Below the pieces are notes generated by a model, which saw nothing but the letters and a program-made list of their open reading frames with translations, was not told where the DNA came from and did no database searches. DNA of 64,000 nt from Polytrichum commune (Eukaryota; Streptophyta; Polytrichopsida; Polytrichales; Polytrichaceae): contig OX485806.1 of assembly GCA_950295325.1 (NCBI GenBank), positions 16,306,001 to 16,370,000 on the forward strand. The letters are read 5' to 3'. The position numbers and the translations under genes were made by a program. The number at the start of each line of letters is the position of its first letter. The stretch's first letter is position 1. Shown here piece after piece: positions 1 to 64,000 of this stretch.

Positions 1-291
1 ATCAGAAAGACTTAAAAGCACAATGATCGATGATCCCATATTGGTTCCTTCGTGGAGGTAAGAAAATGATCAATCATGCAATCTTCCTGCAAATTCGACA
101 CGTTGGTTACACTGAAGCTGATGATGCTCAACTCTTGATGATGAAAGCGGTAATTAATTAACAATCTTCCCGAGGAGGAGGCGAGTTAATGTTGATGCAT
201 ATGATGATCGGTTACCAATTAATGTAATGGAATTACTGGTCTACTCACTCAAGTGATGATGAATTTCAGGAGCTGCATGCATTGCACCCAC

Positions 292-3200
292 TTACAAGCA
301 CTCATGGAGGACTAAGTCTGCAGGAGGTTGGCCATGGATGACGGCTTCCTGAAGAGTTCTCTCCCAGTCCGAAATCGTTAACCCGGGAGTCAATGGCCTG
401 CAACACACATGACCATGACCTTACATTGGTCATAGCAAGACGATATGTGGTGACCGTGAATTCAAGATCCAATGTTTTGTAATATGAATCATAGTACATG
501 TGGAAAGAGAAGAGATCCTGTGGAAAGACTTTCAAAGTAAAGCAGCGCAATTGTTTAATTCCTATTGATTAAGAAGATCATGTGAAACTACTTGAAAAAT
601 TCAGAAGCTGCAGAACAAAATTGAATGGAATGTAGCTTTTTGTAAAGATGATGATGATGATACCTTTCCTCCCTATTTTTGAATAGAGTCATTGGTTGAC
701 CTTTAGGCCACTCTGGTGCAGCCGCAGCCGCAGCCGCAGTTGAACTTGTTTCAACCGCAGCAGCAGCCTCTTTGAACTTCAAAGCTTTAGGATTCAACAT
801 CTTCGACTGCAACCCTTCGTTATTACAGCCAGGACTACTGTGATGCAACGCAGGAGAGTCGAAGATACAGCTTTCACCTGAGGGCTGAAGCAATTTGATG
901 TCCGTTCTTTTCTTGTCTTGAATTGCGAGAGGGAACTTGAAAGATATGTAAGTATCCCTGCTCACATCTCTGGACTCTTTAGTCAGTTTCTCGTCTAAGG
1001 ACTTGCTCACATGAGTAGTAGCACCATCACTGCAAGCATAACAAAAATTTGCAACATGCTGATTGTCAGATCAAGTCAGAGCCACATTACCACTACATTG
1101 TGCAATAATGTCACAAAATGCAGAAAGTAAAACAGATCATTCACCTCCTGAAATAAAATGTTGCAGAGTTTAATGAATGTATGTACATACCCGACTATGG
1201 AAGCCTCGTGAGAAGTAGTAGTAGTAGTAGTAGTAGTGGTTTCCTTAAGACCGGCTATGGCTGCAGTAGGCCTTCGCTGCTGCTGCTGCTGCTGCTGTCT
1301 GTTGGCCTCCTTGATGGTATCTTTGAAAAGATCTTCACACGATTTGGAGAGCTTGGGAACGTGAAGTGTGTGTTCCAATGTAGGGTTGAATACAACACTT
1401 GACTGTGATTCAGTCCCTTGCACAGAAGCTGCATGCCTCACAGCGGGTGCGATAACTAACTTATAACTTTTCATATCCGGTTTCACATCGACCACCTTAA
1501 TGTTCCCGTTTGAATCATTAACCATGGTGGCTTTCTTGTTCTGATGATCCCCAGGGGAGCCTGCTGCTGGATGGTGCAGGATGACCTCTGGGACTACAAC
1601 AACTTCTCTGCACCTCGCACTAGTGTCATAAGTGTCACTACTAACTGCTCGTGTAGTATTTTCTGGTCGAGTTAACCCTGGATTTTTCCTTGCAAATCTG
1701 GCCATGGACTTGCGCTCTCTGGCTACCAGCTTGCTGTTGATTGTGCCATCCTCCTTCATTTCCAGGAAATCAAATAGGCTTTTAACCTCTTTCGCTGGTT
1801 TATCAGGGGACAGACCAGAGCTGCCAATGATATTCCTCTGAGTCTTGTCTTCGAAACTAGAGTTGTTGTTCACCTGTGTCTTTTCGAAGATTAGAGCCTT
1901 CTTCACTACCTTGCTTGCTTTGCTTCCATGTTTGGAAAGGTTAGGGTCATCCACTGTGTTATTAGTCTCCACAACATCTACATGTCGGCACAACTGTGGT
2001 CTATGGAACCTGCTTGCCTTCCTCATCAAGAACAGAAACGGGTCTCCTGGTAAACACGGTGCACATCCTGCACTGGAACCCATGGCTTCTAAATTGAGGA
2101 CATCTCTGGAAACAAAATTCTCATGATCCTGGGAGGTTAGGATGGGACTTTTGATGCTACTGAGGGGAGTTGAGAAGATATTGGTAGTACTGTCGCTCTT
2201 CAACTCAGCTACTTCTGACTTTATCCAAGTTCTTCTTAGACTTTCCTCTCTTAGGGTTTCACCACCTTCAGGCTGCAAGGACTCCTTCATAGCTACCACC
2301 ACATGATGATGATGTCTTGGCGATGGCGAAACTTCACTATCTGAGGATGTGGTGCTGCAGTAATTCTCAGTGAGGGAGCTTGTACTGCTGTGCTTTGCAT
2401 TAACAGCAGCCACTTCTGTGACATTCAAGCATGTGTTCGTGTCTATTCTTCTTGTCCTTTCGATGCTTCTCTTGGTCTCATCACATGGACATGTACCGCT
2501 GCTGGAAAAATCGCTATGATCCACACTGCACATCTCTGGTGCTGTTATGCTACGTGAAAGGCTGAACATTATTTCCTGGTTTAGGTCGATACTGCTGTCG
2601 GAGGGGTCATTGCAGACATCTCCAATGAGCTGGTATCTCTGGGAGATTGTTGAAGGTAAATCACATTCTACCTGTCTCAGCTGCTCCGGCTTGGCACATC
2701 GCATGGAATTAGACTTGCTTGGGGTTGATGATCTCCCAGCTCCCTCAGCCTCCATTGATGGAGATGACTTTCTTGCAAGATGCAGACATTCGGAGGAGAC
2801 ATGTGCTTGATCTACAGATAAGCAGAGGAGAGAAGATTAATAAGCTATGGAGAAGAGAAGATTATCTATGGAATTTGAGAGTTATTTCTGCAGCAAGTCA
2901 TAAGGTTTCGGCTTCCATATCCTGAATTTCACATACCTTGTGACGCATCAAAGACCTCCAGAGCTTTCAGGACATACTCGCCGCTACCGTGAAGAGGGAA
3001 AATGAGGTCATCGTCAAAGAGGTCGCACCAGATGAACGTGTCCTTGTAGTTCCTGTGGGCCAATCCGACCAAGCTTAAGACGATTTTCTTCTTGGCAAGA
3101 GACGACAATAAACAATGACCTATTAAGTCGCCAGGTTGCAATCGATTAAGAAAGTGTGTATCAACAACAAAAGGTCACCCGGAACAATGGCAGGGTACAT

Positions 3201-3647
3201 ACTGTGTTCATTCTGTTAAAATCTTCTTCGACATTTTCCCATTGAATTCAGATGGATGCAATTTTAGAATACGCACTAAGCTTACCTTTTGTACGACCAA
3301 GAATACGAGTTCGGCATGCCTTTACCCCGAAGTGCAGTCAGACGGACCTTCACATCTGGCCATGACCAACCAGGGCACTTGAATAATGTTAGATAGCTGC
3401 TGCGGTCACTAAGTTTCTTGGATTTTTTTTGGACAAATTGCTTTACTCGGGCATGTATCTATTGATCACTTGCAGACATCTTACATCGATAACGAAGAGA
3501 TTAGAATTACCTACCTTTTAAGGTTGGCCCTTCTTGGTCGGAGGGATACTGGACTTGAAGCATATGAGGATGCTCCAGCTTGGCACCCCGGCTGACCAGG
3601 TAAAGAATATCCACTCTACGATGTTGTTGTCTTCCAGATGACTCCAT
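292..3647 (-). CDS. SOK: SOSEKI (DUF966) polarity protein, complete six-exon gene
   Basis: Exons, read 5' to 3' on the minus strand: 3647-3515, 3355-3286, 3052-2937, 2811-1191, 1029-664 and 397-292. All junctions are GT-AG and in phase, giving 803 residues. SOSEKI proteins are plant polarity factors that polymerise through an N-terminal DIX-like domain at cell edges. That domain fills about residues 11-102: VDILYLVSRG, LEHPHM (24-29), LRGKGMPNSYSW (53-64), RNYKDTFIWCDL and EYVLKALE, all recognisable against the family. The start is secure because an in-frame TGA lies two codons upstream. The remaining ~700 residues are low-complexity, with Ser-rich stretches, a Gln run (reverse strand near 1279-1300), a nine-Thr run (near 1216-1241) and an Ala run (near 716-742). 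At about 800 residues it is roughly twice the length of typical flowering-plant SOKs. The DIX identity is seen directly; the polarity role is family knowledge. Confidence 0.9.
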
Positions 3648-4535
3648 TGTGGATCAGAAAACCAGAAATGCCAGATGATGACTAAGATTGCTACACCCAA
3701 TGTAGCAAGACTACTTCCAACACACCAATTCTCTTCAAATTTACACGCTACGGTGTAACATGAGAAAAGGAAAATTTCAGTCACCACCTGAACTAACTAA
3801 CATTTTCAAAGCTTCGTTGGAATCGGTGTATGGCAAGTAGATGATGTTCACCATGCTCGCCATCATCGATACTGCTCGCTGTCGCGGTGGTCCACTCAGT
3901 GTATAACATTGCAGATGTTTGACCACCAGGCCTAGCTAGCTTCTTCGAGGTTACCTGGTGACAGATATCAAACCATCCGAAGGTTGATGCATCAGATTCG
4001 TCCTAGGACCACTGGACTTAATCTTTCGAACTCAGCTAAGGTAGCTCGAAAGGTTTGGTCGATGGTGTGGAAGGACAGACTTGAAAGAATCGGCAACAAA
4101 CTTTCTACAGACAAAAAAGGATTAATTGACCTAACCATCAGCAGCAAGTTTCGGAGCGATGATTATCCACAACTATCTATGTCCCAGCAGAGTACTCCAG
4201 TGTGAAAGGTGCTGCTTGCAGAAAGGACATCAGACTGATGAGGGATTGTTACAGGTACTGGTGGAGAATAAAGAGAATTTAGCTAAACAATGTCATAGGC
4301 AACACTCAGCTCGCACGAGTGACCTCAGTAGTCTTGCAGAAAAGGACTCCAACAGACACGACAGACAGCGTAAACGGTAACTTCGGGGTTTTTTTTAGTG
4401 TGGACGGTAGTATTTACTGCCTGTGGTGAGGATTGCTGCGGATTAAGGATAGTGCCGCACTATTTAACCTAGCTTAAATCACATACTCATTAGAAGATGA
4501 TATGTAAAACAAGATCTCTCACCTAATTACCCCCT
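3648..4535. other. SOSEKI upstream / leader region
   Basis: No convincing coding exon was seen immediately upstream of the SOSEKI start codon. The stretch is probably its 5' untranslated region and promoter, possibly with a leader intron. Open frames on the plus strand around 3984-4380 show no recognisable domain and I do not call them genes. Confidence 0.4.
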
Positions 4536-4539
4536 AATT

Positions 4540-5209
4540 GCAGCTGTCATCTCATTTTAGTCTGAACTTAAACCTATCCATCTGTCTCTAATCTCCACCT
4601 GCAAGCTAGCTCTAGTTACCTGCAAAGTGCAAGCCGCTGTCAGTATGATTCCAAGCCCATCACGTTCTGGAGTTAGTTTAGGCCGGTACACCAAATCTCT
4701 CTCTACACATTGTCAAGCAAAGTACTATTATACTGGAAGTAGGAGGTAAAACAAGGAAGAGTCTGGAATCATGTATGCATCAACACTCCAAGGAGCATTA
4801 AGCTAAATTTCACTTACTTTGAAAGGAGCTTGCAAGATTAGTTGTACTTGAAAAACTATAATTTGCTGTCACCTCATTTCAGTCACCAAACCTCTCTCTC
4901 TCTCTCACTCTCTCTCTCTCTCACCTGCAAGCTAGCTCTACCTGCAAAGTCCAAGCTCCGCCTGTCGCGTTCTGGAGCTAGGCCGGTACACCGAATCTCC
5001 ACAACAATGTCAAGCAAACTACTTATAAAGTGGATCAAGCAGCAACCAAGGAACTGGGTAGCGCATGGCACGCCTTAAGAACTCTAAGAGTCGATCATGG
5101 ATCCATCAGCATGCCGAGGAGCACTAATCTAACTTACTCTTCACAAAAGTGCTTGAAAGATCACTTGTAAAGCTTCTTTCACCTATCTGCTGTCATCTCA
5201 TTGTAGTCA

Positions 5210-5244
<35 letters not shown>

Positions 5245-5335
5245 ACTGCATGAAGCTGTCAGTGCACCGAATTAGCAGCAAAAACAAGATAGCGCATGCA
5301 GCCACAGAGTATGATGAGCACTCCGGAATATGGGA
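4540..5335. repeat. Three tandem ~323-base degenerate repeats upstream of SOSEKI
   Basis: A common sequence beginning CTGTCAYCTCATT recurs at 4544, 4866 and 5190, spaced 322 and 324 bases. It is followed in order by a CT tract, GCAAGCTAGCTCTA-like text, CGTTCTGGAG, GGCCGGTACACC, and a block with CAGCATGCCGAGGAGCA-like text. The third copy is shortened. The CT microsatellites at 4892-4922 and 5213-5240 sit at the same place in each unit. CT-rich tracts are common in plant leaders, so these repeats may lie in or near the SOSEKI promoter. Confidence 0.75.
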
Positions 5336-8300
5336 TCCAATCCGTAGAGGAAGTGAAAGTAGTGCAGTAGGTAATTAAGTACTTGCTCCTCACTCTGCAG
5401 ACTAAGTTAGCTCACATTACCTTACCTCACATTACAATATCCAGGTTGTTCATGGCACATGAGTCGACAGATGATGGTCAGAAGCAGAGCAGAGGAGAGG
5501 CAATTGCAATGAATGTCTGTCTTTTTGTTGGTCTGTCTGTCTGCAGCTCTGATCGCGTCATGTCAATCCCGTGAGCGTGGTGTCCAACGTGAACATTCCC
5601 AACGTCCATATAGATTTACATGCTAGCTGGTCCTACTGTGTAGATAATTAAACTTTATCAACCCTTCCTGAATCCCTTCTGCCCTCGCTCGTGTGCAAGA
5701 AGCTGCCGCCGCCGCATGCGTCGAGCTCCATCGCTGCCTCTGCCAACAAGCCAACAACTCAAGAAATGAATGAATAAATTGAATGGGTCGTCAGCACCGA
5801 TTGAGGCCCATTAAGTTACTTCTTCACTCCGCCAACAAACTGAACTGAACTAAACTAAACTAAACCCAACCAAATTAGTGTCTGGCGAGGGAGATTTTTG
5901 GGCATAATTTAATCTGTCGAAATCCTAGTGTTTCCAAATCCTTGTTGTGATGTTTCGGTTTTTCTTTATTGAATTGAGGCATATTCCATACATTCCTCTG
6001 AAATGATCAGTAATTTCCTTGAAGTCTTGAACTACAACCGGTTAATCTGTAACTAGCAGTCGGCTCTAAATGAAACTAAACTGAGGGAACTCTATAAACT
6101 ATCACTCCCTACATTGAGTTCGAATGAATCATCAACCCTGCATTTTGTATGCTTCATTTTCTTGGGCCTTCAATTATCTAGTCCTCCGGGCATGCCTTTG
6201 GCTTCTTGTAGTGTAGTTGTTCTCCGTCTTGTAGAACACACAAGCATTCTGTTCATTTTCCTGGTGAATTAAATTGGTCAATAGTCTTTTTTGGAAGAAT
6301 AAAATATGGCATATTTTTTAATTTTTTTGGTACCCTTTCTTTCCTTCAATTGTTATAATGTAAAGAAATCCAAAGAATTATCCATGCCCATTTATTTTCC
6401 CTTGATTTAGTAGCTCATCTCCAAAGTTTCAAGATCCTCCGAATAAATCCTATGTTAACTACAAATCTTGTTCACGTAAATTTCCACAGCCAACATTAAG
6501 GGAATTTCAAATGCATTGTCTTAAAACAACCCTTTCATAGGCTTGGGTAGACAAACATCAAACTTAGTACACCAGTGGCATGTTGCTTAGTTGCACCATG
6601 ATTCAGCGCCCACTAAGGTTACGGTCCTTCCAATAATTGTTTAAACTCAAGTATGAAGTTAATTCACTCAGGCCGCGACACTGACTCCGTAACATGACAC
6701 AACTCCTTGGCTACGTTCCATGGGACCAAGTTTCACATGTCAAGTATAATTCTCCTTTACTTCCAAAATTCCCCCGGCCGTTCATGGGGAGCACTTAGAC
6801 TGCGTACTGTGAACTTTTCAACAAGCAACTGTACATTATCGTTTTCTCTAAATCACAAGCTCTTTCTTTGGAATGGGACCGTTGTGTCGCTGGCTTAGTA
6901 ATGTCATGTCAACTATACTTCTATCGGAACTTATAAACAACTTGAAGATAAACTACTGTAACTTAGTAATTAACTTAACTTCGGAGGTAATAAATACTTA
7001 TCACTTCCCTGCGCCATTTGTGTTGAGTGCCTAGTCGTGCATGCATCCAACCCCCTCGACGTGCATATATAAATGAGTATCTTATAAAATTTAACCCTCC
7101 CTTAATGAATTATCCAGAGTCCAAGCCCGGCCGTCGAATTTGGCTTCTTGTACTGAACTTCATACACCCGGCCTGCTGAATTTTTTGTGCTTCTTTGTTC
7201 TTGGCCGGACGACGTCAATCGCATCAGTCCAAATTGAATAAATGCTCACTTCTCGCCAGTTGATTGTTGCAACATCAACTCCCACGACCCAGATTTCGTG
7301 TCTGCTTGTGTTTGTTTCGCAACATCGAATCATTCAGGTGGGTGTGGGTTAAATTTGTGTAACTCTCGTTCGTCTCTCTTGCCGAACCATTAATCTTCAT
7401 CATCATCCTCCTCCTCCGACAATTACTATGAGTCTGATTAATATACTTGCAGTCTTCATGCTCGAACGTTGACAGCATGTGTGCAAGAAAAAATCGATCA
7501 GCTCCCACTGGAAAGGTCAAGGCCTGGATGATGATTGCCTCAATTATTTGCCATCCCTGTATTATAAATGCGGGCTCTGATATCAGGTATATAATATTAT
7601 ACTAGATTTATATGTTGAAATGATGCTAAAACTCAAGGAAATCCAGTCTTTAAGGAGGGGTACTTAGTAATGCCGTGGTTTTTGTCAACGGTTTTGTCGT
7701 GGAATGGATTGTTTCAAAGCGGGCATTCGTGTGTGCACACGGTTCAAGGAGGTTCTAAAAGCTAATGTTTGAAGGAATTGGATGAAATCGAAATGAATGA
7801 CTGTATAACATTGCTCGGCTTCTTGGTTGTGTTATGTGGGACCAAGTATTGGGTGAGAATCAAGGCCAGCTTAGAGTACAATGAAGAAGTGCACATGCTA
7901 GTGAAGATTTTCAGCCCAAGACAAGGTTATTTGAGGCACCGGTTGGTATGGTGGACAAGTTGGAAAAAAAAATTCATTTTTATTTGAAAGTAAAAACCTG
8001 AAGTTGGAGTTTTTCGGAGGCCAAGTTTCTTGTCTGAGGGTGTGAGGTTACCCAAGAAACTTGACCTCTGGAGAAATCCCCTAGCAAAAAAGTGTTGCCA
8101 CATTGGCATCCATGTCATTTTTTGGTCCATGCTTGAAGTTCTCCACGGGAAAAGTCTTGGCCACAATGTAAACCCAGACTAGTGAAGAACTTATTTTGTA
8201 GCCAATCATATTGTTCCATTCCCTTAAAATTCTTGAGCAGTGGACTTTTTCACCTTAGTCTAAAGGCGGTTTTGATTATCCTTCAACACCGGGATTCCCT

Positions 8301-8468
8301 GTTTATGGGGAGATTCCCATGCTATGTACTGTGGAGTTCTCGACAAACAATTATAAATTTAGAGTTTTTAAAAAATTGCAGCCTCTTTCTTTGAAAGGAG
8401 ACCATCATCAAGCTGCTTAGGAATGTTCACTGACTAGGCACAATGATTTAGAATCGAGTTATTCAGGT
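5336..8468. other. Intergenic, no gene seen
   Basis: Mostly unique AT-rich sequence with no recognisable coding exon. One copy of the AACCGGTT-containing repeat family lies near 5893-6068 and is listed with that family. A G+C-rich patch with CCGCCGCCG near 5700-5720 has no associated reading frame that I can identify. Confidence 0.5.
5893..6068 (+). repeat. AACCGGTT-family repeat, copy 1 (partial)
   Basis: Shares CGGTTTTTCTTTATT, CATTCCTCTGAAATGATCAG, a run of text ending CAACCGGTTAATCTGTAACT, and the trailing GCAGTCGGCT with the copies near 15.1 and 33.1 kb. The left half is diverged. Confidence 0.65.
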
Positions 8469-9067
8469 ATTGTTTACATCATGGACCATGAAGTCGTCCC
8501 ATGTCAGAGGGCTTTTTCCCATGGCTGCACTTCATGGTAACACTTCCATGGTTGTATTTCTAAAAAAATGCATTCTTAAAACCTTTGGAACCCTTACTAG
8601 GTGTAAACCAAACATGAACCAAGAGAAGTGACCATGCACCAAAAAGTAGGTGTGTTGATTTTCAATACATGTCCAAAAAGAGCAGCTTTGGGAATTTTCT
8701 TCATGTTTGACCTTCTCCCCTTCTTCTTCTTCTTCCCTACTTTCCGCGCAACTACGAAAAACGTTTGACAAAAAAATAAATTGATTAAAATTGATTAAAA
8801 TGGTACTTCTATGTCACGGTCCCCTGACATTTGCAGTGAGAGAACCGCGCTTGCCTCTCCCACTACAAACCCCGACAAACCATGACAATGGATAAATGTA
8901 GGCCTGAAAACAGACCTTTGAAGACCTCAAACTCCATGGTCACTCTTACATTACAGTTCCCTTCCTTGATGTAAACCGAAGTGGTCCCAACAAGACAAGT
9001 TGAACAGCCAATCACATATTTTAGAAGAGCAAGAGACGACTTCATGGTCCGTAATGTACACGGCCCC
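8469..9067. mobile_element. Family-A MITE (CCATGGACCATGAAGTCG termini), copy 1
   Basis: Begins ATTGTTTACATCATGGACC and ends as its near complement, GTCCGTAATGTACACGGCCC, with ATGAAGTCGTCCC / GACGACTTCAT just inside. The inner text (reverse of GTGACCATGGAGTTTGAGG, GGTTTACATC, GCCAATCACA) matches copies at 12.2, 18-20.7 and 23.5 kb. About 600 bases, no coding capacity. Confidence 0.8.
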
Positions 9068-9764
9068 TCGGTAGAGTTTTGAAGTGAATATTTATTCTCT
9101 CACTTGCAGAGCTGACAGCAAGGGGGGGAGGGGGGGGGGTCGTCACAACGCAAACCGAGAGGATATACATAAATGTGGGGTAAATTACGTTACAATGGGG
9201 GCCATGACCGACGAGCTTTAAGTGTCCATGCAAGGGGAAGCATATATATTATTAGTAGTCATCGTATTAGTATTGTAATTATTATTGTTCATCATTGGCT
9301 TCCGTGTGTGTGTTGTGTATGTAGTACTACTGGGTACGCTATTAACTTATAAGGCAAGCTCAGAAATATGGGGAAGAGCGTTGTCGTATATATATATATA
9401 TATCGCTTGATTCACGGCCACCAACCAGTAAGGGCCGGGGACAACAACATTACAAACAAGACAAACTCCACCCTAAGTTATTCTCCTCACCATGCACATC
9501 ATCATCACACCTACTTCTTGTTGCAGCATTCGTGGACTAATTCTAGTAAAACTATGCATACATATATATATATATATATATGGGAATTTGAGTATTTTAT
9601 ATTGCATGTTTTTACATATTTTGAACAAAAGAAAGAAAAAAGAAAATTTGAAGTTTGAGATTGAGTGCCACTATAAGTGTATGAGTGTTCGGAGGCTATT
9701 TGTCCCGTGTAGTTATTAAAAAAATGGTAGCATTGCTGAAATTTTGTAATTCTATCACAGTGGT

Positions 9765-9797
<33 letters not shown>

Positions 9798-10110
9798 TCC
9801 TTATGGGCACATCTTATGCATTGCACATGATTGATCGTATATGCAACATCCATATCACCTCATTTCATTTGTGAATTGTATTCATAGATGCGATTCGGGT
9901 GAAAGTAGAATTGTTGGGGGAAACCTGACTACTTGATATCTCATGTTTTTGTAGACTTATCGAGATGACAGATCATTAACTCCATAAACTTGTTATGTAT
10001 GTTTGAGACCGATGGAATTATGAACACTAAAGCTAGCTACTTTTGTAAATAGATATGTCTATTAAAAAACCATGGTTCCATGCCCACGTTCCATGCTTAA
10101 GGCGCATCTC
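9068..10110. other. Intergenic with microsatellites
   Basis: Contains G-runs near 9121-9139, TA repeats near 9390-9405 and 9559-9581, and a GA repeat at 9773-9796. Apparent reading frames here are translations of these simple repeats. No gene seen. Confidence 0.6.
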
Positions 10111-10117
10111 ACATGCA

Positions 10118-10157
10118 CATGATCATGTGCATGTACATGTACATGCACATGATCATG
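10118..10157. repeat. 40-base perfect palindrome
   Basis: Every base from 10118 to 10157 pairs with its mirror image. The sequence is built from CATG, TGCATG, GTAC and GATC blocks, and contains the smaller perfect palindrome CATGCACATGATCATGTGC... on its left shoulder from 10112. There is no spacer, so it could form a cruciform. Confidence 0.9.
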
Positions 10158-10542
10158 CCTATTCACTCAAATTCACATATTAAGAGTAGACCTTTTTTAT
10201 TGGGGGGGGGGGAGAGGATGGACAAAAATCCGTAGTACATTTCTTTCCAAGTCATGATGTTTATATTTATGAAAGATAAATGAAATAAGTTTGTTTGAGA
10301 TTCATTGTGTAAATAAAAATACAAGCTACCCGGGCTTGAGACAAGAGAGTGGGGAATCTTGGGGGAAACTCTTTAGGGTGCACCCAATGAAACCACATAA
10401 CCCCAAAAAAGAGTAATCACCCTAAGCATGATCAACGAAGGGTGAGTTTTCATGTAGGCCGGCCGTCTACTAGATTCTAGATAATAGTGAGTTGTAGGTG
10501 TTCTCATGTAGATAAGCACAAGCTACCAACCAACCACATTTT

Positions 10543-10949
10543 GGTGGCCTACTAGAATGTGGAGGGTCATGGACATGGGCAGCTAGACTTCCATGCGCCC
10601 ACTAAAGCAACTCTATTCAACCTACAATTGCCAATCACCGCAAGATTGAAGACCGGTTTTAGGAGGAGGAGGAGGAGGAGGAGGAGGTGGTTTTACTCTT
10701 GAAGAGGAGGTTAGTAGGTGAACCATGATTTGAGAAGATCTAAGGGTGAGTTCATTGTAGGCCACTCGCCCACTAGATTCTAGTGAGACTAAGGAAAAAC
10801 TCGCCCAAATGGAAATGGAACTCCTCCATGTTACCAAGGATAGACCCCCTCTTTCAATCCTTTGATGACCAACACTTGTAAGTTAAAAAGTGTTTTGTGG
10901 GCGCATGAAAGTCTACCGGCCCATGTCCACGGCCCTCCACATTCTAGAG
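10543..10949. mobile_element. Foldback element with ~60-base inverted arms
   Basis: The left arm (10543-10603) contains TAGAATGTGGAGGGTCATGG and ATGCGCCCACTAAA. The right arm (10890-10949) contains the reverse complements TGTGGGCGCATG and GGCCCTCCACATTCTAG. The interior holds a GGA trinucleotide run near 10661-10687. An extra related block with CTACTAGATTCTAG occurs at 10440-10500 and 10742-10800. Confidence 0.7.
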
Positions 10950-10954
10950 GAGAG

Positions 10955-11935
10955 GCACACAATATTGATCACTTGAGATTTTGCGCCAGATATGGAGAAA
11001 TATAAGACAAATCATTTTTTTCCCATGTAGGAAGAAAGAGATTAGGAGAACTACAATTTTTTTAGTAATCTTATTCCTTACATTGAAATCAATATGAATT
11101 TTTGAAGCCAAAAGTTGTTCCAAACATATAATAACCAATGTCTAGAGTTTGCCATAACTGATCTTTTAAATCATTCATTCCTCCTCACTTTAGCACTCAA
11201 AACTAGGACACATGTTATGTCATTATTGGTTGCGGCTTGATCAAAATTCAATCCTAGCTTAATTGAAATTCAATCCCATTCTGATTGAAATTTTGATACC
11301 CTATAGATTGCCGATGGGGTCTTGATAAGGAATAGGGGCCTCTAGACTAGAGGCACTCATAGCCAATCACTTAAGAGATTTTGCACTAGATCTGAAGAAG
11401 TATAAGGTGGTATAATTTCTTCTCGTTTAGGAAGATAGAAATAAAGAGCACTAGAATTTTTTTCTGGTAATTTCATTCCTTAAATTGAAAACACTGTGAA
11501 TTTTTTAGCCAGAAAGTTGGCCCAAACATAACCATAATGAGTCTACCATAACCGATCATTTAAGAGATCCTCCGCAAGATATGGAGAAGTACAAGGCGGT
11601 GCAAATTCCTCCCGTGTAGGAAAATAGAAATCAAGAGGATTGCAAAAAGAATTAGTAAGTTTCTTCCTTAAATTGAAATTAATCTGAATTTTCAAAACCA
11701 AAAGTTGGCCCGAATATATTACCAATGTCTAGAGTACGCCATACCCACTCACCTTCAACGTTCATTCCTCCTCATTTTAGCACTCAAAACTAGGACATGT
11801 GCCGTGGCACTATTGATTCCAAATTGATTGAATTTGAGTTCCAGCTTTATCGAAATTCAATCCCAACCTGATCAAAGTTTTGGCACCCTATAAATTGCTG
11901 ATGGGGTATTGATTGGGAACATGTGCCTCTACTAT
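10955..11935 (+). repeat. Direct segmental duplication, about 0.4-0.6 kb unit
   Basis: The block with ATCACTTAAGAGATTTTGC-like text, AGGAAGATAGAAAT and AAAAGTTGGCCCAAACATA appears at about 10960-11150, 11365-11535 and 11545-11725. A companion block with CTCAAAACTAGGACA and GATTGCCGATGGGGT follows at 11185-11345 and again at 11775-11935. An inverted copy lies at 14630-15005. Confidence 0.75.
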
Positions 11936-12174
11936 ACATGGAAGCTCACCCTAAATCCATCGTGTTAGATGGCCTGTAGTATTCCAACACATCTTCCTAG
12001 AGTTTGATACTTGAAAACATTGGGCTGCAATGGTATTCTTTTCATGTCAAAACAAATATAGAAAGCATGTCAAGGTTCTCCAATTCCTTGTTCCTTGGCC
12101 TGGCCTTCATGTCGCTGAGGTGTCTTGGTCTACAATGAATTTTCATAAGCTTGCACCTTGGAAAACAAACATAA

Positions 12175-12734
12175 GGGGGTTGTTTGCACCATGGACCATG
12201 AAGTCGTCCCAAGGCCCTGTAAATTCTGTGATTGGCTATCGAACTCGTCCCGGGACCAATTTTGTTTTCAGCGAGGCAAAAACGTCAGAGTGACCATGGG
12301 GTTCGAGGTCCCCCAAAGACATATTCTAAGGCCTACATTATCCACCTACATGGTCCAACGGAGTTTGCGGTGGGAGAGGCAAAAGAGGTGTTCTACTAGA
12401 AAAAGACAAGGGCCCATGGCAGAGAAATATTGATTTAATCTGAATTTTAATGAATTTTTTTGGGGAAAGAGAAGATGAAGACAAAAAACAAAAAACAAAA
12501 AACCCAAAAAAAAAACACAAACACAAACACAAGAGAATGATCAAACTTGAATTTTTTTGTTGCAAAACTGCCTTTTTTTAAGATATATTAAAAAAATCAT
12601 CACATTCACTTTTTGGTGCACGGTTTTGTGGTTATTTAAGAAATCAGACCATAAAAGTTGGACCATGAAGTCAGACCATGGAAAAAGGCCATCCTCCGTG
12701 CTACGACTTCATGGTCCATGGTGTAGACCAGCCC
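12175..12734. mobile_element. Family-A MITE, copy 2
   Basis: Left end GGGGGTTGTTTGCACCATGG; right end CCATGGTGTAGACCAGCCC. It is colinear with the copy at 23.5 kb: GACCAATTTTGTTTTCAGCG, GGTCCAACGG, GGGCCCATGGCAGAGAAATA, then a GAAGATGAAGACA tract. No coding capacity. Confidence 0.85.
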
Positions 12735-13234
12735 TCACTATAAAAAAAGAAACCAAATACAAAATTACAACTTACATGTAGTTCATAAGCCAGCCAGTGG
12801 GCGAGCTAGGTCGGATGTTCAAAGACTAGTGACTGCATGCATCAGACTAGTTTTCAATAATTCTTTTGACGCATTTATGACTCAGATTTTCTTGAGGTTT
12901 CGTCGCACGATGTAGCTAGTGACCTCCAAACAGCTATCACTATGCGTAAGTGTGTTTTATTATTATTATTAATAAATTTTCTTTTTTTAAAATCTTTGTA
13001 ACAGCTATAATGTATGTTGCCGTTCACCAGTATGCTTTGAATGTGACCAACTGTGCAGTGTTGATGACAGTGGACTCTGGTAGCGGAAGAAGGAAGGTAA
13101 AGGGGAAACAAAAAAGTAACGAGGGAAAAAAAACACTTAAAAACTCAGTTTATGTAAGTTAAAGCCTGCTGTAGGTCCACTGCCTTGCTCAGAGGGGAGC
13201 TTGGGAATTATGATGATTTCGTATACAACACAAC

Positions 13235-13482
13235 ACGGCTCGTGGAGAACCGGCGGTTAGTGGCAGATGAACCGGTGGAGTTGGAGACATAACCGGTTGA
13301 AGTTCACCGAGACTTAAGGAGAATGAATTACCGATCGTTTTAGAGGAATCTATGGAGGAATATACCTAAATGAATAAAGAAGCAAAACCGGAAGATTATG
13401 TCAACATGTAACCGGTTGGATTTAGAGTCACTAGGATCTTGACCGACTATATATTACGCCCAAAAACTTCCCAAGCAATGGT
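13235..13482 (-). repeat. AACCGGTT-family repeat, copy 2
   Basis: Contains ACCGGCGGTTAG, GATGAACCGGTGGAG, ATAACCGGTTGAAG, ACCGATCGTTTTAGAGGAAT, CATGTAACCGGTTGGATTTA, GGATCTTGACCGACTATATA and CCCAAAAACTTCCCAAGCA. It is colinear with 15715-15962 and inverted relative to 15075-15312. Confidence 0.8.
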
Positions 13483-13899
13483 ATACAACTGCACCTCTCA
13501 TTCATCCAACGTAAAACCCCAGAAGTTCACTATTTGTGTCTACTTAGTGCGAGTTGCCATTCGGAGTTACGTGTTGCGATCAAATTTTGTTTTACCAATA
13601 TGATCACTTTCACCAACTAAGTTATATCATATTCTTCAGCGTACATACTAACTACTTATGTTAATTGGGTACAAAATGGTTTTCTCAGTATAATGTTATA
13701 GCAATGCGGAACTTTAAATGATGATCCGCATTAATTTTCTTGAAATGTATGGTAAATGAGCATGTATTCATGAATTTAGTGTCACTCAGTACAAATTCCA
13801 GCCCTAGTTAACTTTGAAATTTGGCTAGATTGTGCGTGTGACTTGAATTAATACCATCCTCACTAATTGGTACATTTAGTGGGGTATGATAATGACAAG

Positions 13900-14240
13900 G
13901 TGGATGATGAATTTATTTATATTTCTATTTTCTATTTTTTGACTAGCCCCCACTTCTCGTAGGATATGAAACACGTGATTTAGTACTTACAAGGCAATTA
14001 GCAAATCCAAACCAAGGTTGTCACTGCCACTTTCCTAATAATTTTCTAAGGTCACATGATGCACATCTTATTCATTATCAAAGTGAACTTCATTCTCATG
14101 CTCATTTTACATACAAGCTCACCCCCCATGCCCAAATTATGTTGATCTTGAGCCTAGAATGGTTTCAAAAAGCATTTGAGCACACAAATTTAGGTGTCGT
14201 GACCAAAGTAGGCGCATTTATCTCAAGACACTTCACACAA
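13900..14240 (+). repeat. Family-C interspersed repeat, copy 1
   Basis: Text of the type CCCACTTCTCGTAGGATAT, CTTATTCATTATCAAAGTGAA, ATGTTGATCTTGAGCCTAGAA, TTGAGCACAC and a final GGTGTC recurs at about 26.4, 39.5, 46.7, 54.1, 54.5, 59.1 and 60.9 kb in both orientations. It is non-coding. The terminal structure is unclear, so the class is unassigned. Confidence 0.55.
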
Positions 14241-14629
14241 GAGTTGAAGGTTTGTACCCATTGCATTCTAAGATCTCTAATTGGTTGAAAAGGCCGAGGC
14301 TGCCCAAATTCACTTCACACTAGAGGGTGAAGGCCTAATGGCCCAAAGAAATTATCATGGGTGAAGAGTCTACATGGACTCCTACATGGATTCCTACAAA
14401 TAACGTTTCATGATCTGCCAAAATTTTCGTGAATCCCACGTCCAAGAGGTAAGCTTGACAAAGATTTTGGCAAACCATGTTGGTTTTACAAAAATGACTT
14501 CCCCATTTCTCATGGTACGACCTTTGGATGAGAGCAAAAGACCCTCACAATTACATGGTCATGACCCTTGGCTCGTGTGGGACGTGACCCTTAAATTTAA
14601 CGTTGTATTATGTTGTTTATAGTAGAGGG

Positions 14630-15005
14630 TGCCTATTCCTGAAGAGGACCCCACCGACAATCTATAGGATACCATAATTTCAATCAAGCTAGGACTCAAT
14701 TTCAATCAGGTTGGGACTCAATTTTGATTAGGCTAGAACCAATAGGCCATGACACATATCTTGGTTTTGGGTGCTAAACTGAAGAGGAACAAGCGGTTAT
14801 GGTAGACTCTAGACATTGGTAATATGTTTGGGCCAACTTTTAGCTTCAAAAATTTACAGATGTTTTCAAATTTAAGGAATAAAATTACCAAAAAATTTGC
14901 AATCCTCCTAATTACTATCTTCCTTCATGGGAAAAAATGCACCACTTTGTACTTCTCCAAACCTGGCGCAAAATCTCTTAAGTGATCGGTTATGGACGCC
15001 TCTAC
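14630..15005 (-). repeat. Inverted copy of the 11-kb segmental repeat
   Basis: Reverse complement of the 10955-11935 unit: ATCTATAGGATACC, TTGGTTTTGGGTGCTAAACT, AGACATTGGTAATATGTTTG, and the CTTAAGTGATCGGTTATGG end. Confidence 0.7.
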
Positions 15006-15074
15006 TCTATATCATAGACGTATGTGGAATTCTTGAACTACTTTCAATCAAATCCAAAAGAAAAGTGCACCTGG

Positions 15075-15312
15075 TGCAGTGCCCGGGAAGTTTTTGGTGC
15101 ATAGTCGGTCAAGATCCTTGTGATTCTTAATCCAACCGGTTACATGTTCACATCTTCTGGTTTTGCTTTATTCATTTGAGATATATATTCTGTATATTCC
15201 TCTAAAATGATCAGTAATTCTCCTGAAGTATTGAACTTCAACCGGTTCGTTATTTCTCAAACTCAACCGGTTCATCTGTACCTAAGTTAACTGCCGGTTC
15301 TCCCCGATCATA
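15075..15312 (+). repeat. AACCGGTT-family repeat, copy 3
   Basis: Begins GTGCCCGGGAAGTTTTTGG, then TCGGTCAAGATCC, CAACCGGTTACATGTTCACA, ATTCCTCTAAAATGATCAGT, two further CAACCGGTTC sites, and ends CTGCCGGTTCTCC. Confidence 0.8.
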
Positions 15313-15714
15313 GAATAGAGCAAAGACGATCGATCACCAGCTAAGCTAACTTAACTTAGCCTTCGAAATCTCCAAACGGATCGAGGACTCCAAAAGCATT
15401 GTCATGAATGTCAAAAGCATCGGCAGCTCTTCCTTGGTATTCGTGACACATTTTTACATTGATGGTCCAATTCAAATTCAAACTCCCCAAGCAACAATAT
15501 AATGCTACAACCAACAGCGCTACTACCAAACTTACATTCGCCACATTTAACGAATCCATTTAATGAGTCAGCAGGTGCGATGAATTTTTGGCCTGGGGTG
15601 GGTTGGTTTGTAACTGACAAACCACTTTCGAAGAGGTCCACTCAAGATGAGCTTTTAGCCCTCAATTTACTACAAATCAATTGAAATTTAAGTTTTGAGA
15701 CTTAAATTGTCTAC

Positions 15715-15962
15715 AGCACTGCTTGGGAAGAACCAGCGGTTAGTTACTATAGTTGCAGATGAACCGGTTGAAGTTGGAGACTTCCTTCAGGAGAATTACT
15801 GATCGTTTTGGAGGAATCTATCGAAGAATAGACCTCCTCAAATGAATGAATGAATGAAGCATTTGCAAGATAATGTCAACATGTAACCGGCTGAATTTAG
15901 ATTCACTCGGATCTTGACCGACTATATATATATATATATGCCCAAAAACTTCCCAAGCAGTG
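15715..15962 (-). repeat. AACCGGTT-family repeat, copy 4
   Basis: Inverted relative to 15075-15312: ACCAGCGGTTAG, GATGAACCGGTTGAAG, ACTGATCGTTTTGGAGGAAT, a GAAT/TGAA microsatellite, CATGTAACCGGCTGAATTTA, a TA microsatellite near 15923-15940, then CCCAAAAACTTCCCAAGCAG. With copy 3 it forms a large inverted pair. Confidence 0.8.
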
Positions 15963-16194
15963 GTCTACAGATATTCACTCTCTGTTTGCTTTTATTTCTT
16001 TCTTTTCGTATAAAAGAAAAACGGCTAAAAATGAAGCGAGTGATGAGAAATTTGTGTGGTTCTTTGTTTCGAAGTCCCATTGAGGTGTAAAGATTTAAGG
16101 GTCGAGTCATCACATAGGTCCCACCGATTATATTTGCAATTGGATTTAGTATGATTGTAGGCGTCTATAACTTGAGTACCTCGTCGAATGAATG

Positions 16195-16415
16195 GGGAGA
16201 ACCGACCCTGAATTACAGATGAACCGGTTGAGTTTGAGAAATAATTGGTTCAAATTCAAGACATCATGAAGAATTTTGAAGAACTTTAGAGTAAGGTATC
16301 AAATGTTCCGCGATCTAATGAAGAGAAATCGAGAGGTGTCAACGTGCGCATTGGTTCATCTCGGAAACATGAACATCTCGATCGATTATACCCAAAAATC
16401 TCCCCGGGCATTGAC
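16195..16415 (-). repeat. AACCGGTT-family repeat, copy 5 (diverged)
   Basis: GAGAACCGACC, ACAGATGAACCGGTTGAGT, AATAATTGGTTCAAATTC, then CCCAAAAATCTCCCCGGGC at the far end. The middle is diverged from the other copies. Confidence 0.65.
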
Positions 16416-17089
16416 CTCGTCCAATATCATTGTAACACACACCTTTTGGCGTTTTTTTTTAGCCACAAACCTTGTCATACATAACATGACTCAGCTTAGC
16501 CATGGCGCTTTGTCACCTACCGGTCATGGTTTAAGTTCGGTAATGCTATGATATACCACTCAAACGTAGGTGTGCAGTTTGAAAAGAGTGACTACATAAG
16601 GTCCATATAGTCCAATGATTGTTAGTAATACATCATAACATAACATAACATATTGGCTTAACACCTAAGCGTCTAAGAAGTCCTATGCATGCCCTCCGTC
16701 CACAGAAATGTACGGTATTTAAGTGCACTATCTAAAATCAACGCACTACCCTAACGCATTTGTCAATTCAATTAAATAACTTAACAATGTTGTTGAAGAT
16801 CTAGGCTAAAGTACACAACACATACTTAGCAAGTGCCCGTGGATGCAAACACGTACTTAGTGTTTTGGATCATTAAAGTCATGTGTGAGTAGTACGTATA
16901 TATGTGTACTTTCTGCTTCACATGAAATAATGAACAATTTGTTGAAAATAGAGTTGAAAACCTAAAAGTTTATTTATTTATTTTTAAGGAATTGGTGAGG
17001 CTCGTAGAAATCTTGTAGTTGGTTGTATATTTAGTCCCTAGTAAGCCCTTTAAGTTATGGGTTAATGAGGCACCATGGTCACGCATGGA

Positions 17090-17770
17090 CTTAGTTGCAA
17101 AAAACTTAGGGCCACATCACATTATGGCTGAAGGTCAAGAGGCCGTTGATTTCCACCAATCAGATTGCAAGAAACCAAGAATTTGGCCTCTCGACCCTTC
17201 ACACCAGAGGTCAAAGTCCAAAGGCCGTCGCAATTTAAAACGCCTACATGGCAATACTTTTTGACAAAGGTGACGGACTCTCAGTGGAAGTTTGGGTCGG
17301 ACGGGAATGGAAACCCAAACTATGGTCGAGAGGCCGTCGATTCTTTTTTCATATGAAAATCAGAACTGAGAAGATCTTGACCGTTAGATTGGAGAGGTTG
17401 TTTTGGGCAGGGGATAAAAGTGGGATGCTCCTTCTTCCTTGGGACTTTGGGCTTGGCCTTTGGAGGCTTCACACTATGGGCGTCCAAGTGGAGAGGCCGT
17501 GGGAGTTCATGGCCAAAGGTTTGGACTTTGGACTTGGCCTTTGGAAACTTCACACTGTGCCCGGCCAAAGACTCCAGTTCCTCTATTTTATCAGTCGTCT
17601 ATTTTCAGCCCATTTCTTTGGACTCTCAACAAAGCTTGGCCATTCAATCCCACATCCTCCTCTCGACTTGGATGGCCATAGTGTGAAGCGGCCCTTCCAC
17701 CAAGAAAGAAGGACCATTGAAGAAGCATGATGGCCAGTTTTGACCCCCAAAAGAACAGAAAATCCCAAAA
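17090..17770. repeat. Composite repeat with CACACT-ATGGGC-GAGAGGCCGT units
   Basis: Units such as GAGAGGCCGTCGATT, TTTGGAGGCTTCACACTATG and TTTGGAAACTTCACACTGTG recur within this stretch and, more diverged, near 14240-14560 and 21790-22420. Overlapping long open frames on both strands follow the repeats and show no domain, so I treat them as non-coding. A TATATC-type microsatellite follows at about 17790-17828. Confidence 0.5.
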
Positions 17771-18521
17771 TCCATTTAAAGCACAACATATCTATATCTA
17801 TATATCTATATATCTATATCTATATATAACTTAGACGCCACCTTGGCATGAGAACAATTGAGAGCCCAACTTCAAGTGTACTTTGAGCATGCAATGGAAT
17901 TGAAAGCCCTGTCGCAGGTTAGCCAAAAAGTTATGATATTTTATTTCGGAGTTGGCAAGGTTTGGGAAATGAAACAAGCATGAGCCCTGAAGGACCTCGG
18001 AACCACAATGATTTCTCTGACACTTTCTTCACCCACATTGCTACGGGTAAGTCGGACCATGGAGGATGGCCTTTTCCTATGGTCTGTTTTTTTAACAAAT
18101 TGATTTACAAAGCTTTTGAGTACCTCACTAGCTAGGTGGAAACCGAATGTGGACCAAGAGGAATGATGACCGTGCACCAGAAAATGGATGTGCTCATTTT
18201 TTTAACATATGTCCAAAAAGGGTACTTTTCTAAAAAGGAAACTCAGGTTTGATCATTCGCTTGTCTTCTTTTGTCTTCATCTTCTCTCCCCCAAAGAGTA
18301 TTTCATTAAAAAAATAAAAATTATAACAATATTTCTCTGCCATGGGCCCTTGCTTTTTTCTACCAGACCACCTCTTTTGTCTCTCCCACCGTAGAACCCG
18401 TTGGACCATGTCTGCGGGTTAATGTAGGCCTTAAAATATGTCTTTTGGGGACCTCGAACTGCTTGGTCACTCTGACATTTTGTCCTTGGTGTAAACCGAA
18501 GTGGTCCCGGGATGAGTTCAA

Positions 18522-20687
18522 TGTTGAGGTCACCTTCGAACCCTCAGCCTTAGACGGTGTAACCCGCTGCTGACCGGTTTACATGGAAGTTACTCCCACC
18601 AAAATTAGATCATCGTAAGTCTTCATATTTGTGAAGGTGTTTGTACTTTCTTTGTTAACTTGATTTTGTAACCTACAATTTTAATGCTCTTTTGAATTCT
18701 CATGGAGTAGTTGATCTAAGGTTGCAAGTTTATGTTCCCCGAAACCTGATATTCAGGTTTGGTGTTCCTAAGAACAAACTCTTCCTAGTTCTGAATCATC
18801 TATTAGATCTTGCATCTTTCATGGTTTGAATGACTAGCAAGATAATCTTATTCTCTTTTAATCAAGAATTTTGTATTAAGGTTTCTTATAAATCTCTAAG
18901 GAGAAAGTGTCTTGTCTTTCAAGCTTATGTTCCCCTAAATTCTAATGTCAAGGTTAAGTGTTCTCATGGAATCCCCAAGGAGTAGTTGACCTAAGTTTTC
19001 AAGCTTATGTTCCTTTAAATCCTAATGTCAAGGTTAAGTGTATTTAAAGGAACTTCATTCTTGTATACAATATCTTTCATGGTTTGAATGATCGTAAAAT
19101 ATTTTTAATCCATTTAAGAATGTGTATTTATGATAAAGTCACAATTCCTTGAATGTCAAAACATACTCCCTCGCTAATTGGAACTCATGAGAGTTCTCTA
19201 GTTTCTCCGATGTTCACTTGAGGATCCTTGCCTAAGTACTTTATCACGAGGCAATCATACTCTCTTACCATTATAAATTCCCTATTCAAAACACCTTCTA
19301 CCAAAATAATTTCGAGGTTTTAGCGTATCTTCATATTGACGTGATCCCTCTTTTACTTATGGGTATTCAATTGAGTATGGTATGTGTGGGAGGGTAAGGG
19401 ATAATAGGGAAATGTCCTCCGGTAGATCTTCCTATGTGATTTATTCCCTATTTGATAAGTTCTCCCATAGTGCCTCCTAGTCAATAAGCTAGGTGTCTAT
19501 GCGAGTTTGAATACCCCTTCGTTAATTTCCTAGCCTTAATTGTCCTTGGCATCTACATTAATTGCTTTGGGTAAGCTCCCTCTTTTTGCAAGCGAGTTAT
19601 CCCTTATAGTAATTTAGTAACTTGGGATTTCTTCGTAATGTCTAGGTGATCCTCTTATTTCCCACCATACCTCTCCGGCCTCCTCTAAAGCCTTGGTCTT
19701 TAGTTCCAAGAAATCCGGCCTAAAACTCTTCTTGCCGCGAAGCCCTTTTAAACTCTAAGTTTGGAAATCCTATATTGATAAAATTCACCATACTACGCTT
19801 TCCTAAATGCTCTCTAATTTCTAAATCGATTATACTCTTAGAGTATTCTTGTCCTTCTTCTTCGGAAAACCTTGGTATAATTCCTAATTACTTGAATCCG
19901 ACTTATCCATGCTAGATTTCTGATAGTAAATAAGGTAGCCTCAATGGTAAGTGATTTCATTATCCGAAGGTAACAATTGAGACACTTCACGTAAGATCGT
20001 TCAGTGCCAAATGAAGTGCTTTAGGGTCTTCAAGTACCCCTCTTTAAATAGTCTCTGAAATCTAATTTTAGTATAATTATGCGGGTTTCCTAAAAATAGG
20101 ACTGTGATGTCTCCGCAGCCAAAATTCAGGGTCAATTTCCTAGTTATGAAGATCTCAGTCCTAACCGCTTCCAATATCTACTTTCCACTAACATTTGCCG
20201 GTTGAGGTGGTTGCTCTAACTACTTGAAGTCTAAGTCTATAGTCTTGGACTAGGGGTCTTGGCAGGAGTCTTTCACTGTGGCCTATACCCGCTCCAAGTC
20301 CTGGTCTTGGCGCTCCCCTCCGGTCTTCGCTCTCGTCCCCGAGTCGTGGCCGCGTTCCCACGAGTTCCCGTGCTCGTTCCCGAGTCGTGGCCGCGTTCCC
20401 ACGAGTTCCCGTGCTCATTCCCGAGTCGTGGCCGCGTTCCCACGCTCGTTCCCGGTCCTACGCTCGTTCCCACGCCAGGGGGGTCTTTTCCTTCGCCGGC
20501 CTCCCTTCTTTTCGCCGATCTTGTACGTGGCAGCTCCTCCTGCCCTAGTCTCCATCCTCTCTTTCGTTGGCCGCCTCCTTCGTCCGTCTGCAAGCTCCTT
20601 TCCTTCCGACCGCCACCCCTCTTCTCATCGCAGCTCTTCCTCTCCTGATCGGAAATTTGATCGCCTCCATCACTTTGTGTCACTACA
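18522..20687. mobile_element. Solo LTR (2,166 bases) with TTCAA target duplication
   Basis: The insertion begins TGTTGAGGTCACC and ends CACTACA. It is flanked on both sides by TTCAA (18517-18521 and 20688-20692), and the flanking sequence is one MITE interrupted at that point. TG...CA ends and a 5-base duplication are the signature of LTR-retrotransposon integration. No gag-pol or second LTR is present inside, so it is best read as a solo LTR left by recombination. It holds a degenerate tandem repeat (AAGCTTATGTTCC...AAGGTTAAGTG) at about 18710-19045 and a G+C-rich 41-base tandem array at 20335-20470. Confidence 0.8.
20335..20470 (+). repeat. 41-base G+C-rich tandem repeat inside the LTR
   Basis: Units start at 20335, 20376 and 20417, exactly 41 bases apart, each carrying GAGTCGTGGCCGCGTTCCCA. 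The third unit breaks down into GTTCCC-ACGCTC fragments. Its composition is far more G+C-rich than the surroundings. Long open frames on both strands here are repeat translations. Confidence 0.85.
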
Positions 20688-20800
20688 TTCAACAACCAAT
20701 CACAAATTTTACAAGGCCTTGGGACGATTTCGTGGTCCATGGTGTAAACAACCCCTAAGTTAGGTATGCGATCGTGTGATGACCAAGATGACTTGTGTGT

Positions 20801-20820
20801 GGGTGGGTGGGTGGGTGGGT
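20801..20820 (+). repeat. (GGGT)5, G-quadruplex-type run
   Basis: Five consecutive GGGT units immediately outside the right end of the split MITE. Four or more G3 runs with one-base loops satisfy the usual quadruplex rule. Confidence 0.8.
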
Positions 20821-20949
20821 TGATATTGGCAATTTTTTAAATAATAATTCTAAAAATTAAATTACATAAATTATTCATCGCAAATCCCATGTATAGTTTC
20901 GTAATTGAGGTTGCCCATAAAATGTTTTTTGAAAAAAAGATAGCCTTGA

Positions 20950-21700
20950 AACTTCATAAAGTTATAAGTAAGTAGGTAGTCTGTTGCCATGTGGGACTGG
21001 GACTTTTTTTGCAAGCATAAGGCCATTTTTTATGTTGAGCCACCCTCACAAAATGGACAGTACTCACCTTCATATTTGTCGAGAAGAAGTCTATGGGCGA
21101 TGAAACCAGCTTCTGGCTTCTAGTGAGGCCACGTTGCATGTGCTTTCTCGACCATCGGATTTGACCGATATAACCCTCCTCCCCTGATCTCCTCCGGCCC
21201 GCCACTACTCATCCACTGCGTGTGCAGACATACAGACAGAGAAGACAGACAAACACTCACTCTCTTCGCCTTCGCGATTACGATTTCTTTGCCGATTCTC
21301 TTCGCCAGAGGTCATCCGATTACGTTCCATCTATTTTCACTAACCCAACTGATAACTAGCCATCACCCGGGCTTGACTTTCTAGTAGTCAATATGGTTAC
21401 ATAATAATAATAATAATAATAATTTGCAAATCAAGGCTGACATGGCAATAGCGGGGTCCCACATGTAGTGGTGAACTTGCCGAGTAGGTTTAAGAACACC
21501 AAACATCTAATCCGGACCGAAAATCAAGGTCGAAAATCAAGGCCAAATTAAGATCAAAACGTTGGGCCTACCCCTCCCCCTTAAAAAAAAGGGTAGGTTT
21601 AAGCAATGTTAAGTTTGCGTGAATGCAAATACCTTTCCATGCCATAACATTATTGAGCTCATTTAAACAAGGCGTTTTGTGGGCTTTGCAAGTCCCTTAG
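20950..21700. other. Intergenic, no gene supported
   Basis: Between 21120 and 21330 the plus strand looks leader-like (GATATAACCCTCC, then CTTCGCCTTCGCG text), but I find no coding exon downstream. An AAT microsatellite lies at about 21402-21424. Confidence 0.4.
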
Positions 21701-21739
21701 TTAGATTCCGGCATATAAATCCCGGATCCTTTTTATTTC

Positions 21740-22560
21740 ACACTCTTGGTTTGAATTTGGGTGCCCATACACATAGTGAAGCGACTGGCTTGATGGGTGG
21801 GTGAAGTGACCAACTACATCGGCCAATGTATCTTGAGCACAAGTCACAACTCCTCAATGCCAATCCCTTGCCTAAGGGCCACCTCACACACGAACCAAGA
21901 GCCGTGACCATGTGATTGTGAGAGCCCAAAAGAAAGTGTCCAAAGGCCGTCCCAACACATCTCCAAAATCACGTAGTGTGGTCACGGACCCTCAAGTGTA
22001 GTGTGAAGCCATATGTGATCGGGCCTTCAACTCAATGCTATTTCAATGAATTTCTATTCATGTGGGTCTTCACATGTGATAAAATAGAATAAAACAACGG
22101 CTGTGAGAGTTCGGAGTGCCATGGTCTCCCGGTTTTATTATGTTAGGCCTACCTCCAAGAGGTGGTTTTTGGGACTAGTCCAAGTGACCATGAAACATGA
22201 TCCATTCGACGCAATGTAGGAATCCATGTAGACTTTACACCCATCTTGCCATTCACATAATTCGTTGGTCCCTCAAGCGTAGTGTGAAGTGAACTTGGGC
22301 CGGCTCCGCCTTTTCCACCAATGAGAGTGCTTGAAGTGCAATGGTCACGGGCTCTCAGTCTCATGTGTGAAGTGGCCCTAAGTTTGCCAGGCCGACCCCA
22401 TTGCCATAGTTGGCAAGTCCGCCACCAAGAAGGCCACCCCATGCAAATATATAGAGACCGCCTCCTATGTGTTGGAAAAAGGCTATGGAATATACCCAGG
22501 GGATGTGGACTCTTTGTTGGAAACCCAAATGATGTGCGTGAGGTGACCATGAATTAAACC
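21740..22560. repeat. Diverged repeats related to 14.2-14.6 and 17.1-17.7 kb
   Basis: Recurring text such as GTGAAGTGACC, GTCTACATGGATTCCTACA (in reverse) and AAGGCCGTCCCAACAC. No domain is recognisable in any frame. Confidence 0.45.
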
Positions 22561-23165
22561 CCCCTTATATACAAGAAGTTTATAGAGAACAACATATGGA
22601 TATGTACTAATGGTAGGTTTAGAAGATGGACTTGTGTATTTATACTAAACTTTTGAATTTAATGTGATAGATGTCTCCACTACATACACAAAATATAAAT
22701 CATCAAACAAATAGGTTTTCATCACATATACAAGTCATTGGGGACTATAATTACCACATGATAACAGTGGATGACAACCCTAAATTGGATGAACTAGCAC
22801 ATCTCTTGTTAGTATTTTTTTTTCATGTAAAACTTACGATCCTCTTTTGTAGATCTATGTTTACTTTGTCTTGATAGCCTTTTTAGTTAATATACACACT
22901 ACAGAAAACACTACCTCTCTCTTATGATGTATGCTATGCATGCTAACGCCTCAAATAATACCCCTTATTACACTCACGCTAGTTTGTAAGTGATATGAAG
23001 AGTCCACCCTCCAAGGGAATTATATGACATACATTACTCCATAATTTAGTTTTGCCACTCTTAACAATTGTCGCCCAATTGACTTCATAACATTCTTAAA
23101 TTAGTTTGTTGTTGGGGAGGGAGTCCGTGTTCTCAATAGATGGCTTCTAAAATGCTCTTCAATTC

Positions 23166-23252
23166 AATGAAGGAAAACCAAAACCGGTCAACATGCTCCG
23201 AAACTACTAGGATCTTGACCGATTATGCCCATAAACCTCCCCCGACACTGAT
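23166..23252 (-). repeat. AACCGGTT-family repeat, fragment
   Basis: Only one end is kept: AAAACCGGTCAACATG, TAGGATCTTGACCGATTATG and CCTCCCCCGACACTG. Confidence 0.6.
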
Positions 23253-23513
23253 GTTGTTATGAAACCTTGAAATTTTGAGAGAAGAATAAACGGAATAAAT
23301 AAAGAGATAAAATTTCCAATCGATCATGGCACGCAGGTGTAATATACGTGTGATAAATCACCTCCAATGTCGTCATAAATGTATTGACTTAGTGGTCCGT
23401 GATCATCGGGTGTTCATGAATCATGATGTATAAAAGACGGTGTAGTGTTTTTAAAGAGTGGACATCGATATCATTCCTTCCAACCCCACGGTCTATTACA
23501 CTAAGGGGTTGTT

Positions 23514-24078
23514 TACACCATGGACCATGAAGTCGTCCCAAAGCCTTGTAAAATTTGTGATTGGTCATTGACTTTGTCTTGGGACCACTTCGGTTTACAC
23601 CGAGGAACAAATGTCAGAGTGACCATGGAGTTCGAGGTCCCCAAAAGACATATTTTAAGGCCTACATTATCCGTTGACATGGTCCAACGGTTTTTGTGGT
23701 GGGAGAGGCAATAGAGGTGGTATGGTACAAAAAGACAGGGGCCCATGGCGGAGAAATAGTGTTATAATACTTTTTTGATGAAATGCTTTTGAGGGAAGAG
23801 AAGATGAAGACAAGAGAAGACAAGAGAATGGCCAAACTTGATTTTATTTTTATTTGTTCAAAACTGCCATTTTTGGGCATATATTAAAAATAAAAAATCA
23901 ACACATTCGTTTTCTGGTGCATGGTCATTCCTCTTGGTCCACATTTGGTTTATACCTAGTGAGGGGCCCAAAGGCTTTGTAAATTAATTTTTTAAGAAGT
24001 CGGACCATGAAAGTCGGACCATGGAAAAAGGCCATCTTCCAGAGTCTGACTTCATGATCTGTGGTGTAAGCCAACCCT
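23514..24078. mobile_element. Family-A MITE, copy 4, best preserved
   Basis: Left end GGGGTTGTTTACACCATGG; right end as the near complement, GTGGTGTAAGCCAACCC. TAA stands directly outside both ends. A 3-base T-A-rich duplication and short inverted ends fit PIF/Harbinger-type (Tourist-like) elements. The interior is non-coding and includes GGGCCCATGGCGGAGAAATA and two GTCGGACCATG repeats near the right end. Confidence 0.85.
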
Positions 24079-24088
24079 AAACGTGATA

Positions 24089-24280
24089 TTTAGTGTCACT
24101 TACTATTTGGAATTACACAATGCTATATCTATTTTACTGTATATCTCATATTTTACCAACAAATGTGAAATTGTTAGTTTGGACATCATAGAACATGAAC
24201 AACTTTACTTGGTAAAAAATTCCATCAATAGTGAGAAAAGATATAGCACCGTGTAATTCCAAAATAGGAAGTGACACAAA
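24089..24280. mobile_element. Family-D MITE, copy 1
   Basis: Ends TTTAGTGTCACTTACTATTTG and its imperfect complement near 24258-24280 (CCAAAATAGGAAGTGACACA). The interior, GTTTGGACATCATAGAACATG and TTTACTTGGTAAAAAATT, matches the copy at 37890-38079. About 190 bases, non-coding. It sits ten bases from the family-A copy. Confidence 0.85.
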
Positions 24281-25390
24281 GTCATCACATCAAGTGAGTT
24301 CAAGGCTTTCACAAAAACGAGGTTTTCCTCCAACACCCATTTAACTCATTGTTGCTTTCTTTGCTATTTTGTGGGCACTTGAATTCAACTCCATGCACAA
24401 TCTTGGCTGTAACGGTATCGGATCGGGAATTGAGTTGCCGAGTCATCTAGTGAGCAATCGCAAGAGATCACAAATTTTTATCTAAAATTTTGGAATCAAA
24501 ATTGTGATAAAAATCTTATAAGATGTGGACATACCATTATTCAGCTGCATGGTTGTGTTCCATTCCATATTTAGTATCTAACACAGGCCTCCACTATCTA
24601 ACCTTCATGGGAGGAAACTTAGAAAATAGGAAGAAACTGAAGCAAGTACGAATAATGAATAATGCCAGTATAAGAATAATAGGAATATTGTGAATAGTGT
24701 CAGTATTTCTAGTGATAGTTTTGCCTTGAGTAGTATTTTCGATGAATATGACCGTGGTAATCTGTGATTCATGTGAATAGTGTTGGGAGTACAACTCGAT
24801 CCAAATTCTCAAGTGTTCGCCTAAGTGTATGAATATGTAAAGAATAATATTCTTACTTTGTTTGACACATTCCAAGGTCATGAAACCGACCCACATGGTT
24901 GAATAATATTATGAAACTTACAGGGAAACTGGAAGTGTTGTTGGTTTTTCTCACATCCCTAAACTGATCACATAAACCCTCCCACCATTGTGTTCACCGT
25001 TGAACCTAGAATGGTATCTATCTACCTATCTATACTTTTCAACACTTGTATATTCCAATCTTCTCATGATTCATCGCAACACACGTCTTGTCTATGTGGG
25101 TGTGGCTTCTTAACTAGAAGCCTTGCCATATATATCACACTATCAACACCACACATATATTAGTCTAGCGACCATGTAACAAAGACTACAATCACTTGAT
25201 ATGTTATTAAACCATATAAAGCTTCAAGGCCGTCCCTTTGTACTGAGACTTGGTGTTTTCAGCAACATGGAACCATTTCCCCTCATTTAAAAATAAATAA
25301 ACTCTAAACCTCAGACACTGAGAAAAAAATAAAATATATACATATACATAGTCCAGTTCACAACCTTGCCATGCTTACTTATTTACTTAA
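24281..25390. other. Intergenic, no gene seen
   Basis: AT-rich sequence without recognisable coding, RNA or inverted-repeat structure. Confidence 0.5.
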
Positions 25391-25489
25391 TTACAATCCG
25401 CAACCTGAACAACTGAGACCCAACTCATGAGAAGGAAGAACCCTATTACAAAAGTCCCTCTCAAGTGGTGCTAATACGCAAGCATCCTG

Positions 25490-26041
25490 AACCCTATTTA
25501 CAATGGGGATTTGAAAGGGGTCTGCCAGCTCAGCACGCCCTAAATTATATTTTTGATGACGTGGCAATACCGTACTAGAATTGGGAACCAAGTCTAGTTT
25601 TTTGCACGTAAATTAACACCATAAAAGGTCTGTGGAGTGTGTATATAATCAACCTAAATGAATCAGACGCAAACCTCAGGAAAAGGTGAGAGGAGTATAT
25701 AACACACCACAAAGAGTCCTAAGCTAGTTGCTGTGAGCCTATTTATTTACAATGGCGGAAGTGTGGGAGCTTCCAGGTCAGCACGTCGTGACCCCCCTCC
25801 AAATGGTGACGTGGCGCCGGGATCCGCCTAGCTGGCACTCCACTTCGTTGGCGAGTAGTTGAAGTTGGGAATCACGAAAGACTCCCAAGGTAGTTGTTGT
25901 TGCGAGCCTATTTATTTACAAGGGAGGAAGTGTGGGAGCTTCCAGGTCAGCACGTCGTGACCCCACCCCCCTCCAAACGGTGACGTGGCGCCTAGCTGGC
26001 ACTCCACTTGGTCGGCGAGTAGTTGAAGTTGGGGATCAAGA
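25490..26041 (-). repeat. Two near-identical ~164-base tandem units plus a diverged third
   Basis: Units at 25712-25875 and 25876-26041 share CCTATTTATTTACAA, GTGTGGGAGCTTCCAGGTCA, GCACGTCGTGACC, GGTGACGTGGCGCC and CGAGTAGTTGAAGTTGGG. A weaker copy at about 25490-25592 keeps ATTTACAATGGGGA, CAGCTCAGCACG and TGACGTGGCAA. The last unit overlaps the 3' end of the small zinc-ribbon frame. Confidence 0.75.
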
Positions 26042-26231
26042 GCTTGCCTGTGACACCGTAAAGGTCGATGGAGTATTGGACCAATCGGACACGGACCTCG
26101 GGGAGGCGGATGCAACTCCCGCACAATAAAAATTGGAAGTTGCCATTGAGGGTTTTGCGCACAAAGAATTCGCCCACTTTGCCACACGCGCGACACGCGT
26201 GGCGGTAGTAGAGGGACCTCCACTGCCACAT
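25992..26231 (-). CDS. Small C4 zinc-ribbon-like protein, 79 residues, hypothetical
   Basis: An intact minus-strand frame of 79 residues that is clearly G+C-richer than its surroundings. It carries two CxxC pairs: CRAC near residue 13 and CGSC near residue 37, 20 residues apart, typical spacing for a zinc ribbon. Hydrophobic strand-like text follows (RVRLVQYSIDLYG, KLLIPNFNY). I do not recognise the family. Overlapping frames also stay open, and the 3' end overlaps a tandem duplication, so this may be a captured fragment rather than a working gene. No intron is evident. It could also be the last exon of a longer gene whose upstream exons lie beyond 26231. Confidence 0.4.
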   Translation of the reverse strand: MWQWRSLYYRHACRACGKVGEFFVRKTLNGNFQFLLCGSCIRLPEVRVRLVQYSIDLYGVTGKLLIPNFNYSPTKWSAS

Positions 26232-26379
26232 GGCGGCATTATAATATTATTGTAGATGTTAAGCACATAAGTAGTAGTAGTATTCAATGCCGCCCGGCAT
26301 GTGAAGAGGGAGGAAAAAGAAGAAGAAGAAAAGTTGTTCTAAGTTGGCATAGATGGGGTCATGTTAAATGGGTACTCTT

Positions 26380-26730
26380 TTTTCCATGGCTAGCCCACTT
26401 CTCTTAGGATATTCACAAACATGCAAAGATGGTTATTAAATGATCCCGATCCAAAGTGGTTGGGTTGTAGCCACTTTCCTCCAACTTTTTCGGAGTTCAT
26501 ATGAATGTCTTATCTAGTAGAAGTGAAGATTCGCATGCTCATGAAATGGTCATATACAGTAGGTCTCCCCTAGCCCTCAATAGTTGTGTTAAGTATCGAC
26601 CCTAGAATGGTTATCATCTTTTGAGCATAGCATCCAATCTCTTTTAAGCACACTTTTGTTTGGTGTCCGTTCTCACAGCCACACCAAACCACATAAATTA
26701 CCACTCAAATAGAGGTGTCTTAATAGAAAA
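26380..26730 (+). repeat. Family-C interspersed repeat, copy 2
   Basis: GCTAGCCCACTTCTCTTAGG, TCTTTTGAGCATAGCATCCA, ATCTCTTTTAAGCACAC, TTGGTGTCCGTTCT and CCACTCAAATAGAGGTGTC match the other copies. Confidence 0.65.
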
Positions 26731-29022
26731 GGATTAAAAAATGAAAAAAACTTGAACAACTCAAATACAGGTTGTCGACCTTAGAATCAAGGAGTACAGT
26801 GTTTTAACAATACCGATTATCACCCCAATTTAAAGTGATTAAATACTAGTTATTTAGTATTGACAATTATAATGTCATTCAATGTCTACGTTGGGTAATA
26901 CTCTTTCCGTATATGTCAAACAAACATGTTGATGTGGGAATATATATAGTTACGGTATAATTTTAATCTAGAATAAAAACTTAATTGATTCAATATAAAC
27001 TATACTAGCACTACTTTGTGTTGTGAGGATTTCAATCAAATAGCGGTAACTTTATTAACATTGACTCTCAAACAACACTACTTCATCATTAAAATTAGTG
27101 TAGAAAATCTTGAATAGTGGGCAAATGACACTTAGAATTACGACGTTCTAGTTCAAGACGTGTGAGTGTGTGTATAGTTAAGTTACTCACGGGGTAAGCA
27201 GGAGTCACTCCGCGTGGGATGCGAGGTAAGGACCACCCCTTGAGGTGGCACTCATCTTTGAATATTGTTTCACACAACCTTGCCCATGCCTTACAAACCT
27301 GCACATTACAACACCGTCCACACTAATTACGTTACATGACAATTAGTGGACGTGACACTTTAATTCTAACGTGTAGATCAAAAGTTATGAGTGAGTGTAG
27401 GGTAACAACCCTTTGCTTACCGTGTACTAGGCGACATTAAACATGACCATCATCATTTGACGTATGAGGTGGAAAACATGATATTCTTAAAACAACATAT
27501 GTCAATCCCTCGTCCTCTTACATTTATCTAGGTCATCGATCTGCATGAATGGAAGGTCTGGAGGACGAAGCTCAGAGTAGTTACGTCTAGTAACCCCACT
27601 TGAGCCTCACAAACTCGAGTGGCAAAATGCCTAGTACGATGAGAACAAACAATTGTTTTTTTTGGTTCAATTGACGTACCCAATCTAGACCCCCCCCCCT
27701 CATAGACCAGTTGAGGAAATTTTCACAAGCTTGTTGCTTGGGACCACGCTGGTTCTTCTAGTGTGACAATAGACTTTCTTAGTGGCCTTTGTAGTACACC
27801 GTTTATGGTATCTAGTGTCACATACATAATAGTGTCAATTACCGTATGTGGAGACGTACACTAATGATCAACAACTTCATCATTAGTGTCACCTCATGAC
27901 ACTCGACGTTCAAGTGCGCTCACTAATACCTTGGCATGAGAAAGTACGTTCAATAGTATCATGAGGTGTATTATTTATTATGTCACACCCTGGTCTACAA
28001 GCTGACTAAACGTGTATACAAGTTACACTTGGCAATAACTAGTACCCTAAATAATATCTCCCTCTTGCATAGTGAAATATAAACACATGACACCTAGCAT
28101 GAGTATATTGAAACGCAAAACTATTATTGCAAGCATCCCAATGCGCTACGCTAAATGTCATGATGTACATGTTTTTCACTTAACTAAGTTACTTATGTTG
28201 GCAAATACTATCATATTGGCGATTAGTGGACACGACCACGTGGAGACCTCTAGGCATCTTGGGTTAGGCCCCTTTGCAAATAGTGTGCGTGACACTAAAC
28301 ACCCAAATTAGTGTTGGTTAGCCGGGCAAAAGTATTCCACAAAGGCAAGTATTCATGAAGCTTTCATTGCGTGATATATCATATTATTACACTTGAGATC
28401 TCGCTTGCAACCTTTTTGGCGATACTCACAATGCAAGGCAGTCAAAAAGCCTGCACAATTGGGCCCGGAATTGATGAGTTCCTTCAAGGCTGGCGGACAC
28501 ACAAAATTATTTATGACCAAGTGTGGGTACATGACTTCCATGTGGCCTCCGCCAAAAACACACAACACAACTCCCTCTAATAAATAAGTTAAACCACTAA
28601 TGACGCAAGTAATAATGTTAATCGCGGAAGAGACTCGACTTCAGGTATAATATTCCACACTTTAACTTTATCCAACCATTGATTATGTGAATCTGCAGTC
28701 TAGGACCTATCGTTAATACAGATGCACTCGAACCTCCCTAATATCGCACCTGTGGCCATCAAAGTGCACGTGATATTAAGGAGGTTTGTAGTGTTAATAT
28801 GGACGCATGATAGTAGAGAGTGAGTGTAGTGTGTGACAGTATGGAATGACACAGGGTAAACATTGTAGTAATGGCAATGATGATAACTTGGTGCATGTGA
28901 GTGTGTGGTTTGAATTCTTTGGTGGATTATTTTAATGTCAAAACTTGTGATGTATGGGAGGGAAATGTGACGACAAGTAGGGAGATTTGGACTGAGCACA
29001 TCCGTCCCCTAGGGTTTCATGA

Positions 29023-29061
<39 letters not shown>

Positions 29062-29230
29062 CATTACAGAGGTTGGGGTGTATTTTCCATCCTTCAATAA
29101 CGTTTTGCTAATTAATAGTATTTGACTTATAGACTTAAGTGATTAATATTGTTTTGCTTATATTAAGAGGAGAGCAAGGAGGAATTCAACCAAAAAAAAA
29201 TGGTATTCTAAAATATGCCAAAGTGCCTCT
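26731..29230. other. Intergenic, no gene seen
   Basis: AT-rich, with a C-run near 27689, scattered AGTGTCACAT-type text and a GA microsatellite at 29027-29058. No coding exon or RNA gene supported. Confidence 0.45.
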
Positions 29231-29235
29231 AGGTA

Positions 29236-29729
29236 AGGGCTGGTTCACATGGGGGGTCCCAAGTCTTAAAGTTCCAAGTCACTTGAGGTCAATCCATGCA
29301 ATCTCAACCGTTGAGAGGATGGAAGTTGGGATTTACCACCTCACATGGGGTCCCAAGTCCTAAGTCCCAAATTGTCACTTGAGGTCAATCTGTGCAATCT
29401 CAACCATTGAGAGCATGGAAGTTGGGACTAAGCACTTCACACAAGGCCCCAAGTCCTAAAGTCCCAACTATGACATAAATGCCTACATGGCAACAGTTTT
29501 TGGAGGTGAAGCTTGCCAGGACTTGTGTCGAGAGTTGGGTCAAGCAAAAAACCAAACCCAACAATTTGAACACAAGTCCCGAGAATCTTTTTTGCACTAT
29601 AACATAATCAAGATCTGACTTTAATGCATATATAAAGACCATACTTAAATGGTTTCTTCAAGCTCAGAAGTTGGGACTTGCTAGCATGAGTGGATATTTG
29701 GGACTTGGACGACCATGTGAACCAACCCT
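29236..29729. mobile_element. Family-E MITE, Harbinger-like ends
   Basis: Left end GGGCTGGTTCACATGG and right end CCATGTGAACCAACCC are inverted copies differing by one base. The left half contains two tandem copies of CACTTGAGGTCAATC-TGCAATCTCAACC. The ends resemble family A (GGGGTTGTTTACACCATGG), suggesting the same superfamily. About 494 bases, non-coding. Confidence 0.75.
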
Positions 29730-30516
29730 AGATACTCCACAACACTTTGCTTCAATATCCAAACAATTATGATGTAAAAATGCATTTTGCCTTTTTGTAT
29801 ACATATATGTGCACTACTAGCATACGGGTTCTACACAATCGTCCCATGATGATGGAAGAACAACGTAAATCTACCACTGTTTTAGATTTGCAAATTATGT
29901 AGTTACATAGGACAAGTTTCTAGTGATGTATGTCAATTGCCTAGGGCTCTTATGCTTGCACACTAAATATTCCAATTAGTGAGGCTGGGAAATTACTGAA
30001 GGTGATACTAAATTTCTTTATGCTATGAATTAGTGCCACCAAAAAGATTTAGGAAGCATTGTTCATCCCGACACTTGGCATTATTTGCTTAAAGTATCAG
30101 TACTTGGCATTGTTCATCTTGGCACTTGGCACTAAGTTATTGACTAAAATATTGGCACTCGATGCAATTCAGTGAAAATATCGGCATTTGACATTATTCA
30201 TTGACAAGCATGTGGCTTGCACTAATCATAAGCACACACTGATTTTCTTGAAATCTATGGTAAATGAGCATAGAATTTACTGAAGTCATGAATTAGTGTC
30301 ACTTAGTAAACAAATCACCTCTAGATGACTTTTGCGTTTCAGCTAGTTTGTGCGTGTGACTTAAATTAGTTTCACCCTCAGTTATTGGGATTATTAGTGC
30401 AGTGATACCATCCTTGGATCTTGTTGCACAAATTAACAGAAGTTGACTTAATATGGGTTCACCCAAAACCTAAGAAATTAGTTGGATTGAGAGGAGAGTA
30501 ATAAGAAGGAATCGAT

Positions 30517-33500
30517 TCATACTCGAGCAACTTGGAGAAGATTCGCAGGAGGCACACTGCCAAGAATGCGGTGAAGCAAATCTTCTTCTCCATCCTCGGT
30601 CAGTCTCTGTAATGCTGAGCGGCACGAGAATTGGCGGCAACACGAATCACCATCTGAAAAAACAACAATAAATATAAATGTTACAGCAGCGGGTTGTAAT
30701 GCAACTTTGATCAGGTTTCGTGGAGCTTGACTAAATCTATAAGGTTAAGTTGCTTACCTAAGTACTCACAAGATTGGGTCAAGGGATTTGTCGCACAGTC
30801 GATCGACGAATATGCAAACAGGTGCAAGTTTTTGCAGGCCGAGGCACTGGAATTGCAAAACTCAAACTTAGGGTAAAGAAGGCTTAATTCAGTTACTTAT
30901 CTTTCATTGGATGTGTATATTTGATTCGTGGGTGATTAGATCAGGTCAGGTCAGATCTAAGAGCGGACACCAGAAAGACATATGTCATGGAAAGATCGGA
31001 CTACGTGTTGAGAATTTGTAAATCGTTTTAGGTTCAATAGTCAACATAATTGAGGGCTCTGATGTGGCCTTCTTATGAATGATTCTCTCGCATGGACTTT
31101 TTAGTGATTCATAACAATTCAAAATAAGTTCCAGACTTTCTAGGATTGCTCATGACTTCTTTCATACACACATACATACATATATATATTTGAAATTTTT
31201 TGATCTCACAAAACTGAGTAGTATAACGTAGCATTTAAGGACCCCCCCCCCAAAAAAACCAAATATAGGTCCAGGTATCTTTCGGAGACAAGAGCTTATA
31301 GTTTCTGTTCAAATTTTCCTTTTAATATTAGCTTGTCCATTTTACTGTCAAGTGTCGGATTGCCTCTAACTGGGTTGAAAGTTTATTTCTAGAGTTTGAT
31401 CCTCCAATGTGAAGGTTTCATTGGAAACAAGAGAGTTGTTATAATGGCCTGTTATGTGAGACCGGGAGTTGTTACAACACACCTAGAAGTTGTTTCTATC
31501 AAAGTGTAAAACGGATCCTGGCACTAGGTCGCAAAATTCGATTTATATACGCCAAATTCAAGTACCCGTGTACTGATGAGCTGAACTTGCAATGGCAGTT
31601 TGACAAGGACTCCAGATCATTGGGGTATGGCGAGGACAAGATTGCAAATTCAATCACTTCACAAGAATATCAACATGTCGAAAGAGTGATCACAACGCCT
31701 ATTCCATTACGATTACCACAATAAACTGGGATCGTAGTAGGATGTAGACATGGCTAGAGATTCATCACGGTGTCTCCGTAAACCCATCGGTTAGAAAGGC
31801 GAAAATGCAGTGAGCTACTTTATAGTCTGGAATTGGCTATTTTTAAATTATCTGACTTCGGAAATCAGCATCAGAGACCCCAAATTAGTCGAATGGACAG
31901 GCGCCGTTTGTAATGATAGAGTTTTTGGTCCTTTATTGTGTAGGGGATTATTTTTCTTTTGAATAATACATTTTCGAACCCCTTTATCCATGATGGATGA
32001 GTTTACATATATAGGATGGTGGACAACTATCCCTATCTCTAAAGGTATTAGATTATGCCACTTTTGCTCTCATGATGTAGTTGAAAATGAGACACACTTT
32101 GTGTTCGAGTGTCCTCTATACAACCCCATTTAGAGATAAGTTTCAATCATTATTTGAGAAGGCGATATTAAGGAGTCTCAAGTCTTTCTTTCAATTAGAC
32201 CATCAAGTTGATATTAACCTCTGCCTCAGTGAGGTCACCGCACTCCGCCACTCTAAGGAATCAACCGGTTTGACACCACCTTGATGTATCTTTAGTCGCA
32301 TAAGCCTTTTGGCTTCTCGGACTCTAAAACCAATTTCATTTCATAGGCAGACGAACCCCAAGCTTGTAAAAATCACCTATTAGTTATAAGGTTGAGGGCG
32401 TATCATGTACCCAAGGGAACGTCTGAACATAATAGGGATTCACGTCGGTTTCCCGATGTTAGTTGTTTCTCTCTTTTCTTCTCTTTTCTTGAGGTCACGT
32501 CATTTCAACTGGACTCTGATCCACTAATTCGGGAGTCTCAGATGTCATTATTTCCAGGTTGAATCGTCTTCTAATTTCATCAATTTCAGCGTACATAATA
32601 AACTATTCCGCTGCATTTTCACTGTCCTTCTGGACAATCGGATGAGCTTAGTTAGACCCCGTGAATCCTTGGCCTTGAAAATATTCCAGTGGTGTCCACC
32701 AAATTAAGAGGTTTCATTTTTACCTTCGATTTCAGCAGGGCTTCTCTGGCTGGACGCGTGGCTTTTCTTCCTGTCGTTGCCACTCCCATTTCCACCAGCA
32801 GGCACTTTGATATGCCACGACGATTTTTCATACAACCACCAAATGTGCTTCCTCTTGCTGCCCCTAATTTTGGAGATGTTTCCTTGCTGTGGGCCTCCTC
32901 CGCCTGTGCCGCTTCGGTGACATATCAACAAGGAGGCAGCATGCTTCTCAAATAGACGTGCACTTTGCCTTCGCGGTGTTGCTGCTGTGACGTCCTCATG
33001 CATCGTCACTTTCGAGTCATCGTCCTCCTCCTGTTTGGGTTGCTCTGAATCACATACATGAAATCATCAAAAAAGATACCAACCTGTATGTGTCCAAGTT
33101 TTGCCTTCTTAGTCACCGTGTCCAGGGACATTTCTGGGCACAATCGGTCGAGACCCAACTGTGTTTCCAAGTCCAACCGGGTACATGTTGACATCTTTCG
33201 GTTTTTCTTTGTTTAATTGGAGTATATTCTATACATTCATGTAAAGTGATGGGTAATCTTCCTGAAGCCTTCAACCAGTTGTTTCTCAAACTCAACCGGT
33301 TTATTTGTAACTGCAGCCGATTCTCCCTCTTCATTGCTGAGTAAGGTACGTAAGTAGGCCTTATGTGGTCACTCTTCTTAATGCACAACTCTATTTTTGA
33401 GGTCTATGGCAAGGCTTGTAGTTGAAGAACGGTAGAGATTGGAATCTGTGCTCAAAATTATTAATGTTACCCATTCTTGGTCAAAGAGCCACCATAATTT

Positions 33501-34846
33501 GGGAGGGTTTATGTGATCATTTGACGAGAGAGAAAATCGTTACCTTCGAGACTGATGTGCTTTGCATCTCTCTCCACTCCTATTCTTGAACTTGGGATGG
33601 CAAATCTATTACTTAATTGATGCATGCTAATTTTGGTTTTTTTTCGACACATTGCAGAGTCATAATCTGGGAGCTTATCATAGCTTACTTGAACACAATG
33701 TAAATGAGGATAAGGGATGATCCAATATTAAGCACATGTATAAGGTAGGTGGGAAGCAGGAGGAGAAGAGAATCACAAGGAAAGGGAAGGGGTGAATGAT
33801 GTGAGGGAGCGAAGGCCCAAGAACTAATTTACTCGTTTTTGTTGTACACAACTTAGTCATCTTTCCAATGATGTGGCATGTCTATAGAAATGTCTCGCTC
33901 TTTTTTTAATGTTTTTGGGATATGTTTGGGAGTAGAGGTGAATAAATAGAGGTGAATACAATTATCCATCAACTCAAAATAACTTTTGGTTTGAATTTGG
34001 TTATTTTGCATACAATATCTTTCATGTTCGGTAAGTTTTCAGTGCAGCATGCTTAGAGATAATTGTGGAGGTTCGTGTAAAGAACATTTTATATCGGTCA
34101 TTGAGGGTCAAACTCATCCTTTTGGCATGCTCAATGAACCTCACGAAATGGGTTGCTCTACTTCATTCACATTCCAACACCACCTCTTAGCATGCACCAT
34201 CACAATTGGAAACAAATTATTGATGTTGTGTGCATATAAAAACACCCATTAATGGAGAATCATAGCCTATAGAAGTCTAGCAACTCCCGGCGAAAAGTCC
34301 TGTTGAGTTGAAAGGTGATCATCAAATCTAATATATCATATATCTTTGCTAAAATAGAAAGCATGCGACATTGCAAAAATACTTATAAGGAATACCTGAG
34401 CCTGGGTAGAGTGATTTGACCGAGACCAGTGTAGGCCGCCTGCGTTTTGACCTCATTCGAAGCCAATACTGAGGAACTCCAGGGTTACTAAGTTGCAACT
34501 CAGCTGTGCGTTTGTTAAAAAGCCTCGCACTCTTTCGAACAGCAGGCTGCATCGTCATGTCTGAAGAATCTGATGCGAGTTTCACAGCATTCACATGAGC
34601 AGTGCTCGGTTTTTTTAGTTTGTTGGAATAATAATTATTATTATTCCTATTACGTGATGATCTCATTTTCTTCACAGTGGGATTATCCTTGAGGATGTTG
34701 TAAAGTGTGTCCACCGAGAAGATGAATTTGCCAGCGTGACTTGTCAATCTTTTGCTGCATGTGCGGGCAGCTGATCTCAATGAATGTCGTGAAACTCCAG
34801 CATCCACTCTCGGAGGTACCATCCTTAAATTATGTTCCTGCTTCAT
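30517..34846 (-). CDS. Basic nuclear-type protein of unknown function, three exons
   Basis: Exons 5' to 3': 34846-34396, 33044-32724 and 30653-30517. Junctions are GT-AG (acceptors GATTCAG and TTTTTTCAG) and in phase, giving 302 residues. An in-frame TGA lies a few codons upstream of the chosen ATG, but an upstream exon is not excluded. A motif of the form (R/K)xSARLFxK occurs twice, VRKSARLFNK and RRQSARLFEK, with a weaker SRHSLRSAARTCSKR near the start. The motif in both large exons is the main evidence that they belong together. RMRSKRRRPT resembles a nuclear localisation signal. The C-terminus, EEDLLHRILGSVPPANLLQV, resembles the first helices of an F-box but stops at once. I do not recognise the family; nuclear location is inference. 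The introns contain a LINE tail and an AACCGGTT repeat. Confidence 0.6.
30700..30876 (+). other. Exon-like plus-strand open frame, unidentified
   Basis: A 58-codon open stretch whose second half reads like genuine protein (KYSQDWVKGFVAQSIDEYAN, then a Leu/Gln/Ala-rich helix-like end). It lies inside the last intron of the minus-strand gene. It has no start codon and no partner exon that I can find. It could be a fragment of a decayed gene or chance. Confidence 0.25.
32046..32345 (+). mobile_element. 3' end of a non-LTR retrotransposon (LINE), decayed
   Basis: Reads CHFCSHDVVENETHFVFECP in one frame: the CxxC...H...C zinc knuckle found at the extreme C-terminus of many LINE ORF2 proteins, followed by a stop and frameshifts. 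The downstream text (CACCACCTTGATGTA, CCTTTTGGCTTCTCGGACTC, CAATTTCATTTCAT) recurs at 57.5-57.8 kb. It is inserted in the last intron of the minus-strand gene, in antisense orientation. Confidence 0.75.
33085..33340 (+). repeat. AACCGGTT-family repeat, copy 6
   Basis: AGTCCAACCGGGTACATGTT, GACATCTTTCGGTTTTTCTT, TTCTATACATTCATG, ATCTTCCTGAAGCCTTCAAC and CTCAACCGGTTTATTTGTAA. It lies in the intron just upstream of an exon of the minus-strand gene. Family-C-like text follows at 33350-33500. Confidence 0.75.
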
Positions 34847-36950
34847 GATTTCAAAGCCAAACTTTCAGAATCTTCAAACTCGTGATGGGGGTTTTTGTAT
34901 TAAGATAGTAGCAAAAGTAGGTCATTCACTAAACCAACGATAATGTGACACAATTCATATTTCTTAATATTTGGTCTCTTGTCACACACAGGATCGCACT
35001 GTCTCCGTGTGGCATCAATTGCCTTGCAAATTTACAGATGGAAGGTGTTAAGGTAACAAGGCTCTGTTTGTGAATATTAAAGTCAATGCAGCCCTTGCAG
35101 CCTGATGAATTCCACTTTCAATTTGTGCAGCGGTTTACATTGAAAATAACCCTCAATTAGTGTGGTTAAAGCACAACTTAGACCTGTAGTTAATTAAATT
35201 GACAGAGCATCGATTTATTTTGATTCAATCATGGCTGGGACATTGATACAGAAGCGCAGCTCTAATGCAAATGCTTGCGTTGAAACTTGACGGAGTTTTG
35301 TAATATTAATCTCAAACTCTAAGCTCTGAATTTTTTTTAAATACACACATGTGTTTGAAATTCGTCACTCGTAGGAAAGTTGACCATTGTGTACTCTGTC
35401 AATTGGGTGGCAACAAACTATGGCTCAAGGAGCATCATGATCAAAATTGATCAAAATCACGACTTCTTCTGGAGTTTTTTGTGATCAAAGCTGAATACTC
35501 AGAACTAGGTCTTCAAAAGAGGAGGTCCAAAATCATCATAACGAATTTAATGGAATGGGTTCTTCTGGTAGGTAACTTGCTGTCGGATTTCTAAATTTGA
35601 CATGTGCTTCAATGGATCCAAGAGTACGTCCAGAATTAACACCCACAAAATACAAACAGTGGCCATTAGAAACAGATTGAAGAACTTAGAATTCCGACAT
35701 CACATATGACAGATGGCCTCAATGCAAAACCCTAAGTTATGTGTACCTAGTTATCAAAAATGACGCCACACATGAGCTAACTCCCAGACTGCCATGTTTA
35801 ATTCCCTCCCTTGCATGCTTATTTTCTGACACTAAAATCGGTGACTCAATTAGATTACACAGGGTGCTGAGAGAATTAAAGGCAAGAAAAGGGTACTAGG
35901 TCATATCACAGTTACAGCTAGGGGGAGGACTCTCAATCACCGAAAATTAAACCCTAATTCGTGTGATGGGTTCGAAAGCTTCCAAAAACTTCGTCCACCA
36001 TCAGACCAAGACACAACACTTTGGGCAAACTTACAACCTGCACATGACATAGCCTGCGAAACGTCGACCTAAAGATAGAATGCAAAAAAGCAACAACAAC
36101 AACAATATGCAATTATTCATATGCGTGGTCATGAATGAATGAAATATTTAACAAGAGTCAGAGTGACTGTGGAGTAATTATAATTCATGTGATGAAGCAG
36201 CAAAGTTACATACCTACCCATCTGAAGAGGCCCTTCGAGTGGTAATGAATTCGTGGAAATGGCTCAAATTTCACCAGGCTGCTCAATCCAAACCCATCAT
36301 CCATGCTTCCTCCGATCACCAATTTCAATAAAAAAGATTGATACACTCAATCATATACGCATGCTACAGCAGTATATATTCCTATCTATTGGAAGTTTAG
36401 TATGTCTTCCAAGGCAAACCTCCCGTCATGTCATACAACAATGTCACATTTTTGTTTGCACTAATCAACCTTGTCCTCGCCTGCATCAATTGCTCTAGGT
36501 ACTACAACACCACCATCATCAACTACTATATAAGTTGTGGGAATTGTGCGTCACCACCGAACGGAAGTTTCAGGCTACGTTAGCCGTGAATCATGAACTC
36601 ATTATACCCGAATTCTATGAGCTCATGACATTGTAGCTGCAAGAAGTAGAGGAAATTAGGGCAAGAAAGAATGACTCTAAATGCATGCATCACAACATGA
36701 AAGGAAAAAAGCAGGATGACTTCAGTTTGATGAGTTGTAGATTTAAGGCCGCCCTCAGTGGTGCTAACTTCGACTTCGACTTAGACTCAAACTGATCTTG
36801 AGCTTGGATCGAAGATAAAGCTCCAAAGTCCCACCGCAACCTCGCGGCCATCCTTCAAGTCTTCGAGTCTTAATTTGAATCAACGCTCCAACTGCGGCCG
36901 CAAACATAGCCCATGCAACTGCCACAGCCGTCGCTGAAAGGGGATCGACG
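34847..36950. other. Upstream region of the minus-strand gene, no exon confirmed
   Basis: AT-rich. Could hold a leader exon and intron for the gene ending at 34846 (a leader-like ATTAGGGTTT tract lies on the minus strand near 35945), but no further coding exon is supported. Confidence 0.4.
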
Positions 36951-36961
36951 GCTCTCCATCT

Positions 36962-37097
36962 GCCACGTCAGGTGCCACGTCACGTGCTTGCCTTGCCTTG
37001 CCTTGCCTTGCCGTCCCTTCCTTCCTTTCCTTTAGCTTGGGACGGCGGTTACTGGTAATTGTGAGGCCGTTAACTCCACACTGGGCCGTTACGTGGC
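36962..37097. promoter_or_regulatory. ABRE / G-box cluster
   Basis: GCCACGT at 36962-36968 and 36974-36980, a CACGTG G-box at 36981-36986, and ACGTGGC at 37091-37097. A five-fold CTTGC repeat lies between them (about 36987-37013). ACGT-core elements bind bZIP and bHLH factors and their clustering is typical of abscisic-acid-responsive promoters. The patch is G+C-rich against an AT-rich background. The nearest gene in a suitable orientation is the minus-strand gene starting near 34846, which would imply a leader intron of about 2 kb. Confidence 0.5.
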
Positions 37098-37889
37098 CGC
37101 CGTCTATTGGCGCACAGGAATTGACACCCCTAGCTTGCCAGATCAACTTCTAAATTCTACTGCACATCCAGGCTAAGCATAAGTTGAATGCTAATTATAT
37201 AGCTAAATATTAATCTTAATCTTAAGTTACGTGTTTACATGTAATTATAGAGTCAAAACCAATGTTGGGCGGGTATTAGAAGTGGCACCAAACCCCCGCC
37301 GATTATTAGTTAGGGCGGTTCTTTAAAGTTATAACTACTATTGTTCTCAAATTTTCAAATAATTGGACCTGATTCATCATCATGGTTCTGTGAAAATCAA
37401 AATGCCAGTCAAATAACCTTTTGGAAAAATCATGTTGGTTCTTTGCTGGTTTTTTCACGTAAACCACTGGATCTTTTGAATTTAAAAAAAATTATTGGTA
37501 CCGGAGGTTCTTTTATTGTAAAAACTCTCCAAACCCTGGAACAAGAGGTTTTTTGCTTCTAATTTGTCTTCAAAAACTAGAACTGGAGGGTAGTAACAAA
37601 ATCTAATACCTGGCCAACCATAGTCACAACATGGAGCTCAATCTCACAGTGTTACTAATTAGGTAAGGTAATTACGTTTGGTTGCTCCACACTAATTTAT
37701 TGTTGACGTTCCACACTATTTTGAATGGTTATTTATAACCATAGTAACAAAATAAAATAGTTTGTTTTTTTAATATTATTGTTGTGGTTGCTATACAGAT
37801 TGATACACAAAATTCTAAGTTTTTTCTAATTTGGGTTTGATCCAAGGTAATTTGCATGGGTGAAGAGGCAACCTACAGTAATTATTATA

Positions 37890-38079
37890 TTTAGTGTCAC
37901 TTACTATTTGGAATTATGTAATGCTATAATTATTTACTGTATTTCTCTTTTTTTTGTCAACAAAGGTCAAATTGGTGGTTTGGACATTAGAGTACATGAA
38001 GATCTTTACTTGGTAGAAAATTACATTAGTTGTAAACTGATGCAACATCGTGAACCTCCAAATAGTAAGTGACACTAAA
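37890..38079. mobile_element. Family-D MITE, copy 2
   Basis: Nearly perfect inverted ends, TTTAGTGTCACTTACTATTTG and its complement ending GTGACACTAAA, with TA outside both ends as in Stowaway/mariner-type elements. Interior as at 24.1 kb. Confidence 0.85.
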
Positions 38080-38992
38080 TACAATATGTAGCGTAGTATT
38101 TGCGAAAACAACCTATTATTGCACGTCATAGATTCGATGTAGATGTGCCTTCTAATTTAACATATGATTTCAGACAATCACCTATATGTGAGTGGTGTAA
38201 AGTTGGGTGTGAATCTACACCAAAAAGACAGATGTTTATAAGAGATTAGACTACGTGCTCATAACATGCTGATTATTTATTGATATGCTAATGAACACAA
38301 TGGGGGAAGGAAGAGTCAAAGATTGTTGAATGAGCCATGCATGTGTTATTCGGTTAATATTTTTTTATGTTGATCTCCATCTCATTGATCATAAAAGTCA
38401 TGTCTTTGTGATGCATAGCAAATCTATGATGAAACACCACCAAGAATAGGATCTCCCTTTATTTCTTTATGGAAATTATTGGAAGCGCATACATGTGTTT
38501 ATTCCTTAAATGAATACATAGATTCCCCTAGTTGTGTTGACTATTGAGTGTACTAGAGTTACATTGAGATTTAAAATTTGAAGTTACAATGCAATATCGT
38601 CAATAAACATGTGTATGTATGACATGCATGTTCTTGGATCCAATGCTATTTACATGACATTCAAATATAGATGTCCAATTAATTATAATTGAAAAGAACA
38701 TGTGTATCTTACTACCACATTAACATTTTGCAACGAACTCAACATGCTTTTAAAAATGTACCTCTTTCTAAACCAAATATAGTAGATTCAAAAGAAGAAG
38801 AATTTTTTTTTTTTTTAATTGGAGCACAAAATTTCAACTGTGACAATCCTGTTTTGTTCGAAATAATATAAATATGGATGACAATTTTTTCATTCCTTAG
38901 TATAAAAAATTAAATTTAAAAATTTGTATGTAGTTTTAAAAACAAATATTTAAAGAATTCTAGTCACTCAATCATGCACAATACATTATTCA

Positions 38993-39110
38993 GATCCATA
39001 ACAATGTTCTATGGGACTAACAATATTCCGTAAAATATTCTCATATTCAAGCATAATTTGGGAATATTTTGTGGAATATTGTTAGTCCCACATACCACTA
39101 TTATGGATAT
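38993..39110. mobile_element. Family-F short foldback element, copy 1
   Basis: GATCCATAACAATGTTCTAT, GGGACTAACAATATTCC and AAAATATTC are followed by their complements ending GTTAGTCCCACATA and TTATGGATAT. A 118-base hairpin-forming unit; a relative lies at 54757-54884. Confidence 0.75.
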
Positions 39111-41680
39111 AAATTATGTTATGCATTAACATTAATCTAGTGTTTATCTAATCATACTCATTTCTATTGATGTTTTTCTTGTCAATTTATCTCATATTTT
39201 TTTTCTAGCTTCAACATTCTACTAGTGGAGTCATTTGGACAACTCAAGAGATTTGTTGCTAGGGGATGTAGTAAATGACATTCTTTTATAAATCAAAGCA
39301 TGTCCCTCATAAATTTGTTGTTTGATTCATTCCACTTGATGCTCACTAATGTAAGTGGACCAAAAACATCCAATTTTAGACTTGCAACTACTTCTCTCAT
39401 GATACTTAACGCGCATTTAGTGTGAAAATATTAATGAATCCATATTAAGGCCATAGCCATTTTTTGTATGAATGGTATATTCATTATCGAAGTGCGATAT
39501 TATTTGCTTCTCAATGATCACGTAGGATCTCCCCCAATTATGTGGATTTATTGAGCCTGGAATCAATACCTAACACTTTTTGAGCACATAGCCCAAATCT
39601 CTTTTAACACCTAACTTTCCATGCCCAATTTCCCTCAAATCTGCCTAAAAAATGTGACCCCAATTTCAACGAGTGTGGCTGAAGATTTAAAGTTTTTTTT
39701 TGACAAATCCAATAGTATAGATGTTAGGAAGTTAAAGGTGACTACTCACATTTCGAATTTTAAACATTGAAGTTTTGTCATGTAGGAGATTATAATAGAA
39801 TGTCAATAGTGGTCTTGAGGGGCAGTAGTTTAGAAATTAAATTGGGGTTGGTTTTTCGAATGAACCTTCCTAATGACAAATGTTACCTTCATTCAAAGAG
39901 TGGCAATAAACCTATTTAAATCAACTCACAATCTTGGAACCATTATATTTTGGAAAGCTTTGCAATTTGAGGCAATGGTATCATAACTGTGCACCTTCCA
40001 CATGGGTTTACACCCACCAACACATGTCCAACTAAAAATTCCAACAGTAGATGTTTAGGATATGTTGCATTTGATTGTCATGTAAATTTTCAAATCAACA
40101 CAAAATATGTTTAGGATAAGCTGCCCCTAAACCATGGAGGTGACAAATGTCAATCATGCACTCGTGGACCGGGTTCCACTAAAAGCAATTGAGAGCACAC
40201 TTTCATATTTAGATTAATCCAAAAAAATAGCTAACTCTATTCAATCAAAATTATCCATGTGGCATGCCATAACAAACCTAAACATGAAAAAGAGGAGTAG
40301 TTGAAGCAGTCTAGAAACCATCCGAACTAGTGTCAAAGGGGTCAGAGCAAACTATTCACGACCATATTATGGTCGCATATGACATTAGGGGTTAAACACA
40401 TGTAATTTGGTGTCCTATTCCAGATCCACGAAACATCACCAAAATATACTAGGTGATTGATTAAGATAAGCCATATACTTCGGCCCAAGTCTTTCTTTGG
40501 AATCCATAACTTGCATATAGTTGAAATTTATACCTCAACCTTTAATGAAACCTCTGGGGGTGGACTCTTCATTGGGAACATAATGACGTATTTGCGTGAG
40601 TCACTATGAAATGAAACCTCCTATAAAGAGAATTTGTAGAGAAAAAACATATGTACTAACATTAAACTAGAGAATAGACTCGTGATTTATACCCAACTTT
40701 TCAATTTACTGTGATAGATGCCTCCACTACCTACAAAAAAGAAATCATAAATTAAATGAGCCTTTAGTACATACGTAATCCACTTTCATTTTTAATGAGA
40801 AAGTTATTGAAAATTTTCTCATCGTTAGGATATAACTCATGAAAATTTGACACTACAATACATGCCATTTGGATGAAATAAGGTAAATTGGATGAAACTA
40901 GCACATCTATTCTCCTAAAAATTCTCTTAACCTTGGGCCCCTTTGTCATGTACACCTACCTTTACCTCAAAAATCACAGTAGCCCTTTTAAATGTCCACC
41001 CCCCTGAGAGAATAAATAATATCTCCCCCTTATGTAGATTATGCACCCTACTGCCTCAAACAATTACATGATCTACATTCACGTTAATTAATTCAGACGT
41101 GGTATGAAGAGTCCGACCCCCTAGGAGCGAAACTTGTCACAAAGGTACCATGAACATAAACATGCATATTGGTCAATAATAGTGAAAGTCTATGAGCCTC
41201 ATGTGATCAGTCCTTAAATATATACCTATACTTAATTGGGAATTAACAAGGGCTGTAGTTTAGAATCAACACTAAAAAGACATGTGTTATAATGAGATTG
41301 GACTATGTGCTCAAAATACATACATTATTTCATGTTCAATTGTTCCTCTTGATTTTTTTGCATTTCAACACCAATTTTGAAACTGGTATTGACATCTACA
41401 TGATGCGCATGTTATGTGCAATTGCTAACCACGCTAACCCCATTGATGAACGGCTTCCAAATGAAAGTGAATGGATTAACAATGTGATGAAGACACACAC
41501 CAAGCTTCCATGAGATTTGAATATGTAGAGATCAAGGCACTCAACCAATCAAGGGAAATTTAGTCCATAACGACAATTCATATTTTGTGCCAAAAACGCA
41601 CAAATTGTGATGGTCAGTCTCCATCAGAGCCCAACATTTTCCTTTCTAATTGCACCCATACCCAAACCATGCCCATGAGC
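39111..41680. other. Intergenic, no gene seen
   Basis: AT-rich with a family-C repeat near 39460-39660 (TCATTATCGAAGTG, TTGAGCACATAGCCC). No coding exon recognised. Confidence 0.45.
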
Positions 41681-41687
41681 AGCGACC

Positions 41688-41915
41688 TATGCCCACCCAT
41701 GCCCACCCATAGCATGACATGTGCGCACCCATGCCCACCCATGCCCACCCATGCCCACACATAGCATGACATGTGCCCACCCATGCCCACCCATGAACAA
41801 TAATAGCACAGCCATGCCCACCCATGCCCGCCCATGAACAATAATATTGCACCCATGCCCACCCAAAACCCATGGGCATGGGTGGGTATGGGCATGGGCA
41901 TGGGTATGGGCGCCC
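41688..41915. repeat. Ten-base minisatellite (GCCCACCCAT) with an inverted terminal block
   Basis: About fifteen perfect or near-perfect GCCCACCCAT units, interrupted by two AGCATGACATGTG blocks and two GAACAATAATA blocks. From about 41872 the array turns into its complement (GGGCATGGGTGGGTATGGGC), so the right end can fold back on the array. The long minus-strand Trp/Gly/His-rich frames here are repeat translations, not genes. Confidence 0.9.
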
Positions 41916-42663
41916 AATGTAGGGCTCTGGTCTCCATTGATATGTGCATTTAGGTTGCCTCCTTGCCCATGCAAATTTCCTAGGGTGAAAGTAGATCACA
42001 AATACTCATAGTATATTAACCACATTATATATATAATCATTGTATTCTATTACCATGGGAATAGAAATGCAAAATAGTGTGGAAGATCGATAAATCAACA
42101 TGGGTCAACCTAATTGCACAGTGTATCAATGCAACTTACAGTCTTTCCCAAAGCATGGTGACACATGTATAGTATCGATGACCATGTTGCAAAGTAGCAT
42201 CCTAAGTTATGTGCTACAGTCTATGATTGGCATGCTTGCGTCCAATGAAGACATGCCACGTCAATGAGACGCGAGATGGTCAACGCTATGGACTTTGGAA
42301 GTGAAATCTAAGATACAGTTTTTTCTATATACAAGCAAGTCTAACGCCAATGGTACACTAAATAATCCTAAAACTCGTGATGGAAATTAACGTGGAAATT
42401 TTTGGCATGCCCCACATTAATTGTTTAGTTAAGGTGGAATTAACGTGGGTCCAAATCCTTGGGTCTTCCCCTAAGTCTTCATGAAGACTTCCGACCAACA
42501 CATTGAATATTAGTTATAAGTCAAAAGTAGAACAAAACAAAGTAATCACCCACATTAATTATCTGAATGTGCCCTATGATAATTTTTAACTAAAAATTTA
42601 GTGTGGGTTAAAAATCAATGGACCCACCTTAATTCTCCTTATGAGAATTACCGTGCCCTTCCG

Positions 42664-42690
42664 AAATGGATGGATGGATGGATGGACGTG
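42664..42690 (+). repeat. GGAT/ATGG microsatellite in the reductase leader
   Basis: Four to five ATGG units, about 265 bases upstream of the aldo/keto reductase start. Part of a more G+C-rich stretch (42640-43040) that probably contains the transcript leader. Confidence 0.6.
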
Positions 42691-42950
42691 GATGAAATAG
42701 GATGGATGAAAGAGACGCTGCCGCCGGTTGCCATCTGCCCTTGGCCAAATCCATGCAGTAGGCTGACGAAGAATCTCATCTCCCAAAAGTCTCTCTCATT
42801 GCTCATGAATAAATTGAAGGAGATGCCACACAAGATCACCTTGCAAATTACCACTCCATCCTTAACACCCCGATGTTGGGAAACCGATTTCTCGGAATCC
42901 ATCAATTTGGGAAAAGCGACCCAAAACTTCTTGCCAAATTCTACGCTGCC

Positions 42951-45900
42951 ATGGCCACGCTCGCAGCCCCGCTCATCAGCGGCCGCGCCGACGCAGCTGG
43001 GACATCCGAGTACGCGCAACACAACGCTCAGAAATGCGGTACTATGCGCACAATTATGTGATTCTATTTTTTAAGGGGTTTAGGATCGCTGATTGTAATT
43101 TTGCTTCAATCGATTGTAAGGAGAATTTGAGGATGCTGCAATGCAGGGGATCCAACACCGATATGAACTGCTTCTGGACCGAATGCGAGGAGCATTGGAG
43201 AGAATCAATAATTTTTTGGTCAATTAATTGACAGACAGACCTTATCAATGGTCTTGATCGGTAGACTTCCTTAATTTCGTTAAAAATCGCTCCCTGCACA
43301 TGACAGAAAGAACAGTAAAATTTGAGACCCGTTCCTTGGAGAAGTCAGTGAAGAAAATTGCCAAGCGACAATTAGGTCACGGAATGATGTTTCATTGAAT
43401 CTGATGTTTACTTATCTTACAACATGATGTCAGTGGGATGAGAGGAATCATTATTAGGTTGAATTTTCCATTTCTGGGGGAATATCCTTTGATGGTGTGT
43501 GAGGAATGTGTCCATGTTGAAGGGGTTAATATAGTATGTGAATGTGTTTTTGTATCAAATTTCTTGATTCCCGAGCTTACTATATCCTAAGTTGCTTGGT
43601 ATTTCAATTTTTGCAGGAAAAGGCCATTTTAGGCCACTACCAACACAAAATGAAGCATGCGGTGGCGACCTAACTGTGTCGTCGCTGGGGTTAGGGACGT
43701 ACTTGGGGCCCGAAACTGAGGCAGCTGACCAGCAGTACATAGAATCCATCACCAGAGCTTTGTCAGTCGGCATCAACGTCCTTGACACGTGAGCATTTCT
43801 ACATTTTTAACAACATATAATTTTCCTTGTTATCTATCAAATGAGTTTCTGGTTGTCCTTCACATTGAAGTGAGAGGATAGGAAACCTTATTTATGGGGT
43901 CTGCAGTGCATCTGCTTTCCAAATCTTTATTTGTTTGTATATGAAGGATGTCATTGTACATTAGTAGGGTGTTTCTTGAATAAACTCAACTTTCGGCTTT
44001 TGTTTTTCCAACTTCAGGGTTTGGTCTAATCTCTCTTGGTTTCTGTATGTCGATGAAATGGAGGTTTTAGTACACATTCTATACAGAAAATCAGCTTGAG
44101 TCCTCCATGCAGATTGATTGTTGTGGATGCATGCCCCTGGTCAAATGGCTTGCCACCATTTGGCTGTTGCCACATGTGTGATTCGATGTTTTTCTGTTTC
44201 ATTCTAGTTCTGATTTCATCCTATGGACTGCTTTGAATTGATTATGCAACTCTAAAAGCTTTGGATTAACTGTCTCTCTTGATTCTTAATTTGGGGTTCA
44301 CTGGTTGTTACCTTTCTCTGTAAGTGTTGATGTTTGAGCATCAGTACTCACAAGGATATTCCATTTGAAGTATGTGCCATGCTCATCCGTAGCATTCTAA
44401 AGCATGTGGAAGGGCTTTCTCTTTCTAATCTAGCATCCTCTTTAAGGAACAAGGTCCTTGAGTACATGTGTGAATGCCGAGGAGCACAGTCAAGTGGCAT
44501 TAAGCTCTCATTAGTTGTCAACACCTCATTGCGGCATATCTTCCGACACAAAGCCTTCTTCCATCTACCATGATTTATTTGAAAGAGGTGTGTCCCGAAT
44601 GGAATCATTCTCAGGTTATTTGGATCACCTAAGAATCATTTCATTTGCATTGGAACAGAAAATAGGCTACTTAAGAATGTTATGCCTTTGAGACATCCTT
44701 GAGTGACTTGGTGTAAAATTTCTTTGTCATCAGTGCAGTAAACTACCGTGGGATGCGAAGTGAACGAGCCGTGGGGCGTGCTCTTTCTGAAGCTTTCAAA
44801 CACGGTGCCATTAAAAGAGAGCAAGTTGTAGTGTGCTCAAAGGGAGGCTACCTCACTTTTGATGCAGAGATGAGACCCACCGATCCACGCAAATGGATTC
44901 AAGACAACTACGTGAAGGCCGGGATATTTTCATGGGCAGATTTTGTTGCCGGATGTCATTGTATGACACCTGCATACCTCAAAAACCAGGTAATTGTTTT
45001 TTGGGCTGAGCCTCTTTTCGTTGCAAATTACTGCATTGCAAGGTCTAAAATCATGGGCCAAAAAACAGTGGTTGCCCTAACGAAATAGGGTTTGTGTATG
45101 AAATTATGATCTGTGCTCTATCTGAAATCACTCATCTTTGGAACAAGGTCAGTGACTGAGACTGGTTCTTTCTTTGGTTCTATTTTTGAGGGATAAGGAG
45201 GGATAAGGCACATTGACGACCATCAGAAATACAAGTACTCTACCTTGCCCAACTACAACACAAGGTGTAGTTGGGAATATTTGCAATGATGATTGTATTT
45301 TACTTTCTTGGTTCTACTTTGTTTGTATCTACTCTGGCATCGGGAGAGAACTTCAAGACCAAAAGCATGGGAAAGGATTTGTAGGAGGCAATTACTCTTG
45401 GACAAACTTTCCACTGGAATCCATAAATCATTTTTTTCCACTCCATGGATCGCACCAATAGGAAGGACGATCATTGAGGTCAAACCCACACTTAAACTAC
45501 TAGTAGTTGTGTGTAAACAAAAAGAAAATGTAGTTGTGGTTGAAAGTGGGCCCAAACACAACCATGACTACTAGGGTATCGTGCGTAAATACCCCTTGAG
45601 TTTTATAGTTTGAGGTTCTCATGGCAAGACTGTAGACTATATCATTCTTGAGTTCCTTGTGCATGGAGAAGTGCAAAGAAATATCATTGTGGTAGATTCA
45701 CAGCCACTTGTGTGAGCCCAGCTGTAAAATCCAGCATTTCAACAAACATACATTATTGTGGTTTCATTTCCTTGTGACTTAGAGGTGTATTAATTTAACC
45801 AAATTATAGATAGAATAACTTCTGAATTTGAATAATAATGGGTTTCTTCCTATGGTAACAATTGTGGTTCAATTTACAGGTGGACAAAAGTCGAGCAAAC

Positions 45901-48900
45901 CTAGGTCTGGAGACCATTGATGTGTACTATGTCCACAATCCAGAAACACAACTTTCTGAAATATCTCGCGAAACATTCAACACACGCATACGAGAAGCCT
46001 TTGGAGCTCTTGAAGAGGCTTGTGCAGAGGGTAAGCTCAGCCTGTATGGAGTGGCCACGTGGAATGGCTTTCGGGTGGCCCCAGAAAAACGTGGTCATCT
46101 CTCTTTAGAGGACCTAGTTGCCGCAGCTCATGATGCCGGTAAATACATTCTTTCTCTTCTTTCAACATATTTTAATTGAAGACCTACCTGCTTGTGTGCT
46201 TGCCAATTTCTGTTTGTGAGCATATTATTAGGCAATGGTTAATCTTAGAATAAATCAAAGAGGTGTCAAGAAATGTAAGGTATATGGGCCTTATCTGGTC
46301 ACTCTTTTTAATTGGACACCTATTTTTAATTGGTATATGGCAAGGTTTGTAGTTAAGAAACGACACCAACTAGGCACGTCATGATGAGATTGGACCATGT
46401 GCTCAAAATCAATAGACAGCATTCTATGGTCAACAGTAAACATTAAAATTAGGGGAGCTTATGTGATTCATTTCAAGAGTAAGAGAATGTTAATCATGAC
46501 CTCTTATAGCTTTGTGTCTCGTGAAACTTTACTTATCAATTCTGAAACCGGAAATGAAAATCTCCAAGATTCATTTGAATTGCTAAAAAGGGGATGAAAC
46601 AATTCCTGGTCAATCCAATGGCCAATTTTGGCTGTGGAGTTCGAAGTGCTCACAATAGGGCCACTTATCTTAAATGAATCAGGCGACGATGTTAAGCTTA
46701 TAGTCCCTTGTCCCTTTCCTGCAATGCACAACATTAAAGTAGACATGTGTTATTCGGATACTATTCTCTTTGCACCCACTTCTGGGCGGATATGAAATAT
46801 GCAATTAGTGCGATATAAGAAGCAAATTCAAATTGTGTCTGGAGCCATTTGCCACATACTTTTTGGAGCTCATATGGATATCTTATTCATTGTGAAATTG
46901 AAGATTCTCATGCTCATTAAATGGTCATATAGGTCCCCTTAATTGTGTTGACTATTAACCTAGAACGGTCAGCATATTTTGAGCATGGGGTCCAATCTCA
47001 TTCAAACACGTCTTTTTGGTATCCTTTCTAAGATCCACACCTAATCACGTACCACTCAAATATAGGTGTCCATATTATTGCTATGTTGGATTTAGGCACG
47101 TCTAGCTTATATTGTACGTTTTTGTTAAGGGGCCCAGACTAAGTAGAGTTGTGTGTATGTTTGCCTTCATGTACAGTAAAGTGATGTCTGGTTCAACATT
47201 TTGATTGCCGAAAGGTAATTTCCACGTAGTATTCAATAAGGTCTTGACGAATTTACACAAGATACGTGTCAATTTAGAAGAAAAATCTAATTATCCTATG
47301 AACCTGATAGGACCCTATGGTATTTCACCTCACAAGCTTGTCATGGTGTAGGTGGAGATGGACACCACTTTTGTGTAGTTCAGGTGCCATACAATCTGAG
47401 TTTGCAGGAGGCAGCAAAAATGTCTACTCAGATTGTGAAAGGGAAGCGTATGTCACTCTTAAGTGCAGCTCAGCAACTTGGCATCTCTGTTGTGGCGTCT
47501 GCCACACTCATGCAGGTAAGATTATTTTATGCTTTAACTGTATTAATTTACAGTGTTCTTGTCATCAATATGGTTATTTCTGGCTACAACAACTTCAATC
47601 TGTACGAATTTCCTGCAGTTTCATGCAAGACTCGATTGTCATTTGTTCTCCAAACTTAGATACACATTACGCGTACGCTTTTCTTTCACAATCTGAGAAG
47701 AGGTTTTTGCATCATGGTGTCTTTGTACTGCATGCTTCGCTTATATGTGGATAGGTACACCATAATGCAAACCTCTTCTCAGTTTAGAGTTCACCTTAAA
47801 GTCTCTCAAAAACTAATGGTGTAGCAGGGAGGCATGGCCCACTTTTGACATTTTAAAATGATTAAGGAAGTGTTTAAGTGGTGTCGGAACCCCCAATTTT
47901 AGGGAAATGAAGGGGAGGCATTTGAATTGGCTAAAAGATGGCCATATAAAAATGAACCCCTTTATCAAACTTTCAAGAGCACAATTGTAGGTGCCTACAA
48001 AAGTTTGCCATGAATCTCATTATTATGTAACCATCTTTTGGCCAAAGTCAAAACGCCTCATTTTCATTTCACTAAAATTGGGCCAAAAGTCCCTACCAAA
48101 CCAAGAGTTTTTGAGAGACTTTAAGATACCCTATTGCAAAAGTTTGCTGCTTTATGTTTTGCATTATAGCGAGCATTCAAAGACACCATAATTTGTGCTT
48201 TGCTTATAGGTGAATATTACAGCTAATTATGGCTCTAGGAGATTGGGTAGGAGGTCTCAGAATTTTCTGTCTACATAACATTACCACGCTTCATAAGAGT
48301 ATTCTGTCGACCATGAATAAAGTCCACTTTTGATGCAAACATCAAAAGCTATCCACGAGAATATTATGCAATTTTAAGCCATAATGCGAATTAAATGTGT
48401 GAAGGCTTTACAACTTAAGAAGGCTCGTAATGGTGTGAAGGCTTTACCTCTTAAGATAGGCTCATAATGGGGTGAGGACTAATAGGAGCTTGCCACTTGA
48501 CTATGCTTAGAAACAAGGACCTCAATTCTTGGAGACTTATTCCTTGAGTCCAAATAGAAAGGGAACAAGCTTACAAGGCTTAACAACATCATTAGGTTGG
48601 GTTGACACTAGGGTTCAAGATCAAAGAAACTCCAAAGTCGAGCGATACTATCAGTCAAGAGCAAAAATGTGGACCCAATGAGTTTACACTAAGGTCAAGA
48701 GGTTCGAGGTATGAAAGACGACATGGCATTAAAGTGGAATTACATCAATCTTTCACCAAATCTCAGCAATTACCACTCGAGAAAGTAGTCCTCCTAGCTT
48801 GAGAAACCAATCTTCAAGCTTGGGTCCAATCTTGAGTTTAAAAGAAGGTCCATGAAGGGGTGGGTGTTTTGGACCTTACCCTATTTGAGTTGTATGACAG

Positions 48901-49113
48901 GCAAGTCTTTGCAAGGGGATTCCACAAGAGGCTCGTAGTGCAGTTATGCATCTTGATTCAGATGCAACAGATGCTCAATGCGCTCTTCAATTTGCGCGTA
49001 CAACACCTGGCATTGTTACAGCACTCGCAGGGATGCGAACATTATCACATGTTGAAGAAAATGCTGGGGTATTGCACTACCCCGGTGATCCACAAAGTGC
49101 TTCCGTTGCTTGA
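42951..49113 (+). CDS. Aldo/keto reductase, bacterial-type, complete six-exon gene
   Basis: Exons 42951-43038, 43617-43788, 44734-44989, 45880-46138, 47352-47515 and 48901-49113, all GT-AG and in phase, encode 383 residues. Aldo/keto reductases are NAD(P)H-dependent TIM-barrel enzymes that reduce carbonyls. The catalytic tetrad is complete: D86 (LDTA), Y91 (NYRG), K123 (CSKGG) and H191 (YVHNPET). Other family text includes LTVSSLGLGTYLG (48-60), FVAGCHCMTPAYL, FCVVQVPYNLSLQEA and, near the end, the TPGIVTALAGM segment that contacts cofactor in this family. HCM-P-YL and VHNPETQL are, to my knowledge, typical of a bacterial subfamily rather than the usual plant reductases. An in-frame ATG at 42873 would add 26 residues, so a short N-terminal extension or targeting peptide is possible. 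Substrate unknown. Confidence 0.9.
46235..46480 (-). repeat. Family-C repeat in reductase intron 4, reverse copy
   Basis: GGTCACTCTTTTTAATTGGA, CACCTATTTTTAATTGGTAT, GATTGGACCATGTGCTCAAA and GGTCAACAGTAAACATTAAA resemble the reverse copies at 54.1 and 54.5 kb. Confidence 0.6.
46745..47075 (+). repeat. Family-C repeat in reductase intron 4, forward copy
   Basis: CCCACTTCTGGGCGGATATG, GGATATCTTATTCATTGTG, GTGTTGACTATTAACCTAGA, TTTTGAGCATGGGGTCCAAT and CCACTCAAATATAGGTGTCC. With 46235-46480 it forms an inverted pair inside the same intron. Confidence 0.7.
47795..48125. repeat. Foldback element in reductase intron 5
   Basis: CTTAAAGTCTCTCAAAAACT at 47795-47814 is the exact reverse complement of 48106-48125. 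Further in, AATTTTAGGGAAATGAA, GGAGGCATTTGAATTGGC and AAAAGATGG are mirrored by CATCTTTTGGCC, CGCCTCATTTTCATTTCAC and TAAAATTGGG. The element is about 330 bases and probably non-autonomous. Confidence 0.8.
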
Positions 49114-50997
49114 TCTCCAATTTTGTTTTTTGAAATTGTATTGTTTTTACCACTGTTGAAAGGGGTTAAGTCATCAAGTCTTGATCAAGGAAGGATAAGG
49201 TACCTTTACTTGCTTGTGTTAGAAGGCTCTTTACTGAAGAGATTTGCGGTGGACTCGTACATACTCAATATGGTAGTAGGTGACCTGGGGAAACTGTACA
49301 CAACAACAATCAGGTGCTGCAATTCTAAAAGAGGGTGTAGATTGTAATTAGTTTTTGAAATTTATTGCTCGAGAGAGATTATACTGCAATGAGCAGATTG
49401 AACTCTGCTGATTCTCTGAACAATTATAGGAATATGGTGGCCCATTTACACTGCTTAAGGTATCTAGGAGCACTTTACACTGGAGCTCAAGGGCCTGTGA
49501 CCATTGGAATCTAGAATCTCTCATTGGTGGGAAATGCTGAGACCATCCCACTTCAGTTTACACATTTGCTTTGAACCAATTCTCAACCTATTCTTGGAGT
49601 CCATTTGGATCAGCGGTATGCAGAATTGGCTTACACATGGCAAAAATAACAATAAAATAAATTGGACATTGTATGTATATATCACGAATTTTAAAGGCAC
49701 TTACTCTTAGGTTCCAAAATCCCATGTTAATCCCCACTTTTCCCAATGCAAATGGCTCCCAAAACCACCATTGTTTTTCACCAAATCAACCCCACTTTCT
49801 CCTAAAATCCCCATCTTTTGTCCACATCACCCTTGCACTAGAACCAACACTTCACCCAGTAAACAAATTGAGAACTTGTGACTTTTGTTTGTAGGTTCTT
49901 AATTAAACATTTAAGTAATGGACCCCTTAGCTACGTTCTAAAGCTTGCTCAAATCCAATCCCACTTTCATCCAAAATCATTCACACATTTTGAATAACAT
50001 CCACATGCCACACACATTGGAAATGCCTCACCAATAGAAAACTCTAATTATTCATCAAAGAACATAGTTCCCACTTAGTTCCTCCCTTGCTCATGCCCCT
50101 TACAACCATGCATGTGCTCCTTTCATCTCCAATATGACAATTTACTCATTGAATGTGCATGTTTTAATTCATTCTACCATTTTCTGCATTTTACTAAAAT
50201 GTGCACATGTATACATAATTTATTTTAACACACACTATTCGTTTGTAGATATAATCAATTTAGCTCATCTTATCCTATACAACACTATTTTTTAGTATGT
50301 TTGTGCTAGATACTATAAAAGAGACTAATTATGCTTGGAATGTTTTCAAAAAGTTTTCTAAGGGGTAGTGATGAAAATTTACTATGAATGTAGAATCTAC
50401 TAGCTTGGAACTGTGCCGTCCCAGCCCGTCACACCCTTACATATAAATTAATATCATGGATAAACCCAACCCCATACACATGTGCACAAATGCAACCATA
50501 TGCCCATGCCCTTGCTTATAACCCCCCCCCCCACCTTGGTCTTGCTTTTTGCACCTGTCAAAATTTTGTGAAAAGCCCGTCACACTTGTCAAATGTACAT
50601 CTTATATACATTTGGGATTTGTGACAAGTGCCAAAAGCTAAGTTGCCCCACCTTTCCACATTTGTTTCCTCTTCCTTTTATCACATGTTGTTTTGGGGAA
50701 GGAGTTTTGGCATGTGGCCCTTTCCGTTTGAAAAGCTAATTGGACATGTATCCATCTTTTATAGACTCTCACCACCACGAGCTTGCTCCATTGTATTGTA
50801 TATATGTTACAAAGTCCACTCATAAAAGAAAAGAAAAGAAAGAAACCTCAGTGTTTGTGCACTAGCATGAACGAGAGCCCATTTACATTATAATGATCAT
50901 AAAGTGTAATCATGGACTTGTGTATGTAGATTAAGGACTACATATAAAAACAAGCAGCTAGTCGCGTGGTCTCTGCCTTAGTATTTGAGCAAAAAAA
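49114..50997. other. Intergenic, no gene seen
   Basis: The reductase 3' flank, then AT-rich sequence with a C-run near 50521-50533. No coding exon recognised. Confidence 0.5.
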
Positions 50998-51318
50998 TTA
51001 ATTAACATGACGATATTGTGGAACATAATTTGGAAGTTTAAATGCAAAATATATTGGTTTATGGTCTGTCCAATATGCTTCAAGAACTCCAGAGATACAT
51101 TGTTGAGTTGGAGCATTTGTCCATACATGATCAATTTGGGAATCATATATGGTTGTACTTTCTTGAAATTGAAGATACATGTTATAAAATTTCATGAAAT
51201 GTTGGAGTTCTTTGACATCAAATGAATTTTGGTTGAGTATGTTGATGTTAAAATCACCTAATATTGTTGTAGGACAAGAGGTTGGTATTGTACTTAAAAA
51301 GTGTCGAAGGTGGTTCAA
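50998..51318 (-). pseudogene. Endonuclease/exonuclease/phosphatase domain, C-terminal fragment
   Basis: About 106 residues carrying the last three conserved blocks of the EEP nuclease fold: ILGDFNINIL (catalytic Asp and Asn), SQIDHVWTN, and EAYWTDHKPIYF (the Asp-His pair). The N-terminal half with the metal-binding Glu is missing; at the corresponding place lies a tandem repeat array. Nucleases of this type occur in LINEs and in Helentron-class rolling-circle transposons. The neighbouring RPA-like pseudogene on the same strand favours the latter. A stop follows the YRHVN end. Confidence 0.7.
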
Positions 51319-51354
51319 TAATGTTTGATGACTATGAATATATAATTAGTAATA

Positions 51355-51660
51355 AGGAAATGTGAAAAAAAATAGTGGCCAGCTAATGAATGTGAAAATG
51401 CAATGAGGAAATAGGAAAAATGAAAATATAGTAAGCAAGAAAAGTGAAAATGCAGTGAGTAAATAAAAAAAGTGAAAATGCAGTGAATAAAAAACGGATG
51501 GATGTGAAAATGCAGTAAATGAGTAGGCACAATGAAAATGCAATGATGAAAAGGACAATGTAAAATGCACTAAATAATTAGGTAATGTGAAAATACATCG
51601 AGAGACAATTGAACATGAAAATGCAATGAATAACTAAAGAATGTCAAAATAAAATATTGA
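51355..51660. repeat. Degenerate ~30-36-base tandem array (GTGAAAATGCAGTGA core)
   Basis: About nine repeats of a (G)TGAAAATGCARTGA core separated by A-rich spacers (GAATAAAAAA, GTAAATAAAAAA and similar). It lies between the RPA-like and nuclease-like pseudogenes. Confidence 0.8.
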
Positions 51661-51891
51661 ATACGATGGTATAAATATGATGGTATAAATACGATAATAT
51701 GTTGTTGTTTTCGGAATCGTAGATGTTGTCGCTTTTGGGCAAAATGCCAAAGTCAATACACATATGTAAAATTTAAAGTTCAAATTAATTTTGAACTTGC
51801 TATATAGTATAACATACTATAACACACAACCAATATAACACACTAGAACACACTATGACATATGTATCAAGGTTGATTTTTGTAAACTGTA

Positions 51892-53251
51892 TCAAATAGA
51901 AGAAGATGCTATGATCACACCAAGATTATCATTGGATTCATTGAATCCAATAAGCTCACCCAAAGGACTCAAATGAAACCCACTTCTTGCAACTAGGGAT
52001 CCTAGTGCTTCAATTGCTGCAATGCGGTCGGTTGCATAAAAATCAAGGAAATCATATTCAGACTTGTGCAACAGGGCCTGAATCCATGCGGCGCTCACAA
52101 ATGCAGCAACAGAGGGTGCATTCTTGACGGCAATAGTTGCATTGATATGAATCACAAAAGAGCACGGAGCATCTAGCTTGCAAAGGTTGCAATGGTAATT
52201 ACCGGATTGTTGACAATAGATATCCCTGAGCTTACAATTACCACACACCCGCTTGTATGGTAATGCGGATGGATTGACCACAGTCATACACCCCGTAATC
52301 TGCAATAATTCAACAAGAAATGCACGTTCATATTTGCACATAATTTATAAAAATGAATGAAAGAAGAACACCAATCAAATAGAATAGTGTCATTACCTTC
52401 CGAGCAACAACTTGGCCCTGATTTTTGATGTGTGTGTTGAAAATAACGGTAAGCTTGGATTTCAATGTGTTAGAGTGAATTGGTGCCAGAATAAATGACC
52501 CAATTGTAAGAAGCCGAACATCTTCTTTGTTGGAACATGCTACGTTTTTTATGATGATATGGGTAGGTTCACCTTTGCTGAATTGTTCCGCAAGTGAATG
52601 AAAATCACTTTGAAAAGCTGGTAAAAAACTCACATACATATACAAGCTAAAATTAGAAAAGATGAAGGTGATTCTCAAAATGACAATAATCAAAATAAGG
52701 TACTGGAAGTACTTACAACTTGAATTTCATCAGCATCATGTCCGTCAGACACTAGGAGCTAAAAATTTTGATCGACTTCTCCTCTCATGCCAATGACAGT
52801 AACAACAAGTGTGAAAGTGACAACCGGTTGGAGCATTCGCCGTGTAAAGGAATGGATCGTATCTGATACGTAGAAAAAAAAGTTTAATTGGAGGATCAAA
52901 TGGCGGAATCTCAGAGACCTTGATGGCAGTAGAGATATCTATTGTCCAATCTGAATCTCCCTTGTCATAATTTGACCGGCTTCTCACACTAAAATACTTC
53001 AACCGCAAAAACTTCCCCCTTTTTAGTTTATCCACGTGCGTTTTCACCAAATTTTCTTTCACAGTTACGGTTATAGTCGTTGTACCAACTGTGTCCGTAA
53101 CATCTGCGTGGAAAAACCAGTGAGTTGGAGATTTCGATGGTGACATGGTGCTCCCATAGCAAGACAATACAAAACACTCAAAAACCACATCCCGAATAGC
53201 ATTACCTATTTCTTCCAACAATACAGTGGGGCGCTCAGCTCGTTTCGTCAT
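51892..53251 (-). pseudogene. RPA1-like single-strand DNA-binding protein, decayed
   Basis: Exon-like blocks are 53251-52717, about 52617-52397 and 52299-51892. The first encodes an OB fold (HWFFHADVTDT, GKFLRLKYFSVRSR, DISTATKVSEI-like text) and then a second OB fold (LQPVVTFTLVVTVIGMRGEV, LLVSDGHDADEIQV) reached only through two lesions: an extra base in the run of eight T's (52874-52881) and an in-frame TAG at 52759-52761. The last block holds the RPA-type zinc ribbon, CGNCKLRDIYC...YHCNLC, and a C-terminal OB-like region. The phase at the first exon junction also fails. RPA-like proteins are encoded by the host and also carried by plant Helitrons. Because of the disruptions and the adjacent nuclease fragment I read this as transposon-derived, though a degenerate host copy is possible. 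An alternative start lies at 53305. Confidence 0.75.
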
Positions 53252-53305
53252 GATACCTCCAAAAGAACGATGACACACAAGGTAACAACAAGCAGAGGAA
53301 AACAA

Positions 53306-54140
53306 AGCCAGAGAGAGCTCTCAGGGAAGAATGAGGAGCTCGAAGAAGAATGAGGAAGAAGATGAAGGACGAGATTTGCATTGAAGCTCTTAGGAGGCGG
53401 CTCTACAGTTCTAGTCAGTTTACTTTTTATTTTTTACTTTTACGCCATAGTTTCAATGTTTAGCACTGTAGAGTTTCACTGTTCAGCAGCGTAACTTCTG
53501 AAAACGCAACGTTTTCGTGGTCTCTCCCCTTTAGGGGCAGAGACAATAAATGCCTCTATGTTTGTAAGAGTCACTTACTTGGCACACTTGTTTCAAATTT
53601 AGGTACTCATGGGCTTGTGGTCGATATCAAAGATTGAAAAAATTAAGCAACAATTACAAGCTTCAAGTAGGGTACTATAATCGCTACAATACAAATTGCA
53701 AGGTCTTTCAATGTTGTTCCATTAACCAATGCAACATGGCTTCATAATTTAGGTGAAAACTTTGTGTTGCACTCCATCTTCATCACTGTCTCTTGCCACC
53801 AAAGTGGGTCCCCAAGGAGATGCACATACTTTTATGTACCATAGCATGTGCATGCGGATTCATGGTGTTTATGTAAACTCATCCATTAGCAAGATGAAAA
53901 TGCACCAAACTATATTACAGTATGCAAATAACCATTCCAAGAACATTTGACTCTGAAAATGGCATCTAAGATCTCATATGAGTCTAGTGGACTCTAATTG
54001 GAATGAAGCGACCCTCAACCTTTTAGGAGACATGTTTTTATTAGAACCCCTTCATCCACGATGGATGAGTTTACATAGACGCCATGAACCCCAAGCCATA
54101 GCATGTACATTCATCTAAGGGGGTTACTTTCTCAAAACCA
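53306..54140. other. Intergenic, no gene seen
   Basis: No coding exon recognised. The text CATCCACGATGGATGAGTTT near 54054 is shared with 31986-32010, just upstream of the LINE tail, suggesting another repeat fragment. Confidence 0.45.
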
Positions 54141-54735
54141 TGTGTTAAGTATAAGGTAGACATGCCTAATTCAAGTACTTATCTTAAGTGGACACCTCTA
54201 TTTGAGTAGTAAGTATGTGGTTTGGTTTGGTCTCCAAGAACGTTTTCAATAACGACGTGTGTTGAAAACAAATTGGATTGTGTGCTCAAAATAGGTTAAC
54301 CATTCTAGGTTCAAGAATCAACAAAATCAAGGGTGGGGGGGGGACCTATATGATCATTCAATGAGCATAAGAATCTTTGCTTCAATAATAAATGAGATAC
54401 TCATATGAGCATGCTTTGAGTAATGTTATGTATGAGTCCAAGATTTGGCATACTTCAAAAACTAAAATAAAACAAGCAATAAATAATGGTCTATGCTCCG
54501 TTTGACTCGCTCATATGAGTCATGATACTCAATAAGATAGATGTGCCTAATTCAATTTCTTTTCTTAATTGGACACCTATATTTGAGTGGTATGTGGTTA
54601 GGTGTGGCTCCAAAAGAAAACACGTGTTGAAAAAAATTTGGATATGTTTTCAACTTATGATAACCATTCAAAGCTCAATAGTGAACATAATTGGGAGAGG
54701 AGGGGGGGACATATATGACCATTTAATGAGCACGA
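54140..54735 (-). repeat. Two direct family-C repeats, reverse orientation
   Basis: Copies at about 54140-54345 and 54535-54735 each contain AAGNTAGANNTGCCTAATTCAA, TTGGACACCT or TGGACACCTC, ATTTGAGTGGTATGTGGTTA-like text, CACGTGTTGAAAA and AACCATTC. They are about 395 bases apart. Confidence 0.7.
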
Positions 54736-54756
54736 GAATCTTCATAACATTGTTTA

Positions 54757-54884
54757 GATCCATAACATTGTTCTTTGAGACTAACAACATTCTACAAAAT
54801 ATTCCCCACATTCAGATTGAGTGTGAAAATATATGGGAATATTCCGAGGAATACTGTCAGTCCCACAAAACACTGTTATGGATA
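54757..54884. mobile_element. Family-F short foldback element, copy 2
   Basis: GATCCATAACATTGTTCTTT, GAGACTAACAACATTC and CAAAATATTCC are mirrored by GGGAATATTCCGAGGAATAC, GTCAGTCCCACAA and GTTATGGATAT. Colinear with 38993-39110. Confidence 0.75.
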
Positions 54885-55292
54885 TGAAAAATGTAACACA
54901 ATCATGTTCACTTTGATAATGAACGAGATATTCATATGAGCTCCAAAAGTTATGAAGTGAGTGGCTATGACTTCGATCTAAATTTGGTGACTATCTCGTA
55001 CTAATTGTGTGTTTTGTATCCTAGGACATGTGGGCTAGTTGGAAGAAGTAACGTTTTAAGACCCATGTACCTTAATATTAGTTACGGTGTCTTGTAAACT
55101 ACATAAGTAGAGAAGTGCCTTAATTATTTGAAGTTCTAGCTTTCTAAAATATTATTTTGGATGACTATGGTAGACGGTCCTAATATTGCGCACTGCTGAC
55201 GTCAACAAGGCATTTCGGGCAAAAAAAATCGAAATTTTTAAATTTTTTTTTAAAATTAGGGCAGGTTACCATACATTGTAGTCCTTTCCCAC

Positions 55293-55368
55293 CACGTGGG
55301 TTTGGACTTCCCAGTCAACGAAGGACCATTGTGGTGACGATGATGTTCCCACGCTCCCCACGTGGGGA
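55293..55368. promoter_or_regulatory. Two G-boxes upstream of the SDR-MDR gene
   Basis: CACGTG occurs at 55293-55298 and again in the centre of the 14-base palindrome TCCCCACGTGGGGA (55355-55368). G-boxes bind bZIP and bHLH factors. The stretch 55400-55520 probably contains the first, untranslated exon, because a good acceptor (GTGTGCAG) at 56760 precedes the start codon by only 38 bases. Confidence 0.5.
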
Positions 55369-56798
55369 ACGTGAACGGTAATAGGGGCAGGAGGGTCAGC
55401 TTGTCACCGCTATGGTGTGTGCTAGTGTATACACATGACTTCTGTTTTCTTGTTCTTTGGCTCTCGAGTTTTGGGCGAAGTTGCGGTGGAAGCACAAGGA
55501 AATTCGGTTTCTTGCATGGTCAGTCTCTCAATTTCAAATCTTTCAGTTGTAATCTTGCCATTTTTGGTGCAGAATCGAGCTGGAAATCTCGAAACTGTGC
55601 ATTGAAGCACCTTACCTCTATGCTTTTGACGAACCGGGAGTGTCTCGGTTTGGTTTTGAGCGGCATTTTATTCTTTTTTTCTTTCTTTCTCTCTGGTTCT
55701 GGAAAGAAACAGGTGAAATCTCTTGAGATTATGTTGATTCGGTGCAAATTGACAGAAATTTTCGGTTCACAGAGCCTGAGTTGCGCGTCTGCTTCTGTGT
55801 GAGGGTAGCTTGTAATTATGGACATGAGGAAGGGTTTGGAGGGGTTTGAGATTTTTTAATCTTTTTGCGGGTCAAACTTGTTTCTATGATTGTTATGCAC
55901 TTCATTTTGACAGGGCTGGAGAATTTTGTGTTGGGGATATGCTGTTTCTGGGTTGGTAGATTAGGTTGAGATTTCAGCTCCAATTTGACTCAGACGAGTC
56001 CAGAAGAAGGAAGAATAAAAACTTTCATAGAATTGAACTTTATACCGTAATCGCTGCTCAAATCTGATGCAATGTTTGAATTCAAAATAGTACTCCAGAG
56101 ATTTAGGACTGTGAATTCTAGTGGATGTTCAGCTGTTTCTTGGTGAGGCAGATTACCTATGGCCTAGAAATTTCAGTAATTAGACCTTGATTAGTTGTAC
56201 TTAAATTCCTTAATAGCGGTGACAGTGGTAAGTTTTGTGGCATTGAAATTATGCTATTTGAAGCCGATTCTATACACTAATGTTGCTTTTTGGCAACTAA
56301 TCAGTCAAAATTAACAAAAAAAGACGCTGTACGTCATTTTTTTCTGCACTTCAATAGTTTTCTCATCTTATTCTACAACTTTTGGTAGCCCAACATTTGT
56401 TTTCCCTGGTCATTAAGATGCCATTTTGGCTGCAATCACTGTCCTCCAACTTCGAGAAAATTGAGACCGATGTTCTTGCAATGTCCTACCACATTTATGC
56501 CCTTTAACCTAACAACTAACAGAATTGGAGCTCTTACATGATTAGAAGGTTTTGATTCATATTTTTGAGTCTTTTTGAATGTTCACAGATGTAGAACTAA
56601 AACAAGTACTGGCACATAGCTGATGTCCTTCCACTACATGAGTACTCAAAAGGCTTTTTCTTGATACGTAACCTTTATGTGGTCTTCAATACCATCACAT
56701 TGTTCATCATTTTCACTTCCTAGTTTAGTTGATTGATGGCCTGTTTGACATTCGTGTGCAGGTGGAAAGCATTGGCGAGAGTATAAGACGCAATAAAA
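55369..56798 (+). other. Probable untranslated leader and leader intron of the SDR-MDR gene
   Basis: No coding exon is recognisable. A leader exon near 55.4-55.5 kb, an intron of about 1.2 kb, and a second leader piece at 56761-56798 would explain the splice acceptor just before the start codon. The 146-codon plus-strand frame at 55362 has no recognisable domain. Confidence 0.45.
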
Positions 56799-59700
56799 AT
56801 GAAGGTTGAAATAGGGCAAGCTGCTGTGATCACAGGAGCTGCCAGTGGGATAGGTTGCTCTTCACAAAATACCTTGTTTGTTTTTGACAGTTTTTTGTTC
56901 TAAGAAACTTTTTACCATCAACTTTGAATATTAGTTGGAGTACTTTGCAGATGTTGCAATAGACATTTGGGTATTTGCACAATGTGATTGATGAATAAAC
57001 TTCCTTCATACCTCTTACAAAAGGGCATCATTTTCTGCCACTTAGTTAAACTAAGTGGTCAATTGTGATCAAGGTCCTTCGTAATGGTTTTGGAATGAAA
57101 ATCTGACCTTGTTTTTGTTTTTTTATTAAATTATTTTAATGTTTCTGTTTTCCTCCTGTCCAGGAAGGGCACTTGCTGTGGCCCTTGCAAAGAGGGGGGT
57201 TCGAATTTCTGTTCTTGATCTGTCACCCAAATTAGCAGAAGAAACTGTGCGTCTTGTAAAAGAAGAGCATGAAAAGATTTCTTACAAGCCTAGTACACCT
57301 TCGGCCATATTCATCAAATGTGATGTGACCAAGACAGGTAATTTTACGTGGCAATTTTATTTTATCTCCATTCTTTTCTGTTATCCGCTTTAAATTGCGA
57401 GCAGTCCTTGATTTTCTTCAAGAAGCCGCAAAATAGTTGCTGATTACCGGACCTCAAATCATAAACTCACTATTGAAACTGGCTAGTGGCCAACTATTCC
57501 AATCCTGAAAGAGAACAAATCGTGTCACCTTTTGCTCTTACAAGGTAGTTGAGAATGAGGGCACGCTTTGTGTTGGAATTCTCGTTTTACAACTCCATTA
57601 GAGAGAGGTTCATTCTCCTGTTTCAGACTGTAGTGCTAGGTTGTCTCAAAACTTTCTACCAGCTTGATCATCAGGTTGATTTTATATAGCCATTAATCTC
57701 ACAAACGCCACTGCACTCCATTAATCTAGAGGAATTTAGCCATTTTGACTCCACCTTGATGTACTTCTAGTTCCATAATTTAGTCTTTTGGCTTCCTGTA
57801 CTTAAAAAATCAATCCCATTTCATTCTAGTATTAAATATGGCTGAGTCTAATATTATACCATCCTCATATTTAGGTGACTTGGTTGCTGCATTCGACCAT
57901 CACCGAAGCATTTTTGGACAGGTGGATATATGTATCAACAATGCTGGTGTAGCAGAAAAACCATCTGATGTTTTTTATGAAGACAAAAGTGTGGACGGCA
58001 AAGGGTCGTGGCGCAGGGTCATGGACATCAATCTCACTGCTGTTATTGATGGCACGCGCCTTGCAGTAAGGAGACCCCTCTTTGTTTTAATTTTTTTCTG
58101 AAATTGGGTTATGGGTACCTTGGGTCTGAATGGGACTTTTTGTCAGGAGTTGGTCCCCTATACTTTTTCATTGGTTGTTATGCATCCAATATCAATAAAT
58201 ATCTTTCTAGTTGTGGTGCATTCTCAGAGGAGTGTTAAATATTGGATATAGAGCAACCTGTTTTGATTCATTGAGGGCCAAGATTATCTTAGTACTTCTT
58301 GAGTTTAATCCTCAGTGAACCGATATAGGATGTTCTCTGTTCACACCTTCAAACTACCTCCAAATATTCACTTCAAACTTACCAAACATGGAAAAGGTTT
58401 TGTAATCAAAACAACGAACTCCTGATCACATTCATGTTGAGTTAGAGGATAACTCTAATACATCATACAAAATACATGTTGAGTTAGAGAATCGAAGTGG
58501 GAATTGAAGAAATCTGATGGAAGGTTGAAGAGGATGTATGTTGACATTGACAGCAATCACAATTGGTCAAGGGTAGGCGACTTACAAAGTTCGTTAGAAG
58601 AGAATTTTTATTTGAGTGTCCTCATTTGTATTTGTTGGTTTTGCCAGGTTCAAGCGATGAAAGGCAGAGGAGGCCTTATTCTGAATATTGGATCTGCAGC
58701 TGGCTTGTATCCCATGCAGTTTGGTCCCATTTATAGTGCTAGTAAAGGTCTGTCAACACTTTCCATTTTCCAAATCATGTAATTCAAACTACTTCTAGGC
58801 CTAATTTCTCAATCAAATCGGAAAAAGAGAATGACAACAACAATTCGTCCTCTGTCTGAATTCTTGCATTCACAAGACATTGTTTTACGATTTCGTTATT
58901 ATCACTTGCAAACTACTATCATGTGGAATGAGGAAAGACCAATGACAATTCTTTTTGGTTGATGCAGGTGGTGTAGTCATGTTCACAAGGTCTCTACTTT
59001 CTCTGAAAAAAATGGGAATTCGTGCAAATGTGCTCTGCCCTGAGGTCCAGAAACACTTAAACTTCATCACTTGTCTTGCATCCCTTATCTTTCAGTTTTT
59101 TCTCTTTGTTTTCATATTGCCACTAAGGTAGACACGTCTTAAATGGTTACTTTTTCATGTCCGCTATGAAAAACAACTCTTATGCGCAAACTCTAAATTT
59201 TGGCTGATCCACAAATGTGGATAAAGAAGCCATGTTCAATCGCAGAGAAATTTGGAGCCATGCACCACTCAAATATAGGTGTTTATTCAAGATAAGTTAC
59301 CGAATTAGGTCCACTTACCGTATGTAGTGGACTTTACAGGTGTTAGGTTTTGTCGGTCAAAAGGAGGCTCTAAAATGTCACTTTGCTTCTGAAGGATTTT
59401 GTTCACTTTGTGGCATTGCAGTTTGTGGAGACTCCGCTTCTGAGCAACCTTCCACCACGGGAGACGGAATTTATTTACAAGATAAATGGAATAATGAGCA
59501 TGGATAGAGTAATTGAGGGTAAACATCCTGATCCAGAAAATACAGAGTACGAGTGTTGAATTGTGTGCAGAGAGATATGATAGTGTAGTGAAGTAAAATG
59601 TCACCTAAATATAAGTTGATTACAAAGCTTATCGTTTTAAACAGCTCAAAATACTGCCTTCAAAAGGTTGTGCTTATGTGAAGTTTGAAATTTCCAATCT

Positions 59701-62564
59701 AACAATTGAAAATCTAAATGCGTTGATGATCTGTAACAGGTGCATTCTTGATGTTTGATGATGAGAGCAAGGCAGGAGCATGCCTTTGGGTTCCTTCCAC
59801 GAAACCCACACAGTTTTGGCCAACAGACGAAGAGAAAAAAAAGTATCGGATTAATCCTGGTGGACCCAAGAAAATTGGAGGTGCTCCTACCCTGGCTCCA
59901 CCACCTCCAATCCCCGTAAAATATCAAAAAGTGTAAGTCTTTTCCAACCTGGAGTTCTTCTCCATGTTTGCATGGAAATTTATTTAGCTCATTCATGTTT
60001 TGGTTGCACTTTGGAAGGTTGACAGACCTCATTTAATATCACTATATCATGTGTTTCAGGGTTGTGCATAAATTGAGTAGCAATTTCAGAGACGCGACAA
60101 AGATTGTGACTGTACCCTATGACCTTCCTGTCAAGCCTGGCCACATTTTAATCAAATATCTTCATGTTGGAATAAATGCCAGCGATGTAAGTTCTTCTGA
60201 CTTGATACTCACATATTCCATCTTTTTGTATTGGAAGTCATTGCTGTCATATGATCATTTTGAGTTGAAATGGAATGTCTGTGAGTGGCCTTCTTTTGTT
60301 AGATTTATGGTCCAATCAATTTTAATTTTTCTAGTTTTGTAATCTCCTGATATTGGGTCATTGTCCTTGAATTAATGATTTATGAGTATGCCTGCAGATT
60401 AATTACAGTGCAGGTCGTTACCACGGGAGTGAAGAAAAAGCATTAGCCGATTTGCCATTTGATGCTGGATTTGAGGTGATGATATGCTCTTACATCTAAT
60501 TTTTTAAAGAAACCTTCGCCATCAGAATATTTTGAAGTATCAAGGATGGTATGTCTTGTGAGTTATGTAGACTATAAACTTGGTCTCCTAAAGTCAAACC
60601 CAGGGTTTTGCAGCTGATTCTAGTTATTTTTAAAATATATCTTGAAACTTATGAACTTAAAGGAGTTGAATTTTGTTGGATCTGCACAGGCTGTGGGGCT
60701 GATTGCTGGTATTGGCGAGGGTTTGGCCAGTTCTAACTTAAAACTTGGACTCCCAGTTGCCAGTGTAACATATGGAGGCTTTTCAGAATATCGTGAGGTA
60801 TTTTTTCTCTCAACCATTGTTTTAAGCAGGTCTAAAATGAGTGGGTCTAAAATAGACACGTTTAGCTCTCCACCCACTTCTCTTAGCATATCCAAATCGA
60901 GGCAATACCAAATTTCCTCATTATATTTGGAGCTCTTATGAATATCTTATTCATTATCAAAGTGAAAGTTCTCTTTCTTAAATGATCATACCCCCCCCCC
61001 CCAACCCCCCGCCCCCCGCAAATATGATGCTGACTATTGAATCTAGACTAGGTACTCAAATTTGAGCAAGTACTCTAATCCCTTTTTTTTGTTATGCTCA
61101 TGATCCTTATTGATGTCCGTTCTATCCATGCTTAACCACACACCAATCAAATATAGGTGCCTGTTAAAGATAAGTAACCGAGTTAAACCACCTTAGCTTA
61201 TCACATGAGATTACTTGTGGTTGGGGCGAGTTAGCAAAGGACCTTGCCACATAACGGGAATTTTAAGAGATTTTTTTTGAAGAATACAGGTAGCTTCAAA
61301 GCTTGTGTTGGCTGTACCCGCCGCAACTCCCGAAGTAGTGGCAATGCTGACCTCAGGGCTAACGGCATCTATTGGTCTTGAGCAGGTGATTAAACAATTC
61401 TATGACCTTCGTTTTTTAGGGGGAATGGTTTAGGGTTTAGGATTTAGGGTTCAAAAAGTTTGTGTAATTGCAAATACATAATCTCAAAGTCATTGAGCAC
61501 AATAATATCTTCGACTAAGTTAAAGTAATTGTTTGTCCTCTCCCAGGTCAGTTCAATGTGCCCAGTAAGAATATAAAACTAGAAACTTTACTGGCTTCTT
61601 GTTTGGTTCAATTTTGCTTGATATTTACAGCTTTGAAAGAGTGATGATATGTAACGATGGTTTCAGAATATCGTGATGATCTTCAGTCTAATTTGAAATT
61701 ATAGTTCAAGCTGTTTGAGGTTAAAGATTTGAACAAAACAACGCATTTTCACCATTTGATATGAGTTCTGTGGTAAGTCAGGCAGGAAGAATGAAGTCAG
61801 GGGAGACGGTTTTAGTCACTGCAGCTGCAGGAGGAACTGGCCAATTTGCTGTCCAGGTAAATTTTGAAATTAGCCTTGACTTGTTAATCCAAATTCCAGC
61901 TGATTGTGTGAATGGCTTGAAATGGGCAGTCTGCCAGGAGCTTTCTGCTTGAAAAAATTACAATGGAACATGCTCTTGCTAAGATTTATTGAGAATCAGC
62001 TGATGGTGAATTTCTGGACTGGTCAAATCGGTGATGCCATTAGTTGTCTTGCCATCTCAAAAGTTGTATTATTTACGGCCTTAATGGACTGTGCATGTGG
62101 GGACCATTTTTCTGAATGATAAATCCAAAACCCCTTCACACTAGAGCTTGAGTTGAGAGCTCAAAGTTGCAATTTTCGGGAGTTTGATACTTGGAGATAC
62201 TTTGATACTTGATGCTTGAATCCAAAGCTCTAACTATTGAAAGCTTGACTGATCTTCAACCTCAATAGTTTGAGCAAGTGTAAATTGACCATGCTTCAAG
62301 TGAGAAATTAATGGGGTATATAATACTAAACAAGAAGTCATCATGACAAGCCAAAGACTGCTGGAAAGCCCACAAAATGCAAGCTAGAACTCTCGAACAT
62401 TCCTACGCTACATCATGGAGGTAGCTTACGATTCTGATTAAATTTGTCAAAAAATGAGCAAGCGCATGCTTGTCATAATCGTTCCACATGAGATCCATCA
62501 AGGTGCCATCTACACGTTGCAAGTCTGCTAAAAAGTTGAAGCTCTTGAGTTGAGAGCTCTGTGT

Positions 62565-62602
<38 letters not shown>

Positions 62603-63774
62603 GGATATGACATACTCAGACTTGTTTTTCTCTAAAAGCATTTTATTTTGGCCAATTTTCTCTTTGCTGTACAGTTAGCCAAGATAGCAGGCAATAAGGT
62701 TGTAGCTACATGCGGTGGCGCAGACAAGGCTGCACTCCTTCATGAATTGGGTGTAGACCGGGTTATTGACTACAAGAAAGAGACAATAAAAACGGTATGT
62801 GCACCCTACAAAAGCAGCTAAATATTTAATCTCACTCTTGAAAAATAATCAATTTGTCGCCCGAAATCTAGTGTTTGCGAAATAGACTTGAAATTGATAC
62901 TGAAATGGGCTACCTGCCCTTCCTGAGCTTTGCAAGTGGTGTTTCAGGTCTTGAAGCAGGAGTATCCAAAAGGTGTGGATTTGATTTATGAATCAGTGGG
63001 AGGACAGATGTTTGAAACATGCATGAATGCGTTGGCGGTTTACGGTCGCATGGTGGTCATTGGGATGATTTCACAGGTCTATTTTTCTACTCATATTCTT
63101 TGTATTTTTTTCTTAGCCGCACGTTTTGAGGCCAACAACTTCTCACCTTGGACTTGAGCAATGTTTTCCACAAAGAAATGTCAGTGAAAGTTATGATCAA
63201 TCCAGAAATGAACTCAGTGGTAGACAACTGGTTGCACAAATTTAGCCTCTTATCCCAAGTCAAGTCAATTATAGGGCACTTTTTTCCCACTGCATTTAAA
63301 TCAGCCAAACCTTTGTTTTGGAGATTTCTGTTATATTTATTTTCTTAAAGAAATGCTGTTCACTGGCATTTTGAGCTACTTTTTTGGTGAAAGTCATTGT
63401 CTTAGCCAGTATATCCAGAGGAAGACACTATATAAAGTCTAAAAACCATAATTTTTTGGGTTGCAGTATACAGAGGGTGCTGAAGGGGGATGGAAGCCAG
63501 CTACTTACCCTGGCCTTTGTGAGAAGCTTCTTTGGAAGTCTCAAACAGTGGTAACTATCACTTTTATTTTCAATGTCATTTTCGTTCACCACGCCAGTAT
63601 TGCGGTTTTCATGTTGAAAGTGGTAAACCACATCCTTTGTTCCGGATTCTTAAACCAAAGTAAATGTTTTTGGGGGTATTTGGGCAGGCTGGATTTTTCT
63701 TGAATCACTACGTCAAACTGTGGCAAGAGCATATATGGAAACTATACGATTTATACAGTTCTGGTAAACTTAAG
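56799..63774 (+). CDS. Fusion of HPGD-like SDR and PTGR3-like MDR, 5' part (16 exons, runs off window)
   Basis: Exons: 56799-56853, 57164-57337, 57875-58065, 58648-58747, 58968-59044, 59422-59518, 59740-59932, 60060-60186, 60398-60475, 60690-60797, 61290-61385, 61782-61856, 62675-62794, 62948-63076, 63467-63550 and 63688-63774. All are in phase: 597 residues so far. Residues 1-231 form a classical [11 protein letters not shown] (12-19), D37 ending beta-2 (NAD preference), NNAG (98-101), and catalytic N129, S156, Y169, K173. It most resembles 15-hydroxyprostaglandin dehydrogenase (LCPEFVETPLL). Residues ~232-295 link to a zinc-free [39 protein letters not shown] (445-457), [13 protein letters not shown] and VIGMISQYTEG, matching prostaglandin reductase 3/ZADH2. 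In animals these two activities are consecutive steps in eicosanoid inactivation, so a bifunctional oxylipin enzyme is inferred. The last MDR exon should lie beyond 64000. The donor of exon 5 (GTCCAG) is weak. Confidence 0.9.
57540..57830 (+). mobile_element. LINE 3' end in intron 2 of the SDR-MDR gene
   Basis: GAGAATGAGGGCACGCTTTG, CATTAGAGAGAGGTTCATT, CAGCTTGATCATCAGGTTGA, CCACTGCACTCCATTAATCT and CCACCTTGATGTACTTCTAG parallel the 32.05-32.35 kb copy through the coding end and the 3' untranslated part. Full of stops. Same strand as the host gene. Confidence 0.75.
59115..59290 (+). repeat. Family-C repeat fragment in intron 5
   Basis: GCCATGCACCACTCAAATATAGGTG and AAGATAAGTTACCGAATTAGG match the end of other copies (60850-61200). 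Located between exons 5 and 6 of the SDR-MDR gene. Confidence 0.6.
60850..61200 (+). repeat. Family-C repeat in intron 10
   Basis: AGACACGTTTAGCTCTCCAC, CCACTTCTCTTAGCATATCC, ATATCTTATTCATTATC, a C-run (60991-61016), TGCTGACTATTGAATCTAGA, and CAATCAAATATAGGTGCCTG with AAGATAAGTAACCGAG at the end. The most complete copy in the window. Confidence 0.7.
61429..61452 (+). repeat. Short telomere-like TTTAGGG run in intron 11
   Basis: About three plant-telomere-type units, one with a substitution (TTTAGGGTTTAGGATTTAGGG). Too short for a telomere; an interstitial trace. Confidence 0.7.
62568..62597 (+). repeat. CT microsatellite in intron 12
   Basis: Fifteen CT units about 77 bases before exon 13 of the SDR-MDR gene. 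It may lengthen the pyrimidine tract context but the acceptor itself is ordinary. Confidence 0.85.
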
Positions 63775-64000
63775 GTAAGTAGGGGTAAGTTTATTGACGT
63801 TTAATTTTCTTGTTTGATAATTTTAGAAGAATTTAAACCTAACCAGAACTTGAGTCTTCACCTTTACACGAAAATTCCCATCTCTAGATTTTCTCATAAG
63901 TTTATAAGCAAATGTTGTTCCAAATCAGGCATACTGACAAACCTTATCAAGCCTCCACCCCAAACAGTCTCCTAATGCATTGCAATTCTTTAAACCTGCA

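Follow-up and report, generated by a model that had tools for sequence, protein, structure and literature searches.

Two oxidoreductase domains are encoded side by side in the genome of the moss Polytrichum commune, and the question is whether they form one protein and, if so, what such a protein may do. Both are related to animal enzymes for consecutive steps of prostaglandin inactivation, which are separate proteins in animals. Their tethering in a plant that possibly makes C20 fatty acids turns a broader question into a testable one, namely whether early land plants have a dedicated switch-off for C18/C20 oxylipins. We analysed the locus within a stretch of 64,000 nucleotides (contig OX485806.1), referred to here as the window.

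Gene structure and the junction of the two domains

The locus is almost certainly a single gene that encodes an SDR-MDR fusion. The gene model comprises 18 exons and 631 amino acids; 16 exons lie inside the window (56799-63774, plus strand; Table 1) and two just beyond it, where the adjoining DNA supplies exon 17 (29 amino acids) and exon 18 (VKRGN and a stop). The original prediction had described 16 in-phase exons, and every one of them was recovered at its place. All 15 introns between them carry GT and AG ends, and joining the exons gives an open frame of 597 codons, with an in-frame stop 15 bases 5' of the ATG, at 56784. A chance open frame is ruled out by the other two frames of the joined exon DNA, which contain 43 and 38 stops. 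Pfam assigns adh_short (8-210), ADH_N (321-410) and ADH_zinc_N (450-580) to the 597-residue part, all above cut-off. The order in the protein is a complete classical SDR, a proline-rich linker of 23 residues and a complete zinc-free MDR.

Table 1. Positions and contents of the exons and the linker
Feature	Position	Strand	Content
Exon 1	56799..56853	+	start codon, first SDR strand, TGAASGIG cofactor motif
Exon 2	57164..57337	+	SDR; Asp37 (NAD-type) and Asp72
Exon 3	57875..58065	+	SDR; NNAG and catalytic Asn129
Exon 4	58648..58747	+	SDR; catalytic Ser156, Tyr169, Lys173; Gly166 (human Gln148 site)
Exon 5	58968..59044	+	SDR
Exon 6	59422..59518	+	SDR; lid region shortened
Exon 7	59740..59932	+	uninterrupted: SDR C-terminus to 59846, linker, MDR start from 59916
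Linker	59847..59915	+	23 aa, residues 268-290, within exon 7
Exon 8	60060..60186	+	MDR; NASD, no zinc Cys
Exon 9	60398..60475	+	MDR region; 11-residue stretch
Exon 10	60690..60797	+	MDR
Exon 11	61290..61385	+	MDR; Met419, first Met after residue 236
Exon 12	61782..61856	+	MDR; 10-residue cofactor motif
Exon 13	62675..62794	+	MDR; ADK and IDYKK
Exon 14	62948..63076	+	MDR; YESVGG
Exon 15	63467..63550	+	MDR
Exon 16	63688..63774	+	MDR; GFFLNHY
Exons 17, 18	L002:502-588 and 774-791, outside window		29 aa; VKRGN and stop

That the two domains share one polypeptide is borne out by the in-phase exon chain and by the position of the join, since exon 7 codes for the SDR C-terminus plus the first MDR residues with no stop between them. 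Two adjacent genes wrongly joined, or mainly separate transcripts, are very improbable. Retention of intron 7 would lead to an immediate stop (KYQKV-stop) and an SDR-only product, but introns 6 and 7 measure only 221 and 127 bases, and a misjoin is rejected because exon 7 spans both domains and the first ATG codon of the joined frame after residue 236 is that of residue 419, which leaves the MDR half without an earlier start Met.

The linker differs from what had been supposed. Instead of about 64 residues it measures 23 (268-290), and the 26-residue text that had been quoted as a sign of a conserved, structured linker is the SDR's own C-terminus, the remainder being a short proline-rich spacer. 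Two unfused SDR paralogues in the same genome (the C5 paralogues) carry the same C-terminal text and stop soon after it, and the idea of a conserved structured linker is therefore rejected.

Nearest relatives of the two halves

The SDR half is complete and of the classical type, with all four catalytic residues in place as predicted: Asn107, Ser138, Tyr151 and Lys155 of human 15-PGDH correspond to N129, S156, Y169 and K173, while Asp36 (NAD-type) and Asp64 (adenine) correspond to D37 and D72. The roles of the tetrad and of Asp36/Asp64 in 15-PGDH are described in sections of PMC2970562. Among solved structures, the best match is human 15-PGDH with 114.7 bits, followed by another protein with 93.6. 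Because the exon-by-exon ranking in the genome is misleading, spliced proteins were compared, using nine loci taken from the two exon-by-exon lists rather than every locus listed. Human 15-PGDH then scores 135 bits with the fused SDR, 122 and 118 with the C5 paralogues and at most 80 with the seven other loci, and it is the mutual best match of the fused SDR among the 10 SDR sequences compared. A tree places human 15-PGDH together with the fused SDR and the two C5 paralogues (93/94, which is below the star level of the tool and comes with a long-branch warning). The predicted 15-PGDH-like character of this half is upheld by these comparisons.

Human 15-PGDH (HPGD, SDR36C1; PDB 2gdz) and the fused SDR have the TGxxxGxG motif, the tetrad and both Asp residues in common, and their C-termini can be aligned. 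However, identity is only 33-37%, and the fused SDR is joined to an MDR. Gln148 is replaced by Gly166 (by Thr and Ala in the two C5 paralogues), Tyr217 by Asn221, and the lid is 11 residues shorter, with the stretch that holds Ile210 and Ile214 of the human enzyme missing. According to excerpts of PMC8512612, the Q148A variant of human 15-PGDH is inactive, and SDRs do not all share Gln148. Owing to the Gly at this site we name the domain 15-PGDH-like and not 15-PGDH, and the two replacements together with the missing lid stretch weaken a prostaglandin-type reading.

The MDR half clearly belongs with PTGR3/ZADH2. Among solved structures it is nearer to PTGR3 than to PTGR1, PTGR2, VAT1 or plant double-bond reductases: it matches PTGR3 with 258.6 bits, compared to 104.4 for the next non-PTGR3 protein, and plant double-bond and pulegone reductases score about 92 at best. 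Of the three spliced MDRs compared with human PTGR3, the fused one scores 259 bits and the two other loci 71 and 51. Identity with human PTGR3/ZADH2 (PDB 2x7h, 2c0c, 2wek) is 48-49% over about 300 residues, and 30 protein letters of the human enzyme recur unchanged in the MDR half. Both lack the zinc Cys pattern: the usual zinc-ligand pattern is CxxD, in place of which the fused MDR has NASD, and its Cys residues number just three and are scattered (470, 522, 558). Together with the PDB scores, this agrees with the assignment to the zinc-free ZADH2/PTGR3 type. The cofactor-strand motifs of PTGR3 are kept, and ADK and IDYKK align with its DEK and INYKT; we take the Lys of ADK and the Tyr of IDYKK to be NADPH-binding positions. 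A difference lies in arrangement and ending, since human PTGR3 stands alone and ends in SKL, whereas the MDR sits behind an SDR and the protein ends in KVKRGN, with no peroxisomal SKL. PMC8919083 describes this ending in PTGR3 of human and of most fish; it is a trait of animal PTGR3, and we do not take it as defining the enzyme family.

The fused gene is the best match of both human proteins only in the spliced comparison. The exon-by-exon genome search with human 15-PGDH returned ten places, none of which is the fused gene or a C5 paralogue, and with human PTGR3 one exon of the fused gene came second of eight (51 vs 54 bits).

Proposed reaction and its alternatives

If expressed as modelled, the protein might be a bifunctional enzyme that converts a lipid-like allylic alcohol to an enone with NAD+ and the enone to a saturated ketone with NADPH, a reading to which we give an even chance. 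The N-terminal SDR would oxidize the allylic secondary alcohol, and the C-terminal MDR would reduce the conjugated double bond and thereby remove the reactive enone; in the mouse, PTGR3 acts as a delta-13 reductase of 15-oxoprostaglandins (PMC8919083). Each half would use a cofactor pool of its own, so that both reactions could proceed downhill. The tether may allow the reactive intermediate to be handed on or cleared locally. The likeliest substrates would be hydroxy fatty acids made by lipoxygenases, such as 13-hydroxy C18 and 15-hydroxy C20 acids.

The plant setting proposed for such chemistry, with possible C20 oxylipins, is consistent with the genome, which holds LFY, lipoxygenases and also elongase exons, whose QITFLHVYHH and MYAYY are motifs of PUFA-type elongases. 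The lipoxygenases and elongase motifs make C20 oxylipins plausible in this plant. A review on bryophyte jasmonates (PMC13364333) states that liverwort LOXs form 15S-hydroperoxides of C20 acids and describes hydroxylation-based catabolism as uncharacterised; a search of its text gave no 'dehydrogenase'. Among the open-access matches listed, no paper dealt with a plant 15-PGDH/PTGR3 fusion. The narrowest version, that in seed-free land plants one natural fusion inactivates 15-hydroxy C20 oxylipins by taking the 15-hydroxy compound through the 15-oxo to the 13,14-dihydro-15-oxo form on one chain, is rather unlikely. If true, the fusion would count as natural (Rosetta-stone) evidence for a common pathway of 15-PGDH and PTGR3.

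A real bifunctional SDR-MDR with other chemistry, acting on terpenoid or phenolic allylic alcohols or clearing reactive carbonyls in general, is somewhat unlikely. The replacements at the Gln148 and Tyr217 sites and the shortened lid indicate a different pocket, and pulegone reductases are among the weaker PDB matches of the MDR; mint monoterpene routes also use allylic-alcohol SDRs and double-bond-reductase MDRs. Yet the MDR is far nearer to PTGR3 than to these plant reductases (258.6 vs about 92 bits). The two steps might also run in reverse order, so that the MDR reduces an enone and the SDR then reduces the ketone to a saturated alcohol. SDR reactions are reversible, and without Gln148 the side that recognises the alcohol is left open. 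However, the cofactor predicted from Asp37, which follows strand 2, is NAD(H), and in cells NAD(H) mostly favours oxidation; we consider this order improbable.

Relatives in the genome and in other collections

The two C5 paralogues, which lie on contig C5 (L005, minus strand; L006, plus strand), are 56% and 54% identical to the fused SDR, and their exons correspond to exons 2-7 of the fused gene. No MDR was seen downstream of them in the roughly 4 kb examined. The minus copy has Asp at the catalytic Asn site, and the plus copy has no in-phase AG before exon 5.

Four bacterial PTGR3-like MDRs (L007-L010) are 40-44% identical to the MDR over their full length; all are stand-alone frames of 334-345 amino acids, with no fusion in these proteins. 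Scans of viral contigs returned 3 pattern stretches with the MDR alone and 68 and 357 with two alignments (in this order), none of them a relative, and of 131 matching phage records none reaches 80% coverage of the query at a single place. Among plasmids, at least 129 records have a single place that takes in 80% or more of the query. In the 30 of these matches listed, the places span 1.7-2.7 kb with 29-34% identity and nearly all hold separate SDR and MDR features, pairs that we read as probably ordinary neighbours.

Structure of the fused gene and its join

Organization of the fused gene could be followed from its first exon to its stop codon. Exons 1-16, proposed originally as in-phase parts of one polypeptide, were all re-found in the window DNA at 56799-63774, with GT/AG ends at 15 of the 15 introns between them. 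Joined, they leave a frame open over 597 codons; the two other frames of the same exon DNA contain 43 and 38 stops. An in-frame stop lies 15 bases 5' of the first ATG, and exons 17 and 18, the latter with the stop, were located past the window end, giving a full protein of 631 residues. The strongest argument for one gene is exon 7, since it spans the SDR C-terminus, the linker and the MDR start; the join is thus known from gene structure. Met236 lies within the SDR, the next in-frame Met is 419, and the MDR half has no Met before it. Introns 6 and 7 measure 221 and 127 bases. Intron 7, if kept in the mRNA, is computed from sequence to stop translation immediately, so that an SDR-only isoform is possible. 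On its gene structure, we regard this as a real plant gene-level SDR-MDR fusion, assembled from two known families.

Introns 5 and 10 seem to have in common a diverged element of about 66 bases (CAAATATAGGTG...GATAAGT.ACCGA.TTA), perhaps a small mobile repeat. Elsewhere in the window, neither the two Ser-rich nor the two Cys-rich open frames had a Pfam match at E 0.001.

Positions of the features discussed (window coordinates unless a genome and contig are named)
Feature	Position	Strand	Description
Exon 7 of fused gene	59740-59932		SDR C-terminus, linker and first MDR residues, uninterrupted
Linker	59847-59915		23 residues, Pro-rich, inside exon 7
Stretch in intron 5	59256-59345		~66-base element
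Stretch in intron 10	61126-61215		~66-base element
Open frame	1076-2836	minus	586 aa, Ser-rich, homopolymer stretches
Open frame	588-1070	minus	160 aa, Ser-rich, homopolymer stretches
Two open frames	51892-53320	minus	150 and 191 aa, Cys-rich
L005	G000:C5:6399501-6408500	minus	unfused 15-PGDH-like SDR paralogue
L006	G000:C5:6444001-6453500	plus	unfused 15-PGDH-like SDR paralogue
L020	G000:C6:29493736-29494446		single-exon ELO-family gene, 298-aa frame
Bacterial PTGR3-like gene	G002:C6:66-1061		second copy, Anaerolineaceae seed genome

Family identity and active sites of the two halves

Pfam recognizes adh_short, ADH_N and ADH_zinc_N in the fused protein, all over cut-off. The closest solved structure to the SDR half is that of human 15-PGDH, at 114.7 bits against 93.6 for the runner-up protein; for the MDR half it is that of human PTGR3/ZADH2, at 258.6 bits against 104.4 for the runner-up and with 48-49% identity. 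In the reverse comparison the fused SDR is the best partner of human 15-PGDH (135 bits), ahead of two unfused paralogues on contig C5 (122 and 118) and of the seven further SDR loci retrieved, none of which exceeds 80. For human PTGR3 the fused MDR leads at 259 bits over the two further MDR loci retrieved (71 and 51). A tree of 11 sequences groups human 15-PGDH with the fused SDR and the two paralogues at 93/94 support, which is moderate and carries a long-branch warning. Counting against the assignment, a raw exon-by-exon genome search placed human 15-PGDH at ten other places and not at the fused gene, and for human PTGR3 ranked one fused-gene exon second of eight; this search is biased towards single-exon genes. 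Structure matches and reverse comparisons agree, and the predicted 15-PGDH-like and PTGR3-like identities are upheld.

Residue positions in the SDR were matched to the human 15-PGDH numbering in a passage of PMC2970562. The catalytic tetrad is intact (N129, S156, Y169, K173), as expected of the complete SDR first proposed. Human Asp36 and Asp64 are kept as D37 and D72, therefore NAD+ is predicted for the SDR half. A passage of PMC8512612 reports that exchange of Gln148 for Ala inactivates human 15-PGDH and that this residue is not strictly conserved in SDRs; it is Gly166 in the fused SDR and Thr and Ala in the C5 paralogues. Tyr217 is Asn in the fused SDR, and 11 residues of the human lid are absent. 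Judged by its residues, the SDR pocket is not a strict 15-PGDH pocket. The MDR half retains TAAAGGTGQ, YESVGG and GFFLNHY, together with the Lys and Tyr of the cofactor site, which we take to be the binders of the NADPH phosphate in relatives. It has no zinc Cys pattern, in line with the predicted zinc-free ZADH2/PTGR3 type. Both halves look catalytic because the SDR tetrad and the MDR motifs are retained.

Unfused paralogues, the linker and distribution of the fusion

The C5 paralogues lie ~40 kb apart in opposite orientation. Across exons 2-7, the ones recovered, they share 56% and 54% identity with the fused SDR; the first exons of both were looked for and not found. All three proteins share the C-terminal text DES/DET-KSG..W...KPTQ.WP.D, after which the paralogues soon end (...QMKDGSPLHL and ...LLADLVMK). 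The text formerly read as a possibly structured linker is hence the native SDR C-terminus, because unfused paralogues carry it and then stop. In the two fetched stretches, which include ~4 kb downstream of each paralogue, no MDR match was better than E 3. We infer that a PTGR3-like MDR was joined behind an SDR of the C5-paralogue kind. Either paralogue may be impaired, since the minus-strand copy has Asp at the catalytic Asn position and the plus-strand copy lacks an in-phase AG ahead of exon 5. A whole-genome search with the fused protein found no place outside the fused gene above 47% over a single exon for the MDR half; the search thus showed no further PTGR3 copy.

None of the open-access papers listed for the subject is on a plant 15-PGDH/PTGR3-type fusion, and SDR36C, prostaglandin, fusion and fused are all absent from the main text of a plant SDR inventory (PMC3541173). 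No fused relative was among the matches listed for viral, phage and plasmid sequences. One prokaryotic genome scan gave six loci, two partial and weaker and four full-length PTGR3-like, the latter 40-43% identical in stand-alone frames of 334-345 aa. In samples of three phyla, with the best 5-7 candidates per genome scored, 1/398, 1/396 and 2/301 genomes matched at E <= 1e-100, the seed genome counted each time; none of the five matched frames (334-348 aa) is fused. The PTGR3-like family is rare among the bacteria sampled. The Anaerolineaceae seed genome holds a second copy, and another genome of its phylum also has one (L018 in G1084).

Genome setting, proposed function and candidate substrates

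The window corresponds to C4:16306001-16370000 in a genome of 408 Mb and 64 contigs. This genome gave four LFY matches against none in 14 control genomes; LFY being to our knowledge plant-specific, the source is a land plant or close relative. Six of its contigs, 78 to 42 Mb long, suggest few large chromosomes. At the SDR half, an allylic hydroxy lipid and NAD+ would most likely give an enone, which the MDR half would reduce with NADPH to a saturated ketone; gene structure and residues are observed, whereas expression, cofactors, step order and substrate are inferred. The genome has 58 lipoxygenase exon matches and five ELO matches. The elongase loci on C2 (QITFLHVYHH and MYAYY) and C3 (RQIQSLHLYHH) carry motifs that are presumably of the moss and liverwort PUFA elongase type. 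Bryophytes make arachidonic and eicosapentaenoic acids (passages of PMC13364333; for mosses, PMC4490225), and three liverwort lipoxygenases prefer these acids and oxygenate carbon 15, one also carbon 11 (PMC13364333). Lipoxygenases, elongase motifs, bryophyte C20 acids and 15-oxygenation together make 15-hydroxy C20 substrates plausible. That the fused enzyme inactivates C20 oxylipins seems to us possible, if rather unlikely. The ELO-family gene L020 (228 bits) has a single exon, whereas the C2 and C3 loci are multi-exon, and may differ from them in origin.
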